Of a stretch of DNA of 64,000 nucleotides, positions 1-64,000 are shown piece after piece. How positions within the stretch are numbered: position 1 is the stretch's first letter; each line of letters starts with the position of its first letter. The notes under the pieces are model-generated. The model did no database searches. It worked only from the letters and a program-made list of their open reading frames with translations, and was not told the origin of the DNA. A program made the translations under genes and the position numbers. Source of the stretch: Chondrosia reniformis (lineage: Eukaryota; Porifera; Demospongiae; Chondrillida; Chondrillidae); assembly GCA_947172415.1 (NCBI GenBank), contig OX359193.1, positions 3,156,501 to 3,220,500 of the forward strand, given 5' to 3'.

Positions 1-3000
1 TATGTTCTAAGTATAGGTTCAAATACTAGTTATACTAGGACCTAGGTAGGCACTAGTTGTTTGTACTAGATACTATTTGTATGTACTAGTTTTTAGTTAT
101 ATGTAATATTTTTATGTACTATTCGTATGTACTATGTGTATGTACAATTTATAAATACCAGTTATATGTGTATGTACTAATTATATGTTTGTGTAATAGT
201 AATGGTTATATTTATGTGTATTAGTTATATGTACTAGTTGTATGTACTAATTGCATGTACTAGTTGTATGTACTAATTTTATGAACTAGTTGTATACACT
301 ATTCCTATGCACTAGCACTAGTTACATTTACTAGTTGTATGTTCTAGTTGTGTGTACTAGATATGAACCAGTTGTATGTACAAGTTTTATGCACTAGTTG
401 TTTGTACTAGCTATGTATTAGTTGTATTTATTATTTATATGTACCAGTTGTATGCACTAGTTGTATGTACTAGTTGTGTGTACTATTTATGTGTACTAAA
501 TGTATGCACTTGATGTATGTACTAGTTGTTTGTACTATTTATATGTACCAATTATATGTAGTAGTTATATATACTAGTTGAGTGTAATTGTTGTATGTAC
601 TAGTTGTAAGTACTATTTATAAGTATTAGTTGTATATAATGGGTGTATGAACTACTTATATGAACTCGTTATATTTGTATGTACTAGTTATATGTACTAG
701 TTTTATGTACTAGATATATATAGTAGTTGTATGTACTAGTTATACGTACTAGTTGTACTTACTATTTATATTTACTAATTATATGTGTATGTACTAGCTG
801 TATGTATATACTGGTTGTATGTGCTAATTGCACGTACTAGTTTTATGTACTACTACTATATAGATATATTTACTAGTTGTAGGTGCTAGTTGTATGTGCT
901 ATTTTTATGTGGTAGTTGTATGTACTATTTTATGTACTAGTTGTATGTACTAGTTGTATGCACTAGTTGTTTGTACTAGCTGTGTACTATTTGATGTACT
1001 AGTTGTATTTATTAGTTCTATGTACTAGTTGTATGTACTAGTTGTATGTACTAGATGTATGTACTATTTATATGTACTGGCTATATGTAGTAGTTGTGTG
1101 AACTAGTTATATGTACTAGTTGTATGTATTAGTTGTACGTACTTGTTGTATTTATTAGAAGTATTATGTATTAGTTATATGTAGTAGGTGTGTGTACTAG
1201 TTATATGTACTAGTTGTATTCACTAGTTGTATGGACTGGTACTAGCTATATTTACTAGTTGTAGGTACTAGTTGTATGTGGTAGTTGTATGTAGTAGTTC
1301 TATGTACAAATTGTACAAACTAGTTTTGTGTTCTAGTTGTATGTATATACTAGTTGAATATACTAGCTATGTATTAGTTGTATGTTCTAATTGGATGTAC
1401 TAGTTTTATGTACTTGTTGTAGATTCTTGTACTTGTTATACTAGGTACTAGGAAGGTACTAGTTGTATGTACCAAAAACTAGTTTTATGTACTAGTTGTA
1501 TATACTAGTTTTATGTTATAGTTGTATGTACTACTTGTATATAGTAGTTGAGTTGTATTTACAATTTGCATGTACTAGTTATATGTTTGTTAACTAGTTA
1601 TATGTACTAGTTGTATGTACCAGCTGTATGTACTAGTTGTATGCACTAGATATGAATAAGTTGTATGTACAAGTTGTATGGACTAGTTGTATGCACTAGA
1701 TGTATGTACTATTTACATGTATTAGTCATAGGTAGTAGTTGTGTGGACCAGTTATATGTGCTAGTTGTACCTGTTGGTTGTATAAACTAGTTGTATGCAC
1801 TATTTGTATGTTCTAGTTGTAGGTTCTAATACTAGTTATACTATGTACTAGGGAAGTACTAGTTGTATGTGCATAATACTAGTTGTACGTACTGGTTGTA
1901 TGATCTAATTATATGTATTAGATGTATGGACAAGTTGTGGGTAATTGTTGTATGTACTAGTTATATGTATTAGTTGTATGTACTAATTGTATGTACTTTA
2001 CCAGTTTTTTGTACTAGAACTAGCTATATTTACTAGTTTTAGGTACTAATTGTATGTACTTGTTGCTACTTGTATTTACTAATTACTAGTTGTATGTACT
2101 TGTTACTAGTTGTATGAACCAGTTGTAGGTATTATACTGTTGTATGTACTCGTTGCTACGTGTGTGTACTAGTTCAATGTATTAGTTTATATACTAGTAC
2201 TAGTTAAATTTACTAATTATATATTCTATTTGAATATACTAGTTCTATATTTGAGTTGTATATACTTAGTAAGCTTTAGTACTAGTTAATCTATTTACTA
2301 AGTAGGCACTAGAAAAATGTAATACTAGTTGGAGTTCTAGTTTAATGTCCTAGTTGTATGTACTATTTATATGTACTAATTTTATGTGTATGTTCCAATC
2401 ATAGGTACCAGTTGTAAGTACAAGTTGTATGAAGTAGTTGTTAGCCTATATAGTTGTAAATGCTAGTTGTATGTACTAGTTGTATGTACTAGTTATATGT
2501 ATTACTTGTTTGTACTTGTTATACATATTATTAGAATGGACTAGTTGTGTGTATAAGTTGTATGTACTAGTTGTATATACTAGTTGTTAGTACTAGCTAT
2601 ATTTTCTAGTTGTAAAAGCTAGTTGTATGTACTAGTACTAGTTATATTTACTAGTGGTAAGTGCAAATTTATGTGCCAATATAGGCTGTATGCACTAGTT
2701 ATATATATATGTGTATATATGGACTAGTTTTATGTACTAGTACTAGTAAGTTTGAGTACTAGTTAATCTAGTTACTAAGTAGGCACTAGTTATATGTAAT
2801 ACTAGTTGGAGTTCTAGTTTAATGTCCTAGTTATATGTACTATTTATATGTGTATGTTCAAGTCATAGGTACTAGTTGTAGGTACTAGTTGTAGGTACAA
2901 TTTGTATGAAGTAGTTGTTCACACTAGTTGTATGTGCTAGTTGTATGTACTAGTTGTATGTACTAGTCATATGTACTAGTTGTAGGTTCTGGTATTAGCA

Positions 3001-5906
3001 AAACTAGTTACTAAGTAGGTACTATTTATATGTACAAGTACTAGTTATATTAACTAGTTATAGGTACTGGATATATGTACTAATTGTATGTAATAGTAGT
3101 ATGTACTAGTTGTCCTTCTAGTTGTGTGAACAAGTTGTATGTACTAGTACTAGTTAAATTAAGTAGTTGAATTAGTTGGAGGTCTAGTTTAATGTACTAG
3201 TCGTATGTACTATTTATATGTACCAGTTATATGTGAATGTTCTAGTCATAGGTACTAATTTTAAGTACAAATTGTATGAACTAGTTGTTACTACTAATTG
3301 TATGTGCAAGTTGTATGAACTAGTTGTATATACTAGTTGTTTGTACTAGTTGTACGTACTGGTTGAATGTACCAGTTGTATATACTAGGTGTATGTAGTA
3401 GTTGTAAGTACTAGTTATGTACTAGTTATATGTACTAGTTTTATGTCCTAGTTGAATGTGCTACTTGTATGTACTAGTTGTATGTACTATTTGCATGTAC
3501 TAGTTGTTTGTACTAGGTGTATGTACTAGTTATGTGTACTAGTTGTAAGTTCTAGTATTAGTAATACTAGATACTAAGTAGGTATTATTTGTATGTACAA
3601 GGTCTAGTTATATTAACTAGTTGTAGGTACAAGTTATATGTACTAGCTGAATGTAATAATTGCATGTACTAATTTTATATAATAATTGTATGTACCAGTT
3701 GTATGTATTAGTTATGTACTAGCTGTATGTACTAGCTGTATGCACTAGTAGTATTAACTAGAGATATGTACTAGTATTGGTAATATTTACTAGTTGTAGG
3801 CACTTGTTTTATGCACTAGTTGTATGTACCAGTGCAAGCTATATTTACTAATTATAAGTATTAGTTTTATGTAGTAGCTGTATGTTCTAATTGTTTGAAC
3901 TAGTTCTATGTACTAATTGTATGTACTAGTTATGTACTAGTTATATGAACTAGTTTTAAGTACAAGTTCTGTGTACTAGTTGTATGTACTACTTGTATGT
4001 ACTATTTGTATGTTCAAATTGTAGGTACTAGGTGTATGTACAATTTATAGGTACCAATTATATGTGTATGTACTAGTTATATGTTCTAGCTGTGTACTAT
4101 TTATAGGAATTGTTGTAAGTTCTAGTACTAGAAAATTAGGTACTAAGTAGGTACTTGTTGTAAGTAATAATTGCATATACTGCTTGTATGTACTAGTTGT
4201 ATACCAGTTGTATGTACTAGTACAAGTTATATATATTAGTTATATTTACCAGTTATATTTACTAATTGTTTGTACTGGTTGTATGTACTAGTTGTAGCAC
4301 TACTTCTATGGACTAGTTGTATGTACTAGATGTATGTACTAATTGTGTGAAATAATTATACGTCATAGTAGGAGTTCTAGTCTAATGTACTAGTTGTATG
4401 GAATATTTATATGTACTAGGTATATGTGTATGTTATAGTCATAGGTACTGGTTGTATGTGCTAGTTGTATGAACTAGCAGTATGTACTAAGTTATATATA
4501 CTACAGTGTGTACTTTTTATATGGACTAATTATAAGTGTATGTACTAGTTATACATAGTAGTTGTTTGTACTAGGTATATGTACTAGTTGTATGTACTAT
4601 TTGTATATACTTTTAAATGAACTATTTGTAGGTTCTAGAACTAGTAATACCAGGTACTAGGTAGGTGCTAATTGTATGTACTAGCACTAGTTATATTTAC
4701 TAGTTGTAGGTACTAGTTGCCTGGACTTGTTGAATGTTATAATTGTATGTACTAATTGTATGTACTAGTTGTATGTAGTAGTTGTATTAATTAGTTGTAT
4801 GTATTATTACTGGTAATATTTACTAGTTGTAAAAACTAGTTGTAAGTACTAGTTGTATGTACTAGTAGAAGTTATGTTTACTAGTTGTAGGTATTAGTTG
4901 CATGTACTAGTTGTATGTAGTAGTTATATGTTCTAATTGTATAAACTACTTGTATGTACCACCCGTATGGACTAGTTATATACTAGTTGTATGTCCTAGT
5001 TGTATTTACTACTCGTTTGTCCTAATTGAATGTACTACTTGTATGTACTAGTTGTATGTACTATTAGTATCTACTAGTTGTAAGTACTAGGTGTATGTAC
5101 TAGTTATTTGTACTAGTTGTAGGTTTCTAGTACTAGTAATCCAGATATTAAGTAGGTATTAGTTGAATGTACAAGTACTAGTTATATTAAATATTTGTAG
5201 GTATTACTTATATGTACTAGTCAAATATATTAATTGCATGTACTAATTGAATATAATAGTTGTATGTACCAGTTGTATGTACTAGTTATGTACTAGTTGT
5301 ATATAATAGTTGTATGTACTAGTAGGATTAACTAGTGGAATGTACAAGTAAAGGTAATAGATACTAACTGTAGGCACTAGTTGTATGTACTAGTTGTACA
5401 TACTAGCACTGGTTATATTTACTAGTTGTACGTACAAGTTGTCTGTACTAGTTGAATGTTATAGTTGTATGAACTAGTTGTATGTAGTAGTACAAGTTAT
5501 ATTTACTACTTGTAGGTATTAGTTGTATGTCCTAGTGTATGTAGTAGTTGTATGTTTTAATTGTATGAACTAGTTTTATGTACTAGTTGTATGTACTAGT
5601 TATATACTAGTTGTATTTATTAGTTGTATAAACTAGTGGTATGTTCTAGTTGTGTGTACTAGTTGTATGTATTAACTGTATGTATTAGTTATGTACTATA
5701 TAGTTGCATGTGCTAGTTCTAATATGTACTAGTACTAGTAATATTTACTAGTTGTAGGTACTAGTACTAGTACTAGTTATATTCAGTAGTTGTAATAGTT
5801 GGAGGTCTAGTTTGATGTACTTGCTGTATGTACTATTTATATGTACCAGTTATATGTCAATTTTCTAGTCATAAGTACTAATTATAAGTACAAATTGTAT
5901 GAACTA
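1..5906. repeat. 13-bp satellite array, tract 1
   Basis: Degenerate tandem array with consensus monomer TACTAGTTGTATG. Common variants are TACTAGTTATATG, TACTATTTATATG and TACTAGTTGTTTG. Short duplications of the TACTAG core (TACTAGTACTAG) recur. The plus strand is T-rich and C-poor and has almost no CpG. The segment from about 1370 to 2260 recurs in the same internal order at 12110, 30400 and 48760, so it belongs to a higher-order block. A site near 3250-3290 matches the left flank of the 122-bp repeat insertions but carries no insertion. There are no genes here; reading frames are satellite artefacts. Confidence 0.95.
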
Positions 5907-6055
5907 GCGTACTAAAGACCGTTCCTAGGATAAAAATGGCCGCCGAACTTGATAAAAGTGTCTCGGAAGCTCTACGACTTATGTCTGAGTTTAAATGGCT
6001 GCCAATTTCAAACATATAGGCTATGAATCTGAACCGAAGACTGTTCCTAGGATAA
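5907..6055. repeat. 122-bp tandem repeat, second repeat family, block 1
   Basis: A CpG-containing repeat unlike the surrounding satellite starts abruptly after GAACTAG. The unit carries GTTCCTAGGATAAAAATGG and then the recurrent phrase ATGGCCGCCGAACT. The GTTCCTAG landmark at 5921 returns at 6043, a period of 122 bp. The second unit is cut at GGATAA by the hairpin-ended element that starts at 6056. Function unknown. Confidence 0.85.
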
Positions 6056-6437
6056 CAAGTAGTTCGAGTTTAAAACTCGTGGGGTTGCCGGTCCCCCGAA
6101 TTTACTCGAACTACTTGGCCGCATCGTTGGGCTTTGACATATTACTCTTAATCCTAACGATTGAGGACACTTAAGTGTCCTAAAAATTATAAACAGCGAC
6201 ATAAAAGCTTCGTTAACTAAAGCTTCCTGAATGCCACCATTTGCAAAAGGATGTATTGACGTATAAATTAAGTGTTACAATAGTTGCGTATGAACTCGTA
6301 TTATACATCTATCGACGTATAGAATGTGTTATAATAGTTGCGTATGAATTCGTATTATATATATATTTATATATATATATATCCGTAACATGAAGCCATA
6401 CATAAATTGCATTATGAAAACAATAGAGGGGGCTGCC
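6056..6437. mobile_element. Hairpin-ended non-autonomous element, copy 1
   Basis: The element opens with CAAGTAGTTCGAGT, and about 45 bp later comes ACTCGAACTACTTGG, so its left end folds into a ~14-bp stem. An internal ~58-bp segment ending in GCGTATGAACTCGTATTATA occurs twice in tandem (about 6249-6360). It then reaches an AT microsatellite, CCGTAACATGAAGCC and a G-rich end at AATAGAGGGGG. The right end is shortened compared with the copies at 35839. It has no coding capacity. It resembles a non-autonomous DNA element; a Helitron2/Helentron-like or Harbinger-like affiliation is possible but unproven. Confidence 0.7.
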
Positions 6438-9400
6438 ACAGGATGTATTAGTTATATGTAGTAGGTGAATGTACTAGTTATATGTCCTGGTTGCTTTTAC
6501 TTGTATGTAGTAGCTATGTACTACTTGTATATACAAGTTGAACCTTCTAGTATTATGTACTCGTTCTATGAGCTACTTGTATATTCTAGTTTCTAGTTGT
6601 ATGTCCTAGTTGTATGTACTAGGTGCATATACTATGTGTATGTACTATTTATAAGCCCCAGTTTTATGTGTGTGTACTAGTTATATGCTTGTGTACTAGT
6701 TATCTCTACTAATTGTATGCACTAGCTGTATGCACTAGTTGTATGAACTATTTATAATTTCTAGTTATATGTGTATGTACTAGTCATATGTAGTAGGTGG
6801 ACACACTAGTTTTATGTCCTAGTTGTTTGTACTAGTAGTATGTACTAGTTGTATGTACTAGTGGTGTGTAGTATTTTGATGTACTAGTTGCATGTACTAG
6901 TTTTATGTACTAGTACTAGTTATATTTACTAGTTGTATGTACTAGTTATTTGCACTAGTTGTACGTACTATTTATATGTACTATTTATATGTGTATGTAC
7001 CAGGTATATGTACTACTTGTATGTAGTAGCTGTAAGTATTGGTTGCATGTACTAATTGCATGTACTAGTTGTATGTACTATTACTAGTTATAATTACTCG
7101 TTGTATGTGGTAGTTGTATTTACTAGTTTTATGAGGTAGTAGTATGTACTAGTTGTATTTATTGCTTGCATGTACTAATTGCATGTACTAGTTGTATATA
7201 CTAGATGCATGCACTATTTATATCTACCAGATGTAGCTAATAGTGGTATATACTAGTTGTATGTACGAGTTGTATGTTCTAAATATAGGTTCTAATACTA
7301 GTTATACTAAGACCTAGGTAGGCACTAGTTGTTTGTACTAGATACTAGTTGTATGTACTAGTTGTATATACTAGTTGTGTGCAATTGTTGTATGTACTAG
7401 TTGTATGTACTATTTACATGTACTAGTTGTATGTACGGCTTATATGTATTCATTATATTTGTATGAACTAGATATATGTACTAGTTGAACGTATTATTTA
7501 TATGTACTATTTATATGTGTAGGTACCAATTATATGTACTAGCTGTATGTACTTGCTGTATATAGTAATTGCATTTACTAGTTGTATGTACTAGTACTAG
7601 TTATATTTACTAGTTGTAGGTATTAGTTTTAGGGACCAGTTGTATGTGGTAGTTGTATGGACTAATTGTAGGTACTAGTTGTATGTACTAGTTGTATGTA
7701 CTAGTTGTATATACTAGATATGAACCAGTTGTATGTACTAGTTGTATGCACTAGTTGTTTGTACTACCTGCGTACTAGTTTTATGTATTTGTTGTATGCA
7801 CTAATTGTATGTACTAGTTGTATTTACTAGTTGTATGTACTAGTTATATGTACTAGATATATGTAGTAGTTGTGTGTACTAGTTACATGCACTAGTTGTA
7901 TGTATAAGTTGTATGTAGTAGTTTTATGTACTAGATGCATGTTCTAGTTGTAGATTCTAATAGTATTTATACTAGGTACAAGGGAAGGACTAGTTTTATG
8001 TGCCATATACTAGTTGTACATACTAGTTGTGTGTAGTAATTATATGTATTACATGCAAGTAACAGTTGTGGGTAATTGTATGTACTAGTTGCATTTGCTA
8101 GTTGTATGTATTAGTGACTTATTGTATGTACTAGTTGTATGTACTTGTTGTTTGCACTAGTTGTAGGTTCCAGTACAAGTTATACTAGGTATTAGGAAGG
8201 AACTACTTTTTGTACTTGTTGTATATATGTACTAGTGTTATGTACTAGTTATATGTACAAGTTCTATTGATATGTAGTAGCTATATGTACTAGTTATATG
8301 TACTAGTTGTATGTACTAGTTGTATGTACTAGATGTATGTATTAGTTATATTAGATACTAGGTAGGTACTAGTTGTATGTACTAGACACTAGTTGTATGA
8401 ACTAGTTATATGGACTAGTTGTGTGTAATTGTTGTATGTACTACTTATATTTACTCGTTATATTTGTATGTATTAAACATATATACTAGTTGTACGTACT
8501 AGTTATTTGCACTAGTTTACGTACTATTTATATGTACTATTTATATGTGTATGTACCAGGTATATGTACTACTTGTATGTAGTAGTGGTATGTACTGGTT
8601 GAATGTACTATTACTAGTTATATTTACTCGTTATAGGTGCTAGTTTTATTTACTAGTTATATGTGGTAGTTGAATGTACTAATTGTATATATGTACTAAT
8701 TGTATGAATAGTTGTAAGCTGTAGTTGTATGTACTAGTTGTATTTATTTGTTGCATGTATTAATTGCATTTACTAGTTGTATATACTAGATGCAAGTACT
8801 ATTTATATGTACTAGATGTAGGTAATAGTTGTATGTACTAGTTGTATGTATGAGTTGTATGTTCTAAATATAGGTTCAAATACAAGTTATACTAGGACCT
8901 AGGTAGGCACTAGTTATTTGTTCTAGATACTAGTTGTGTGGACTAGTTATATGTACTAGTTATGTGCGAGTTGTATGTATTAGTTGTACGTATATAAGAG
9001 TTGTATGTAGTAGCTATCTACTAGTTGTATATACAAGTTGTATGTTCCAGTATTTTGTACTCACTCTATGAAATACTTGTATGTACAAGTTTCTAGTTAT
9101 ATGTAATATTTTTATGTACTATTCGTAACGAGTTGTATTTATTATTTATATGTACCAATTGTATGCACTAGTTTTATGTACTAGTTGTGTGTACTATTTA
9201 TGCGTACTAAATGTATGCACTTGATGTATGTACTAGTTGTATATACTAGTTGTAGGTTCTATTACTAGTTATACTAGTTACTAGGTAGGTACTAGTTGTG
9301 TGTATGAGATGCTAGTTGTATGTACTAGTTGTTTGTACTATTTATATGTACCAATTGTATATATGTAGTAGTTATATGTACTAGTTGAGTGTAATTGTTG

Positions 9401-9924
9401 TATGTACCAGTTGTATATACTATTTATAAGTACTAGTTGTATGTACTGGTTGCATGAACTACTTATATCAACTCGTTATATTTGTATGTACTAGATATAT
9501 GTACTAGTTTTATGTACTGGATATATGTACTAGTTGTATGTACTAGTTATACGTACTAGTTGTACTTACTATTTATATTTACTAATTATATGTGTATGTA
9601 CTAGCTGTATGTATATACTGTTGGATGTGGTACTAGTTGTATGTACTATTACTATATGGCTATATTGACTAGTTGTATGTACTAGTTGTATGTGGTAGTT
9701 GTATGTACTAGTTGTATATGGTAGTTGTATGTACTATTGTATGTACTAGTTGTATGCACTAGTTGTATGCACTAGTTGTTTGTACTAGCTCTGTAGTAGT
9801 TTTATATACTAGTTGTATTTATTAGTTCTATGTACTAGTTGTATATACTAGTTGTATGTACTAGATGTATGTTCTATTTATATGTACTGGCTATATGTAG
9901 TAGTTGTGTGAACTAGTTATATGG
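6438..9924. repeat. 13-bp satellite array, tract 2
   Basis: This tract carries two copies (about 7270-7400 and 8855-8950) of a block with the landmark AGGACCTAGGTAGGCACTAG. The block is also present at the window start and near 28630. The part from about 9030 to 9920 resembles 60-1100. The tract ends where the Penelope-type fragment begins, after TTATATG. Confidence 0.93.
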
Positions 9925-11694
9925 AAAATCTAATATACCATTTTCCTACATGCTATATGCCTATTCTGTAAAAAAGCCTATAGGGGAACTAAACCTAAAG
10001 AGAGCTTTAGATGAAGATACAGGAGTCTTTTCTTCCTTCTTTTCCCTTCTTTCATCTTCTTCTCCACTGGGTCAGACAGCCGTTTCTGGGAATTCCACCC
10101 TTCATCAGTGATCATGGGAGTCTTTGTCTTTTTTTATCTTGATCTTCTGTGAATCTTTGGCTCTCTATGCTAAATCTAGGGGCCTTATATACAGTATTTT
10201 GGCGCCAAAAGTTAAATAAGGTGTTAACTAAGACACATGATGAAATTTTATTTTATGAAAGGAATGTAGGTCCAATTAACTTTATGAATTAATTATAAAT
10301 CTATTAGTATTCTTGCTTATAGGTAAAACAGACTCAGCATATAACTATAGACACAAATAGGACATATTACATAAGTCTACCCTTAGGTCTTCTAGTAGTA
10401 ACATTTCTTTGGAGGTGGGGTAACACAATACGGGGTAACACAAGACAGTCCTTAAGCATACTAGCTACTTTTTGCTTATACTTGATTCTAACTAGAGGCT
10501 GCTGGGATAGGAAGGTTTTAAAGGTTGATTTTAGCTTAAAGTATTTGTAACCCTGTTTAATAAGCCTACTGCATAACTGCAAACGTTTAGACTGAAAACT
10601 GGAGAAGTCACTACATATTCTGGAATACCTAATTAGTTGTGAAATAAAGACACCATAGGCTGGGGTATTGGGAATATTACTATCTAAATGGGGGAAATTT
10701 ACTATATCAAAGTTAAAGTCCTCTCGCCTATCATATACTTTAGTGATAAATTGATTGTTATTAATGGTTATATCTAAGTCTAAAAAGGGGGATTTCCTAG
10801 GGCTGGTATTTGTCTTTAAGAATAAGGTCTTTGGGGTAAATATCACTAATTGTCTGTTCAAAATCGTTGTTGTTAATACATATGAGGTCATCAATATACC
10901 TATAAGTATTGGAAAATTTAATAGCTAAGGTGATGTTATCCTTAAGTAGTCCTTTCATAAACTCATACTCATAGGCAAACCGAAGAAGATTAGCAACTAC
11001 AGGGACACAGTCAGTACCCATAGGGATACCTACACATTGCTTAAATACAGAACCGTCTACACATACATAAATGTTGTCAATAAGGTAGTTAAAGAGCTAT
11101 ACTTAATGAACAGCTGTGACTGCTTTATTCGAGACATTGTTAGACCAAAAGGCTTTATCCTGACACACTTCTTACAGGTATAGGCACTATGAATAAGGTT
11201 AGTAATCTTGTCTTTAAGTAGGTTATGGGGGATCGCTGTATATAAGGTAGAAAAATCAAAACTAGCTAGCTGGGCTTTTCTAGTGGGTATAGACCTAAGA
11301 CTATCTAAGACTTCTAGTGAGTTTTCTACTATTCAAAAGGCATTAACACCAGTATTCCTATATATACCTAGGCATTTTTCTCTAAAATGTTTGAGAATTA
11401 GTCTGAGTGCTGAATTTAGAAATCTAAAAAGGGGTTTGGTAGAACATTTGTGAGAGGCAGCTATGAATCTGTAGCTGTAAGGGTTCTTATGTAGCTTAGG
11501 CATCCAGTAAAAAGAGAGAAGGTTACACCAGTCTGGTTTAGGTTCTAGGTTCTCTAGTTTTAAGAAATCTATGTGTTTCCTAATTAACTGTTGGGGTTCT
11601 ACTGTACACTTAGCATAAGTGGAGGTACTGCCTAGTTCTTCATTAATAATTTGTCAATAGTAGGACTTACATATAAATATTATTATTATTATTA
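9925..11694 (-). pseudogene. Penelope-type retroelement RT fragment 1, broken
   Basis: The minus strand encodes parts of a reverse transcriptase: an FDFSTLYT-like motif A region, MGTDCVPVVAN (motif B), NTYRYIDDL (motif C, catalytic DD) and FLDLDI followed by the NFPHLDSNIP and ISQLIRYSR stretches. This RT type is widespread in aquatic invertebrates and looks Penelope-like, although no GIY-YIG domain is seen in the fragment. Its 5' part is missing and the remaining coding region is broken in several places, so I treat it as a fossil. About 440 bp of non-coding 3' sequence follows to 9925 and includes a hammerhead-like core. It sits in satellite with TTATATG at both edges. An ATT microsatellite marks the truncated end. 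Confidence 0.75.
10070..10113 (-). ncRNA. Hammerhead-like ribozyme core in the 3' region of RT fragment 1
   Basis: On the minus strand, in the same sense as the RT, the order fits a minimal type I hammerhead. GAUCA (stem I) is followed by CUGAUGA (conserved box) and AGGG...CCCA, a stem II of three pairs. Then come GAAAC, the loop GGCU, the cleavage triplet GUC, and UGA pairing back into stem I. A two-pair stem III under a four-base loop is the miniature form reported for Penelope-like elements. Stem I is short (three pairs) and an unpaired A sits on each side of stem II. Activity is inferred, not shown. Confidence 0.55.
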
Positions 11695-14600
11695 TATGTA
11701 CTAGTTGTATGTATTAGTTGTATGTACTAGTTGTATTTATTAGAAGTATGTTCTAATTATATGTTCTAATTATTAGTTGTATCAACTAGTTATATGTACT
11801 AGTTGTATGTACTGGTTGTGTGTACTACATGTATGCACTAGTTATATGTAGTAGTTGTATGGTCTAGTTGTATGTACTAGTTGTATTTACTAGTTTGTAG
11901 TTGTAAGCACTAGTTTTATATACTATATATATGTACTAGTTAAATTTTTATGTTTTAGTTATATGTAGTAGGTGTGTGTATTAGTTTTATGTACTAGTTT
12001 CAAGTACTAGTTGTATGTGGTAGTTCTATGCAGTAGTTTTATGTACAAATTGTGTGAACCAGTTTTGTGTTCTAGTTGTATGTATATACTAGTTGTATGT
12101 ACTAGCTATGTATTAGTTGTATGTTCTAGTTGTATGTACTAGTTTTATGTACTTGTTGTAGATTCTTGTACTTGTTATACTAGGTACTAGGAAGGTACTA
12201 GTTGTATGTACTAGAAACTAGTTTTATGTACGGGTTGTATGTATTAGTTTTATGAATTAGTTGTATGTACTAGTTGTATATAGTAGTTGAGTTGTATTTA
12301 CAATTTGCATGTACTAGTTATATTTTTGTGAACTAGTTATATGTACTAGTTGTATGCTATAGCGGTATGTACTAGTTGTATACACTAGATATGAATCAGT
12401 TGTATGTACAAGTTGTATGGACTAGTTATATGCACTAGATGTATGTACTATTTACATGTATTAGTTATATGTAGTAGTTGTGTGGACCAGTTTATGTGCT
12501 AGTTGTACCCATTGGTTGTATATACTAGTTGTATGCACTATTTGTATGTTCTAGTTGTAGGTTCTCATACTAGTTATACTATGTACTAGGGAAGTACTAG
12601 TTGTATGCGCTTAATACTAATTGTACGTACTGGTCGTATGATCTAATTATATGTATTAGATGTGTGGACAAGTTGTGGGTAATTGTTGTATGTACTAGTT
12701 ATATGTATTAGTTGTATGTACTAAGTGTATGTCCTTTACCAGTTGTTTGTATTAGAACTAGTTATATTTACTAGTTTTAGGTACTAATTGTATGTACTCC
12801 TTGCGACCTGTATTTACTAATTACTAGTTGTATGTACTTGTTACTAGTTGTATGAACAAGTTGTAGGTTTTATATAGTTGTATGTACTCATTGCTACGTG
12901 TATGTACTAGTTCAATGTATTAGTTAAAATACTAGTACTAGTTAAATTTAAAAATTGTAGAGACTATTTGAATATCCTAGTTCTATGTTTGAGTTGTATA
13001 TACTAGTTATATGAACTAGTCGTAGTACAAATTGTATGTAATCGATGTACGTACTAATTGTATGTACAAGTTGTATGTACTAGTTCTATGTACTATTTGT
13101 ACGTACTCGTTACTAGTTGTATGTACCAGTTGTACGTTGTAGTTTTATGTTCTAGTACTGGTTATATATACTAATTGTAGGTACTAATTGTATATACTTT
13201 TTGTATGTGCAAGTTGTATATACAAGTCATGTTTGTTAGTTGTAAGTACTAGTCGAAAGTCCTATGTTCTAGTTATATGCACTATTTTTATGTACTAATT
13301 ATTATGTGCTAGTTACATGTACTACTTGCATGTTCTAATTGTATGAACTAGTTGTATGTACTAATTGGAAGTACTTTCTAGTACTAGTTATATGAACTAG
13401 GACTAGGATTAGTTGAATGTACCGGTTGTATACACTAATTGTGTATACTAGTTGTGTGTACTAGTTGTATGAACTAGTTATATGTACTAGTTGCATGTAC
13501 TAGTTGTTTTTTCTAGTTGTATGTACAAGTCGTATGTACTAGTTCTATGTACTAGTAGTGTGTACTCATTGCTACCTGTGTGTACTAGTTCTATGTAGTA
13601 GTTTTATATACTAGTACTAGTTATATTTACTAGATGTATGTACTAGTTGTATGTACTAGTTGTATGTACTAGTTGTATGTACTCGGTGTTTGTACTAGCT
13701 ATATTTTCTACACATTTTATTAACTAGTTGTTTGTACTAGTACTAGTTATATTTACTAGTTGTAGTTACAAATTATGTGTACTCATAAAGGCTGTGTGTA
13801 CTAGTTATATATATATGTGTATGGACTAGTTGTATGTACTAGTTGTGTGACTTTTTTGTATATACTAGTTATATATACTAGTATTCGTTACTAGTTTTAT
13901 GCACTAGCTGTATTTACTAATTTTATGTACTAGTAACTAAATATATGTACTTGTTCTATGTACCAATTGAATGTGCTAGTTGTGTGAACTAGTTGTATGT
14001 ACTTGTTGTATATGTGTTTTAGTAAGTTCTTGTAGGCTCTAGTTATATGTACTAGTTGTATGTACTATATGTATGTACTAATGTTAATTAATAATTTTTT
14101 ATAGTAGTTGTATGTACTAGTAATTAGTTGCATGTACTAGTACAAGCTATATTTACTAATTATAGGTATTAGTTTTATGTAGTAGCTGTATGTTCTAATT
14201 GTTTGAACTAGTTCTATGTTCTAATTGTATGTACTAGTTATGTACTTGTTATATGAACTAGTTTTAAGTACAAGTTCTGTGTACTAGTTTTATGTACTCT
14301 TTTTATGTACTATTTGTATGTACTAATTGTATGTACTAGGTGTATGTACTATTTATACGTACCAGTTATATGTGTATGTACTAGTTATATGTACTAGTTG
14401 GGTACTATTTATAAGTACTAGTGGTAATTCTAGTACTAGTAAAATTAGGTACTAAGTAGGAACTTGTTTTAAGTACTAATTGCATACACTAGTTGTATGT
14501 ACTAGTTGTATACCAGTTGTATGTACTAGTTGTATGTGATAGTTGTATCAACTAGTAATATGTTCTAGTACAAGTAATATTTAATCGTTATATTTACTAG

Positions 14601-15600
14601 TTGTATGTACTATATAGTACAAGTTATATATATTAGTTATATTTACCAGTTATATTTACTAGTTGTTTGTACTGGTTGTATGTACTAGTTGTATGTACTA
14701 GTTGTAGCACTAATTCTATGGACTAGTTGTATGTCCTAGATGTATGTTGTAGTTGTGTGTACTAGTTGTATGTATTAACTGTATTTATTAGTTATGTACT
14801 AGTTGCATGTGCTAGTTCTAATATGTACTAGTACTAGTAATATTTACTAGTTTTAGGTACTAGTTTTATGAACTACTTGTATGTACTAGTACTAGTACTA
14901 GATATATTCAGTAGTTGTAATAGTTGGAGGTCTAGTTTGATGTACTTGTTGTATGTCCTATTTATATGTACCAGTTATATGTGAATGTTCTAGTCATAGG
15001 TACTATTTGTAAGTACAAATAGAATAAACTAGTTGTTACTACTAGTTGGACGTGCAAGTTGCATGTACTAGTTGTATGTACTAGTTGTAGCACTAATTGG
15101 ATGGACTAGTTGTATGTACCAAATGTATGTACTAATTGTGTGAAATAATTATACGTCATAGTAGGATTTCCAGTTTAATGTACTAGTTGTATGGACTGTA
15201 TATATGTACTAGGTAAATGTGCATGTTATAATCATAGGTACTAGTTGTATGTGCTAGTTGTATGAACTAGTGGTATGTACTAGTTATATATAATATGGTA
15301 TGTACTATTTATATGGTCTAGTTGTATGTACTATTTGTATATACTAGTATATGTACTACTTGTAGGTTCTAGTACTAGTTAAACCAGGTACTAGGTAGGT
15401 GCTAGTTGTATGTACTAGCACTAGTTATATTTACTAGTTTTAGGTATTAATTGCATGGACTTGTTGAATGTTATAGTTGTATTTACTGATTGTATGTACT
15501 AGTTGTATGTACTAGTTGTAAGAACTAGTCATGTAGTAGTTGTATTAACTAGCTGTATTTACCATTACTGGTATATTTAGTAGTTGTAAATACTAGTTGT
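11695..15600. repeat. 13-bp satellite array, tract 3
   Basis: The part from about 12110 to 13020 repeats the block seen at 1370-2260, including the landmark GTACTAGGAAGGTACTAG. Near 14890-15040 the array shows the usual left flank of the 122-bp repeat (GTTGGAGGTCTAG and onward) but continues uninterrupted, so this is an empty paralogous site. The final 15 bp, GTAAATACTAGTTGT (15586-15600), form the left target-site duplication of LINE-1 copy 1. Confidence 0.93.
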
Positions 15601-15722
15601 GTCGTGGGAATTGGAGGCTGTGGTTCCGAGCTGACAAGAGGATGGGTATTGTCCAGTTCAACCCCCCGACGGAGCAGGGTGCTTAGCCCCTCATGTGGCA
15701 TCCTGTGGCTAAATCAGCCTCC
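15601..15722 (+). ncRNA. HDV-like self-cleaving ribozyme at the 5' end of LINE-1 copy 1
   Basis: Numbered from 15601: P1 GUCGUGGG (1-8) pairs with CCCGAC (65-70) across one bulged U. P2 GGAGGCUG (13-20) pairs exactly with CAGCCUCC (115-122). P3 GGUU (22-25) pairs with AACC (60-63). CC at 26-27 can pair with GG at 71-72 as P1.1. An extra hairpin GAGCUGACAA/UUGUCCAGUUC (28-37/49-59) extends L3. P4 CAGGGUGC (75-82) pairs with GCAUCCUG (98-105). J4/2 reads UGGCUAAAU, as in the antigenomic HDV ribozyme, with C109 as candidate catalytic base. The 5' nucleotide is exactly the LINE start fixed by the target-site duplication. R2-type LINEs are known to use such ribozymes. Confidence 0.72.
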
Positions 15723-18700
15723 CTGCCAGTATGGGCTAACCCCCGTCTGGCAGCTTCACTGGGTTACGTTACGTCATGACAATGAAAATTTTCAAGACAG
15801 GCTGTGGCCTAGGTGCACCAGTGGTGAAGAAAACCCTGGGTCAACCAGAATAGGTGATTCCACTGGTGCCTCACAGGTAGATGTACCTGAATGTAATAAC
15901 CCTTCTTCGGTCCCCGTGACGGGCCAACCAGCCCTCTGGACCGAGGAAATGGTTAGGGCACTAATTGATTGCTTTGAGGGATCTGAACCCAAAAGAGGTA
16001 GCTATCAAAAGCGTTTAGAGCGGGAATGGCTGAGCAAATACCCACATTTGCCTCAGACCGGTCGAACCCTTGCCTTCCAAGCCAAAAGGAGCTTGGTAGG
16101 AGACGGAGTACTGCAAGTAACAGGTAGCCGAGATTTAGATTTGGTTAATGATGCACCGCAAGGTGCTTCTAGAAGAAGGATCCAAGGGGTGATCTGGAAC
16201 CTTCAGAGGGATAATATCCTCATGGAGCTCTACCGAGAAAGTAAGCCCATGGAAAAGGGGTATGCCGAGCGGTTGTACCAGGCTTGCAATGCTGCAATGC
16301 CAGACCATAAAACCACAAAGGTAGCACTAACTACAAGACTTAGTAGAATCCGAAGAGGTCAAGGTCTCTCGAGACTAAACCTTGTGGAACCTAACTCTTG
16401 TGGTGTAGCCACCCTAACTGGGACTGTGGAGGAAGGTGTGGGAGCCCAGGGACAGGGGAAGCTTCACCAAGTTCAGGCTGGGACTGAACAAAATGGTGAG
16501 CTGCCTGCAGTCCCTGTTGAAACTCTTACACATGATCATCCCAGTCCCAGGACAAGTGGCAATGATCATCTGATGCAACTTTTAGGCAAAGCAAAAGATG
16601 CCTGTCTCCGAAAGAAACCTGGAGATTTCTCTGGTAGAAAACCCTGTGGGGGGGTGCGGTTCAACCATGTTGATACGGCACTGCTCCGGGAGGCTAATGA
16701 TTGGGTGGAAAAAGAGTGGCAGGAAGGTCCTAGGTCGGCCTGGCACCTGAACTGCCTGGTCTACTCTGTTGCTATGGCTGTGAGGGAAAAAACAACCTAC
16801 GAATCGCAGCCATGCAACCAAGGAAGGAAATCATATAATCAGAAGGGAAGTAAGAGACAGGAAGGTCACGTAAGTGACAGGAAGGCCAAGGGCCTTAGGT
16901 TTAGAAGACCGCTTGCCTGGTTGGATGTGGAAATAGTACGTCAACAGAATAATAATCCTATGACCAAACGCCAGAAAGTACTCCGAAGAATGCTTAGGAG
17001 GGAGTTCCATTCATGAAACCTGAAGGTGCTGATCAGAGCTCGGGAACAGACACTGGGGAAACTCAGGGTCTGGACCCCACAAGAGCGAAGATCGGCTGAA
17101 CACAGGAAATTCCAGGAACAAAACCACCTTTGGAATACCCAAAGGAAGTTCTGAATGAATGGCAATGTTCCAACCTCCAATGAAGCTCCCTCAATTGAGG
17201 TAGTAAGAGACTTTTGGACAAAGATTGTAGGTACTGTTGGTAAGGTCAACAAAGACGACCCAGGGGTGAAAGAATGGCTAAAGGAAACCAAAAAGAGGGT
17301 GGGTAGAACCTCCTCTGAAGGTCCCGATAGCATTGATGAGACCAAACTGAGGAAGGCCTTGAAAAAGGCAAAAAGCTGGTCTGCCCCTGGGCCGGATGGC
17401 ATCCACACTTTTTGGTGGAAAGCACTCCCTTCTGCACAGTCTGCCTTGGCAGATGTACTACGGAGGGTGGTGAGCGGAGATCTGTCAGTCCCAGACTGGC
17501 TTACAAGGGGTCGCACTCTACTCATCCCCAAAAAGGGTGACCCGAAAAGTGCGGCCAACTACCGATCTATTGCGTGTCTCAACACAATCTACAAGGCTGT
17601 CACAGCAAACATTGCGTCAGAACTACTCACTTACACCTACACTAATGATCTTTTGCCTATGGCCCAAAGGGCCATGAGGAAAGGGAGGTGGGGCTGTGTG
17701 GACTGTCTACTGCTGGATCAATCAATCGGTCTAGATGCCAAAATTATGGGCAAGCCACTTAGTGTGGCATGGATCGATTATGAGAAGGCATATGACAGAG
17801 TCCCTCACAAGTGGGTGATGAAGGTGCTAAAAGCCATCAAGTGCCCAGGTTGGATCCGGAGGTCTATAGAGCTCTTCTCCAAACACTGGGCTACTGTGCT
17901 TGAGTTGAGGACTGCAGGGAAGGTGGTTAGGAGCACCCCTGTTAAATATAACAGGGGACTCTTCCAAGGAGACTCCTTATCGCCACTCCTCTTTTGTCTG
18001 GCCATAGCTCCCATATCCCAAGTTCTTAACAGAACCAAGGGATATACCCTCTGGCATGATGGGGAAAGGAACACCATGTCACACTTGTTGTACATGGATG
18101 ACCTTAAGATATATGCTGGAGGGCCTGATAAACTCAGGGAAGCCATGGAATGTGTGGAGAAAACCTCAAATGCCATTGGCATGAGGTTTGGAGTGAGAAA
18201 GTGTGGAACAGCTCACATGCAAAAGGGGAAAGTTCTGGCTGGCCCAGACAACCCTGAACGCAGTGAAGAATCCATAAGAAGCCTTGAAAAAGGTACTACC
18301 TATAAGTACCTAGGGCTAGAACAACTGTTTGAGGTAGATGACAGCAAGGTCAAAGCTTGCTTGATCAATGAATTGAGGAGGAGACTCCACAAAGTGTGGG
18401 GCTATCACCTTAATGGTCAGAATGCTGCAGAAGCCTCTAACATGTTGTGTGTCTCTCTACTGAGATACTCTTACCCAGTTTTGAGGTGGACACAAAGTGA
18501 GCTTCCAAAACTGGACCGAATGGTGAGAAAGATCATGAGAAAGTACCAGTGTCATCACTATAACTCTGCCATTGAAAGAGTGAATTTGCTTCGCTCTCAA
18601 GGTGGTAGAGGGCTCTGTAGTTTTCCTTTGGATCACGACAGGGCTGTTGTGAATCTGGCAAGATACCTCCATACTGCCAATGATCCACTCATAGCTGTTG

Positions 18701-19689
18701 TGGTTAAACACCAAAAGTGGCTGGAGTGCTCAAAGCAGAGGAGGACTGTCTTGAAAGAAGCCAGATTGATACTGAGAAGCCACGGAATAGAACTAGAACC
18801 GGAAATGTGGCTGAAGACAGATCCCTCACAAAATAGTGTAAGAGAATGGAGGAGAGTGGCACGTGAGCTCCGGGAGGCTCAGACTGAAAGGTTAAAAAGT
18901 AACCTAGCCAAAAAGTCTCACCAGGGCTCATACCACACACAAGTCACAAATAGGGAGTCTTATGTGTGGCTTTCTGAGGGGAGACTCAGACCTCAAACTG
19001 AGGCTCTGATTCTCGCAGCCCAAGATGATGTGCTGCACACTAGGTGGTACCAAAATAGGATTCTGAGGAATTCTAGCCTCCTAATGTGCAGAGAATGTGG
19101 CAAGGCTATGGAAACGGTCAAACACATACTAAACATGTGTGAGCCCAAGGGATTTTCTCTCTACAAAGAGAGACATGACCGGGCAATACTGATAGTGTTG
19201 TGGAGACTGTTGAAAGAATATGGATTCAAGCAGGAAGAGCCCTGGTACAAACTAGAAGCAAAACCAGTCTATGAGAATAGGGCTGTCAAAATCTTGTGGG
19301 ATCCTAGTATCCCTACAGATGATGAAATGACAGAAAGAAGGCCAGACTTAGTGGTTGAGGATCGGCTATGTAAGTCCATCTTCATTATTGAGATGTCAGT
19401 TTCTACTGACAGTAATATTAATGGAAGATGGCAAGAGAAGTTCCAAAAGTACCAGAAGCTGGCAGCTGATATGAGGAAACAATTTAGGGGCTACCGAATT
19501 AAGGTAGTCCCGATGATAATTGGTGCTTTGGGGACAGTGGACACGCTCTTGGAAGACCTAAGTGGAATTCCAAAGCTGTCAAAAAGTGCAGTAGAAGTGA
19601 TGAGAGCGATGCAGAGAACTGTTCTCTGCTCGGCTGTAAGGATATTGAGGCGACATCTATCTGTTGAGGGATTGGGGCCTGGACGATAA
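15604..19689 (+). pseudogene. LINE-1 copy 1 RT-endonuclease ORF with two nonsense codons
   Basis: This is the copy 1 counterpart of the long ORF in copy 2. It is in one frame throughout but is interrupted by TGA at 17014-17016 and by TGA at 17152-17154, where copy 2 has TTA and CGG. The downstream part (17155-19689, 844 codons) keeps the reverse transcriptase (WIDYEKAYDRVPH, FQGDSLSP, YMDD), the CX2CX8HX4C knuckle and the restriction-like endonuclease. The upstream part holds two Myb/SANT-like segments. In this copy the frame is also open through the ribozyme region back to a GTG at 15604. Copy 2 differs there by the length of a C run and has a stop at 44199. No in-frame ATG precedes the Myb-like region in either copy. 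Probably non-functional. Confidence 0.85.
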
Positions 19690-19896
19690 GTAGTCCTGTC
19701 CCAGTCCTTGCCTGTTGACCTCTGGAAAGTAGTGGTGGATTTGTGTATGGAGGTACTCCCTCCTATTATGACGGTCAACTTTGGCCCAATGTGCACCTGT
19801 CTGCTGCTGCCGGAAGGAGGCAAAGCCGAGGCTTCTGGCTAAAAACCCAAAGAAAGGAAAACATAACTGAATGAGGGTTGTCCAAGCCGGATACTC

Positions 19897-19920
19897 CTTG
19901 CCTTAGTAAACTAAGGCAAG
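19897..19920 (+). other. LINE-1 3' UTR stem-loop, copy 1
   Basis: CTTGCCTTAGT and ACTAAGGCAAG are exact reverse complements separated by two bases, giving a 10-bp stem under a four-base loop about 40 bp before the LINE 3' end. The stem is unchanged in copies 2 and 3 (48363-48386, 54902-54925), while the loop differs in copy 2. It is a plausible RT-binding structure for target-primed reverse transcription. Confidence 0.7.
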
Positions 19921-19958
19921 AAGTAACAAGGTTCTCCATTAAGGCTTTTGTTTCTAAA

Positions 19959-20596
19959 GTAAATACTAGTTGTAAGTACTATATAGTTGTATGTTCTAGT
20001 AGAAGTTATATTTACTAGTTGTAGGTATTAGTTGTATGTCCTATTGTATGTAGTAGTTGTATGTTGTAATTGTATGAACTAGTTTTATGTACTAGTTGTA
20101 TGTACTAGTTATATACTAATGTGTGTACTAGTTGTATGTACTAGTTGTACGTACTAGCACTGGTTTTATTTTACTATTTGTAGGTATTAGTTGTATGTAC
20201 TAGTTGTGTGTACTAGTTGTATGTTTTAATTGTATGAACTAATTTTATGTACTAGTTGTATGTACTGGTTATATACTAGTTGTATGTATTAGTTGTATAA
20301 ACTAGTGGTATGTACTAGTTGTGTACTAGTTGAATGTATTAACTGTATGTATTAGTTATGTACTAGTTGCATGTGCTAGTTCTTATATGTACTAGTACTA
20401 GTAATATTTACTAGTTGTAGGTACTAGTTTTATGAACTACTTGTATGTACTAGTACTAGTACTAGATATATTCAGTAGTTGTAATAGTTGGAGGTCTAGT
20501 TTGATGTACTTGCTGTATGTACTATTTATATGTACCAGTTATATGTGAATGTTCTAGTCATAGGTACTAATTGTAAGTACAAATTGTATGAAATAG
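19959..20596. repeat. 13-bp satellite array, tract 4
   Basis: The tract begins with the right target-site duplication of LINE-1 copy 1. It then continues GTAAGTACTATATAGTTG, which matches the uninterrupted array near 23440. It ends with the conserved flank (GTTGGAGGTCTAG and onward) that precedes each 122-bp repeat block. Confidence 0.93.
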
Positions 20597-20727
20597 CGAA
20601 CCAAAGACCGTTCCTAGGATAAAAATGGCTGCAGAACTCGATTAAATTGTCCCCGAAGCTATACAACCTATCTCCGAGTTAAAATGAATAGGCTATGAAT
20701 CTGTACCGAAGACTGTTCCTAGGATAA
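20597..20727. repeat. 122-bp tandem repeat, block 2
   Basis: One shortened unit (GACCGTTCCTAGGATAAAAA at its start) and the beginning of the next, cut after GGATAA by the hairpin-ended element. The unit has lost an internal piece before GAATAGGCTATGAATC. Confidence 0.8.
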
Positions 20728-21011
20728 CAAGTAGTGGCGCCCCCCAAATTTACTCGAACTACTTGGCTGCATCGTTGGGCTTTGACATATCCTAACGATT
20801 GAGGACGCTTAAGTGTCCTAAATAGCGACAGAAAAGCCTTGTTAACTAAAGCTTCCTGAACACTGCCATTTGCAAAAACGATGTATTGACATATAAAGTA
20901 AGTGTTACAATAGTTGCGTATGAACTCGTATTATATATATATCCGTAACATGAAGCCATACATAAATGGCGTTATGAAAACAATAGAGGGGGCTCTATTA
21001 AAGGGTCCCCT
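20728..21011. mobile_element. Hairpin-ended element, copy 2, internally reduced
   Basis: The left arm of the terminal hairpin is mostly lost (CAAGTAG, then GCGCC), while the right arm TACTCGAACTACTTGG remains. Only one of the two ~58-bp internal repeats is present. The G-rich right end is fused to CTCTATTAAAGGGTCCCC, the continuation of the interrupted 122-bp unit. Confidence 0.7.
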
Positions 21012-21467
21012 TGTTTGTATTATTTATATATACTAGTTATATTTTTATGTATTAGTTATATGTAGTAGGTGTGTGTACTAGTTATATGTACTAGTTGTAT
21101 GTAGTAACACGAGTTTTAATAACTAGTAGGTACTAGTTGAATGTACTAATTGCATGTAGTAATTGAATGCTCTATATAATTGAATGAACTATATGTATGT
21201 ACTAGTTATATATACTAGTTGTGTGTACTAGTTTTTGTTTGAACTAGTTCTATGTACTAATTGTATGTACTAGTTATGTACTAGTTATATGAACTAGTTG
21301 AATGTAATAGTTGCGTGTACTAATTATATAAAATAATTGTATGTACCAGTTGTATGTACTAGTTATGTACTAGCTGTATGTACTAGTTGTATGTACTAGT
21401 AGTATTAACTAGTGGTATGTAATAGTTCTGGTAATATTTACTAACTGTAGGCACTAGTTGTATGTAC
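21012..21467. repeat. 13-bp satellite array, tract 5
   Basis: Short satellite tract. It starts with the GTTATATTTTTATGTATTAG variant that follows every hairpin-element block in the window, and it contains ACACGAGTTTTAATAACTAG, a local irregularity. Nothing else is seen. Confidence 0.92.
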
Positions 21468-21575
21468 TAGAATAAGGATTTCTTCTAACTTCGTCGAACT
21501 TATCTTTGTAAAGGATCATCTTTCGACTTGTAGAGCGTCTAGAGACGCAGTTTTTTTCCAATTCTTCAGTCTTCC

Positions 21576-21612
21576 AAACGTTTCAACCCTGGGGGTCTTC
21601 TTCAGTGACTGG
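21576..21612 (-). ncRNA. Hammerhead-like core, left arm of the Penelope-like relic
   Basis: The minus strand reads GUCACUGAAGA, then A, then GACCC-CCA-GGGUU hairpin, then GAAACGUUUGG. This is the order box 1, stem II, box 2, palindromic stem III (ACGU). It lies just downstream of the endonuclease remnant and in the same sense. Confidence 0.5.
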
Positions 21613-21636
21613 TGTTGGTCTTCAAGGTGTCTTCAT

Positions 21637-21885
21637 TTATCGGCATCTTTTCTCGCCATTTTCGATTACCTCATCAGTGATGTCATTGGTTACATCATTT
21701 CCGGAGGAAGGAGAGTTGAAGGGAGTATTCATAAAAAAGAGTTTCCAACCACTTCTTAGTACAAATTCTTGATCTAAGTTCATTCTTCCCTGACATTGTT
21801 GGATCTTCAGGGCTTCCTTAATTCTTCTTCTGTACCAGTTCTCTTGCCTATAAATGAAGACACCTTGAAGACCAACACCAGTCAC
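21637..21885 (-). pseudogene. GIY-YIG endonuclease C-terminal remnant (Penelope-like)
   Basis: An 82-codon open stretch on the minus strand whose first ~20 codons already lie inside the right inverted arm. The recognisable part is W..RRIKEALKI followed by N.DQ..VLR.GW, typical of the end of the Penelope-like GIY-YIG endonuclease. The GIY and YIG motifs and the whole RT are absent, so this is a fossil fragment rather than a gene. Confidence 0.65.
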
Positions 21886-21918
21886 TGAAGAAGACCCCCA
21901 GGGTCGAAACGTTTGGCA
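21880..21918 (+). ncRNA. Hammerhead-like core, right arm of the Penelope-like relic
   Basis: The plus strand reads GUCA (stem I), CUGAAGA (box), an extra A, the stem II hairpin GACCC-CCA-GGGUC, GAAA, and the palindrome ACGU followed by U. UGGC can then pair back with GUCA. A palindromic stem III suggests activity as a dimer. The extra A before stem II departs from the consensus. Confidence 0.55.
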
Positions 21919-21971
21919 GACAGAAGAATTGGAAAAAAACTGCGTCTCTAGACGCTCTAAAATTCGAAAGT

Positions 21972-24900
21972 TGTATGTACTAGTTGTATATACTAGCCCT
22001 GGTTATATTTACTAGTTGTAGGTATTAGTTGTATGTAATAGTTGAATGCAATAGTTGTATGAACTAGTTGTATGTACTAGTATTAGTTATATTTACTACT
22101 TGTAAGTATTAGATGTATGTTCTAGTTGAATGTAGTAGTTGTATGTTCTAAGTATATGAACTAGTTTTATGTACTAGTTGTATGTACTTGTTATATACTA
22201 GTTGTATGTATTAGTTGTATATACTAGTTGTATGTACTAGTTGTGTGTACTAGTGGTATGTATTAACTGTATGTATTAGCTATGTACTAGATGCATGTAA
22301 TAGTTCTAATAACTATTTGCATTTACTAGTACTGGTAAAATTTACTAGTTGTAGGTACTAGTTTTATGCACTAGTTGTAGGTACTAGTTTTATGCACTAG
22401 TTGTATGTACTAGTGCAAGCTATATTTACTAATTATAGGTATTAGTTTTATGTAGTAGCTGTATGTTCTAATTGTTTGAACTAGTTCTATGTACTAATTG
22501 TATGTACTAGTTATGTACTTGTTATATGAACTAGTTTTAAGTACTAGTTCTGTGTACTAGTTGTATGTACTAGTTGAATGCACTCTTTGTATGTACTAAT
22601 TGTATGTACTAGGTGTATGTACTATTTATAAGTACCAGTTATATGTGTATGTACCAGTTCTATGTACTAGTTGGGTACTCTTTATAGGTACTAGTTGTAA
22701 GTTCTAGTACTAGTAAAATTAGGTACTAATTAGGTGCTTGTTGTAAGTACTAATTGCATATACTAGTTGTAGGTACTAGTTGTATACCAGTTGTATGTAC
22801 TAGTTGTATGTGCTAGTTGTATCAACTAGTAATATGTTCTAGTACAAGTTATATTTAAAATTTATATTTACTAGTTGTTTGTACTGGTTGTATGTACTAG
22901 TTGTATGTACTAGTGGTAGCACTAATTCTATGGACTAGTTGTATGTACTAGATGTATGTACTAATTGTGTGAAATAATTATACGTCATAGTAAGAGTTCT
23001 AGTTTAATGTACTAGTTGTATGGACTATATATATGTACTAGGAAATGTGTATGTTAAAGTCATAGGTACTAGTTTTATGTGGTAGTTGTATGAACTAGTG
23101 GTATGTACTAGATATATATACTATGGTATGTACTATTTATATGGTCTAGTTGTATGTACTATTTGTATATACTAGTATATGTACTATTTGTAGATTCTAG
23201 TACTAGTTAAACTAGGGACTAGGTAGGTGCTAGTTGTATGTACTAGCACTAGTTATATTTACTAGTTGTAGGTACTAGTTGTATGGACTTGTTGAATGTT
23301 ATAGTTTTATGTACTAATTGTATGTACTAGTTGTATGTACTAGTTGTAAGAACTAGTCATGTACTAGTCGTATGTAGTAGTTGTATTAACTAGTTGTATT
23401 TACTATTACTGGTAATATTTACTAGTTGTAAATATAAGATGTAAGTACTATATAGTTGTATGTACTAGTAGAAGTTATGTTTACTAGTTGTAGGTAATAG
23501 TTGCATGTACTTGTTGTATGTAGTAGTTGTATGTTCTAATTGTATGAACTAGTTGTATGTAACACCTGTATGGACTAGTTATATACTAGGTGTATGTACT
23601 TGTTGTATGTACTAACTGTATGTCCTAGTTGTATTTACAACTTGTATGTCCTAATTGAATGCACTACTTGTATGTACTAGTTGTATGTACTATTAGTATG
23701 TACTAGTTGTATGTACTAAGTGTATGAACTAGTTATTTGTACAAGTTGTAGGTTCTAGTACTAGAAATACCAGATATTTAGTAGGCATTAGTTGAATGTA
23801 CAAGTACTAGTTATATTAAATATTTGTAGGTACTACTTATATGTACTAGTTGAATGTAATAGTTGCATGTACTAACTGTATATAATAGTTGTATGTCCTA
23901 GTTGTATGTACTAGTTAATAGTTGTATAGTCTAGTTGTATGTACTAGTTGTACGTACTATTTGTATGTACTAATTGTATGTACAAATTGGATGTACTAAG
24001 TGTATGTCGTAGTTGTATGTTCTAATTGTTTGAACTAGTTCTATGTACTAATTGTCTGTACTAGATATGTACTAGTTATATGAACTAGTTTTATGTCCTA
24101 GTTGAATGTGCTACTTGTATGTATTAGTTATGTACTAGCTGTATGTACTAGTTGTATGTACTAGTAGTATTAACTAGTGGTAGGTACTAGTAGTATTAAC
24201 TAGTGGTATGTGCTAGTGCTGATAATATTTACTAACTGTAGGCACTAGTTGTAAGTACTAGTTGTACGTACTAGGTGTATGTACTATTTATGTGTACTAG
24301 TTGTAAGTTCTAGTAGTAGTAATACTAGATACTAAGTATGTATTAGTTGTGTGTACAAGTACTAGTTATATTAAATATTCGTAGGTACTACTTATATATA
24401 CTAGTCGAATGTAATAGTTTCATGTACTAATTGTATATAATAGTTGTACGTACACGTTTTCTGTACTAGTTGAATGTTATAGTTGTATGAACTAGTTGTA
24501 TGTAGTAGTACCAGTTATATTTACTACTTGTAGGTATTAGTTGTATGTCCTAGTGTATGTAGTAGTTGTATGTTGTAATTGTATGAACTAGTTTTATGTA
24601 CTAGTTGTATGTACTAGTTATATTCTAATGTGTGTACTAGTTGTATATACTAGTTGTACGTACTAGCACTGGTTATATTTACTATTTGTAGGTATTAGTT
24701 GTATGTACTAGTTGTATGTAATAGTTGTATGTTCTAATTGTATGAACTAATTTTATGTACTTGTTGTATGTACTGGTTATATACTAGTTGTATGTATTAG
24801 TTGTATTAACTAGTGGTATGTACTAGTTGTTTGTACTAGTTGTATGCATTAACTGTATGTATTAGTTATGCACTAGTTGCATGTGCTAGTTCTAATATGT

Positions 24901-25097
24901 ACTAGTACTAGTAATATTTACTAGTTGTAGGTACTAGTTATATGAACTACTTGTATGTACTAGTACTAGTACTAGATATATTCAGTAGTTGTAATAGTTG
25001 GAGGTCTAGTTTGATGTACTTGCTGTATGTACTATTTATATGTACCAGTTATATGTGAACGTTCTTGTCATAGGTTCTAATTGTAAGTACAAATTGT
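21972..25097. repeat. 13-bp satellite array, tract 6
   Basis: Order and variants parallel tracts 1 and 3. The stretch around 23421-23470 corresponds to the two flanks of LINE-1 copy 1 joined without the LINE. The tract ends with the conserved flank before the third 122-bp block. Confidence 0.93.
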
Positions 25098-25377
25098 ATG
25101 AAATAGCGTACCAAAGGCAGTTCCTAGGATAAAAATGGCTGCAGAACTCGATTAAAAAATCCACGAAGCTATACAAACTATCTCCGAGTTAAAAATGGTG
25201 GCTGATTTCGAAAATATGGGCTATGAAGCCCTACCGAAGACCGTTTCCAGGTTAAAAATGGCCGCCGAACTCGATAAAAGTGTCCCGGAAGCTCTACGAC
25301 TTATCTCCGAGTTTAAATGGCTGCCGATTTCAAACATGTAGGCTATGAATCTGAACCGAAGACTGTTCCTAGGATGA
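25098..25377. repeat. 122-bp tandem repeat, block 3 (most complete)
   Basis: Two complete units and the start of a third. The GTTCCTAG-type landmark falls at 25120, 25243 and 25365. The two units differ from each other by roughly 15-20%, so the repeat was already old when the block was duplicated. The third unit is interrupted by the hairpin-ended element. Confidence 0.88.
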
Positions 25378-25765
25378 CAAGTAGTTCGAGTTTAAAAACT
25401 CGTGGGGCTCCCGCCCCCTGAATTTACTCGAACTACTTGGCCGCATCGTAGGGCTTTGACATATTACTCTTAATCCTAACGATTGAGGACGCTTAAGTGT
25501 CCTAAAAATTATAAATAGCGACACAAAAGCTTCGTTAACTAAAGCTTCCTGAACGCCACCATTTGCCAAACGATGTATAGACGTATAAATGAAGTGTTAC
25601 AATAGTTGCGTATGAACTCGTATTATACATCTATCGACGTATAAAATTTGTTATAATAGTTGCGTATGAACTCGTATTATATATATATCCGTAACATGAA
25701 GCCACACATAAATGGCATTATGAAAACAATAGAGAGGGGCTCTAATAAAGGGTCCCCCTCTTTGT
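25378..25765. mobile_element. Hairpin-ended element, copy 3
   Basis: The left-end stem CAAGTAGTTCGAGT/ACTCGAACTACTTGG is intact, around a GC-rich loop. Both ~58-bp internal repeats are present (about 25573-25680). The right end AATAGAGAGGGGC can pair with the downstream GTCCCCCTCT. Short frames through the hairpin are not credible genes. Confidence 0.75.
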
Positions 25766-28700
25766 GTTATTAATATGTACTAGTTAAATTTTTATCTATT
25801 AGTTTTATGTAGTAGGTGTTTGTACTATTTATATGTTCTAGTTATATTTTTATGTATTAGTTTTATATAGTAGGTGTTTGTACTATTTATATGTACTAGT
25901 TATATTTTTATATATTAGTTATATGTAGTCTGTGTGTGTACTAGTTATATGTACTAGTTGTATGTATATACTAGTTGTATGATTTAGTTGTATGTACTAG
26001 ATGAATGTACTAGTTGTAGGTTCTTGTACTAGTTATATTTGGTACTAGGAAGGTACTTGTTGTATGCACAAGTTGTATGTACTAGGTTTATGAACTAGGT
26101 GTATGTACTAGTTGCACGTACTATTTATAATAATTGGATATATGTGTATGTACTAGATATATGTGGTAGGTGGATGGACTAGTTATATGTCCTAGTTGCT
26201 TTTACTTGTATGTAGTAGCTATGTACTACTTGTATATACAAGTTGTACTTTCTAGTATTATGTACTCGTTCTATGAGCTACTTGTATATACTAGTTTCTA
26301 GTTGTATGTTCTAGTAGTATGTACTAGTTGTATGTACTATATGTATGTACTAGTTGTTGGTTCATGTACTAGTTACACTAGGTACTAGATAGGTTGTAGT
26401 TGTATGTACGAGATAAGTTGCATGTACTAGTTGTATATACTAGTTTTATCAACTAGTTGTATGTACTAATTATATGTACTAGTTATATATGCCAGTTATA
26501 TTTACCAGTTATATATATTAGTTGTATGTACTAGTGACTAATTGTATGTACTAGTTGTATGTACAAGTGACTAATTGTATGTACTAGTTGTATGTACTAT
26601 TGTTATGTACTAGTTATGTGTATAAGTACTATTCATATGTAGTAGCTATATATACTAGTTATATGTACTACTTGTGTGTACTATGTGTATGTACTAGTTG
26701 TTGGTTCATGTACTAGTTACACTATGTACTAGATAGGTTGTAGTTGTATGTAGGAGATAAGTTGCATGTACTAGTTGTATATACTAGTTTTATGAACTAG
26801 TTGTATGTACTAATTATATGTACTAGTTATATATGCCAGTTATATTTACCAGTTATATATACTAGTTGTATGTACTAGTGACTAATTGTATGTACTAGTT
26901 GTATGTACAAGTGACTAATTGTATGTACTAGTTGTATGTACTATTGTTATGTACTAGTTATGTGTATAAGTACTATTCATATGTAGTAGCTATATATACT
27001 AGTTATATGTACTAATTGTGTGTACTAGGTGTATGTTGCACGCACTATTTATAATAATTGGATATATGTGTATGTACTAGTTATATGTAGTAGGTGAATG
27101 TACTAGTTATATGTCCTAGTTGCTTTTACTTGTATGTAGTAGCTATGTACTACTTGTGTATACAAGTTGTACATTCTAGTATTATGTTCTCGTACTATGA
27201 ACTAGTTGTATGTACTGGTTTATAGTTGTATGTGCTAGTTGTATGCACTAACTGTAAGTACTAGTTGTATGTACTATATATAATTACAAGGTATATGTGT
27301 ATTTACTGGGTATATGTAGTAGGTATATGTAATAGTTATTTGACCTGGTCGTTTGGTCTAGTTGTATGTACTAGTTGAATGTACTAGTTGCAAGTACTAA
27401 TTGCATGTTCTAGTTGTGTGTATTATTTGGTATGTTCCAGTTGTATGTACTAGTAGCATGTACTAGTTGTATGCACGAGTTTTATGTACTAGTCCTAGTT
27501 ATATTTACTAGTTGTAGATACTAGTTGTATGTAGAAGTTGTATGTAGTAGTTGTTTGTTCGAATTGTTTGTACTAGTGGAATGTACTAATTGTATGTAAT
27601 AGTTATGTACCAGTTGTACCTACTAGTTGTATGTATATACTAGTCATAAATATTAGCTATGTACTAGTTGCATATACAAGTTGTATGTTCTAGTATTATG
27701 TACTCGTTCTATAAACTAGTAGTATATATTATTTTCTAGTTGTACACACTAGTAGTATGTACTAGTTGTATGTACTATGTGTATGTACTAGTTGTTGGTT
27801 CATGTACTAGTTATACTAGGTACTAGATAGGTTGTAGTTGTATGTACTAGATACTAGTTGAATGTACTAGTTGTATATACAAGTTTTAAGAACTAGTTGT
27901 ATGTACTAATTATATGTACTAGTTATATGTGCCAGTTATATGTACCAGTTATTTGTACTAGTTGTATGTACTAATGACTAATTTTATGTACTAGTTGTAT
28001 GTATAAGTGACTAATTGTATGTACTAGTTGTATGTACTTGTCGTTTGAATTAGTTGTAGGTTCCAGTAAACGTTATACTAGGTATTAGGAAGGAACTAAT
28101 TTTTTGGACTTGTTGTATGTACAATTGTTATGTACTAGTTATGTGTATAAGTACTATTCATATATAGTAGCTATATATACTAGTTGTATGTACTAGATGT
28201 ATGTATTAGTTGTATGTGGCAGTAGTATGTACTAGTTGCATGTTCTATTTGTAGATTCTAATACTAGTTATATTAGGTACTAGGTAGGTACTAGTTGTAT
28301 GTACTAGACACAAGTTTTATGTACTAGTTATATGGACTAGTGTGTAATTGTTGTATGTACTACCTATATGTACTCGTTATATTCGTATGTATTAGATATT
28401 TGTACTAGTTGTATGTATTAGTTATTTGCACTAGTTGTACGTACTATTTATATGTACTATTTATATGTGTATGTACCAGGTATATGTACTACTTGTATGT
28501 AGTAGCTGTAAAGTTGGTTGCATGTACTAATTGCATGTACTAGTTGTACGTACTATTACTAGTTATATTTACTCGTTGTATATTCTAGTTGTGTGTACGA
28601 GTTGTATGTTCTAAATATAGGTTCTAATTCTAGTTATACTAGGACCTAGGTAGGCACTAGTTGTTTGTACTAGATACTAGTTGTATGTACTAGTTGTATG

Positions 28701-31373
28701 TACTAGTTGTGTGCAATTGTTGTATGAACTAGTTGAATATACTATTTACATGAACTAGTTGTATGTACTAGTTGTATGTACGGCTTATATGTATTCGTTA
28801 TATTTGTATGAACTAGATATATGTACTAGTTATATGTGTATGTACCAGTTTATGTACTAGCTGTATGTACTTGCTGTATATACTAATTGCATTTACTAGT
28901 TGTATGAACTAGTACTAGTTATATCTACTAGTTGTAGGTACTAGGTTTAGGAACCAGTTTTATGTGGTAGTTGTATGTACTAATTGTAGGTACAAGTTGT
29001 ATGTACTAGATATGAACCAGTTGTATGTACTAGTTGTATGCACTAGTTGTTTGTACTACCTGCGTACTAGTTACATGCACTAGTTGTATGTATAAGTTGT
29101 ATGTAGTAGTTGTATGTAGTAGATTTATGTACTAGATGCATGTTCTAGTTGTAGGTTCTAATAGTAGTTATACTAGGTACAAGGGAAGGACTAGTTTTAT
29201 GTGGTATATACTAGTTGTACATACTAGTTGTGTGTAGTAATTATATGTATTACATGCAAGTAACAGTTGTGGGTAATTGTATGTACTAGTTGCATATGCT
29301 AGTTGTATGTATTAGTGACTTATTGTATGTACTAGTTGTATGTACTTGTTGTTTGCACTAGTTGTAGGTTCCAGTACAAGTTATACTAGGTATTAGGAAG
29401 GAACTAATTTTGTACTTGTTGTATATATGTACTATTGTTATGTACTAGTTATGTGTATAAGTACTATTGATATGTAGTAGTTATATGTACTAGTTGAGTG
29501 TAATTGTTGTATGTACTAATTGTATATACTATTTATAAGTACTAGTTGTATGTAATGGTTGTATGAACTACTTATATGAACTCGTTATATTTGTATGTAC
29601 TAGATGCATGTACTAGTTTTATGTACTAGATATATGTAGTAGTTGTGTGTACTAGTTATACGTACTAGTTGTACTTACTATTTATATTAACTAAATATAT
29701 GTGTATGTACTAGCTGTATGTATATACTGGTTGTTTATGCTAATTGCACGTACTAGATGTAAGTACAATTACTATTTAGTTATATTTACTAGTTGTAGGT
29801 GCTAGTTGTATGTACTAGTTGTATGTGGTAGTTGTGTGTACTATTGTATGTACTGGTTGTATGCACTAGTTGTTTGTACTTGCTCTGTACTAGTTTTATG
29901 TACTGGTTGTATTTATTAGTTCTATGTACTAGTTGTATGTACTAGTTGTATGTACTAGATGTATGTACTATTTATATGTACCGGCTATATGTAGTAGTTG
30001 TGTGAACTAGTTATATGTACTAGTTGTATGTATTAGTTGCATGTACTAGTTGTGTGTACTACATGTATGTACTAGTTATATGTAGTAGTTGTATGGTCTA
30101 GTTGTATGTACTAGTTGTATTTACTAGTTTCTAGTTGTAAGTACTAGTTTTATGTACTACTTATATGTACTATGCGTATGTCCTATTTAAATGTACTAGT
30201 TAAATTTTTATGTATTAGTTACATGTAGTCGGCGTGCACTAGTTATATGTACTAGTTGCAAGTACTAGTTGTATTCACTAGTTGTATGGACTAGTACTAG
30301 CTATATTTACTAGTTGTAGGTACTAGTTGTGTGAACTAGTTTTGTGTTCTAGTTGTATGTATATACTAGTTGTATGTACTGGCTATGTACTAGTTGTATG
30401 TTCTAGTTGTATGTACTAGGTTTTTTGTATTTGTTGTAGATTCTTGTACTTGTTATACTAGGTACAAGAAGGTACTAGTTGTATGTACTAGAAACTAGTT
30501 TTATGTACTGGTTGTATGTACTAGTTTTATGAACTAGTTGTATGTACTAGTTGTATATAGTAGTTGAGTTGTATTTACAATTTGCATGTACTAGTTATAT
30601 GTTTTTGAACTACTTATATGTACTAGGTGTATCCACTAGCTGTATGTACTAGTTGTATGCACTAGATATGAATCAGTTGTATGTACAAGTTGTATGTACT
30701 AATTGTATATACTTTACCAGTTGTTTGTACTAGAACTAATTATATTTACTAGTTTTAGGTACTAATTGTATGTACTCGTTGCTACTTGTATTTACTAATT
30801 ACTAGTTGTATATACTTGTTACTAGTTGTATGAACCAGTTGTAGGTATTATATAGTTGTATGTACTCGTTGCTACGTGTATGTACTAGTTCAATGTATTA
30901 GTTTATGTACTAGTACTAGTTAAATTTACTAATTGTAGATACAATTTGAATATACTAGTTTTTTGTTTGAGTTGTATATACTAGTTATATGATATAGTCC
31001 TAGTACAAATTGTACGTAATCGATGTACGTACTAATTGTATGTACAAGTTGTATGTACTAGTTCTATGTACTATTTGTACGTACTCATTACTAGTTGTAT
31101 GTACCAGTTGTACGTTGTAGTTTTATGTTCTATATAGTACTGGTTATATATACTAATTGTAGGTACTAATTGTATATACTTTTTGTATGTGCAAGTAGTA
31201 TATACAAGTTATGTTTGCTAGTTTTAAGTATTAGTTGAAAGTCCTATGTTCTACTTATATGCACTATTTTTATGTACTAATTATTATGTACTAGTTGCAG
31301 GGACTAGTTGTATGTACCAGGTTTATGTAGTCCTTCTATGTTCTAATTCTATGTACTAGTTGTAGTTCTAGTT
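25766..31373. repeat. 13-bp satellite array, tract 7
   Basis: This tract includes a local 344-bp tandem duplication (about 26340-26683 and 26684-27030), recognised by TTGGTTCATGTACTAGTTAC at 26358 and 26702. The segment from about 28600 repeats the block near 7270, and 30400-30990 repeats the 1370-2260 block. The last 16 bp are the left target-site duplication of the LINE-2 tail. Confidence 0.93.
26340..27030. repeat. 344-bp local tandem duplication in the satellite
   Basis: Two adjacent 344-bp stretches are nearly identical, far closer to each other than neighbouring 13-bp monomers are. Both contain GTAC[GT]AGATAAGTTGCATG-type sequence and then the unusual GTGACTAATTGTATG twice. This is a recent unequal-exchange product inside the array. 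Confidence 0.8.
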
Positions 31374-31585
31374 TTTTTTTTATGTATATAATAATAAATA
31401 AATAACTAGTGTACAACAAATGAGTTAAAATAGTGAAGTGATGCTATACATTCAAAAGAAGAATTAAAAAATGCCTAATTGCTCATCTACAAGAGATTAT
31501 TAATACGTGATGGATTTTGACAGTGTCTTTAAAAAAATCAAAGCTACAAGTCTATATAGTATTGTCAATGGTTTGTTGAGATGCG
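31374..31585 (-). mobile_element. LINE-2, severely 5'-truncated copy
   Basis: About 195 bp match the extreme 3' end of the LINE at 61525-61720: the last few codons and the whole 3' UTR, read on the minus strand. The tail beyond the UTR is TTATTTATTATTATATACAT followed by an A-run (plus-strand T-run at 31374). A perfect 16-bp duplication, AGTTGTAGTTCTAGTT, flanks it at 31358-31373 and 31586-31601. This is a textbook target-primed, 5'-truncated insertion and appears young. Confidence 0.9.
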
Positions 31586-34500
31586 AGTTGTAGTTCTAGT
31601 TATATGTACTAGTTGTATGTACTAGTTGTGTGTACTGGTTGTACTTACTATTTATATGCACTAGTAAAATTTTTATGTTCTAGTCATATGTACTAGTGTT
31701 ATGTACAATTTGTATAAAGTAGATGTAAGTACTATTTGTATATACTAGTTTAATGTACTAGTTGTATGTATTCGTTACTGGTTGTTAGTACTAGTTGTAT
31801 GTACTGGTTTTATGTACTAGTTCTAGTTTTATTTTCTAGTTGTATGTGCTAGTTATATGTACTAGTTGTATGAACTAGTTATATATACTAGTTATATGCA
31901 CTAGTTATAAATACTAGTTATGTACTATTGTATGTACTAGTTCTACATAAAGGTTGTAAGAACTAACTGTATGAACTAGTTTTAGTACTAGTTGTAAGTA
32001 CTAGTTTTATGTACTGTTTCTATGTGCAAGTTGTATGTACTAGTTTCTAGTTGTATGCACTAGGTTAATGTACTACTTGTATGTTCTAATTGTATGAACT
32101 AGTTGTATGTACTAATTGGAAGTACTTTCTAGTACTAGTTATATGAACTAGTGTTAGGACTAGTTGAATGTACTGGTTGTATACATTAATTGTGTATACT
32201 AGTTGTGTGTACTAGTTGTATGAACTAGTTATATGTACTAGTTGTATGTACTAGTTGTGTTTACTAGTTGTATGTACAAGTCGTATGTACTAGTTCTATG
32301 TACTAGTAGTGTGTACTCATTGCAACCTGTGTGTCCTAGTTCAATCTACCAGTTTTATATACTAGTACTAGTTATATTTGCTAGATGTATGTACTAGTTG
32401 TATGTACTAGTTAAATGTGCATGTTCTAGTTATATGTTCTTGTTGCATGTACAATTTGTATGTACTAGTTGTATGTACTCGGTGTTTGGACTAGCTACAT
32501 TTTCTATACATTTTATGAACTAGTTGTATGTACTAGTACTAGTTATATTTACTAGTTGTAGGTACAGTAACTAGTTGTAGGTACTAGTTATATGTACTAG
32601 CTGAATGTAATAGTTGCATGTACTAATTATATATTATATTTTTATGTACCAGTTGTGTGTACTAGTTATGTACTAGCTGTATGTACTAGCTGTATGTACT
32701 AGCTGTATGTACTAGTAGTATTAACTAGTGGTATGTACTAGTACTGGTAATATTTACTAACAGTAGGAACTAGTTGTATGTACTACTTGTACATACTAGC
32801 ACTGGTTATATTTACTAGTTGTAGGTACTAGTTGTATGTAATAGTTGAATGTAATAGTTGTATGAACTAGTTGTATGTACTAGTATTAGTTATATTTATT
32901 ACTTGTAAGTATTAGTAGTACGTTCTAATAGTGTGTAGTAGTTGTATGTTCTAAGTGTATGAACTAGTTTTATGTACTAGTTGTATGTACTTGTTATATA
33001 CTAGTTGTGTGTATTAGTTGTATATTTTAGTTGTATGTACTAGTTGTGTGTACTAGTGGTGAGTATTAACTGTATGTATTGGCTATGTACTAGATGCATG
33101 TACTAGGTCTAATAACTAGTTGCATTTACTAGTACTGGTAATATTTGTAGGTACAAGTGCAAGCTATATTTACTAATTATAGGTATTAGTTTTGTGTAGT
33201 AGCTTTATGTTCTCATTGTTTGAACTAGTTCTATGTATTAATTGTATGTACTAGTTATGTACTAGTTATATGAACTAGTTTTAAGTACCAGTTCTGTGTA
33301 CTAGTTGTATGTACTAATTGCATGTACTTTTTGTATGTAATAATTGTATGTACTAGTTGTATGTACTAGTTATATGTACTAGTTGGGTATTATTTATAGG
33401 TTCTAGTTGTAAGTTCTAGTACTAGTAAAATTAGGTACTAAGTAGGTACTTGTTGTAAGTACTAATTGCATATACTAGTTGTATGTACTAGTCGTATACC
33501 AGTTGTGTGTACTAGTTGTATGTGCTAGTTTTATCAACTAGTAATAAGTTCTAGTACAAGTAATATTTAATCGTTATATTTGCTAGTTGTATGTACTAGT
33601 ACAAGTTATATATATTAGTTATATTTACCAGTTATATTTACTAGTTGTTTGTACTGGTTGTATGTACTAGTTGTATGTACTAGTCGTAGCACTAATTTTA
33701 TGAACTCGTATGTACTAGATGTATGTACTAATTGTGTGAAATAATTATACGTCCTAGTAGGAATTCAAGTTTAATGTACTAGTTGTATGGACTATATATT
33801 TGTACTGGGTATATGTGTATGTTATAGTCATAGGTACTAGTTGTATTTGCTAGTTGTATGAACTAGCGGTATGCACTAGTTATATGCACTATGGTATGTA
33901 TTATTCATATGGGCTAGTTGTAAGTGTATACACTAGTTATACGTAGTAGTGGTCTCTACTAGGTATATGTACTAGTTGTATGTACTATTTGTATATACTT
34001 TTAAATGTACTATTTGTAAGTTCTAGTACTAGTTATATTTACTAGTTGTAGGTACTAGTTGCATGGACTTGAGGAATGTTATCATTGTATGTACTAATTG
34101 TATGTACTAGTTGTATGTACTAGCTGTAAGAACTAGTTATGTACTAGTTGTATGTAGTAGTTGTATGTTTTAATTGTATGAACTAGTTGTATGTACCACC
34201 TGTATGGACTAGTTATATACTAGGTGTATGTACTTGTTGTATGTACTAGTTGTATGTCCTAGTTGTATTTACTACTTGTATGTCCTAATTGAATGTACTA
34301 CTTGTATGTATTAGTTGTTTGTACTAATAGTATGTACTAGTTGTAAGTACTATGTGTATGTACTAGTTATGTGTACTAGTTGTAGGTTTCTAGTTCTAGT
34401 AATACCAGATATTAAGTAGGTATTAGTTGAATGTACAAGTTCTAGTTATATTAAATATTTGTAGGTACTACTTATAGGTACTAGTCGAATGTAATAATTG

Positions 34501-35065
34501 CATGTACTAACTGTATATAATAGTTGTATATCCTAGTTGTATGTACTAGTTAATAGTTGTATAGTCTAGTTGTATGTACTAGTTGTACGTACTATTTGTA
34601 TGTACTTATTGTTTGAACTATTTCAATGCACTAATTGTATGTACTAGTTATGTATTAGTTATATGAACTAATTTTATGTCCTAGTTGAATGTGCTACTTA
34701 TATGTACTAGTTATGTGCTAGCTGTATGTACTAGTTATGTACTAGTAGTATGTTAAAGTTGTATGTACTAGTAGGATTAACTAGTGGAATGTACAAGTAA
34801 AGTTAATATATACTAACTGTAGGCAGTAGTTTTATGTACTAGTTGTACATACTAGCACTGGTTATATTTACTGGTTGTACATACAAGTTGTCTGTACTAG
34901 TTGAATGTTATAGTTGTAGGAACTAGTTGTATGTAGTAGTACAAGTTATATTTACTACTTGTAGGTATTAGTTGTATGTCCTAGTGTATGTAGTAGTTGT
35001 ACGTAGTAGTTGTTTGTTTGAATTGTTTGTACTAATTGTATGTAATAGTTATGTACCAGTTGTGC
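31586..35065. repeat. 13-bp satellite array, tract 8
   Basis: Starts with the right target-site duplication of the LINE-2 tail. The part from about 32560 resembles tracts 1 and 6 in order. No insertion is seen. The end is the point where the 3021-bp triplicated unit begins, within GTACTAGTTGTATG. Confidence 0.92.
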
Positions 35066-35566
35066 GTACTAGTTGTATGTATCTACTTGTCATAAGTATT
35101 AGCTATGTACTAGTTGCATATACAAGTTGTATGTTCTAGTATTATGTATTCGTTCTATGAACTAGTAGTATGTACTAGTTGTATGTAATAGTTGTATGTT
35201 CTAATTGTATGAACTAATTTTTATATACTAGTTGTATGTACTGGTTATATACTAGTTGTATGTATTAGTTGTATAAACTAGTGGTATGTACTAGTTGTGT
35301 GTACTAGTTGTATGTATTAACTGTATGTATTAGTTATGCACTAGTTGCATGTACTAGTTCTAATATGTACTAGTACTTGTAATATTTACTAGTTGTAGGT
35401 ACTAGTTTTATGAACTAGTTGTATGTACTAGTACTAGTACTAGATATATTCAGTAGTTGTAATAGTTGGAGGTCTAGTTTGAAGTACTTGTTGTATTTAT
35501 ATGTACCAGTTATATGTGAATGTTCTAGTCATAGGTACTAATTGCAAGTACAAATTATATGAAATA

Positions 35567-35838
35567 GCGTACCAAAGACTGTTTCTAGGTTAAAAATGCC
35601 TGCCAAATTTGATTAAAGGGTCCCTGAAGCTCTAAGACCTATCTCTGAGTGACAATTAGCTACAAATTTCTAAAATATGGGCTATGAAAGCGTACCAAAG
35701 GCCGTTCCTAGGATAAAAATGGCCGCCAAACTCAATAAAAGTGTCCCGGAAGTTCTACGACTTATGTCCAAGTTAAAATGGCTGCCGATTTCAAACATAT
35801 AGGCTGTGAATCTGTACCGTAGACTGTTCCTAGGATAA
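35567..35838. repeat. 122-bp tandem repeat, block 4
   Basis: Two units and part of a third, more diverged than block 3. The first unit carries GTTTCTAGGTTAAAAATGCC. The sequence resumes after the hairpin element as AAAAATGGCTGCCGAACT, so the element sits inside the third unit. Confidence 0.85.
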
Positions 35839-36206
35839 CAAGTAGTTCGAGTTTAAAAACTTACTCGAACTACTTGGCCGCATCGTTTGGCTTTGACATA
35901 TTACTCTTAATCCTAACAATTGAGGACGCTTAAGTGTCCTAAAAATTATAAATAGCGACAGAATAGCTTCGTTAACTAAAGCTTCCTGAATGCCACCATT
36001 TGCAAAAACGATGTATTGACGTATAACTTAAGTGTTACAATAGTTGCGTATGAACTCGTATTATACATCTATCGACCTATAAAATGTGTTTTAATAGTTG
36101 CGTATGAACTCGTATTATATATATATTTATGTATAAATATATAAATATCCGTAACATGAAGCCATACATAAATCGCATTATGAAAACAATAGTGGGGGGC
36201 AACCCC
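35839..36206. mobile_element. Hairpin-ended element, copy 4, with both junctions clear
   Basis: 368 bp from CAAGTAGTTCGAG to GGGGGGCAACCCC. The empty site, known from the other 122-bp units, reads GGATAAAAATGGC. Here the left side is GGATAA and the right side is TAAAAATGGC, so TAA (or AA) is duplicated. The left end folds as CAAGTAGTTCGAGT/ACTCGAACTACTTGG, and the right end as GGGG/CCCC over a small loop. No terminal inverted repeats link the two ends. Two ~58-bp repeats lie inside. No protein is encoded. Confidence 0.8.
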
Positions 36207-38086
36207 TAAAAATGGCTGCCGAACTCTATTAAAGGGTCCCCTGTTTGTATTATTTATATGTACTAGTTATATTTTTATCTATTAGTTATATGTAGTAGGT
36301 GTTTGTACTATTTATATGTACTAGTTATATTTTTATGTATTAGTTATATGTGGTAGGTGTTTGTACTATTTATATGTACTAGTTATATTTTTATGTATTA
36401 GTTATATGTATAGAGTAGGTGTGTGTACTAGTTATATGTAGTAGTTGTATGTATATACTAGTTGTATGTTCTAGTTGTATGTACTAGTTGAATGTACTAG
36501 TTGTAGGTTCTTGTACTAGTTATACTTGGCACTAGGAAGGTACTTGTTGTATGTACTAGTTGTATGTACTAGTTTTATGAACTAGGTGTATGTTCTAGTT
36601 GCACGTACTATTTATAATAATTGGATATATGTGTATTTACTAGTTATATGTAGTAGGTGAATGTACTATTTATATATCCTAGTTGCTATTACTTGTATGT
36701 AGTAGCTATGTACTACTTGTATATACAATTTGTACGTTCTAGTATTATGTACTCGTTCTATGAGCTGGTTGTATATACTAGTTTCTAGTTGTATGTACTA
36801 CTTGTATGGACTAGGTGCATGGGCTATGTGTATGTACTATTTATAAGCACCAGTTATATGCGTATGTACTAGTTATATGCTTGTGTACTAGTTATCTCTA
36901 CTAGTTGTATGCACTAGCTGTATGCACTAGTTGTATGAACTATTTATAATTTCTAGGTATATGTGTATGTACTAGTCATATGTAGTAGATGAATGTACTA
37001 GTTTTAGATATGTCCTAGTTGTTTGTACTAGTAGTATGGACTAGTTGTATGTACTAGTGGTGTGTAGTATTTTGATGTACTAGTTGCATGTACTAGTTTT
37101 ATGTACTAGTACTAGTTATATTTACTAGTTGTAGGTACTAGTTATGTACGAGTTGGATGCACTAGTTTTATGTATGAACTAGTTGTATGTAGTAGCTATA
37201 TACAAGTTGTGTATACAAGATATACATTCTAGTATTATGTTCTCGGTCTATGAACTAGTTGAATGTCATAGTTGCAAGTACTAATTGCATGTTCTAGTTG
37301 TGTGTATTATTTGGTATGTACTAGTTGTATGTACTAGTAGCATGTATTAGTTGTATGCACGAGTTTTATGAACTAGTCCTAGTTATATTAACTAGTTGTG
37401 GATACTAGTTGTATGTAGAAGTTGTATGTAGTAGTTGTTTGTTCGAATTGTTTGTACTAGTGGAATGTACTAATTGTATGTAATAGTTATGTACCAGTTG
37501 TACGTACTAGTTGTATGTATCTACTAGTCATAAATATTAGCTATGTACTAGTTGCATATACAAGTTGTATGTTTTAGTATTATGTACTCGTTCTATGAAC
37601 TAGTAGTATGTACTAGTTTCTAGTTGTACACACTAGTAGTATGTACTAGTTGTATGTACTATGTGTATGTACTAGTTGTTGGTTCATGTACTTGTTATAC
37701 TAGATACTAGATAGGTTGTAGTTGTATGTACTAGATACTACTTGCATGTACTAGTTGTATATACTAGCTTTATGTAGTAGTTGTATGTACTATTTATATG
37801 TACTAGTTATATGTGCCAATTATATGTACCAGTTATATGTACTAGTTTTATGAACTAGTGACTAATTGTATGTATAAGTTGTATGTACAAGTGACTAATT
37901 GTATGTACTAGTTGTATGTACTTGTCGTTTGAACTAGTTGTAGGTTCCAATACAAGTTATACTAGGTATTAGGAAGGAACTAAGTTTTTGTACTTGTTGT
38001 ATGTACTATTGTTATGTACTAGTTATGTGTATAAGTACTATTCATATATAGTAGCTATATATACTAGTTATATGTACTAGTTGTAT

Positions 38087-41000
38087 GTACTAGTTGTATG
38101 TATCTACTAGTCATAAGTATTAGCTATGTACTAGTTGCATATACAAGTTGTATGTTCTAGTATTATGTATTCGTTCTATGAACTAGTAGTATGTACTAGT
38201 TGTATGTAATAGTTGTATGTTCTAATTGTATGAACTAATTTTTATATACTAGTTGTATGTACTGGTTATATACTAGTTGTATGTATTAGTTGTATAAACT
38301 AGTGGTATGTACTAGTTGTGTGTACTAGTTGTATGTATTAACTGTATGTATTAGTTATGCACTAGTTGCATGTACTAGTTCTAATATGTACTAGTACTTG
38401 TAATATTTACTAGTTGTAGGTACTAGTTTTATGAACTAGTTGTATGTACTAGTACTAGTACTAGATATATTCAGTAGTTGTAATAGTTGGAGGTCTAGTT
38501 TGAAGTACTTGTTGTATTTATATGTACCAGTTATATGTGAATGTTCTAGTCATAGGTACTAATTGCAAGTACAAATTATATGAAATAGCGTACCAAAGAC
38601 TGTTTCTAGGTTAAAAATGCCTGCCAAATTTGATTAAAGGGTCCCTGAAGCTCTAAGACCTATCTCTGAGTGACAATTAGCTACAAATTTCTAAAATATG
38701 GGCTATGAAAGCGTACCAAAGGCCGTTCCTAGGATAAAAATGGCCGCCAAACTCAATAAAAGTGTCCCGGAAGTTCTACGACTTATGTCCAAGTTAAAAT
38801 GGCTGCCGATTTCAAACATATAGGCTGTGAATCTGTACCGTAGACTGTTCCTAGGATAACAAGTAGTTCGAGTTTAAAAACTTACTCGAACTACTTGGCC
38901 GCATCGTTTGGCTTTGACATATTACTCTTAATCCTAACAATTGAGGACGCTTAAGTGTCCTAAAAATTATAAATAGCGACAGAATAGCTTCGTTAACTAA
39001 AGCTTCCTGAATGCCACCATTTGCAAAAACGATGTATTGACGTATAACTTAAGTGTTACAATAGTTGCGTATGAACTCGTATTATACATCTATCGACCTA
39101 TAAAATGTGTTTTAATAGTTGCGTATGAACTCGTATTATATATATATTTATGTATAAATATATAAATATCCGTAACATGAAGCCATACATAAATCGCATT
39201 ATGAAAACAATAGTGGGGGGCAACCCCTAAAAATGGCTGCCGAACTCTATTAAAGGGTCCCCTGTTTGTATTATTTATATGTACTAGTTATATTTTTATC
39301 TATTAGTTATATGTAGTAGGTGTTTGTACTATTTATATGTACTAGTTATATTTTTATGTATTAGTTATATGTGGTAGGTGTTTGTACTATTTATATGTAC
39401 TAGTTATATTTTTATGTATTAGTTATATGTATAGAGTAGGTGTGTGTACTAGTTATATGTAGTAGTTGTATGTATATACTAGTTGTATGTTCTAGTTGTA
39501 TGTACTAGTTGAATGTACTAGTTGTAGGTTCTTGCACTAGTTATACTTGGCACTAGGAAGGTACTTGTTGTATGTACTAGTTGTATGTACTAGTTTTATG
39601 AACTAGGTGTATGTTCTAGTTGCACGTACTATTTATAATAATTGGATATATGTGTATTTACTAGTTATATGTAGTAGGTGAATGTACTATTTATATATCC
39701 TAGTTGCTATTACTTGTATGTAGTAGCTATGTACTACTTGTATATACAATTTGTACGTTCTAGTATTATGTACTCGTTCTATGAGCTGGTTGTATATACT
39801 AGTTTCTAGTTGTATGTACTACTTGTATGGACTAGGTGCATGGGCTATGTGTATGTACTATTTATAAGCACCAGTTATATGCGTATGTACTAGTTATATG
39901 CTTGTGTACTAGTTATCTCTACTAGTTGTATGCACTAGCTGTATGCACTAGTTGTATGAACTATTTATAATTTCTAGGTATATGTGTATGTACTAGTCAT
40001 ATGTAGTAGATGAATGTACTAGTTTTAGATATGTCCTAGTTGTTTGTACTAGTAGTATGGACTAGTTGTATGTACTAGTGGTGTGTAGTATTTTGATGTA
40101 CTAGTTGCATGTACTAGTTTTATGTACTAGTACTAGTTATATTTACTAGTTGTAGGTACTAGTTATGTACGAGTTGGATGCACTAGTTTTATGTATGAAC
40201 TAGTTGTATGTAGTAGCTATATACAAGTTGTGTATACAAGATATACATTCTAGTATTATGTTCTCGGTCTATGAACTAGTTGAATGTCATAGTTGCAAGT
40301 ACTAATTGCATGTTCTAGTTGTGTGTATTATTTGGTATGTACTAGTTGTATGTACTAGTAGCATGTATTAGTTGTATGCACGAGTTTTATGAACTAGTCC
40401 TAGTTATATTAACTAGTTGTGGATACTAGTTGTATGTAGAAGTTGTATGTAGTAGTTGTTTGTTCGAATTGTTTGTACTAGTGGAATGTACTAATTGTAT
40501 GTAATAGTTATGTACCAGTTGTACGTACTAGTTGTATGTATCTACTAGTCATAAATATTAGCTATGTACTAGTTGCATATACAAGTTGTATGTTTTAGTA
40601 TTATGTACTCGTTCTATGAACTAGTAGTATGTACTAGTTTCTAGTTGTACACACTAGTAGTATGTACTAGTTGTATGTACTATGTGTATGTACTAGTTGT
40701 TGGTTCATGTACTTGTTATACTAGATACTAGATAGGTTGTAGTTGTATGTACTAGATACTACTTGCATGTACTAGTTGTATATACTAGCTTTATGTAGTA
40801 GTTGTATGTACTATTTATATGTACTAGCTATATGTGCCAATTATATGTACCAGTTATATGTACTAGTTTTATGAACTAGTGACTAATTGTATGTATAAGT
40901 TGTATGTACAAGTGACTAATTGTATGTACTAGTTGTATGTACTTGTCGTTTGAACTAGTTGTAGGTTCCAATACAAGTTATACTAGGTATTAGGAAGGAA

Positions 41001-41107
41001 ATAAGTTTTTGTACTTGTTGTATGTACTATTGTTATGTACTAGTTATGTGTATAAGTACTATTCATATATAGTAGCTATATATACTAGTTATATGTACTA
41101 GTTGTAT
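38087..41107. repeat. 3021-bp higher-order unit, copy 2 of 3
   Basis: Near-identical to copies 1 and 3 over its full length. It contains the 122-bp block (38588-38859) and hairpin element copy 5 (38860-39227). Private differences seen by eye include C for T near 40829 and A for C near 41001. Confidence 0.93.
38860..39227. mobile_element. Hairpin-ended element, copy 5
   Basis: It is carried inside the triplicated unit and appears identical in sequence and junctions to the copy at 35839. It is a passenger of the duplication, not an independent insertion. Confidence 0.8.
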
Positions 41108-44063
41108 GTACTAGTTGTATGTATCTACTAGTCATAAGTATTAGCTATGTACTAGTTGCATATACAAGTTGTATGTTCTAGTATTATGTATTCGTTCTAT
41201 GAACTAGTAGTATGTACTAGTTGTATGTAATAGTTGTATGTTCTAATTGTATGAACTAATTTTTATATACTAGTTGTATGTACTGGTTATATACTAGTTG
41301 TATGTATTAGTTGTATAAACTAGTGGTATGTACTAGTTGTGTGTACTAGTTGTATGTATTAACTGTATGTATTAGTTATGCACTAGTTGCATGTACTAGT
41401 TCTAATATGTACTAGTACTTGTAATATTTACTAGTTGTAGGTACTAGTTTTATGAACTAGTTGTATGTACTAGTACTAGTACTAGATATATTCAGTAGTT
41501 GTAATAGTTGGAGGTCTAGTTTGAAGTACTTGTTGTATTTATATGTACCAGTTATATGTGAATGTTCTAGTCATAGGTACTAATTGCAAGTACAAATTAT
41601 ATGAAATAGCGTACCAAAGACTGTTTCTAGGTTAAAAATGCCTGCCAAATTTGATTAAAGGGTCCCTGAAGCTCTAAGACCTATCTCTGAGTGACAATTA
41701 GCTACAAATTTCTAAAATATGGGCTATGAAAGCGTACCAAAGGCCGTTCCTAGGATAAAATTGGCCGCCAAACTCAATAAAAGTGTCCCGGAAGTTCTAC
41801 GACTTATGTCCAAGTTAAAATGGCTGCCGATTTCAAACATATAGGCTGTGAATCTGTACCGTAGACTGTTCCTAGGATAACAAGTAGTTCGAGTTTAAAA
41901 ACTTACTCGAACTACTTGGCCGCATCGTTTGGCTTTGACATATTACTCTTAATCCTAACAATTGAGGACGCTTAAGTGTCCTAAAAATTATAAATAGCGA
42001 CAGAATAGCTTCGTTAACTAAAGCTTCCTGAATGCCACCATTTGCAAAAACGATGTATTGACGTATAACTTAAGTGTTACAATAGTTGCGTATGAACTCG
42101 TATTATACATCTATCGACCTATAAAATGTGTTTTAATAGTTGCGTATGAACTCGTATTATATATATATTTATGTATAAATATATAAATATCCGTAACATG
42201 AAGCCATACATAAATCGCATTATGAAAACAATAGTGGGGGGCAACCCCTAAAAATGGCTGCCGAACTCTATTAAAGGGTCCCCTGTTTGTATTATTTATA
42301 TGTACTAGTTATATTTTTATCTATTAGTTATATGTAGTAGGTGTTTGTACTATTTATATGTACTAGTTATATTTTTATGTATTAGTTATATGTGGTAGGT
42401 GTTTGTACTATTTATATGTACTAGTTATATTTTTATGTATTAGTTATATGTATAGAGTAGGTGTGTGTACTAGTTATATGTAGTAGTTGTATGTATATAC
42501 TAGTTGTATGTTCTAGTTGTATGTACTAGTTGAATGTACTAGTTGTAGGTTCTTGCACTAGTTATACTTGGCACTAGGAAGGTACTTGTTGTATGTACTA
42601 GTTGTATGTACTAGTTTTATGAACTAGGTGTATGTTCTAGTTGCACGTACTATTTATAATAATTGGATATATGTGTATTTACTAGTTATATGTAGTAGGT
42701 GAATGTACTATTTATATATCCTAGTTGCTATTACTTGTATGTAGTAGCTATGTACTACTTGTATATACAATTTGTACGTTCTAGTATTATGTACTCGTTC
42801 TATGAGCTGGTTGTATATACTAGTTTCTAGTTGTATGTACTACTTGTATGGACTAGGTGCATGGGCTATGTGTATGTACTATTTATAAGCACCAGTTATA
42901 TGCGTATGTACTAGTTATATGCTTGTGTACTAGTTATCTCTACTAGTTGTATGCACTAGCTGTATGCACTAGTTGTATGAACTATTTATAATTTCTAGGT
43001 ATATGTGTATGTACTAGTCATATGTAGTAGATGAATGTACTAGTTTTAGATATGTCCTAGTTGTTTGTACTAGTAGTATGGACTAGTTGTATGTACTAGT
43101 GGTGTGTAGTATTTTGATGTACTAGTTGCATGTACTAGTTTTATGTACTAGTACTAGTTATATTTACTAGTTGTAGGTACTAGTTATGTACGAGTTGGAT
43201 GCACTAGTTTTATGTATGAACTAGTTGTATGTAGTAGCTATATACAAGTTGTGTATACAAGATATACATTCTAGTATTATGTTCTCGGTCTATGAACTAG
43301 TTGAATGTCATAGTTGCAAGTACTAATTGCATGTTCTAGTTGTGTGTATTATTTGGTATGTACTAGTTGTATGTACTAGTAGCATGTATTAGTTGTATGC
43401 ACGAGTTTTATGAACTAGTCCTAGTTATATTTACTAGTTGTGGATACTAGTTGTATGTAGAAGTTGTATGTAGTAGTTGTTTGTTCGAATTGTTTGTACT
43501 AGTGGAATGTACTAATTGTATGTAATAGTTATGTACCAGTTGTACGTACTAGTTGTATGTATCTACTAGTCATAAATATTAGCTATGTACTAGTTGCATA
43601 TACAAGTTGTATGTTTTAGTATTATGTACTCGTTCTATGAACTAGTAGTATGTACTAGTTTCTAGTTGTACACACTAGTAGTATGTACTAGTTGTATGTA
43701 CTATGTGTATGTACTAGTTGTTGGTTCATGTACTTGTTATACTAGATACTAGATAGGTTGTAGTTGTATGTACTAGATACTACTTGCATGTACTAGTTGT
43801 ATATACTAGCTTTATGTAGTAGTTGTATGTACTATTTATATGTACTAGTTATATGTGCCAATTATATGTACCAGTTATATGTACTAGTTTTATGAACTAG
43901 TGACTAATTGTATGTATAAGTTGTATGTACAAGTGACTAATTGTATGTACTAGTTGTATGTACTTGTCGTTTGAACTAGTTGTAGGTTCCAATACAAGTT
44001 ATACTAGGTATTAGGAAGGAACTAAGTTTTTGTACTTGTTGTATGTACTATTGTTATGTACTA
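41108..44063. repeat. 3021-bp higher-order unit, copy 3 of 3, cut by LINE-1 copy 2
   Basis: About 2956 bp of the unit are present up to TATGTACTA, where LINE-1 copy 2 starts. Sequence beyond the LINE does not resume the unit for more than about 14 bp. Differences from the other copies include ATAAAATTGG for ATAAAAATGG near 41758 and ATATTTACTAG near 43427. Confidence 0.9.
41881..42248. mobile_element. Hairpin-ended element, copy 6
   Basis: Passenger of the third 3021-bp unit; same ends, internal repeats and flanks as copies 4 and 5. Confidence 0.8.
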
Positions 44064-44184
44064 GTCGTGGGAATTGGAGGCTGTGGTTCCGAGCTGACAA
44101 GAGGATGGGTATTGTCCAGTTCAACCCCCGACGGAGCAGGGTGCTTAGCCCTTCATGTGGCATCCTGTGGCTAAATCAGCCTCC
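44064..44184 (+). ncRNA. HDV-like self-cleaving ribozyme, LINE-1 copy 2
   Basis: It has the same P1/P2/P3/P1.1/P4/J4-2 arrangement as at 15601. The only differences are one fewer C before the P1 3' strand and a C-to-T change in the P4 loop (CCCTTCATG), so neither disturbs a helix. The 121-nt length and the exact coincidence with the LINE 5' end support the assignment. Confidence 0.72.
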
Positions 44185-44231
44185 CTGTCAGTATGGGCTA
44201 ACCCCCCGTCTGGCAGTTACACTGGGTTACG

Positions 44232-47200
44232 TTGCGCCATGAGAATGACAATTTTCAAGACAGGCTGTGGCCTAGGTGCACCAGTGGTGAAGAAAACCCT
44301 GGGTCAACCAGAATAGGCGATTCCACTGGTGCCTCACAGGTAGATGTACCTGAATGGAATAACCCTTCTTCGGTCCCCGTGACGGGCCAACCAGCTCTAT
44401 GGACCGAGGAAATGGTTAGGGCACTAATTGATTGCTTTGAGCGATCTGAACCCAAAAGAGGTGGCTATCAGAAGCGTTTAGAGCGGGAATGGCTGAGCAA
44501 ATACCCACATTTGCCTCAGACCGGTCGAACCCTTGCCTTCCAAGCCAAAAGGAGCTTGGTAGGAGACGGAGTACTGCAAGTAACGGGTAGCCGAGATTTA
44601 GATTTGGTTAGTGATGCACCGCAAGGTGCCTCTAGAAGGAGAAGGATCCAAGGGGTGATCTGGAACCTTCAGAGGGATAATATCCTCATGGAGCTCTACC
44701 GAGAAAGTAAGCCCATGGAAAAGGGGTATGCCGAGCGGTTGTACCAGGCTTGGAATGCTAAAATGCCAGACCATAAAACCACAAAGGTAGCGCTAACTAC
44801 AAGACTTAGTAGAATCCGCAGGGGTCAAGGTCTCTCGAGACTAAACCTTGTGGAACCTGACTCTTGTGGTGTAGCCACCCTAACTGAGACTGTGGAGGAA
44901 GGTGTGGGAGCCCAGGGGCAGGGGGAGCTTCACCAAGTTCAGGCTGTGACTGAACAAAATGGTGAGCTGCCTGCAGCCCCTGTTGAAACTCCTACAAATG
45001 ATCATCCTAGTCCCAGGACAAGTGGCAATGATCAACTGATGCAACTTTTAGGCAAAGCAAAAGATGCCTGTCTCCGAAAGAAACCTGGAGATTTCTCTGG
45101 AAGAAAACCCTGTGGGGCAGTGCGGTTCAACCATGTTGATACGGCACTGCTTCAGGAGGCCAATGATTGGGTGGAGAAAGAGTGGCAGGAAGGCCCTAGG
45201 TCGGCCTGGCACCTGAACTGCCTGGTCTACTCTGTTGCTATGGCTGTGAGGGGAAAAACAACCAACGAATCGCAGCCATGCAACCAGGGAAGGAAATCAG
45301 ACAATCAGAAGGGAAGTAAGAGACAGGAAGGTCACATAAGTGACAGGAAGGCCAAGGGCCTTAGGTTTAGAAGACTGCTTGCCTGGTTGGATGTGGAAAT
45401 AGCGCGTCAACAGAATAATAATCCTATGACCAAACGCCAGAAAGTACTCCGAAGAAAGCTTAGGAGGGAGTTCCATTCATTAAACCTGAATGTGCTGATC
45501 AGAGCTCGGGAACAGACACTGGGGAAACTCAGGGTCTGGACCCTACAAGAGCGAAGATCAGCTGAACGCAGGAAATTCCAGGAACAAAACCACCTTTGGA
45601 ATACCCAAAGGAAGTTCCGGATGAATGGCAATGTTCCAACCTCCAATGAAGCTCCCTCAATTGAGGTAGTAAGAGACTTTTGGACAAAGATTGTAGGTAC
45701 TGTTGGTAAGGTCAACAAAGACGACCCAGGGGTGAAAGAATGGCTAAAGGAAACCAAAAAGAGGGTGGGTAGAACCTCCTCTGAAGGTCCCGATAGCATT
45801 GATGAGACCAAACTGAGGAAGGCCTTGAAAAAGGCAAAAAGCTGGTCTGCCCCTGGGCCGGATGGCATCCACACTTTTTGGTGGAAAGCACTCCCCTCTG
45901 CACAGTCTGCCTTGGCAGATGTACTACGGAGGGTGGTGAGCGGAGATCTGTCAGTCCCAGACTGGCTTACAAGGGGTCGCACTCTACTCATCCCCAAAAA
46001 GGGTGACCCGAAAAGTGCGGCCAACTACCGACCTATTGCGTGTCTCAACACAATGTACAAGGCTGTCACAGCATACATTGCATCAGAATTACTCACTTAC
46101 ACCTACACTAATGATCTTTTACCTATGGCTCAACGAGCCATGAGAAAAGGGAGGTGGGGCTGTGTGGACTGTCTACTGCTGGATCAATCAATTGGTCTAG
46201 ATGCCAAAATTATGGGCAAGCCACTTAGTGTGGCATGGATCGATTATGAGAAGGCATATGACAGAGTCCCTCACAAGTGGGTGATGAAGGTGCTAAAAAC
46301 CATCAAGTGCCCAGGTTGGATCAGGAGGTCTATAGAGCTCTTCTCCAAACACTGGGCTACTGTGCTTGAGTTGAGGACCGCAGGGAAGGTGGTTAGGAGC
46401 ACCCCTGTTAAATATAACAGGGGACTCTTCCAAGGAGACTCCTTATCGCCACTCCTCTTTTGTCTGGCCATAGCTCCCATATCCCAAGTTCTTAACAGAA
46501 CCAAGGGATATACCCTCTGGCATGATGGGGAAAGGAACACCATGTCACACTTGTTGTACATGGATGACCTTAAGATATATGCTGGAGGGCCTGATAAACT
46601 CAGGGAAGCCATGGAATGTGTGGAGAAAACCTCAAATGCCATTGGCATGAGGTTTGGAGTGAGAAAGTGTGGAACAGCTCACATGCAAAAGGGGAAAGTT
46701 CTGGCTGGCCCAGACAACCCTGAACGCAGTGAAGAATCCATAAGGAGCCTTGAAAAAGGTACTACCTATAAGTACCTAGGGCTAGAACAACTGTTTGAGG
46801 TAGATGACAGCAAGGTCAAGGCTTGCTTGATCAATGAATTGAGGAGGAGACTCCACAAAGTGTGGGGCTCTCACCTCAATGGTAAGAATGCTGCAGAAGC
46901 CTCTAACATGTTGTGTGCCTCTCTAATGAGATACTCTTACCCAGTTTTGAAGTGGACTCAAAGTGAGCTTCCAAAACTGGACCGAATGGTGAGAAAGATC
47001 ATGAGAAAGTACCAGTGTCATCACTATAACTCTGCCATTGAAAGAGTGAATTTGCCTCGCTCTCAAGGTGGTAGAGGGCTCTGTAGTTTTCCTTTGGATC
47101 ACGACAGGGCTGTTGTGAATCTGGCAAGATACCTCCATACTGCCAATGATCCACTCACAGCTGTTGTGGTTAAACACCAAAAGTGGCTGGAGTGCTCAAA

Positions 47201-48155
47201 GCAGAGGAGGACTGTCTTGAAAGAAGCCAGATTGATACTGGGAAGCCACGGAATAGAACTAGAACCGGAAATGTGGCTGAAGACAGATCCCTCACAAAAT
47301 AGTGTAAGAGAATGGAGGAGAGTGGCACGTGAGCTCCGGGAGGCTCAGACTGAAAGGTTAAAAAGTAACCTAGCCGAAAAGTCTCACCAGGGCTCATACC
47401 ACAGACAAGTCACAAATAGGGAGTCTTATGTGTGGCTTTCTGAGGGGAGACTCAGACCTCAAACTGAGGCTCTGATTCTTGCAGCCCAAGATGATGTGCT
47501 GCACACTAGGTGGTACCAAAATAGGATTCTTAAGAATTCTAGCCTCCTAATGTGCAGAGAATGTGGCAAGGCTATGGAAACGGTCAAACACATACTAAAC
47601 ATGTGTGAGCCCAAGGGATTTTCTCTCTACAAAGAGAGACATGACCGGGCAATACTGATAGTGTTGTGGAGACTGTTGAAAGAATATGGATTCAAGCAGG
47701 AAGAGCCCTGGTACAAACTAGAAGCAAAACCAGTCTATGAGAATAGGGCTGTCAAAATCTTGTGGGATCCTAGTATCCCTACAGATGATGAAATGACAGA
47801 AAGAAGGCCAGACTTAGTGGTTGAGGATCGGCTATGTAAGTCCATCTTCATTATTGAGATGTCAGTTCCTACTGACAGCAATATTAATGGAAGATGGCAA
47901 GAGAAGTTCCAAAAGTACCAGAAGCTGGCAGCTGATATGAGGAAACAATTTAGGGGCTACCGAATTAAGGTAGTCCCGATGATAATTGGTGCTTTGGGGA
48001 CAGTGGACACGCTCCTGGAAGACCTTAGGGGAATTCCAAAGCTGTCAAAAAGTGCAGTAGAAGTGATGAGAGCGATGCAGAGAACTGTTCTCTGCTCGGC
48101 TGTAAGGATATTGAGGCGACATCTATCTGTTGAGGGATTGGGGCCTGGACGATAA
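44232..48155 (+). CDS. LINE-1 reverse transcriptase / restriction-like endonuclease polyprotein
   Basis: A 1307-codon frame opening at TTG; the first in-frame ATG is 44412 and a stop lies upstream at 44199, so non-AUG initiation is possible, as in R2-type elements. Two Myb/SANT-like segments (about residues 55-110 and 138-196) may bind DNA. RT landmarks are WSAPGPDGI (~535), motif A WIDYEKAYD with D671, motif B FQGDSLSP (~735) and motif C YMDD with D778 and D779. A CX2CX8HX4C knuckle lies at C1108, C1111, H1120 and C1125. The restriction-like endonuclease shows RPD (D1194), then E1209 and KFQKYQKL. Nicking by the endonuclease and priming of RT at the nick are inferred from the family. The order matches the R2/R4/NeSL lineage; the exact clade is uncertain. 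Confidence 0.92.
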   Translation: MRHENDNFQDRLWPRCTSGEENPGSTRIGDSTGASQVDVPEWNNPSSVPVTGQPALWTEEMVRALIDCFERSEPKRGGYQKRLEREWLSKYPHLPQTGRTLAFQAKRSLVGDGVLQVTGSRDLDLVSDAPQGASRRRRIQGVIWNLQRDNILMELYRESKPMEKGYAERLYQAWNAKMPDHKTTKVALTTRLSRIRRGQGLSRLNLVEPDSCGVATLTETVEEGVGAQGQGELHQVQAVTEQNGELPAAPVETPTNDHPSPRTSGNDQLMQLLGKAKDACLRKKPGDFSGRKPCGAVRFNHVDTALLQEANDWVEKEWQEGPRSAWHLNCLVYSVAMAVRGKTTNESQPCNQGRKSDNQKGSKRQEGHISDRKAKGLRFRRLLAWLDVEIARQQNNNPMTKRQKVLRRKLRREFHSLNLNVLIRAREQTLGKLRVWTLQERRSAERRKFQEQNHLWNTQRKFRMNGNVPTSNEAPSIEVVRDFWTKIVGTVGKVNKDDPGVKEWLKETKKRVGRTSSEGPDSIDETKLRKALKKAKSWSAPGPDGIHTFWWKALPSAQSALADVLRRVVSGDLSVPDWLTRGRTLLIPKKGDPKSAANYRPIACLNTMYKAVTAYIASELLTYTYTNDLLPMAQRAMRKGRWGCVDCLLLDQSIGLDAKIMGKPLSVAWIDYEKAYDRVPHKWVMKVLKTIKCPGWIRRSIELFSKHWATVLELRTAGKVVRSTPVKYNRGLFQGDSLSPLLFCLAIAPISQVLNRTKGYTLWHDGERNTMSHLLYMDDLKIYAGGPDKLREAMECVEKTSNAIGMRFGVRKCGTAHMQKGKVLAGPDNPERSEESIRSLEKGTTYKYLGLEQLFEVDDSKVKACLINELRRRLHKVWGSHLNGKNAAEASNMLCASLMRYSYPVLKWTQSELPKLDRMVRKIMRKYQCHHYNSAIERVNLPRSQGGRGLCSFPLDHDRAVVNLARYLHTANDPLTAVVVKHQKWLECSKQRRTVLKEARLILGSHGIELEPEMWLKTDPSQNSVREWRRVARELREAQTERLKSNLAEKSHQGSYHRQVTNRESYVWLSEGRLRPQTEALILAAQDDVLHTRWYQNRILKNSSLLMCRECGKAMETVKHILNMCEPKGFSLYKERHDRAILIVLWRLLKEYGFKQEEPWYKLEAKPVYENRAVKILWDPSIPTDDEMTERRPDLVVEDRLCKSIFIIEMSVPTDSNINGRWQEKFQKYQKLAADMRKQFRGYRIKVVPMIIGALGTVDTLLEDLRGIPKLSKSAVEVMRAMQRTVLCSAVRILRRHLSVEGLGPGR

Positions 48156-48362
48156 GTAGTCCTGTCCCAGTCCTTGCCTGTCGACCTCTGGAAAGTAGTG
48201 GTGGATTTGTGTATGGAGGTACTCCCTCCTATTATGACGGTCAACTTTGGCCCGATGCGCACCTGTCTGCTGCTGCCGGAAGGAGGCAAAGCCGAGGCTT
48301 CTGGCTAAAAACCCAAAGAAAGGAAAACATAACTGACTGAGGGTTGTCCAAGCCAGATACTC

Positions 48363-48386
48363 CTTGCCTTAGTACACTAAGGCAAG
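48363..48386 (+). other. LINE-1 3' UTR stem-loop, copy 2
   Basis: CTTGCCTTAGT and ACTAAGGCAAG form the same stem as in copies 1 and 3, but the loop centre is AC instead of AA. It lies 39 bp before the LINE end. Confidence 0.7.
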
Positions 48387-48425
48387 AAGTAACAAGGTTC
48401 TCCGTTAAGGCTTTTGTTTTTCAAG

Positions 48426-49989
48426 TATGTACTAGTTATATGTTCTAATTATTAGTTGTATGAACTAGTTATATGTACTAGGTTGTAGTTGTAGGTACTA
48501 GTTTTATGGACTACTTATATGTAATATGCGTATGTACAATGTATATGTACTAGTTAAATTTTTATGTATTAGTTATATATAGTAGGTGTATGTACTAGTT
48601 ATATGTTCTAGTTGCAAGTACTAGTTGTATTCACTAGTTGTATGGACTAGTACTAGCTATATTTACTAGTTGTAGGTACTAGTTGTATGTGGTAGTTGTA
48701 TGTAGTAGTTTTATGTACAAATTGTATAAACTAGTTGTGTGTTCTAGTTGTATTAGTATATACTAGTTGTATGTACTAGTTTTATGTTCTTGTTGTAGAT
48801 TCTTGTACCAGTTATACTAGGTACTAGGAAGGTACTAGTCGTATGTACTAGAAACTAGTTTTATGTACTAGTTGTATGCACTAGAAATGAATCAGTTGTA
48901 TGTACAGGTTGTATGTACTAGTTGTATTTACTAGGTGTATGTACTAGTTATATGTTTTAATTATTAGTTGTATTAATTAGTTATATGTACTAGTTGTATG
49001 TACTAGTTGTGTGTACTACATGTGTGTACTAGTTATATGTAGTAGTTGTATGGTTTAGTTGTAAGTACTAGTTTTATTTACTAGTTTGTAGTTGTAAGCA
49101 CTAGTTTTATGTACTAAATGTATGTACTAGTTGTATGCACTAGATGTATGTACTATTTACATGTATTAGTTATATGTAGTAGTTGTGGACCAGTTATATG
49201 TGCTAGTTGTACCTATTGGTTGTATATACTAGTTGTAAGGACTATTTGTATGTTCTAGTTGTAGGTTCTAATACTAGTTATACTAAGGAAGTACTAGTTG
49301 TATGTGCTTAACACTAGTTGTACGTACTGGTTGTATGATCTAATTATATGTATTAAATGTATGGACAAGTTGTTGGTAATTGTTGTATGTACTAGTTATA
49401 TGTATTAGTTGTATGTACGAATTGTATGTACTTTACCAGTTGTTTGTACTAGAACTAGTTTTAGGTACTAATTGTATGTACTCGTTGCTACTTGTATTTT
49501 CCAAATACTAGTTGTATGTACTTGTTACTAGTTGTATGAACAAGTTGTAGGTATTATATAGTTGTATGTACTCGTTGCTAGGTGTATGTACTAGTTCAAT
49601 GTATTAGTTTATATACTAGTACTAGTTAAATTTACTAATTGTATATTCTATTTGAATATACTAGTTCTATGTTTGAGTTCTATATACTAGTTATATGAAC
49701 TAGTCATAGTACAAATTGTACGTAATCGATGTACGTACTAGTTGCATGTACTAGTTGTATGTATCTGTTTTATGTAGTCCTTCTATGTACTAGTTCTATG
49801 TACTAGTTGTATTTCTAGGTTTATGTACTAGTGTTATGTACAATTTGTATGAAGTAGATGTAAGTACTATTTGTATATACTAGGTTAATCTACTAGTTGT
49901 ATGTATTCGTTACAGGTTGTTAGTACTAGTTGTATGTACCGGTTTGATGTACTAGTTGTATGAACTAGTTATATAAGTTTAACTCTATA
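48426..49989. repeat. 13-bp satellite array, tract 9
   Basis: The tract contains the fourth copy of the 1370-2260 block (about 48760-49740), with GTACTAGGAAGGTACTAG near 48820. The sequence immediately after LINE-1 copy 2 resembles the array near 11740 and not the 3021-bp unit on the other side of the LINE. The last ~17 bp before LINE-1 copy 3 (ATAAGTTTAACTCTATA) match neither satellite nor LINE and look like filler. Confidence 0.9.
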
Positions 49990-50650
49990 TTGAAACTCCC
50001 ACACATGATCATCCCAGTCCCAGGAAAAGTGGCAATGATCATATGATGCAACTTTTAGGCAAAGCAAAAGATGCCTGTCTCCGAAAGAAACCTGGAGATT
50101 TTGCTGATAGAAAACCCTGTGGGGCGGTGCGGTTTAACCATGTTGATGCGGCACTGCTTCAGGAGGCCAATGATTGGGTGGAGAAAGAGTGGCAGGAAGG
50201 CCCTAGATCGGCCTGGCACCTTAACTGCCTGGTCTACTCAGTTGCTATGGCTGTGAGGGGAAAAACAACCAACGAATCGCAGCCATGCAACCAGGGAAGG
50301 AAATCAGACAATCAAAAGAGTAGTAAGAGACAGGGAGGTCACAAAAGTGACAGAAAGGGCAAAGGCCTTAGGTTTAGAAGACTGCTTGCCTGGTTGGATG
50401 TGGAAATTGCGCGTCAATAGAGTAATAATCCTATGACCAAACTCCAGAAAGTACTCCAAAGAAAGCTTAGGAGGGAGTTCCATTCATTAAATCTGAATTT
50501 GCTGATTAGAGCTCGGGAACAGACACTGGGGAAACTCAGGGTCTGGACCCTACAAGAGTGACGATCAGCTGAACGCAGGACATTTCAGGAACAAAACCAC
50601 CTTTGGAATACCCAACTGAAGTTCCGGATGAATGGTAATGTTCCAACCTC

Positions 50651-50966
50651 TGGGACTGACAGATCTCCGCTCACCACCCTCCGTAGTACATCTGCCAAGG
50701 CAGACTGTGCAGAGAGGAGTGTTTTCCACCAAAAAGTGTGGATGCCATCCAGCCCAGGGGCTGACCAGCTTTTTGCCTTTTTCAAGGCTTTCCTCAGTTT
50801 GGTCTCATCAATGCTATCGGGACCTTCAGAGGAGGTTCTACCCACACTCTTTTTGGTTTCCTTTAGCCATTCGTTCGCCCCTGGGTCGTCTTTGTTGACC
50901 TTACCAACAGTACCTACAATCTTTGTCCAAAAGTCTCTTAATACCTCAATTGAGGGAGCTTCATTG
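50651..50966 (-). other. Clean 316-bp inversion inside LINE-1 copy 3
   Basis: The segment corresponds to 45644-45959 of copy 2 (residues about 471-576, just before and into the first RT motif) but reads on the opposite strand. Left junction: CAACCTC then TGGGACTGAC. Right junction: TTCATTG then GACTGGC. Both flanks and the whole segment are retained without loss or gain. Confidence 0.9.
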
Positions 50967-53070
50967 GACTGGCTTACAAGGGGTCGCACTCTACTCATCC
51001 CCAAAAAGGTGACCCGAAAAGTGCGGCCAACTACCGACCTATTGCGTGTCTCAACACAATGTACAAGGCTGTCACAGCATGCATTGGGTCGGAATTACTC
51101 ACTTACACCTACACTAATGATCTTTTGCCTATGGCTCAACGAGCCATGAGGAAAGGGAGGTGGGGCTGTGTGGACTGTCTATTGCTGGATCAAGCAATCG
51201 GTATAGATGCCAAAATTATGGGCAAGCCACTTAGTGTGGCATGGATCGATTATGAGAAGGCATATGACAGAGTCCCTCACAAGTGGGTGATGAAGGTGCT
51301 AAAAACCATCAAGTGCCCAGGTTGGATCCAAAGGTCTATAGAGCTCATCTCCAAACACTGGGCTCCTGTGCTTGAGTTGAGGACAGCGGGGAAGGTGGTT
51401 AGGAGCACCCCTGTTAAATATAACAGGGGACTCTTCCAAGGAGGCTCCTTATCGCCACTCCTCTTTTGTCTGGCCATAGCTCCCATATCCCAAGTTCTTA
51501 ACAGAACCAAGGGATATACCCTCTGGCATAATGGGGAAAGGAACACCATGTCACACTTGTTGTACATGGATGACCATAAGATATATGCTGGAGGGCCTGA
51601 TAGATCAGGGAAGCCATGGAATGTGTGGAGAAAACCTCAAATGCCATTGGCATGAGGTTTGGAGTGAGAAAGTATGGAACAGCTCACATGCAAAAGGGGA
51701 AAGTTCTGGCTGGCCCAGACAACCCTGAACGCAGTGAAGAATCCATAAGGAGCCTTGAAAAAGGTACTACTTAGAAGTACCTAGGGCTAGAACAACTGTT
51801 TGAGGTAGATGACAGCAAGGTCAAAGCTTGCTTGATCAATGAATTGAGGAGGAGACTCCACAAAGTGTGGGGCTCTCACCTCAATGGTCAGAATGCTGCA
51901 GAAGCCTCTAACATGTTGTGTGTCTCTCTACTGAGATACTCTTACCCAGTTTTGAGGTGGACACAAAGTGAGCTTCCAAAACTGGACCGAATGGTGAGAA
52001 AGATCACGAGAAAGTACCAGTGTCATCACTATAACTCTGCCATTAAGAGAGTGAACTTGCCTCGCTCTCAAGGTGGTAGAGGGCTCTGTAGTTTTCCTTT
52101 GGATCACGACAGGGCTGTTGTGAATCTGGCAAGATACCTCCATACTGCCAATGATCCACTCACAACTGTTGTGGTTAAACACCAAAATTGGCTGGAGTGC
52201 TCAAAGCAGAGGAAGACTGTCTTGAAAGAAGCCAGATTGATACTGGGAAGCCACAGAATAGAACTAGAACCGGAAATGTGGCTAAAGACAGAACCCTCAC
52301 AAAATAGTGTAAGAGAATGGAGGAGAGTGGCACGTGAGCTCCGAGAGGCTCAGACTGAAAGGTTAAAAAGTAACCTAGCCGAAAAGTCTCACCAGGGCTC
52401 ATACCACAGAGAAGTCACATATAGGGAGTCTTTTGTGTGGCTTTCTGAGGGGAGACTAAGACCTCAAACTGAGGCTCTGATTCTTGCAGCCCAAGATGAT
52501 GTGTTGCACACTAGGTGGTACCGAAATAGGATTCTGAGGAATTCTAGCCTCCTAATGTGCAGAGAATGTGGCAAGCCTTTGGAAACGGTCAAACACATAC
52601 TAAACATGTGTGAGCCCAAGTGATTTTCTCTCTACAAAGAGAGACATGACCGGGCAATACTGATAGTGTTGTGGAGATTGTTGAAAGAATATGGATTCAA
52701 GCAGGAAGAGCCCTGGTACAAACTAGAAGCAAAACCAGTCTATGAGAATAGGTCTGTCAAAATCTTGTGGGATCCTAGCATCCTTACAGATGAAGAAATG
52801 ACAGAAAGAAAGCCAGACTTTGTGGTTGAGGATCGGCTATGTAAGTCCATCTACATTATTGAAAGGTCAGTTCCTACTGACAGCAATATTAATGGAAGAT
52901 GGCACGCATGTGTAACATGTCTACGAATTTCCGATTTTTGTAAATCGTCTATTAGCGCATTCAGAGGTGTCACATTCCAGGCGGAAGTGTCTCTAGCATG
53001 TGACCTGCGCGTGAAGCAGAGCACCAGCCACTGAAACGTCACGAGTCATCACTAGTCGTTATCGATGTTA

Positions 53071-53381
53071 AATTATCAATTTTGAAAACTTATGAGCAAT
53101 TGCGGAGGAAGGCCAATAAAGGCCTACGTGACCGAAACGTTCTATTTTTCTTTTGATTATACTACGTTAATAATCAAAAGAAGAATAGAACGTTTTTCTT
53201 TTGATTATACTACGTTAATAATCAAAAAAGAATAGAACGTTTCGGTCACGTAAGCCTTAATTCCTCAGCTATTATTAACGTATTATAATAGCTGAGGAAT
53301 TAAGGCTTACATGACCGAAACGTTCTATTTTCTTTTGATTATACTTCGTTAATTGCTCATACATTTTCGCCATTGATAATT
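53071..53381. repeat. Nested palindromes within the foldback element
   Basis: Outer arms AATTATCAATTTTGAAAAC... (53071-53101) and their complement (53351-53381) enclose two further palindromes. The one at 53127-53250 runs from CGTGACCGAAACG to CGTTTCGGTCACG and is built of alternating CTTTTGATTATACTACG pieces. The one at 53251-53309 has 25-bp perfect arms. GGAGGAAGGCC...GACCGAAACGTTC resembles the degenerate hammerhead end of Penelope-like elements. Confidence 0.75.
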
Positions 53382-53393
53382 ACGTAGATATTA

Positions 53394-53590
53394 ATAGAAT
53401 AAGGATTCCTTATAACTGCGTCGAACTTATCTTTGGGATGGTACATCCTTCGACTTTTGAGCGTTTAAAAACGCAGTTGGTTTCTTTCAATTCTTGGTCA
53501 AACGTTTCGACCCTGGGGGTCTTCCTAAGTGACTGAACCAACTGCGTTTTTAAACGCTCAAAAGTCGAAGGATGTACCATCCCAAAGATA
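53394..53590. mobile_element. Penelope-like end fragment with 55-bp inverted arms
   Basis: Arms 53428-53482 and 53536-53590 are perfect reverse complements around a 53-bp centre that contains CGTTTCGACCCTGGGGGTCTT, the antisense of the hammerhead-like stem II region seen at 21880. The left edge AATAAGGATTCCTTATAACTGCG matches the outer end of the relic at 21468. It is nested in the foldback element and is a broken fragment without coding sequence. Confidence 0.65.
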
Positions 53591-53737
53591 CGTAGATATT
53601 GGTAGACATGCAATATGTTTACTGTTTCCACTTACCTCTTACAATAACAAAAAACTTCGATCAAGGAAACTGTATCGCTACCGAGAAGCCTTACTTGACA
53701 TAACAACTTTGGAAGTCTAATGCTTGTATAACGTGTT

Positions 53738-53789
53738 ACCATAGATTATCTATACTACGTAACGTTACGTAGTATAGATAATCTATGGT
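53738..53789. repeat. Perfect 52-bp spacerless palindrome
   Basis: All 26 pairs match around the centre AAC|GTT at 53763/53764, with outer bases ACC...GGT. The direct repeat GTGTTACC occurs at 53733-53740 and 53788-53795, overlapping the palindrome ends. This may mean a very small foldback insertion with an 8-bp duplication. Confidence 0.9.
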
Positions 53790-54901
53790 GTTACCAAATA
53801 TTTGGGTGCATATGCAACGTCATAAGACGTCATTGTATGATGGCTAAGCTATATCACTAATTTCGGCTGATAATCACGTGACAATACCATTACTCGAAGG
53901 AGAAGAGACAAATGGAAAACGAACCGATTATTAGACAGTGGAGAATTGTATATCTAACCATTTTTTGACATCAATCTCTTCAGTAAGTAACAGCCTAAAA
54001 GTTGTATGTATACTCCTGGAATATTCCCTTGTTTAACTGAGATATGAAGTACTAGAGGCGCCTGATAAAGGTACGAAAATACGTTTTCGATTATAATTCA
54101 AAAAGTAAAGGGAATTTAAAAGGAGTATACATACCATCGTTAGATATCATTATCCTTCATAGATTGGTGTCACCATTTATTCTATATTCGTAATTTCCAC
54201 TGTCTAATAAAACATTTTTGGCGATTTGGCACCTATCACTTACGGCCGCTAACCTTCTCCTTTAAGCCTGCAATCGTGACGCTCTTGTAGCCAAATTATT
54301 AAGAAAGAATAGCGCTTCAAATCTATATAATTTGTTTAGTGATACGATGTTTCTAAAGTAAAATAGAGTAGATTAAAAAAGAGTGTTAGTTAACGAGTTT
54401 TTTGAAAATTTCCGGAAGTATGGACATGTTCCACTAGCGCAAGAGAAGTTCCAAAAATACCAGAAGCTGGCGACTGATATGAGGAAACAATTTAGGGGCT
54501 ACCGAATTAAGGTAGTCCCGATGATAATTGGTGCTTTGGGGACAGTGGACACGCTCCTGGAAGACCTAAGTGGAATTCCAAAGCTGTCAAAAAGTGCAGT
54601 AGAAGTGATGAGAGCCATACAGAGAACTGTTCTCTGTTCGGCTGTGAGGATATTGAGGCGACATCTATCTGTTGAGGGATTGGGGCCTGGACGATAAGTA
54701 GTCCTGTCCAGTCCTTGCATGTCGACCTCTGGAAAGCAGTGGTGGATTGGTGTGTGGAGGTACTCCCTCCTATTATGATGGTCAACTTTGGTCCGACGTG
54801 CACCTGTCTGCTGCTGCTGGAAGGAGGCAAAGCCGAGGCTTCTGGCTAAAAACCCAAGAAGGGAAAACATAACTGACTGAGGTTGTCCAAGCCAGATACT
54901 C

Positions 54902-54925
54902 CTTGCCTTAGTAAACTAAGGCAAG
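54902..54925 (+). other. LINE-1 3' UTR stem-loop, copy 3
   Basis: CTTGCCTTAGT/ACTAAGGCAAG is intact even though the coding region of this copy is degraded. The loop matches copy 1. Confidence 0.68.
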
Positions 54926-54967
54926 AAGTAACAAGGTTCTCCGTTAAGGCTTTTGTTTCTCAAGTAG

Positions 54968-55837
54968 TAAGTAGTTGTGTGTACTATTTGTGTGAAATTG
55001 TTGTATTTACTAGTTATATGTACTGGTTGCATGTACTAGCTGTATGTACTAGTTGTTTGTACTAGTAACTGGTTATAAGTATTAGTTGTACGTATTAGTT
55101 GTGTGAAATTGTTGTATGTACTAGTTATGTGTACTAGTTGTAAATACTAGCTGTGTGTACTAGTTATATGCAGTTATATATACTACTTGTATGAACTAGT
55201 TGTGCGTATTTTTTGTGTACTAGTTAAATTTACTAGTTGTAGTTACTAGTTTTATGTACTAGTTGAATGTACAAGTAACTAGATATATGTACTAATTGTA
55301 TGTACAAATTGTATGTACTATTTGTATGTTCTAGTTCTATTTACTAGTTTTATTTACTAGCTGGATGTACTAGTTGTATTTACTAGTTGTTAGTACTAGT
55401 TATATTTAATAGGTGTATGTACTAGAAACAATCTGTATTTACTAGTTGTATGTTCTAGTACAATTTGCTACTTGTATGTAGTTGTAGGTATTAGTTGTGT
55501 GTAATTGTTGTAAGTACTTGTTATATGTACTAGTTGTATGTACTAGTTTTATGTTCTAGTTGTTTGTACTAGTAACTAGTTGTATGCACTAATTGTATGT
55601 ACTAGTTGTATGTAGTTATATGTGCTAGTTGTACGCATTAGTTGTGTGTAATTGTTGTATGTCCTAGTTGTAAGTACTAGTTGTATGTACTAGAAACTAG
55701 TTGTATGAACTAGTTGTATGTACTAGTTTTATATACTAGCTGTATATACTATTTGTATGTACTAGTTGTATGTACTAGTTGTGTGTAATATTTGTATCTA
55801 CTAATTATATTTACCAGTTGTAGTTACTAGTTATATG
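54968..55837. repeat. 13-bp satellite array, tract 10
   Basis: A satellite with more TGTGTGAAATTGTTG-type variants than the tracts to the left. It seems a different sub-family, which continues to the right as tracts 11 and 12. Nothing else is seen. Confidence 0.92.
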
Positions 55838-55983
55838 AAAAATCTAAGGTACCATTTTCCTATATGCTATATGCCTATTTTGTGAAAAGAGCCTATAGGG
55901 GAACTAAACCTAAAGAGAGCTTTAGAGGAAGATACAGGAGTCTTTTCTTCCTTCTTTTCCCTTCTTTCATCTTCTTCTCCACT

Positions 55984-56028
55984 GGTTCAGACAGCCGTTT
56001 CTGGGAATTCCACCCTTCATCAGTGATC
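55984..56028 (-). ncRNA. Hammerhead-like core in RT fragment 2
   Basis: The same arrangement as at 10070-10113: CUGAUGA, stem II GGG/CCC, GAAAC, loop GGCU, GUC. Within the core the sequence is unchanged from fragment 1, while the surroundings have diverged. Confidence 0.55.
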
Positions 56029-56681
56029 CTGGGAGTCTTTGTCTTTTTCTTTATCTTGATCTTCTGTGAATCCTAGGCTCTCTATGCTAAATCTAGGGCC
56101 TTATATACACTGTTTTGGGCCAAAAGTTAAATAAGGTGTTAACTAAGACACATGATGAAATTTAATTTTATGAAAGGAATGTAGGTCTAATTAACTTTAT
56201 GAATTAATTATGAATCTATTAATAATCTTGCTTATAGGTAAAACAGACTCAGCATATAACTATAGACACAAATAGGACATATTACATAAGTCTACCCTAG
56301 GTCTCCTAATAGTAACATTACTTTGGAGGTGGGGTAACACAAGACAGTCCTTAAGCATACTAGCTACTTTTTGCTTATACTTGATTCTAACTAGAGGTGC
56401 CGGGATGGGAAGGTTTTAAAGGTTGATTTTAGCTTAAAGTATTTGTAACCCTGCTTAATAAGCCTACTGCATAACTGCAAACTTTTAGCCTGAAAACTGG
56501 AGAAGTCACTACATATTCTGGAATACCTAATTAGTTGTGAAGTAAAGATACCATAGGCTGGGGTATTAGGAATATTACTATCTAAATGAGGGAAATATTC
56601 CATATCAAAGTTAAAGTCCTCTCGTTTATCATATACTTTAGTGATAAATTGATTGTTAGTAATGGTTATATCTAAGTCTAA

Positions 56682-57086
56682 CAAGTATTTCGAGTTTAAA
56701 AACCTCGTGGGGTGCCAGACGCCCCTAAGTAAACTTGAACTACTTGGCTGGTACAAATTAGATGTCCGATTCTAGTTACATGTCCGGTTAACCGATTTCC
56801 GATTGACTCTTGTTGGCCGTCAATATTTCAAGCCATATCTCGTAGAAAACGTTTTTTCGCAAGCTTTACGTTACATAGTATTATTAAGGGTGGTTTTTAA
56901 GTCCATTTCGTTCGTTCAATGTTCTACGCTAAGGAAGAGAAAGCCAATTTTAAGCTAGAAAACAAAATCTAGCCGAACGTCCGCCATTTTGGACATATAT
57001 ATATATTTATATATACAAGACTATGAACAGGAATCCATACGTTAACAAAATTTCTGAAAACAATATAGGGGCGCCTGCAGCGCCCC
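56682..57086. mobile_element. Hairpin-ended element, divergent copy 7, nested in RT fragment 2
   Basis: 405 bp with the same left hairpin (CAAGTATTTCGAGT ... AACTTGAACTACTTGG) and a similar right end (TCTGAAAACAATATAGGGG). The right tip folds as GGGGCGC-CTGCA-GCGCCCC. The interior (about 56755-57000) is unrelated to the other copies. The empty site in fragment 1 reads GTCTAAAAAGG; here GTCTAA and AAAAAG flank the element, so AA is duplicated. Confidence 0.75.
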
Positions 57087-57435
57087 AAAAAGAGGGATTT
57101 CCTAGGGCTAATATTTTCTTTTATTCTAAAGTTATAAGTTCTTTTGGGTAAATCTCACTAATTGACAGTTCAAAATCCTTGTTGTTAATACATAAGAGGT
57201 ATTTTGATAGCTAAGGTTATGTTATCTTTAAGTAGTCCTTTCATAAACACATACTCATAGGCAAACAGAAAAAGATTAGCAACTACAGGGGCACAGTCAG
57301 TACCCATAGGGATACCTACACATTCTTAAATACAGACCCGTCTACAGATACATAAATTTTGTCAATAAGGTTATTAAAGAGCTCTACTAAATGAACAGCT
57401 GTGACTGCTTTATTGGAGACATTGTTAGACCAAAT

Positions 57436-58540
57436 GACTATATGTACTAGTTCTATGTAGTAGTGACTAGTTGTACGTACTACTTGTATGTTCTATTTGT
57501 ATGTACTATTTGTATGTGCTAGTTATATGTACTAGTTGTACGTACTAGTTGTATGTATTAGTTGTATGTACTAGTTGTATGTACTAATTGTATGTACTAG
57601 CTTTATGTACAAGCTGCATGTAGTGGTTGTTTCAACTAGTTGTATGTAGTTATAAGTTCTACTTGTATGTACTAGTTGTGTGAAATTTCTGTATGTACTA
57701 GGTATATTTACTAATTGTAGTTACTAGTTTAAAGTACTAGTATCTAGATGTATATGTTAGTTGTATGTATTAGTGTGTATGTACTAGTTGTATGTACTAG
57801 GTGTATATATGTTCTAGTAAGTAGTTGTATGTACTAGTTATATGTACTAGTAGTATGTACTACCTGTATGTACTAGTTTAACGTCCTACGTGTAAGTAAT
57901 ACTAACAATTTGTATTCACTAGTTGTATGTACTAGTTGTATGGACTAGTTGTATGGACTAGTTGTATGTACTAATTGATGCACTAGTTTTATGTACAAGC
58001 TGTATGTAGTGGTTGTTTGAACTAGTTGTTTGTAGTTATAAGTACTACTTGTATGTACTAGTTGTGTCAAATTTCTGTATGTACTAGGTATATTTGCTTG
58101 TTGTAGTTACTAGTTTTATGTACTAGTATGAATGTACTAGTTGTATGTACTAGTTGTATATATGTTCTAGTAAGTAGTTGTATGTACTAGTTATATGTAC
58201 TATTAGTATGTACTAGCTGTATGGACTCTTTTATGTACCAATTGTGTGTACTGGCAATATATACTAGTAAGTAGTAGCATGTTCTGGTTATATGTACTAT
58301 ATAGTTGTATGTATTAGTTGTATGGACTAGTTGTATGTACTAGCTATGTGTACTAGTTGTATGTAATAGTTGTATATACCAGTTGTATGTCCTAGTAACT
58401 AATTGTATGTACTAGCTGTATGTACTAATTGTATGTACTAGTTCTATGCACTAATTGGATGTACTAGTTTTATATATTAGTTACATGCACTAGTTTTATG
58501 TACTAGTTGTTTGTACTAGTTATATTTTATAGGTGTATAT
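57436..58540. repeat. 13-bp satellite array, tract 11
   Basis: Satellite with recurrent GTAGTGGTTGTTT and TATATGTTCTAGTAAGTAG variants that define a local block seen twice (about 57590-57860 and 57960-58200). Confidence 0.92.
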
Positions 58541-58654
58541 ATCTTGGGGATGGTACATCCTATGACTTTTGAGCATTTTTAAACGCTCAAAAGTCGAAGG
58601 ATGTACCATCCCAAAGATACGTTTGACGCAGTTATAAGGAATCCTTATTCTATA
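58541..58654. mobile_element. Penelope-like end fragment, snap-back form
   Basis: A near-perfect palindrome (58540-58619) of the sequence found in the arms at 53428-53590 is followed by GACGCAGTTATAAGGAATCC, the complement of the family end. The direct repeat AGGTGTATATAT at 58531-58542 and 58655-58666 marks a 12-bp target-site duplication. No coding sequence remains. Confidence 0.7.
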
Positions 58655-61524
58655 AGGTGTATATATTAGAAACAATCTGTATTTACTAGTTGAATGAATT
58701 AGTACTAGGTGCTAGTTGTATGTAGTTGTATGTACCAGTTGTAGTTGTATGTCCTAGTTGTGTATAATTGTTGTATGTACTTATTATATGTACTAGTTGT
58801 TTATACTAATTGTATGTTCTAGTTGTATGTACTAGTAGGTAGTTGCATGTACTAGTTTTATGTACTAGCTGCATGTACAAGTTATATGTACTAGTTGTAT
58901 GTACTAGTTGTATGTACTATATGTATGTACTAGTTGTATGTATTAGTTGTGTGTAAATTTTGTATCTACTTATTATATTTACTAGTTGTAGTTACTAGTT
59001 ATATGTACTAGTTCTATGTAGTAGTAACTAGTTTTATGTACTACTTGTATGTACAGTATGTATGTACTATTTGTCTGTACTAGTTATATGTACCAGTTGT
59101 ATGTACTACTTGCATGTAATTGTACATACTTTCTATATATACTAGTTGTAGTTACTAGTTTGTATGTACTAGTTTTATGTACTAGTTGTATGTACTACGT
59201 TCTTTATATATTTACTAGTTGTAGTTACTAGTTTGTATGTACTAGTTGTATATACTAGTTGTATGTACTAGTATCTAGATGTATGTATTAGTTGTATGTA
59301 CTAGTTCTCTGTACTAGTTTTATGTACTAGTTGTATGTAGAAGTTAGTATGTACTAGTTGTATTTACAAGTAACTATCAGTATATACTTGTCGTATGTAC
59401 TAGTTGTTTGCACTTGTTGTGTGTAGTTATATATACTACTTGTATTTACTAGTTGTGTGAATTTTTTGTATATATATACTAGTTATATCAGTACTATCAG
59501 TACGAGTATTCATTACTAGTTTTATGCACTAGCTGTATTTACTTGTTTCATGTACTAGTAACTAGATATATGTACTTGTTCCATGTACCAATTGAATGTA
59601 TTAGTTGTATGTACTAGTTGTTTGTACTAGTTGTTTGAACTAGTTGTATGTACTTGTTGTATATGTGTTGTATATGTGTTTTAGTAAGTTCTTGTATGCT
59701 CTAGTTATATGTACTAGTTGTACGTACTATATGTATGTACTAATTTTAATTACTAATTTTTTGTAGTAGTTGTATGTACTAGTAATTAGTTGCATGTACT
59801 AGTTATATGTTCTAGTTGTATGTACTAGTTGTATGTACTAGGTGTATGAATTAGTAATTATTTCTATTTACTAGTTGTAAGTACTATCTGATGGATTATT
59901 TGGACGTAATTACATGGACTAGTTGTATGTACTAGTTGTATTAACTAGTTGTATGTAGTTATATGTGTTAGTTGTAAGAACTATTTGTTTGAAATGGTTG
60001 GAACTACTAGTTATATGTTGTAGTTGTATATACTAATTGTATGTACTAGTTGTATGTACTAGTCAGTAGGTGCATGTACTAGTTGTATGTACTAGGTATA
60101 TGTTCTAGTAACAATCTGTATTTACTAGTTGTGTGTACTAGTTGTATGTAGTTATATGTACTAGTTGTATTTACTAGTTTTGTGTATTAATTGTAGGTAA
60201 CAATTATATGTACTAGTTGTATTTACAAGTTGTATGTACTATAAAGTAACTGGTTGTATGTTATAGCTGTATGTACTAGTTCTATAAACTAGTTTTATGG
60301 ATTAGCTGTATGTAATAGTTGTATTTACTAGTTGTATGTACTAGTTGTTTGAACTAGATGTATGGAGTTATATGTACTAATTGTATTTACTAGTTGTATA
60401 TATGTTCTAGTTAGTAGTTGTATGTATTAGTTAAATGTACCAGTTGTATGAACTAGCTGTATGTACTAGTTGTATGTACTAATTGAATGTACTAGTGACA
60501 ATCTCCATTTACTAGTTGCATGTACTAGTTATATATACTTGTTGTATGTACTAGTTGTATTTACTAGGTTTATGTACAAGTAACAATCTGTATTTACGTG
60601 TTGTATGGACTAGTTGTGTGGAATTGTTGTATGAACTAGTTATATGTAATAGTAGTATGTACTAATTGTATGTACTAGCTTTATGTACTAATTGTATGTA
60701 CTAGTATCAAGGTGTATTTAATAGTTGAATGCACTAGTTATATGTACGAGTTGTATGTACTAATTGTATGTACTAGTTTATATGTTCTAGTAAGTAGTTA
60801 CATGTACTAGTTGTATGTACTAGCTCTATGTACTAATTTTATGTAATAGCTGTATTTACTAGTTGTATGTACTACTTACAGTGGTTGTTTGAACTAGTTG
60901 AATGTAGTCATATGTACCACTGCTATGTACTAGTTGTGTGTAATTTTTGTGTGTATTATTTATATTAACTAGTTGTAGTTACTAATTGTATGTACTAGTT
61001 GTATGTACTAGTTGTATGTACTAGTAACTAGATGTATGTACTAGTTGTATGTACTAGTAACTCGATGTATGTTATAGTTGTATATACTAGTTGTTTGAAC
61101 TGGTTGAATGTAGTTATATGTACTACTTGTATGTACTTGTTGTGTGAAATTTGTGTATGTACTAGTTGTATATACTAGTTGTATTTATAAGGTTTATGTA
61201 CAAGTAACAATCTGTATTTACTAATTGTATGTACTAGTTGTGTGTAATTGTTGTATGAACTAGATATATATAATAGTAGTATGTACTAATTGTATGTACT
61301 GATTGTATGTACTAATTGTATGTACTAGTATCAATCTGTATTTAGTAGTTACATGTACTAGTTATAGTTACTAGTTGTATGTACTAGTAACAATCTGTTT
61401 TTCCTAATTGTATGTACTAGTTGTATGTAGTTATATGTATTAGTTGTATGTACTGGGTGTGTGTAATTGTTATGTGCACTAGTTATATGTACTAATTGTA
61501 TGTGCTAATTGTATGTACTAGTTG
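58655..61524. repeat. 13-bp satellite array, tract 12
   Basis: The same sub-family as tracts 10 and 11, with frequent AGTAACAATCTGTATTTAC and GTAGTTATATGTACTA variants. Open frames here are tyrosine- and cysteine-rich satellite translations with no support as genes. The array ends at GTACTAGTTG against the LINE-2 3' tail. Confidence 0.92.
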
Positions 61525-64000
61525 ATAATGATAAATAAATAACTAGTGTACAACAAATGAGTTAAAATAGTGAAGTGATGCTATACATTCAAAAGAAGAA
61601 TTAAAAAATGCCTAATTGCTCATCTACAAGAGATTATTAATACGTGATGGATTTTGACAGTGTCTTTAAAAAAATCAAAGCTACAAGTCTATATAGTATT
61701 GTCAATGGTTTGTTGAGATGCGTCCCTCAGAGGCAGCAAGAGATATGTCCACCTCACAGATTGGGTGATGTAGAGAGGAACGACTTCCACGGATGCACAT
61801 GATGGCGGACCTAAGTATAGCAAACGACAGACGGCATCTCAACCAATTCATGACAAGGGCATATGGCCTTTGCTGCTTCTGTGCAACCAGGTCTGCCAGC
61901 CTCTTGTAGAAGATGGTTGCCTCCCTTCCCATACTTCCTACAGTGGAGAGGACAATGGGTGTAAATACTCCATGTTCAACATCCCGTATGCGCTGGGCAT
62001 ATTCTCTTTTCTTTGCAGCCTCATGCTTCTTGTATGCAGTTGCCAATGAGGAGGAACGGTTGCTGGGCGCGTTTGGGTGAAAAACCCGTATGTCAAAGAA
62101 TGCGTCCTGAGCTTTGCTCCAAAAACCCCTGGCACGGATGTCTGGGCGAGCACCATCTGCAACATTTGCTGAACGTAGATGAAATGTTTCACCTGTCAGT
62201 GGCTGTAAGGGAGGTTCTGTGGCAACATTGTGGCATACCTCGGTGAGCAATGAGGCAGTGATATCACGGATCTCATTGTGGCGGATGATCGGAAAGCCAC
62301 CCATTGGACATATCATGGCATGATCAACAGTGAACGCTGTTCCACAGTTGCATGTTTGGGGAGGGTTGTTTAGGGTCCATCCATATCTTAGGCATGGTGC
62401 ATCTCGAAATTCCCCCTTGTTTAGGTAGAATCCATGCTCTTCCAATGGAGTGACTGTCAGCCAGGAGGAAGATCCTTTCTCTTTGGCCAGGTCAACTGCA
62501 CGCTGCAGATGGGGGGAGAGATGATCGTATACCTCTTTGGCTTTCTTATCCTGCTTCTGTCTCTTCTTATGCCGAATGTCTTGCTTGATGGACATGATCT
62601 GGCCGGCCTCAATCACTTGATTGGACTCTTGTGAGACTATCAGGGCTACAAGGGGCATTGTAAATTCTTCTGAGGCGGCAAAAATTTCGCCAGCTTTTGT
62701 TGCGGGGTTTGCCAATGCCATCCCACCTAATCTAGCAGGAAGGGCCAGCAGCTCGCGCTCAAGGTCAGAGCAGGTCGCCCGACCTGTCAGGGCAGGAATC
62801 AGGGTTTGCTGAATGGCAGCCTCCAGAGGTAGTAGTAAATCATCAATGTCTGGAATTGTTCGTGACAGGTATGACCAGCGACTAGATAGGCCATGTACAA
62901 AGGCAGCGTAGGCAGCATGTGGCTGGGAGATGGCTATTTCAGATAGGTGAGATATCTCCTGGAGCCAACCTTGTACTTTGTCACGGACATATTCCTCGGT
63001 AAAGGTCCTGGAACCGAGAGCAGCACCTAGGTGGCGTTTCCCATGAATGGAGATTTGTATGTCGGTGTCTCTAAATATCTGTCTGGCCCTTTCCTCATGT
63101 TCTTCTTTCACCACTAGATGTGTTTTGGAACCATTGGGATGATATCCGAAGGTGGGTCCACTTAAAGATAGATTTTCCCACCAAGCTCTCAGTTGTGTGC
63201 AGGTACCAGCACATGTCGCATCGTCGGCAAACCACACTTGACTGGCTTCTGGATTTCTTGTTCTCAGCTGCTGGATCAATGGGGTAATTGCCAGAGCGTA
63301 CATGGCCATTGCCAAGGGGTCCCCTTGTGTTGTACCTTCCGTTGATTCAATTTCTCCACTTCCTGTGATGACCATCCTGACTGGTGCTCTATAGGTGTTG
63401 ATCAAAATAGGTGCTAAAGGAGGACATAGGATGCTGATGTTTTGGAGGGCAGCCTGCCTGTTAATGGTGTTAAAGGCATTTGTGGCATCCACCAGGAGGA
63501 TGCCTTCAGTCTCAGGGCTTCTGAATATCTGTCGCATGGCATGTACTGCTGCTTCACATCCCCCCTCCTGCCCAGAACATAGCTGAAGAGGGTCTGCCAC
63601 TTTTCCAATATCCCAACCAATGATACGAAGCACAGACTTTGCTATGATTCGTCTTGGGACCTCCCCTACTCCTATAGGTCTTACTCCAGGGCATTTGTCT
63701 AAAGGGATTAGTCGGCAAGCGACAAAAGCACTCAAGCTGTTTGGATGGACAAATGTGGTACATATGCGGCGACCCACCTCAGCCATTGCAGTGCAGAGGC
63801 TGTATGAAGCCTGTCCAAAAGATGAGCACAATCGCTTCCATGCATGAGCGTCTAGTCCTGATGGACCTGCTGCTCCATGAATACGCATGGCTGCTTGGCG
63901 GATAGTGTCTGCATTCAAATGTTCAAAAAGAATAGGGTCAACCAGTTGGGGGGTGGTGTTGTTAAGCAGGGAATCTTCATTAGGTGGCTTTCCTGTAGGA
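61525..64000 (-). mobile_element. LINE-2 (RLE-bearing non-LTR retrotransposon), 3' part, runs off window
   Basis: The element lies on the minus strand; its 3' end abuts satellite at 61525 and its 5' part is beyond the window. The 3' UTR is about 175 bp and ends in TTATTTATTTATCATTAT-type AT repeats. The identical UTR is found in the truncated copy at 31374-31585. This LINE is not closely related to LINE-1. Confidence 0.9.
61702..64000 (-). CDS. LINE-2 reverse transcriptase / restriction-like endonuclease, 5'-partial
   Basis: An uninterrupted frame of about 766 codons from the window edge to the stop at 61702; the N-terminus lies outside. Counting from the TTG at 63918, AAGPSGLDA precedes the RT. 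Motif A is LLVDATNAFN with D144, motif B is TQGDP (~198) and motif C is FADD with D232 and D233. A CX1CX7HX3C knuckle (C523, C525, H533, C537) precedes RHNEIRD. RPD at 591-593 and FFDIRV (D609) fit a restriction-like endonuclease core. The role inferred from the family is target-primed reverse transcription after nicking. This RT type is common in corals and molluscs. A CRE/R2/Hero-like lineage is possible; the clade is unresolved. No internal stop is visible, so the copy may be young. Confidence 0.85.
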   Translation of the reverse strand, partial: PTGKPPNEDSLLNNTTPQLVDPILFEHLNADTIRQAAMRIHGAAGPSGLDAHAWKRLCSSFGQASYSLCTAMAEVGRRICTTFVHPNSLSAFVACRLIPLDKCPGVRPIGVGEVPRRIIAKSVLRIIGWDIGKVADPLQLCSGQEGGCEAAVHAMRQIFRSPETEGILLVDATNAFNTINRQAALQNISILCPPLAPILINTYRAPVRMVITGSGEIESTEGTTQGDPLAMAMYALAITPLIQQLRTRNPEASQVWFADDATCAGTCTQLRAWWENLSLSGPTFGYHPNGSKTHLVVKEEHEERARQIFRDTDIQISIHGKRHLGAALGSRTFTEEYVRDKVQGWLQEISHLSEIAISQPHAAYAAFVHGLSSRWSYLSRTIPDIDDLLLPLEAAIQQTLIPALTGRATCSDLERELLALPARLGGMALANPATKAGEIFAASEEFTMPLVALIVSQESNQVIEAGQIMSIKQDIRHKKRQKQDKKAKEVYDHLSPHLQRAVDLAKEKGSSSWLTVTPLEEHGFYLNKGEFRDAPCLRYGWTLNNPPQTCNCGTAFTVDHAMICPMGGFPIIRHNEIRDITASLLTEVCHNVATEPPLQPLTGETFHLRSANVADGARPDIRARGFWSKAQDAFFDIRVFHPNAPSNRSSSLATAYKKHEAAKKREYAQRIRDVEHGVFTPIVLSTVGSMGREATIFYKRLADLVAQKQQRPYALVMNWLRCRLSFAILRSAIMCIRGSRSSLHHPICEVDISLAASEGRISTNH

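Follow-up and report, generated by a model that had tools for sequence, protein, structure and literature searches.

The window analysed here, a stretch of 64,000 nucleotides from the demosponge Chondrosia reniformis (contig OX359193.1), contains copies of a LINE that lies in a 13-bp satellite. A preliminary description of this DNA had proposed that the element begins with an HDV-like ribozyme, which would free its RNA from a satellite read-through transcript. This raises the question whether the 5' end is indeed such a ribozyme, and from which host transcript it would be released. The window lies on contig C5 of 15 genome contigs, and the assembly odChoReni1.1 consists of 14 chromosomes and the mitochondrion (PMC12181767; papers are cited by PMC accession for those portions of their text that were accessible).

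Structure of the LINE and its exact 5' end

Both copies with a 5' end were found at the coordinates and with the sequence given in the preliminary description (Table 1). Its statement that the first base of the LINE is fixed by a 15-bp duplication also held, with GTAAATACTAGTTGT on either side of copy 1. The RT domain of the 1317-aa frame of copy 2 matched Pfam RVT_1 with an E value of 4.8e-29, and the matches of the protein in the PDB were R2-type proteins (best E 2.8e-22). An RPDX14E motif stands downstream of a CCHC knuckle, at the expected place of what we take to be the restriction-like endonuclease signature, and the C-terminus presumably resembles that of the R4/Dong group. The knuckle spacing CX2CX8HX4C fits that of LINEs with a restriction-like endonuclease (PMC5678591). 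No profile matched such an endonuclease in the protein, and an AlphaFold model of the C-terminus was too poor for use (mean pLDDT 35). The element is a single-ORF LINE of the restriction-like-endonuclease type, the endonuclease being assigned by motif only. The frame opens right behind the ribozyme region and has no ATG before codon 71 (44202-44414, ATG at 44412). The protein may thus be initiated without an AUG, or else at codon 71, inside the first stretch that looks Myb-like. Elsewhere in the window, the LINE occurs once more at 49983-53034, in a copy that, judged from its broken reading frames, lacks its 5' part and has an internal inverted piece, and an open frame on the minus strand (10367-10924) looks like part of another RT element, presumably Penelope-like.

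The family is large, since a genome search with the LINE protein gave 579 candidates, 131 of which were scored. Genomic 5' ends were collected in two sets. Set A comprised copy 2 and the best 40 of 212 candidates obtained with the first 160 nt as query, and is biased to full ends. Set B added 60 loci, 40 chosen by RT match (33 of them for low identity) and 20 by matches to the 5' end. Among the 40 RT-chosen loci, 22 had a 5' end, 16 had none (one being all N) and two began inside the element, as did one of the other 20. Altogether 82 loci hold the LINE 5' end, and 76 of these start at G1. When flank-independent insertions were counted (n=58), 52 started at G1 with GT followed by C, T or A, and six differed in the first 1-3 nt. 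Four loci (L131, L136, L137 and L087) have 5' ends with other first three bases (two of the three in L087) and look as if the element had begun at position 4 (GTGGG).

Paired junctions could be read in 19 cases, two from the window and 17 from a set of 20 fetched 3' ends, of which three lacked a recognisable end and were left out. AAGT follows the LINE at 16 of the 19, both in the satellite and outside it. Nine have a clear target duplication of 9-16 nt, at most 1 nt from the junction, and the other ten had shorter or displaced matches.

With L083 and L093 as queries, a search for more divergent members (best 40 of 205 and best 40 of 233 candidates) returned the same family only, and no second family of the restriction-like-endonuclease type was found among the best 150 of 1688 candidates for Pfam RVT_1. 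Twenty fetched RVT_1 loci were not close relatives of the LINE (23-26% identity), and CCHC matches among them had no RPD motif in the printed sequence behind. A scan of viral contigs returned no relative. Giant open frames of 2-5 k aa had been read at first as tandem fusions, which was not borne out by the copies read; the giant-frame copy L061 has N runs beside it, and L063 has no giant frame.

Threading of the first 122 nt as an HDV-like ribozyme

With 15601 as LINE position 1, the first 122 nt of copy 1 thread into a complete HDV-like nested double pseudoknot composed of P1, P1.1, P2, P3 and P4 (Table 1). All the elements named in the preliminary description are present: the perfect 8-bp P2 (GGAGGCTG/CAGCCTCC; 13-20 with 115-122, to which U21-A113 adds if U114 is bulged), the 8-bp P4 (CAGGGTGC/GCATCCTG; 75-82 with 98-105), the 2-bp P1.1 of CC/GG (26-27 with 71-72) and J4/2. 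P3 pairs 22-24 with 61-63. P1 is formed by 1-4 and 6-8 with 64-70, leaving U5 bulged, or by 1-7 with a U5.C66 mismatch, and J1/2 covers positions 9-12. P3', P1' and P1.1 are contiguous, as in the HDV spacing.

The catalytic C in J4/2 of HDV-like ribozymes is followed by NAA, and J4/2 of HDV reads GGCUAA, the same as in the sponge LINE (107-112, or UGGCUAA counting the preceding U), where C109 is the candidate catalytic base. L3 of HDV has 7-8 nt; that of the sponge LINE, as delimited by our descriptor, has 36 nt, consisting of a core (U25 C26 C27 G28 A29 G30) and an insert at 31-60 with a hairpin (31-37/49-56). Described HDV-like ribozymes have a compact L3, for which the texts examined set no upper size. 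U25 and G30 show the spacing U-CC-NN-G of the trans Watson-Crick U/G pair that is a signature of HDV (PMC3386971). The insert begins directly after G30, at the place of C29 in the antigenomic ribozyme, and we infer that an insertion would disturb least at this point.

The threading agrees with the HDV architecture, since the two coaxial stacks P1/P1.1/P4 and P2/P3, the short J1/2 and the 6- or 7-bp P1 described in PMC4908430 all match. It departs from the norm in the bulged or mismatched U5 of P1 and in the extra domain of ~30 nt in L3. Mismatches in P1 have been linked with poor activity, and one or two at the stem top occur in about a quarter of R2 ribozymes (PMC3774820). Alternative threadings with P3 as TTG/CAA and L3 as UCCAGUU, or with P2 as GAGGATG, were dropped by eye because spacers arise between P3', P1' and P1.1, or P2 is mismatched. 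The fold had been claimed for both copies. In copy 2, P1 is weaker because of one missing C at the P3'/P1' boundary, and our descriptor does not match it.

Table 1. Features of the two LINE copies and of the predicted ribozyme (window coordinates)
Feature	Position	Strand	Remarks
LINE copy 1, up to following AAG	15601..19959	+	ORF interrupted: frames 15553-17016 and 17155-19689
15-bp target-site duplication, copy 1, 5' copy	15586..15600	+	GTAAATACTAGTTGT; from sequence
15-bp target-site duplication, copy 1, 3' copy	19959..19973	+	GTAAATACTAGTTGT; from sequence
Predicted HDV-like ribozyme, copy 1	15601..15722	+	Threading and chance test; equals consensus sequence of young copies
P1 5' strand GTCGTGGG	15601..15608	+	G1 predicted first base after cleavage; U5 bulged
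P2 5' strand GGAGGCTG(T)	15613..15621	+	Threading
P3 5' strand GGT	15622..15624	+	Threading
L3 core U-CC-GA-G	15625..15630	+	CC to P1.1; threading compared with PMC3386971 (accessible text)
L3 inserted domain, ~30 nt	15631..15660	+	Hairpin 15631-15637/15649-15656; at place of HDV antigenomic C29
P3 3' strand ACC	15661..15663	+	Threading
P1 3' strand CCCCGAC	15664..15670	+	Threading
P1.1 GG	15671..15672	+	Threading
P4 hairpin CAGGGTGC...GCATCCTG	15675..15705	+	Loop carries the only common shared variant of the ribozyme (LINE position 90)
J4/2 GGCUAA	15707..15712	+	Candidate catalytic C at 15709
P2 3' strand A(U)CAGCCTCC	15713..15722	+	Threading
LINE copy 2, up to following AAG	44064..48425	+	Single open frame
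9-bp target-site duplication, copy 2, 5' copy	44055..44063	+	From sequence
9-bp target-site duplication, copy 2, 3' copy	48426..48434	+	From sequence
Ribozyme region, copy 2	44064..44184	+	One C fewer at P3'/P1' boundary (before GAC)
Open frame, 1317 aa, copy 2	44202..48155	+	RT at aa 597-861 (Pfam RVT_1)
CCHC knuckle CX2CX8HX4C	47553-47606	+	Motif in 1317-aa frame
RPDX14E motif	47805-47858	+	In 1317-aa frame

Chance expectation, covariance models and stability

We compared the threading with 8,928,000 dinucleotide shuffles, each anchored at the start, 15601. In its loose form, the descriptor found a match in 4,111 of them; with P2 and P4 of at least 7 bp each, 11 of 8,928,000 still matched, and with P2 of at least 8 bp, GGC and P4 of at least 8 bp, none of the 8,928,000 did. 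These figures flatter the case, since the descriptor was written after the sequence had been seen and allows an L3 of up to 45 nt. A tenfold error in them would not change the conclusion that the match is more than chance. Within copy 1, the threading is the sole match of the descriptor. An earlier, unanchored version of the descriptor matched at seven starts in the whole window on both strands, and P2 exceeded 5 bp only at 15601, as judged from the first printed match of each start.

The preliminary description had also looked to the HDV covariance model, and this search was negative: at the gathering threshold, Rfam gave no HDV-like ribozyme and no other match in the whole window, and in 15501-15900 up to an E value of 10 it gave only two weak, unrelated matches and no HDV-like ribozyme. 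Such a match is not among the features that define HDV-like ribozymes. The stability of the nested fold of the 122 nt is ordinary relative to shuffles (z -0.41), in a test that cannot score the HDV pseudoknot. In a rough energy sum that leaves out pseudoknot parameters, P1, the insert hairpin and P4 together reach -31.1 with the bases of P2, P3, P1.1 and J4/2 kept free, to which P2 adds -15.3 and P3 -0.9; the value to set beside this sum is -42.3 for the best nested fold.

Variation among genomic copies

Constraint was studied in 50 RT-chosen copies with a 5' end, representing 44 flank groups. Apart from CpG sites, shared variants occurred at 2 of 114 sites in the ribozyme and at 11 of 116 in the next 122 nt, a comparison stretch that is largely coding (Fisher p 0.019). 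The difference was not significant when CpG sites were counted too (7/122 versus 14/122, p 0.17). Of the two non-CpG variants in the ribozyme, the common one falls in the P4 loop and the other at position 117 in P2'. In a second set of 41 young copies (38 flank groups), which is biased by the query, minor alleles were rare or absent in J4/2 and in all helices but P1. They were commoner in P1 and in L4, where they come mainly from position 90. P1 was the helix hit most, with nine minor alleles over 15 sites.

Compensatory changes in the ribozyme helices, for which the preliminary description had proposed to align further copies, were not seen among the genomic copies compared, since these are either too alike or, if old, decayed. 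Changes that break helices do occur in other copies, above all in old ones and often at CpG. Together with the negative covariance-model search, they give the checks set by the preliminary description a mixed outcome. The old loci L070, L072 and L088, which represent two flank-independent insertions because the first two share a flank group, carry GTCGGGG in place of GTCGTGGG, so that the bulged U of P1 is gone. Together with the family sequence CCCCGAC, this would give a perfect 7-bp P1 of -12.8 instead of -9.0 kcal/mol. None of these loci has a perfect P1 today, because each carries another change in P1'.

Insertions in the 18S rRNA gene and in the satellite

Away from the mid-chromosome cluster of copies described below there are some RT matches with full identity to copy 2, at the precision printed, and copies of the LINE were found inserted in the 18S rRNA gene. 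The 3' junctions of these copies read TTTTTC, followed by AAGTAAAAGTCGTAACAAGG and then by the sequence to the end of 18S and beyond. All three readable junctions lie at the same base, on three chromosomes (L061, L165 and L166 on C4, C8 and C10); two further ones, both on C6, are all N. The Rfam model SSU_rRNA_eukarya scored 57.5 and 55.9 bits at two of the junctions and 32.2 bits, below gathering, at the third. The firm part of these matches is the last ~50 nt of 18S, and the LINE letters in front align poorly. The insertions on C8 and C10 are not one assembly copy, because the bases behind 18S differ. The junctions read are thus in 18S and not at the R2 site of 28S.

At L063 (C6:7722000-7727999), parts of two elements stand head to tail, with 99.9% (2128 nt) and 99.7% (3864 nt) identity to copy 2. 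Between them lies AAGTAAAAGTCGT only, followed by GTCGTGGG of the next element. It seems that two elements entered a single 18S site here, and the intervening sequence therefore indicates that insertion into 18S duplicates the 13-nt AAGTAAAAGTCGT. This sequence borders the insertion point on the downstream side; the GAGG upstream of it is that of the Rfam consensus and was not read in the sponge. The first five bases of the LINE, GTCGT, are also the last five of this target duplication, a match that could arise by chance in 1 of 1024 cases. The 5' junctions of the rDNA copies are all N (4/4).

In set A, 34 of the 41 copies have a dense satellite motif within 300 nt upstream, and seven do not (e.g., L017, L022 and L035, with little or no motif). 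Insertions in the satellite occur at varied positions, whereas those read in 18S use one exact base. The copies cluster mid-chromosome, with 1317-aa open frames among them. Matches to the 13-bp satellite itself (best 40 of 6793 candidates; C1 and C3-C14) also lie mid-chromosome, a placement that is suggestive of centromeres; the accessible text of the genome paper does not mention the centromere (PMC12181767).

Discussion

The prediction of an HDV-like ribozyme in the first 122 nt, at the exact 5' end of the LINE, is well supported by the topology, the core nucleotides, the chance test, the fixed 5' boundary and the low non-CpG variation. Taken as a whole, we consider it probable that this ribozyme cuts at G1, that the 18S rRNA gene was the original setting of the element and that the satellite copies are derived. 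The RNA would cleave itself 5' of G1 (15601) and so free the LINE RNA from a longer co-transcript, and the freed RNA would serve as template for target-primed reverse transcription by the restriction-like-endonuclease LINE protein. Originally, the element probably occupied a single site in 18S, directly before AAGTAAAAGTCGT. In a co-transcript made from rDNA, the sequence upstream of the LINE would end AAGUAAAAGUCGU, and the 5' strand of P1 would consist of the last five 18S nucleotides (GUCGU) and the element's own GGG. The cut would then fall 5 nt inside 18S (AAAA^GUCGU), and the resulting RNA would start GUCGUGGG. If GTCGT is host 18S sequence, the 5' junction in rDNA should read AAAAGTCGT-GGGAATT, with a single GTCGT. 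Since GTCGT ends the 18S target duplication, P1 probably contains captured 18S sequence, comparable to R2 and 28S. A P1 borrowed in this way would account for the odd U5 and also for the constancy of GTCGT among satellite copies, which would keep GTCGT (5') and AAGT (3') as marks of their 18S origin.

The host transcript is where this reading parts from the preliminary description. One could suppose instead that the ribozyme mainly frees the LINE from satellite read-through and that the 18S copies are side insertions. The dense satellite motif upstream of most copies and the intact frames within the mid-chromosome cluster would suit this, and there is a precedent in Dong, which was assayed beside TAA repeats (PMC3774820). 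We nevertheless regard it as unlikely: insertion at one exact 18S base on three chromosomes is the mark of a real target, satellite insertions are scattered and some copies have hardly any motif upstream, and 18S bases recur at either end of the LINE. Because one 18S site is used and because of these terminal bases, pre-rRNA co-transcripts are the likelier substrate and source of RNA, which weakens the case for the satellite as host transcript. The satellite copies look like spill-over, and we infer a spread from rDNA to the satellite.

An HDV look-alike that does not cut would be a structured or protein-binding 5' UTR, such as a promoter, an IRES or a pseudoknot to which the LINE protein binds, and the exact 5' end would arise because transcription always starts at G1. 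The fixed start and the conservation would suit a promoter or binding site equally well; the P1 bulge and the L3 insert are unlike known ribozymes, and R2Tg binds pseudoknotted RNA (PMC12222951). It is hard to reconcile with all HDV features standing in register at a fixed start, for which the chance is very small, and with the detailed match of GGCUAA, the L3 U/G pair and the contiguous P3'-P1'-P1.1 to the HDV core; moreover, the match of GTCGT to 18S suits co-transcript cleavage better than an internal promoter. We therefore think this improbable. That the threading is a mere coincidence of a G+C-rich 5' UTR appears very improbable indeed. The missing Rfam match, the ordinary nested stability and the post hoc descriptor would be expected in that case, but the shuffles reached P2 and P4 of at least 7 bp in only the 11 cases and never all features, and the start was set without regard to the fold, by the duplication as well as by 52 of 58 insertions.

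Among LINEs, R2, R4 and Dong are already known to have HDV-like ribozymes at the 5' end. Like R2 of 28S rDNA, the sponge element is a single-ORF LINE found in rDNA, with a restriction-like endonuclease by motif and a predicted HDV-like fold at its 5' terminus. R2 ribozymes often build P1 from upstream 28S bases and cut inside 28S, and the target is duplicated at some R2 5' junctions (PMC3774820). The sponge LINE differs in its target, 18S instead of 28S, in the ~30-nt L3 hairpin domain and in its protein, in which no N-terminal zinc finger was found by eye or with Pfam. It would also cut only 5 nt inside 18S; for most R2 species, PMC3774820 places the cut 9 to 36 nt into 28S. R4 of Ascaris and Dong of Bombyx resemble it in an HDV-like ribozyme that cuts at the element 5' end (PMC3774820) and are of the restriction-like-endonuclease type according to PMC5678591; their hosts and targets are different. 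The Dong ribozyme was assayed with TAA repeats beside it, so that LINEs with a ribozyme already have a precedent in simple repeats (PMC3774820). R8 of Hydra, which belongs to the R2 superclade, also resides in the 18S rRNA gene; the accessible text of PMC5035012, the source for this, gives neither the exact 18S site nor a ribozyme. With the HDV antigenomic ribozyme, the sponge LINE shares the P1-P4 topology and the U-CC-NN-G of L3 with its U/G signature pair (PMC3386971). It differs by the L3 insert at the place of C29, the bulged U in P1 and the bulged U114 in P2, and in its context, a LINE as opposed to a satellite virus. Our literature search, which is no proof of absence from print, found no paper on a LINE of the restriction-like-endonuclease type in a satellite or in a sponge/18S setting. 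As far as the texts examined go, three features are new: the insert in L3, a P1 that probably derives from 18S and, in a demosponge, the double habitat.

More tentatively, and with some doubt on our part, the element might combine a new architectural class of HDV-like ribozyme, with a structured ~30-nt domain in L3 after the signature G and a P1 captured from 18S, with a double life. It would then be expressed and processed from pre-rRNA and accumulate in a centromere-like satellite on most chromosomes, where its 18S-derived AAGT(A) tail would prime on the GTA-rich satellite. If the main reading holds, the LINE would add a demosponge member to the LINE HDV-like ribozymes and show that an insertion is tolerated in the catalytic loop L3. 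Being specific for 18S and drawing its P1 from there, it would extend the borrowing of rRNA for P1 beyond R2 and 28S, and it would provide a datable case of an rDNA element spreading over centromere-like satellites.
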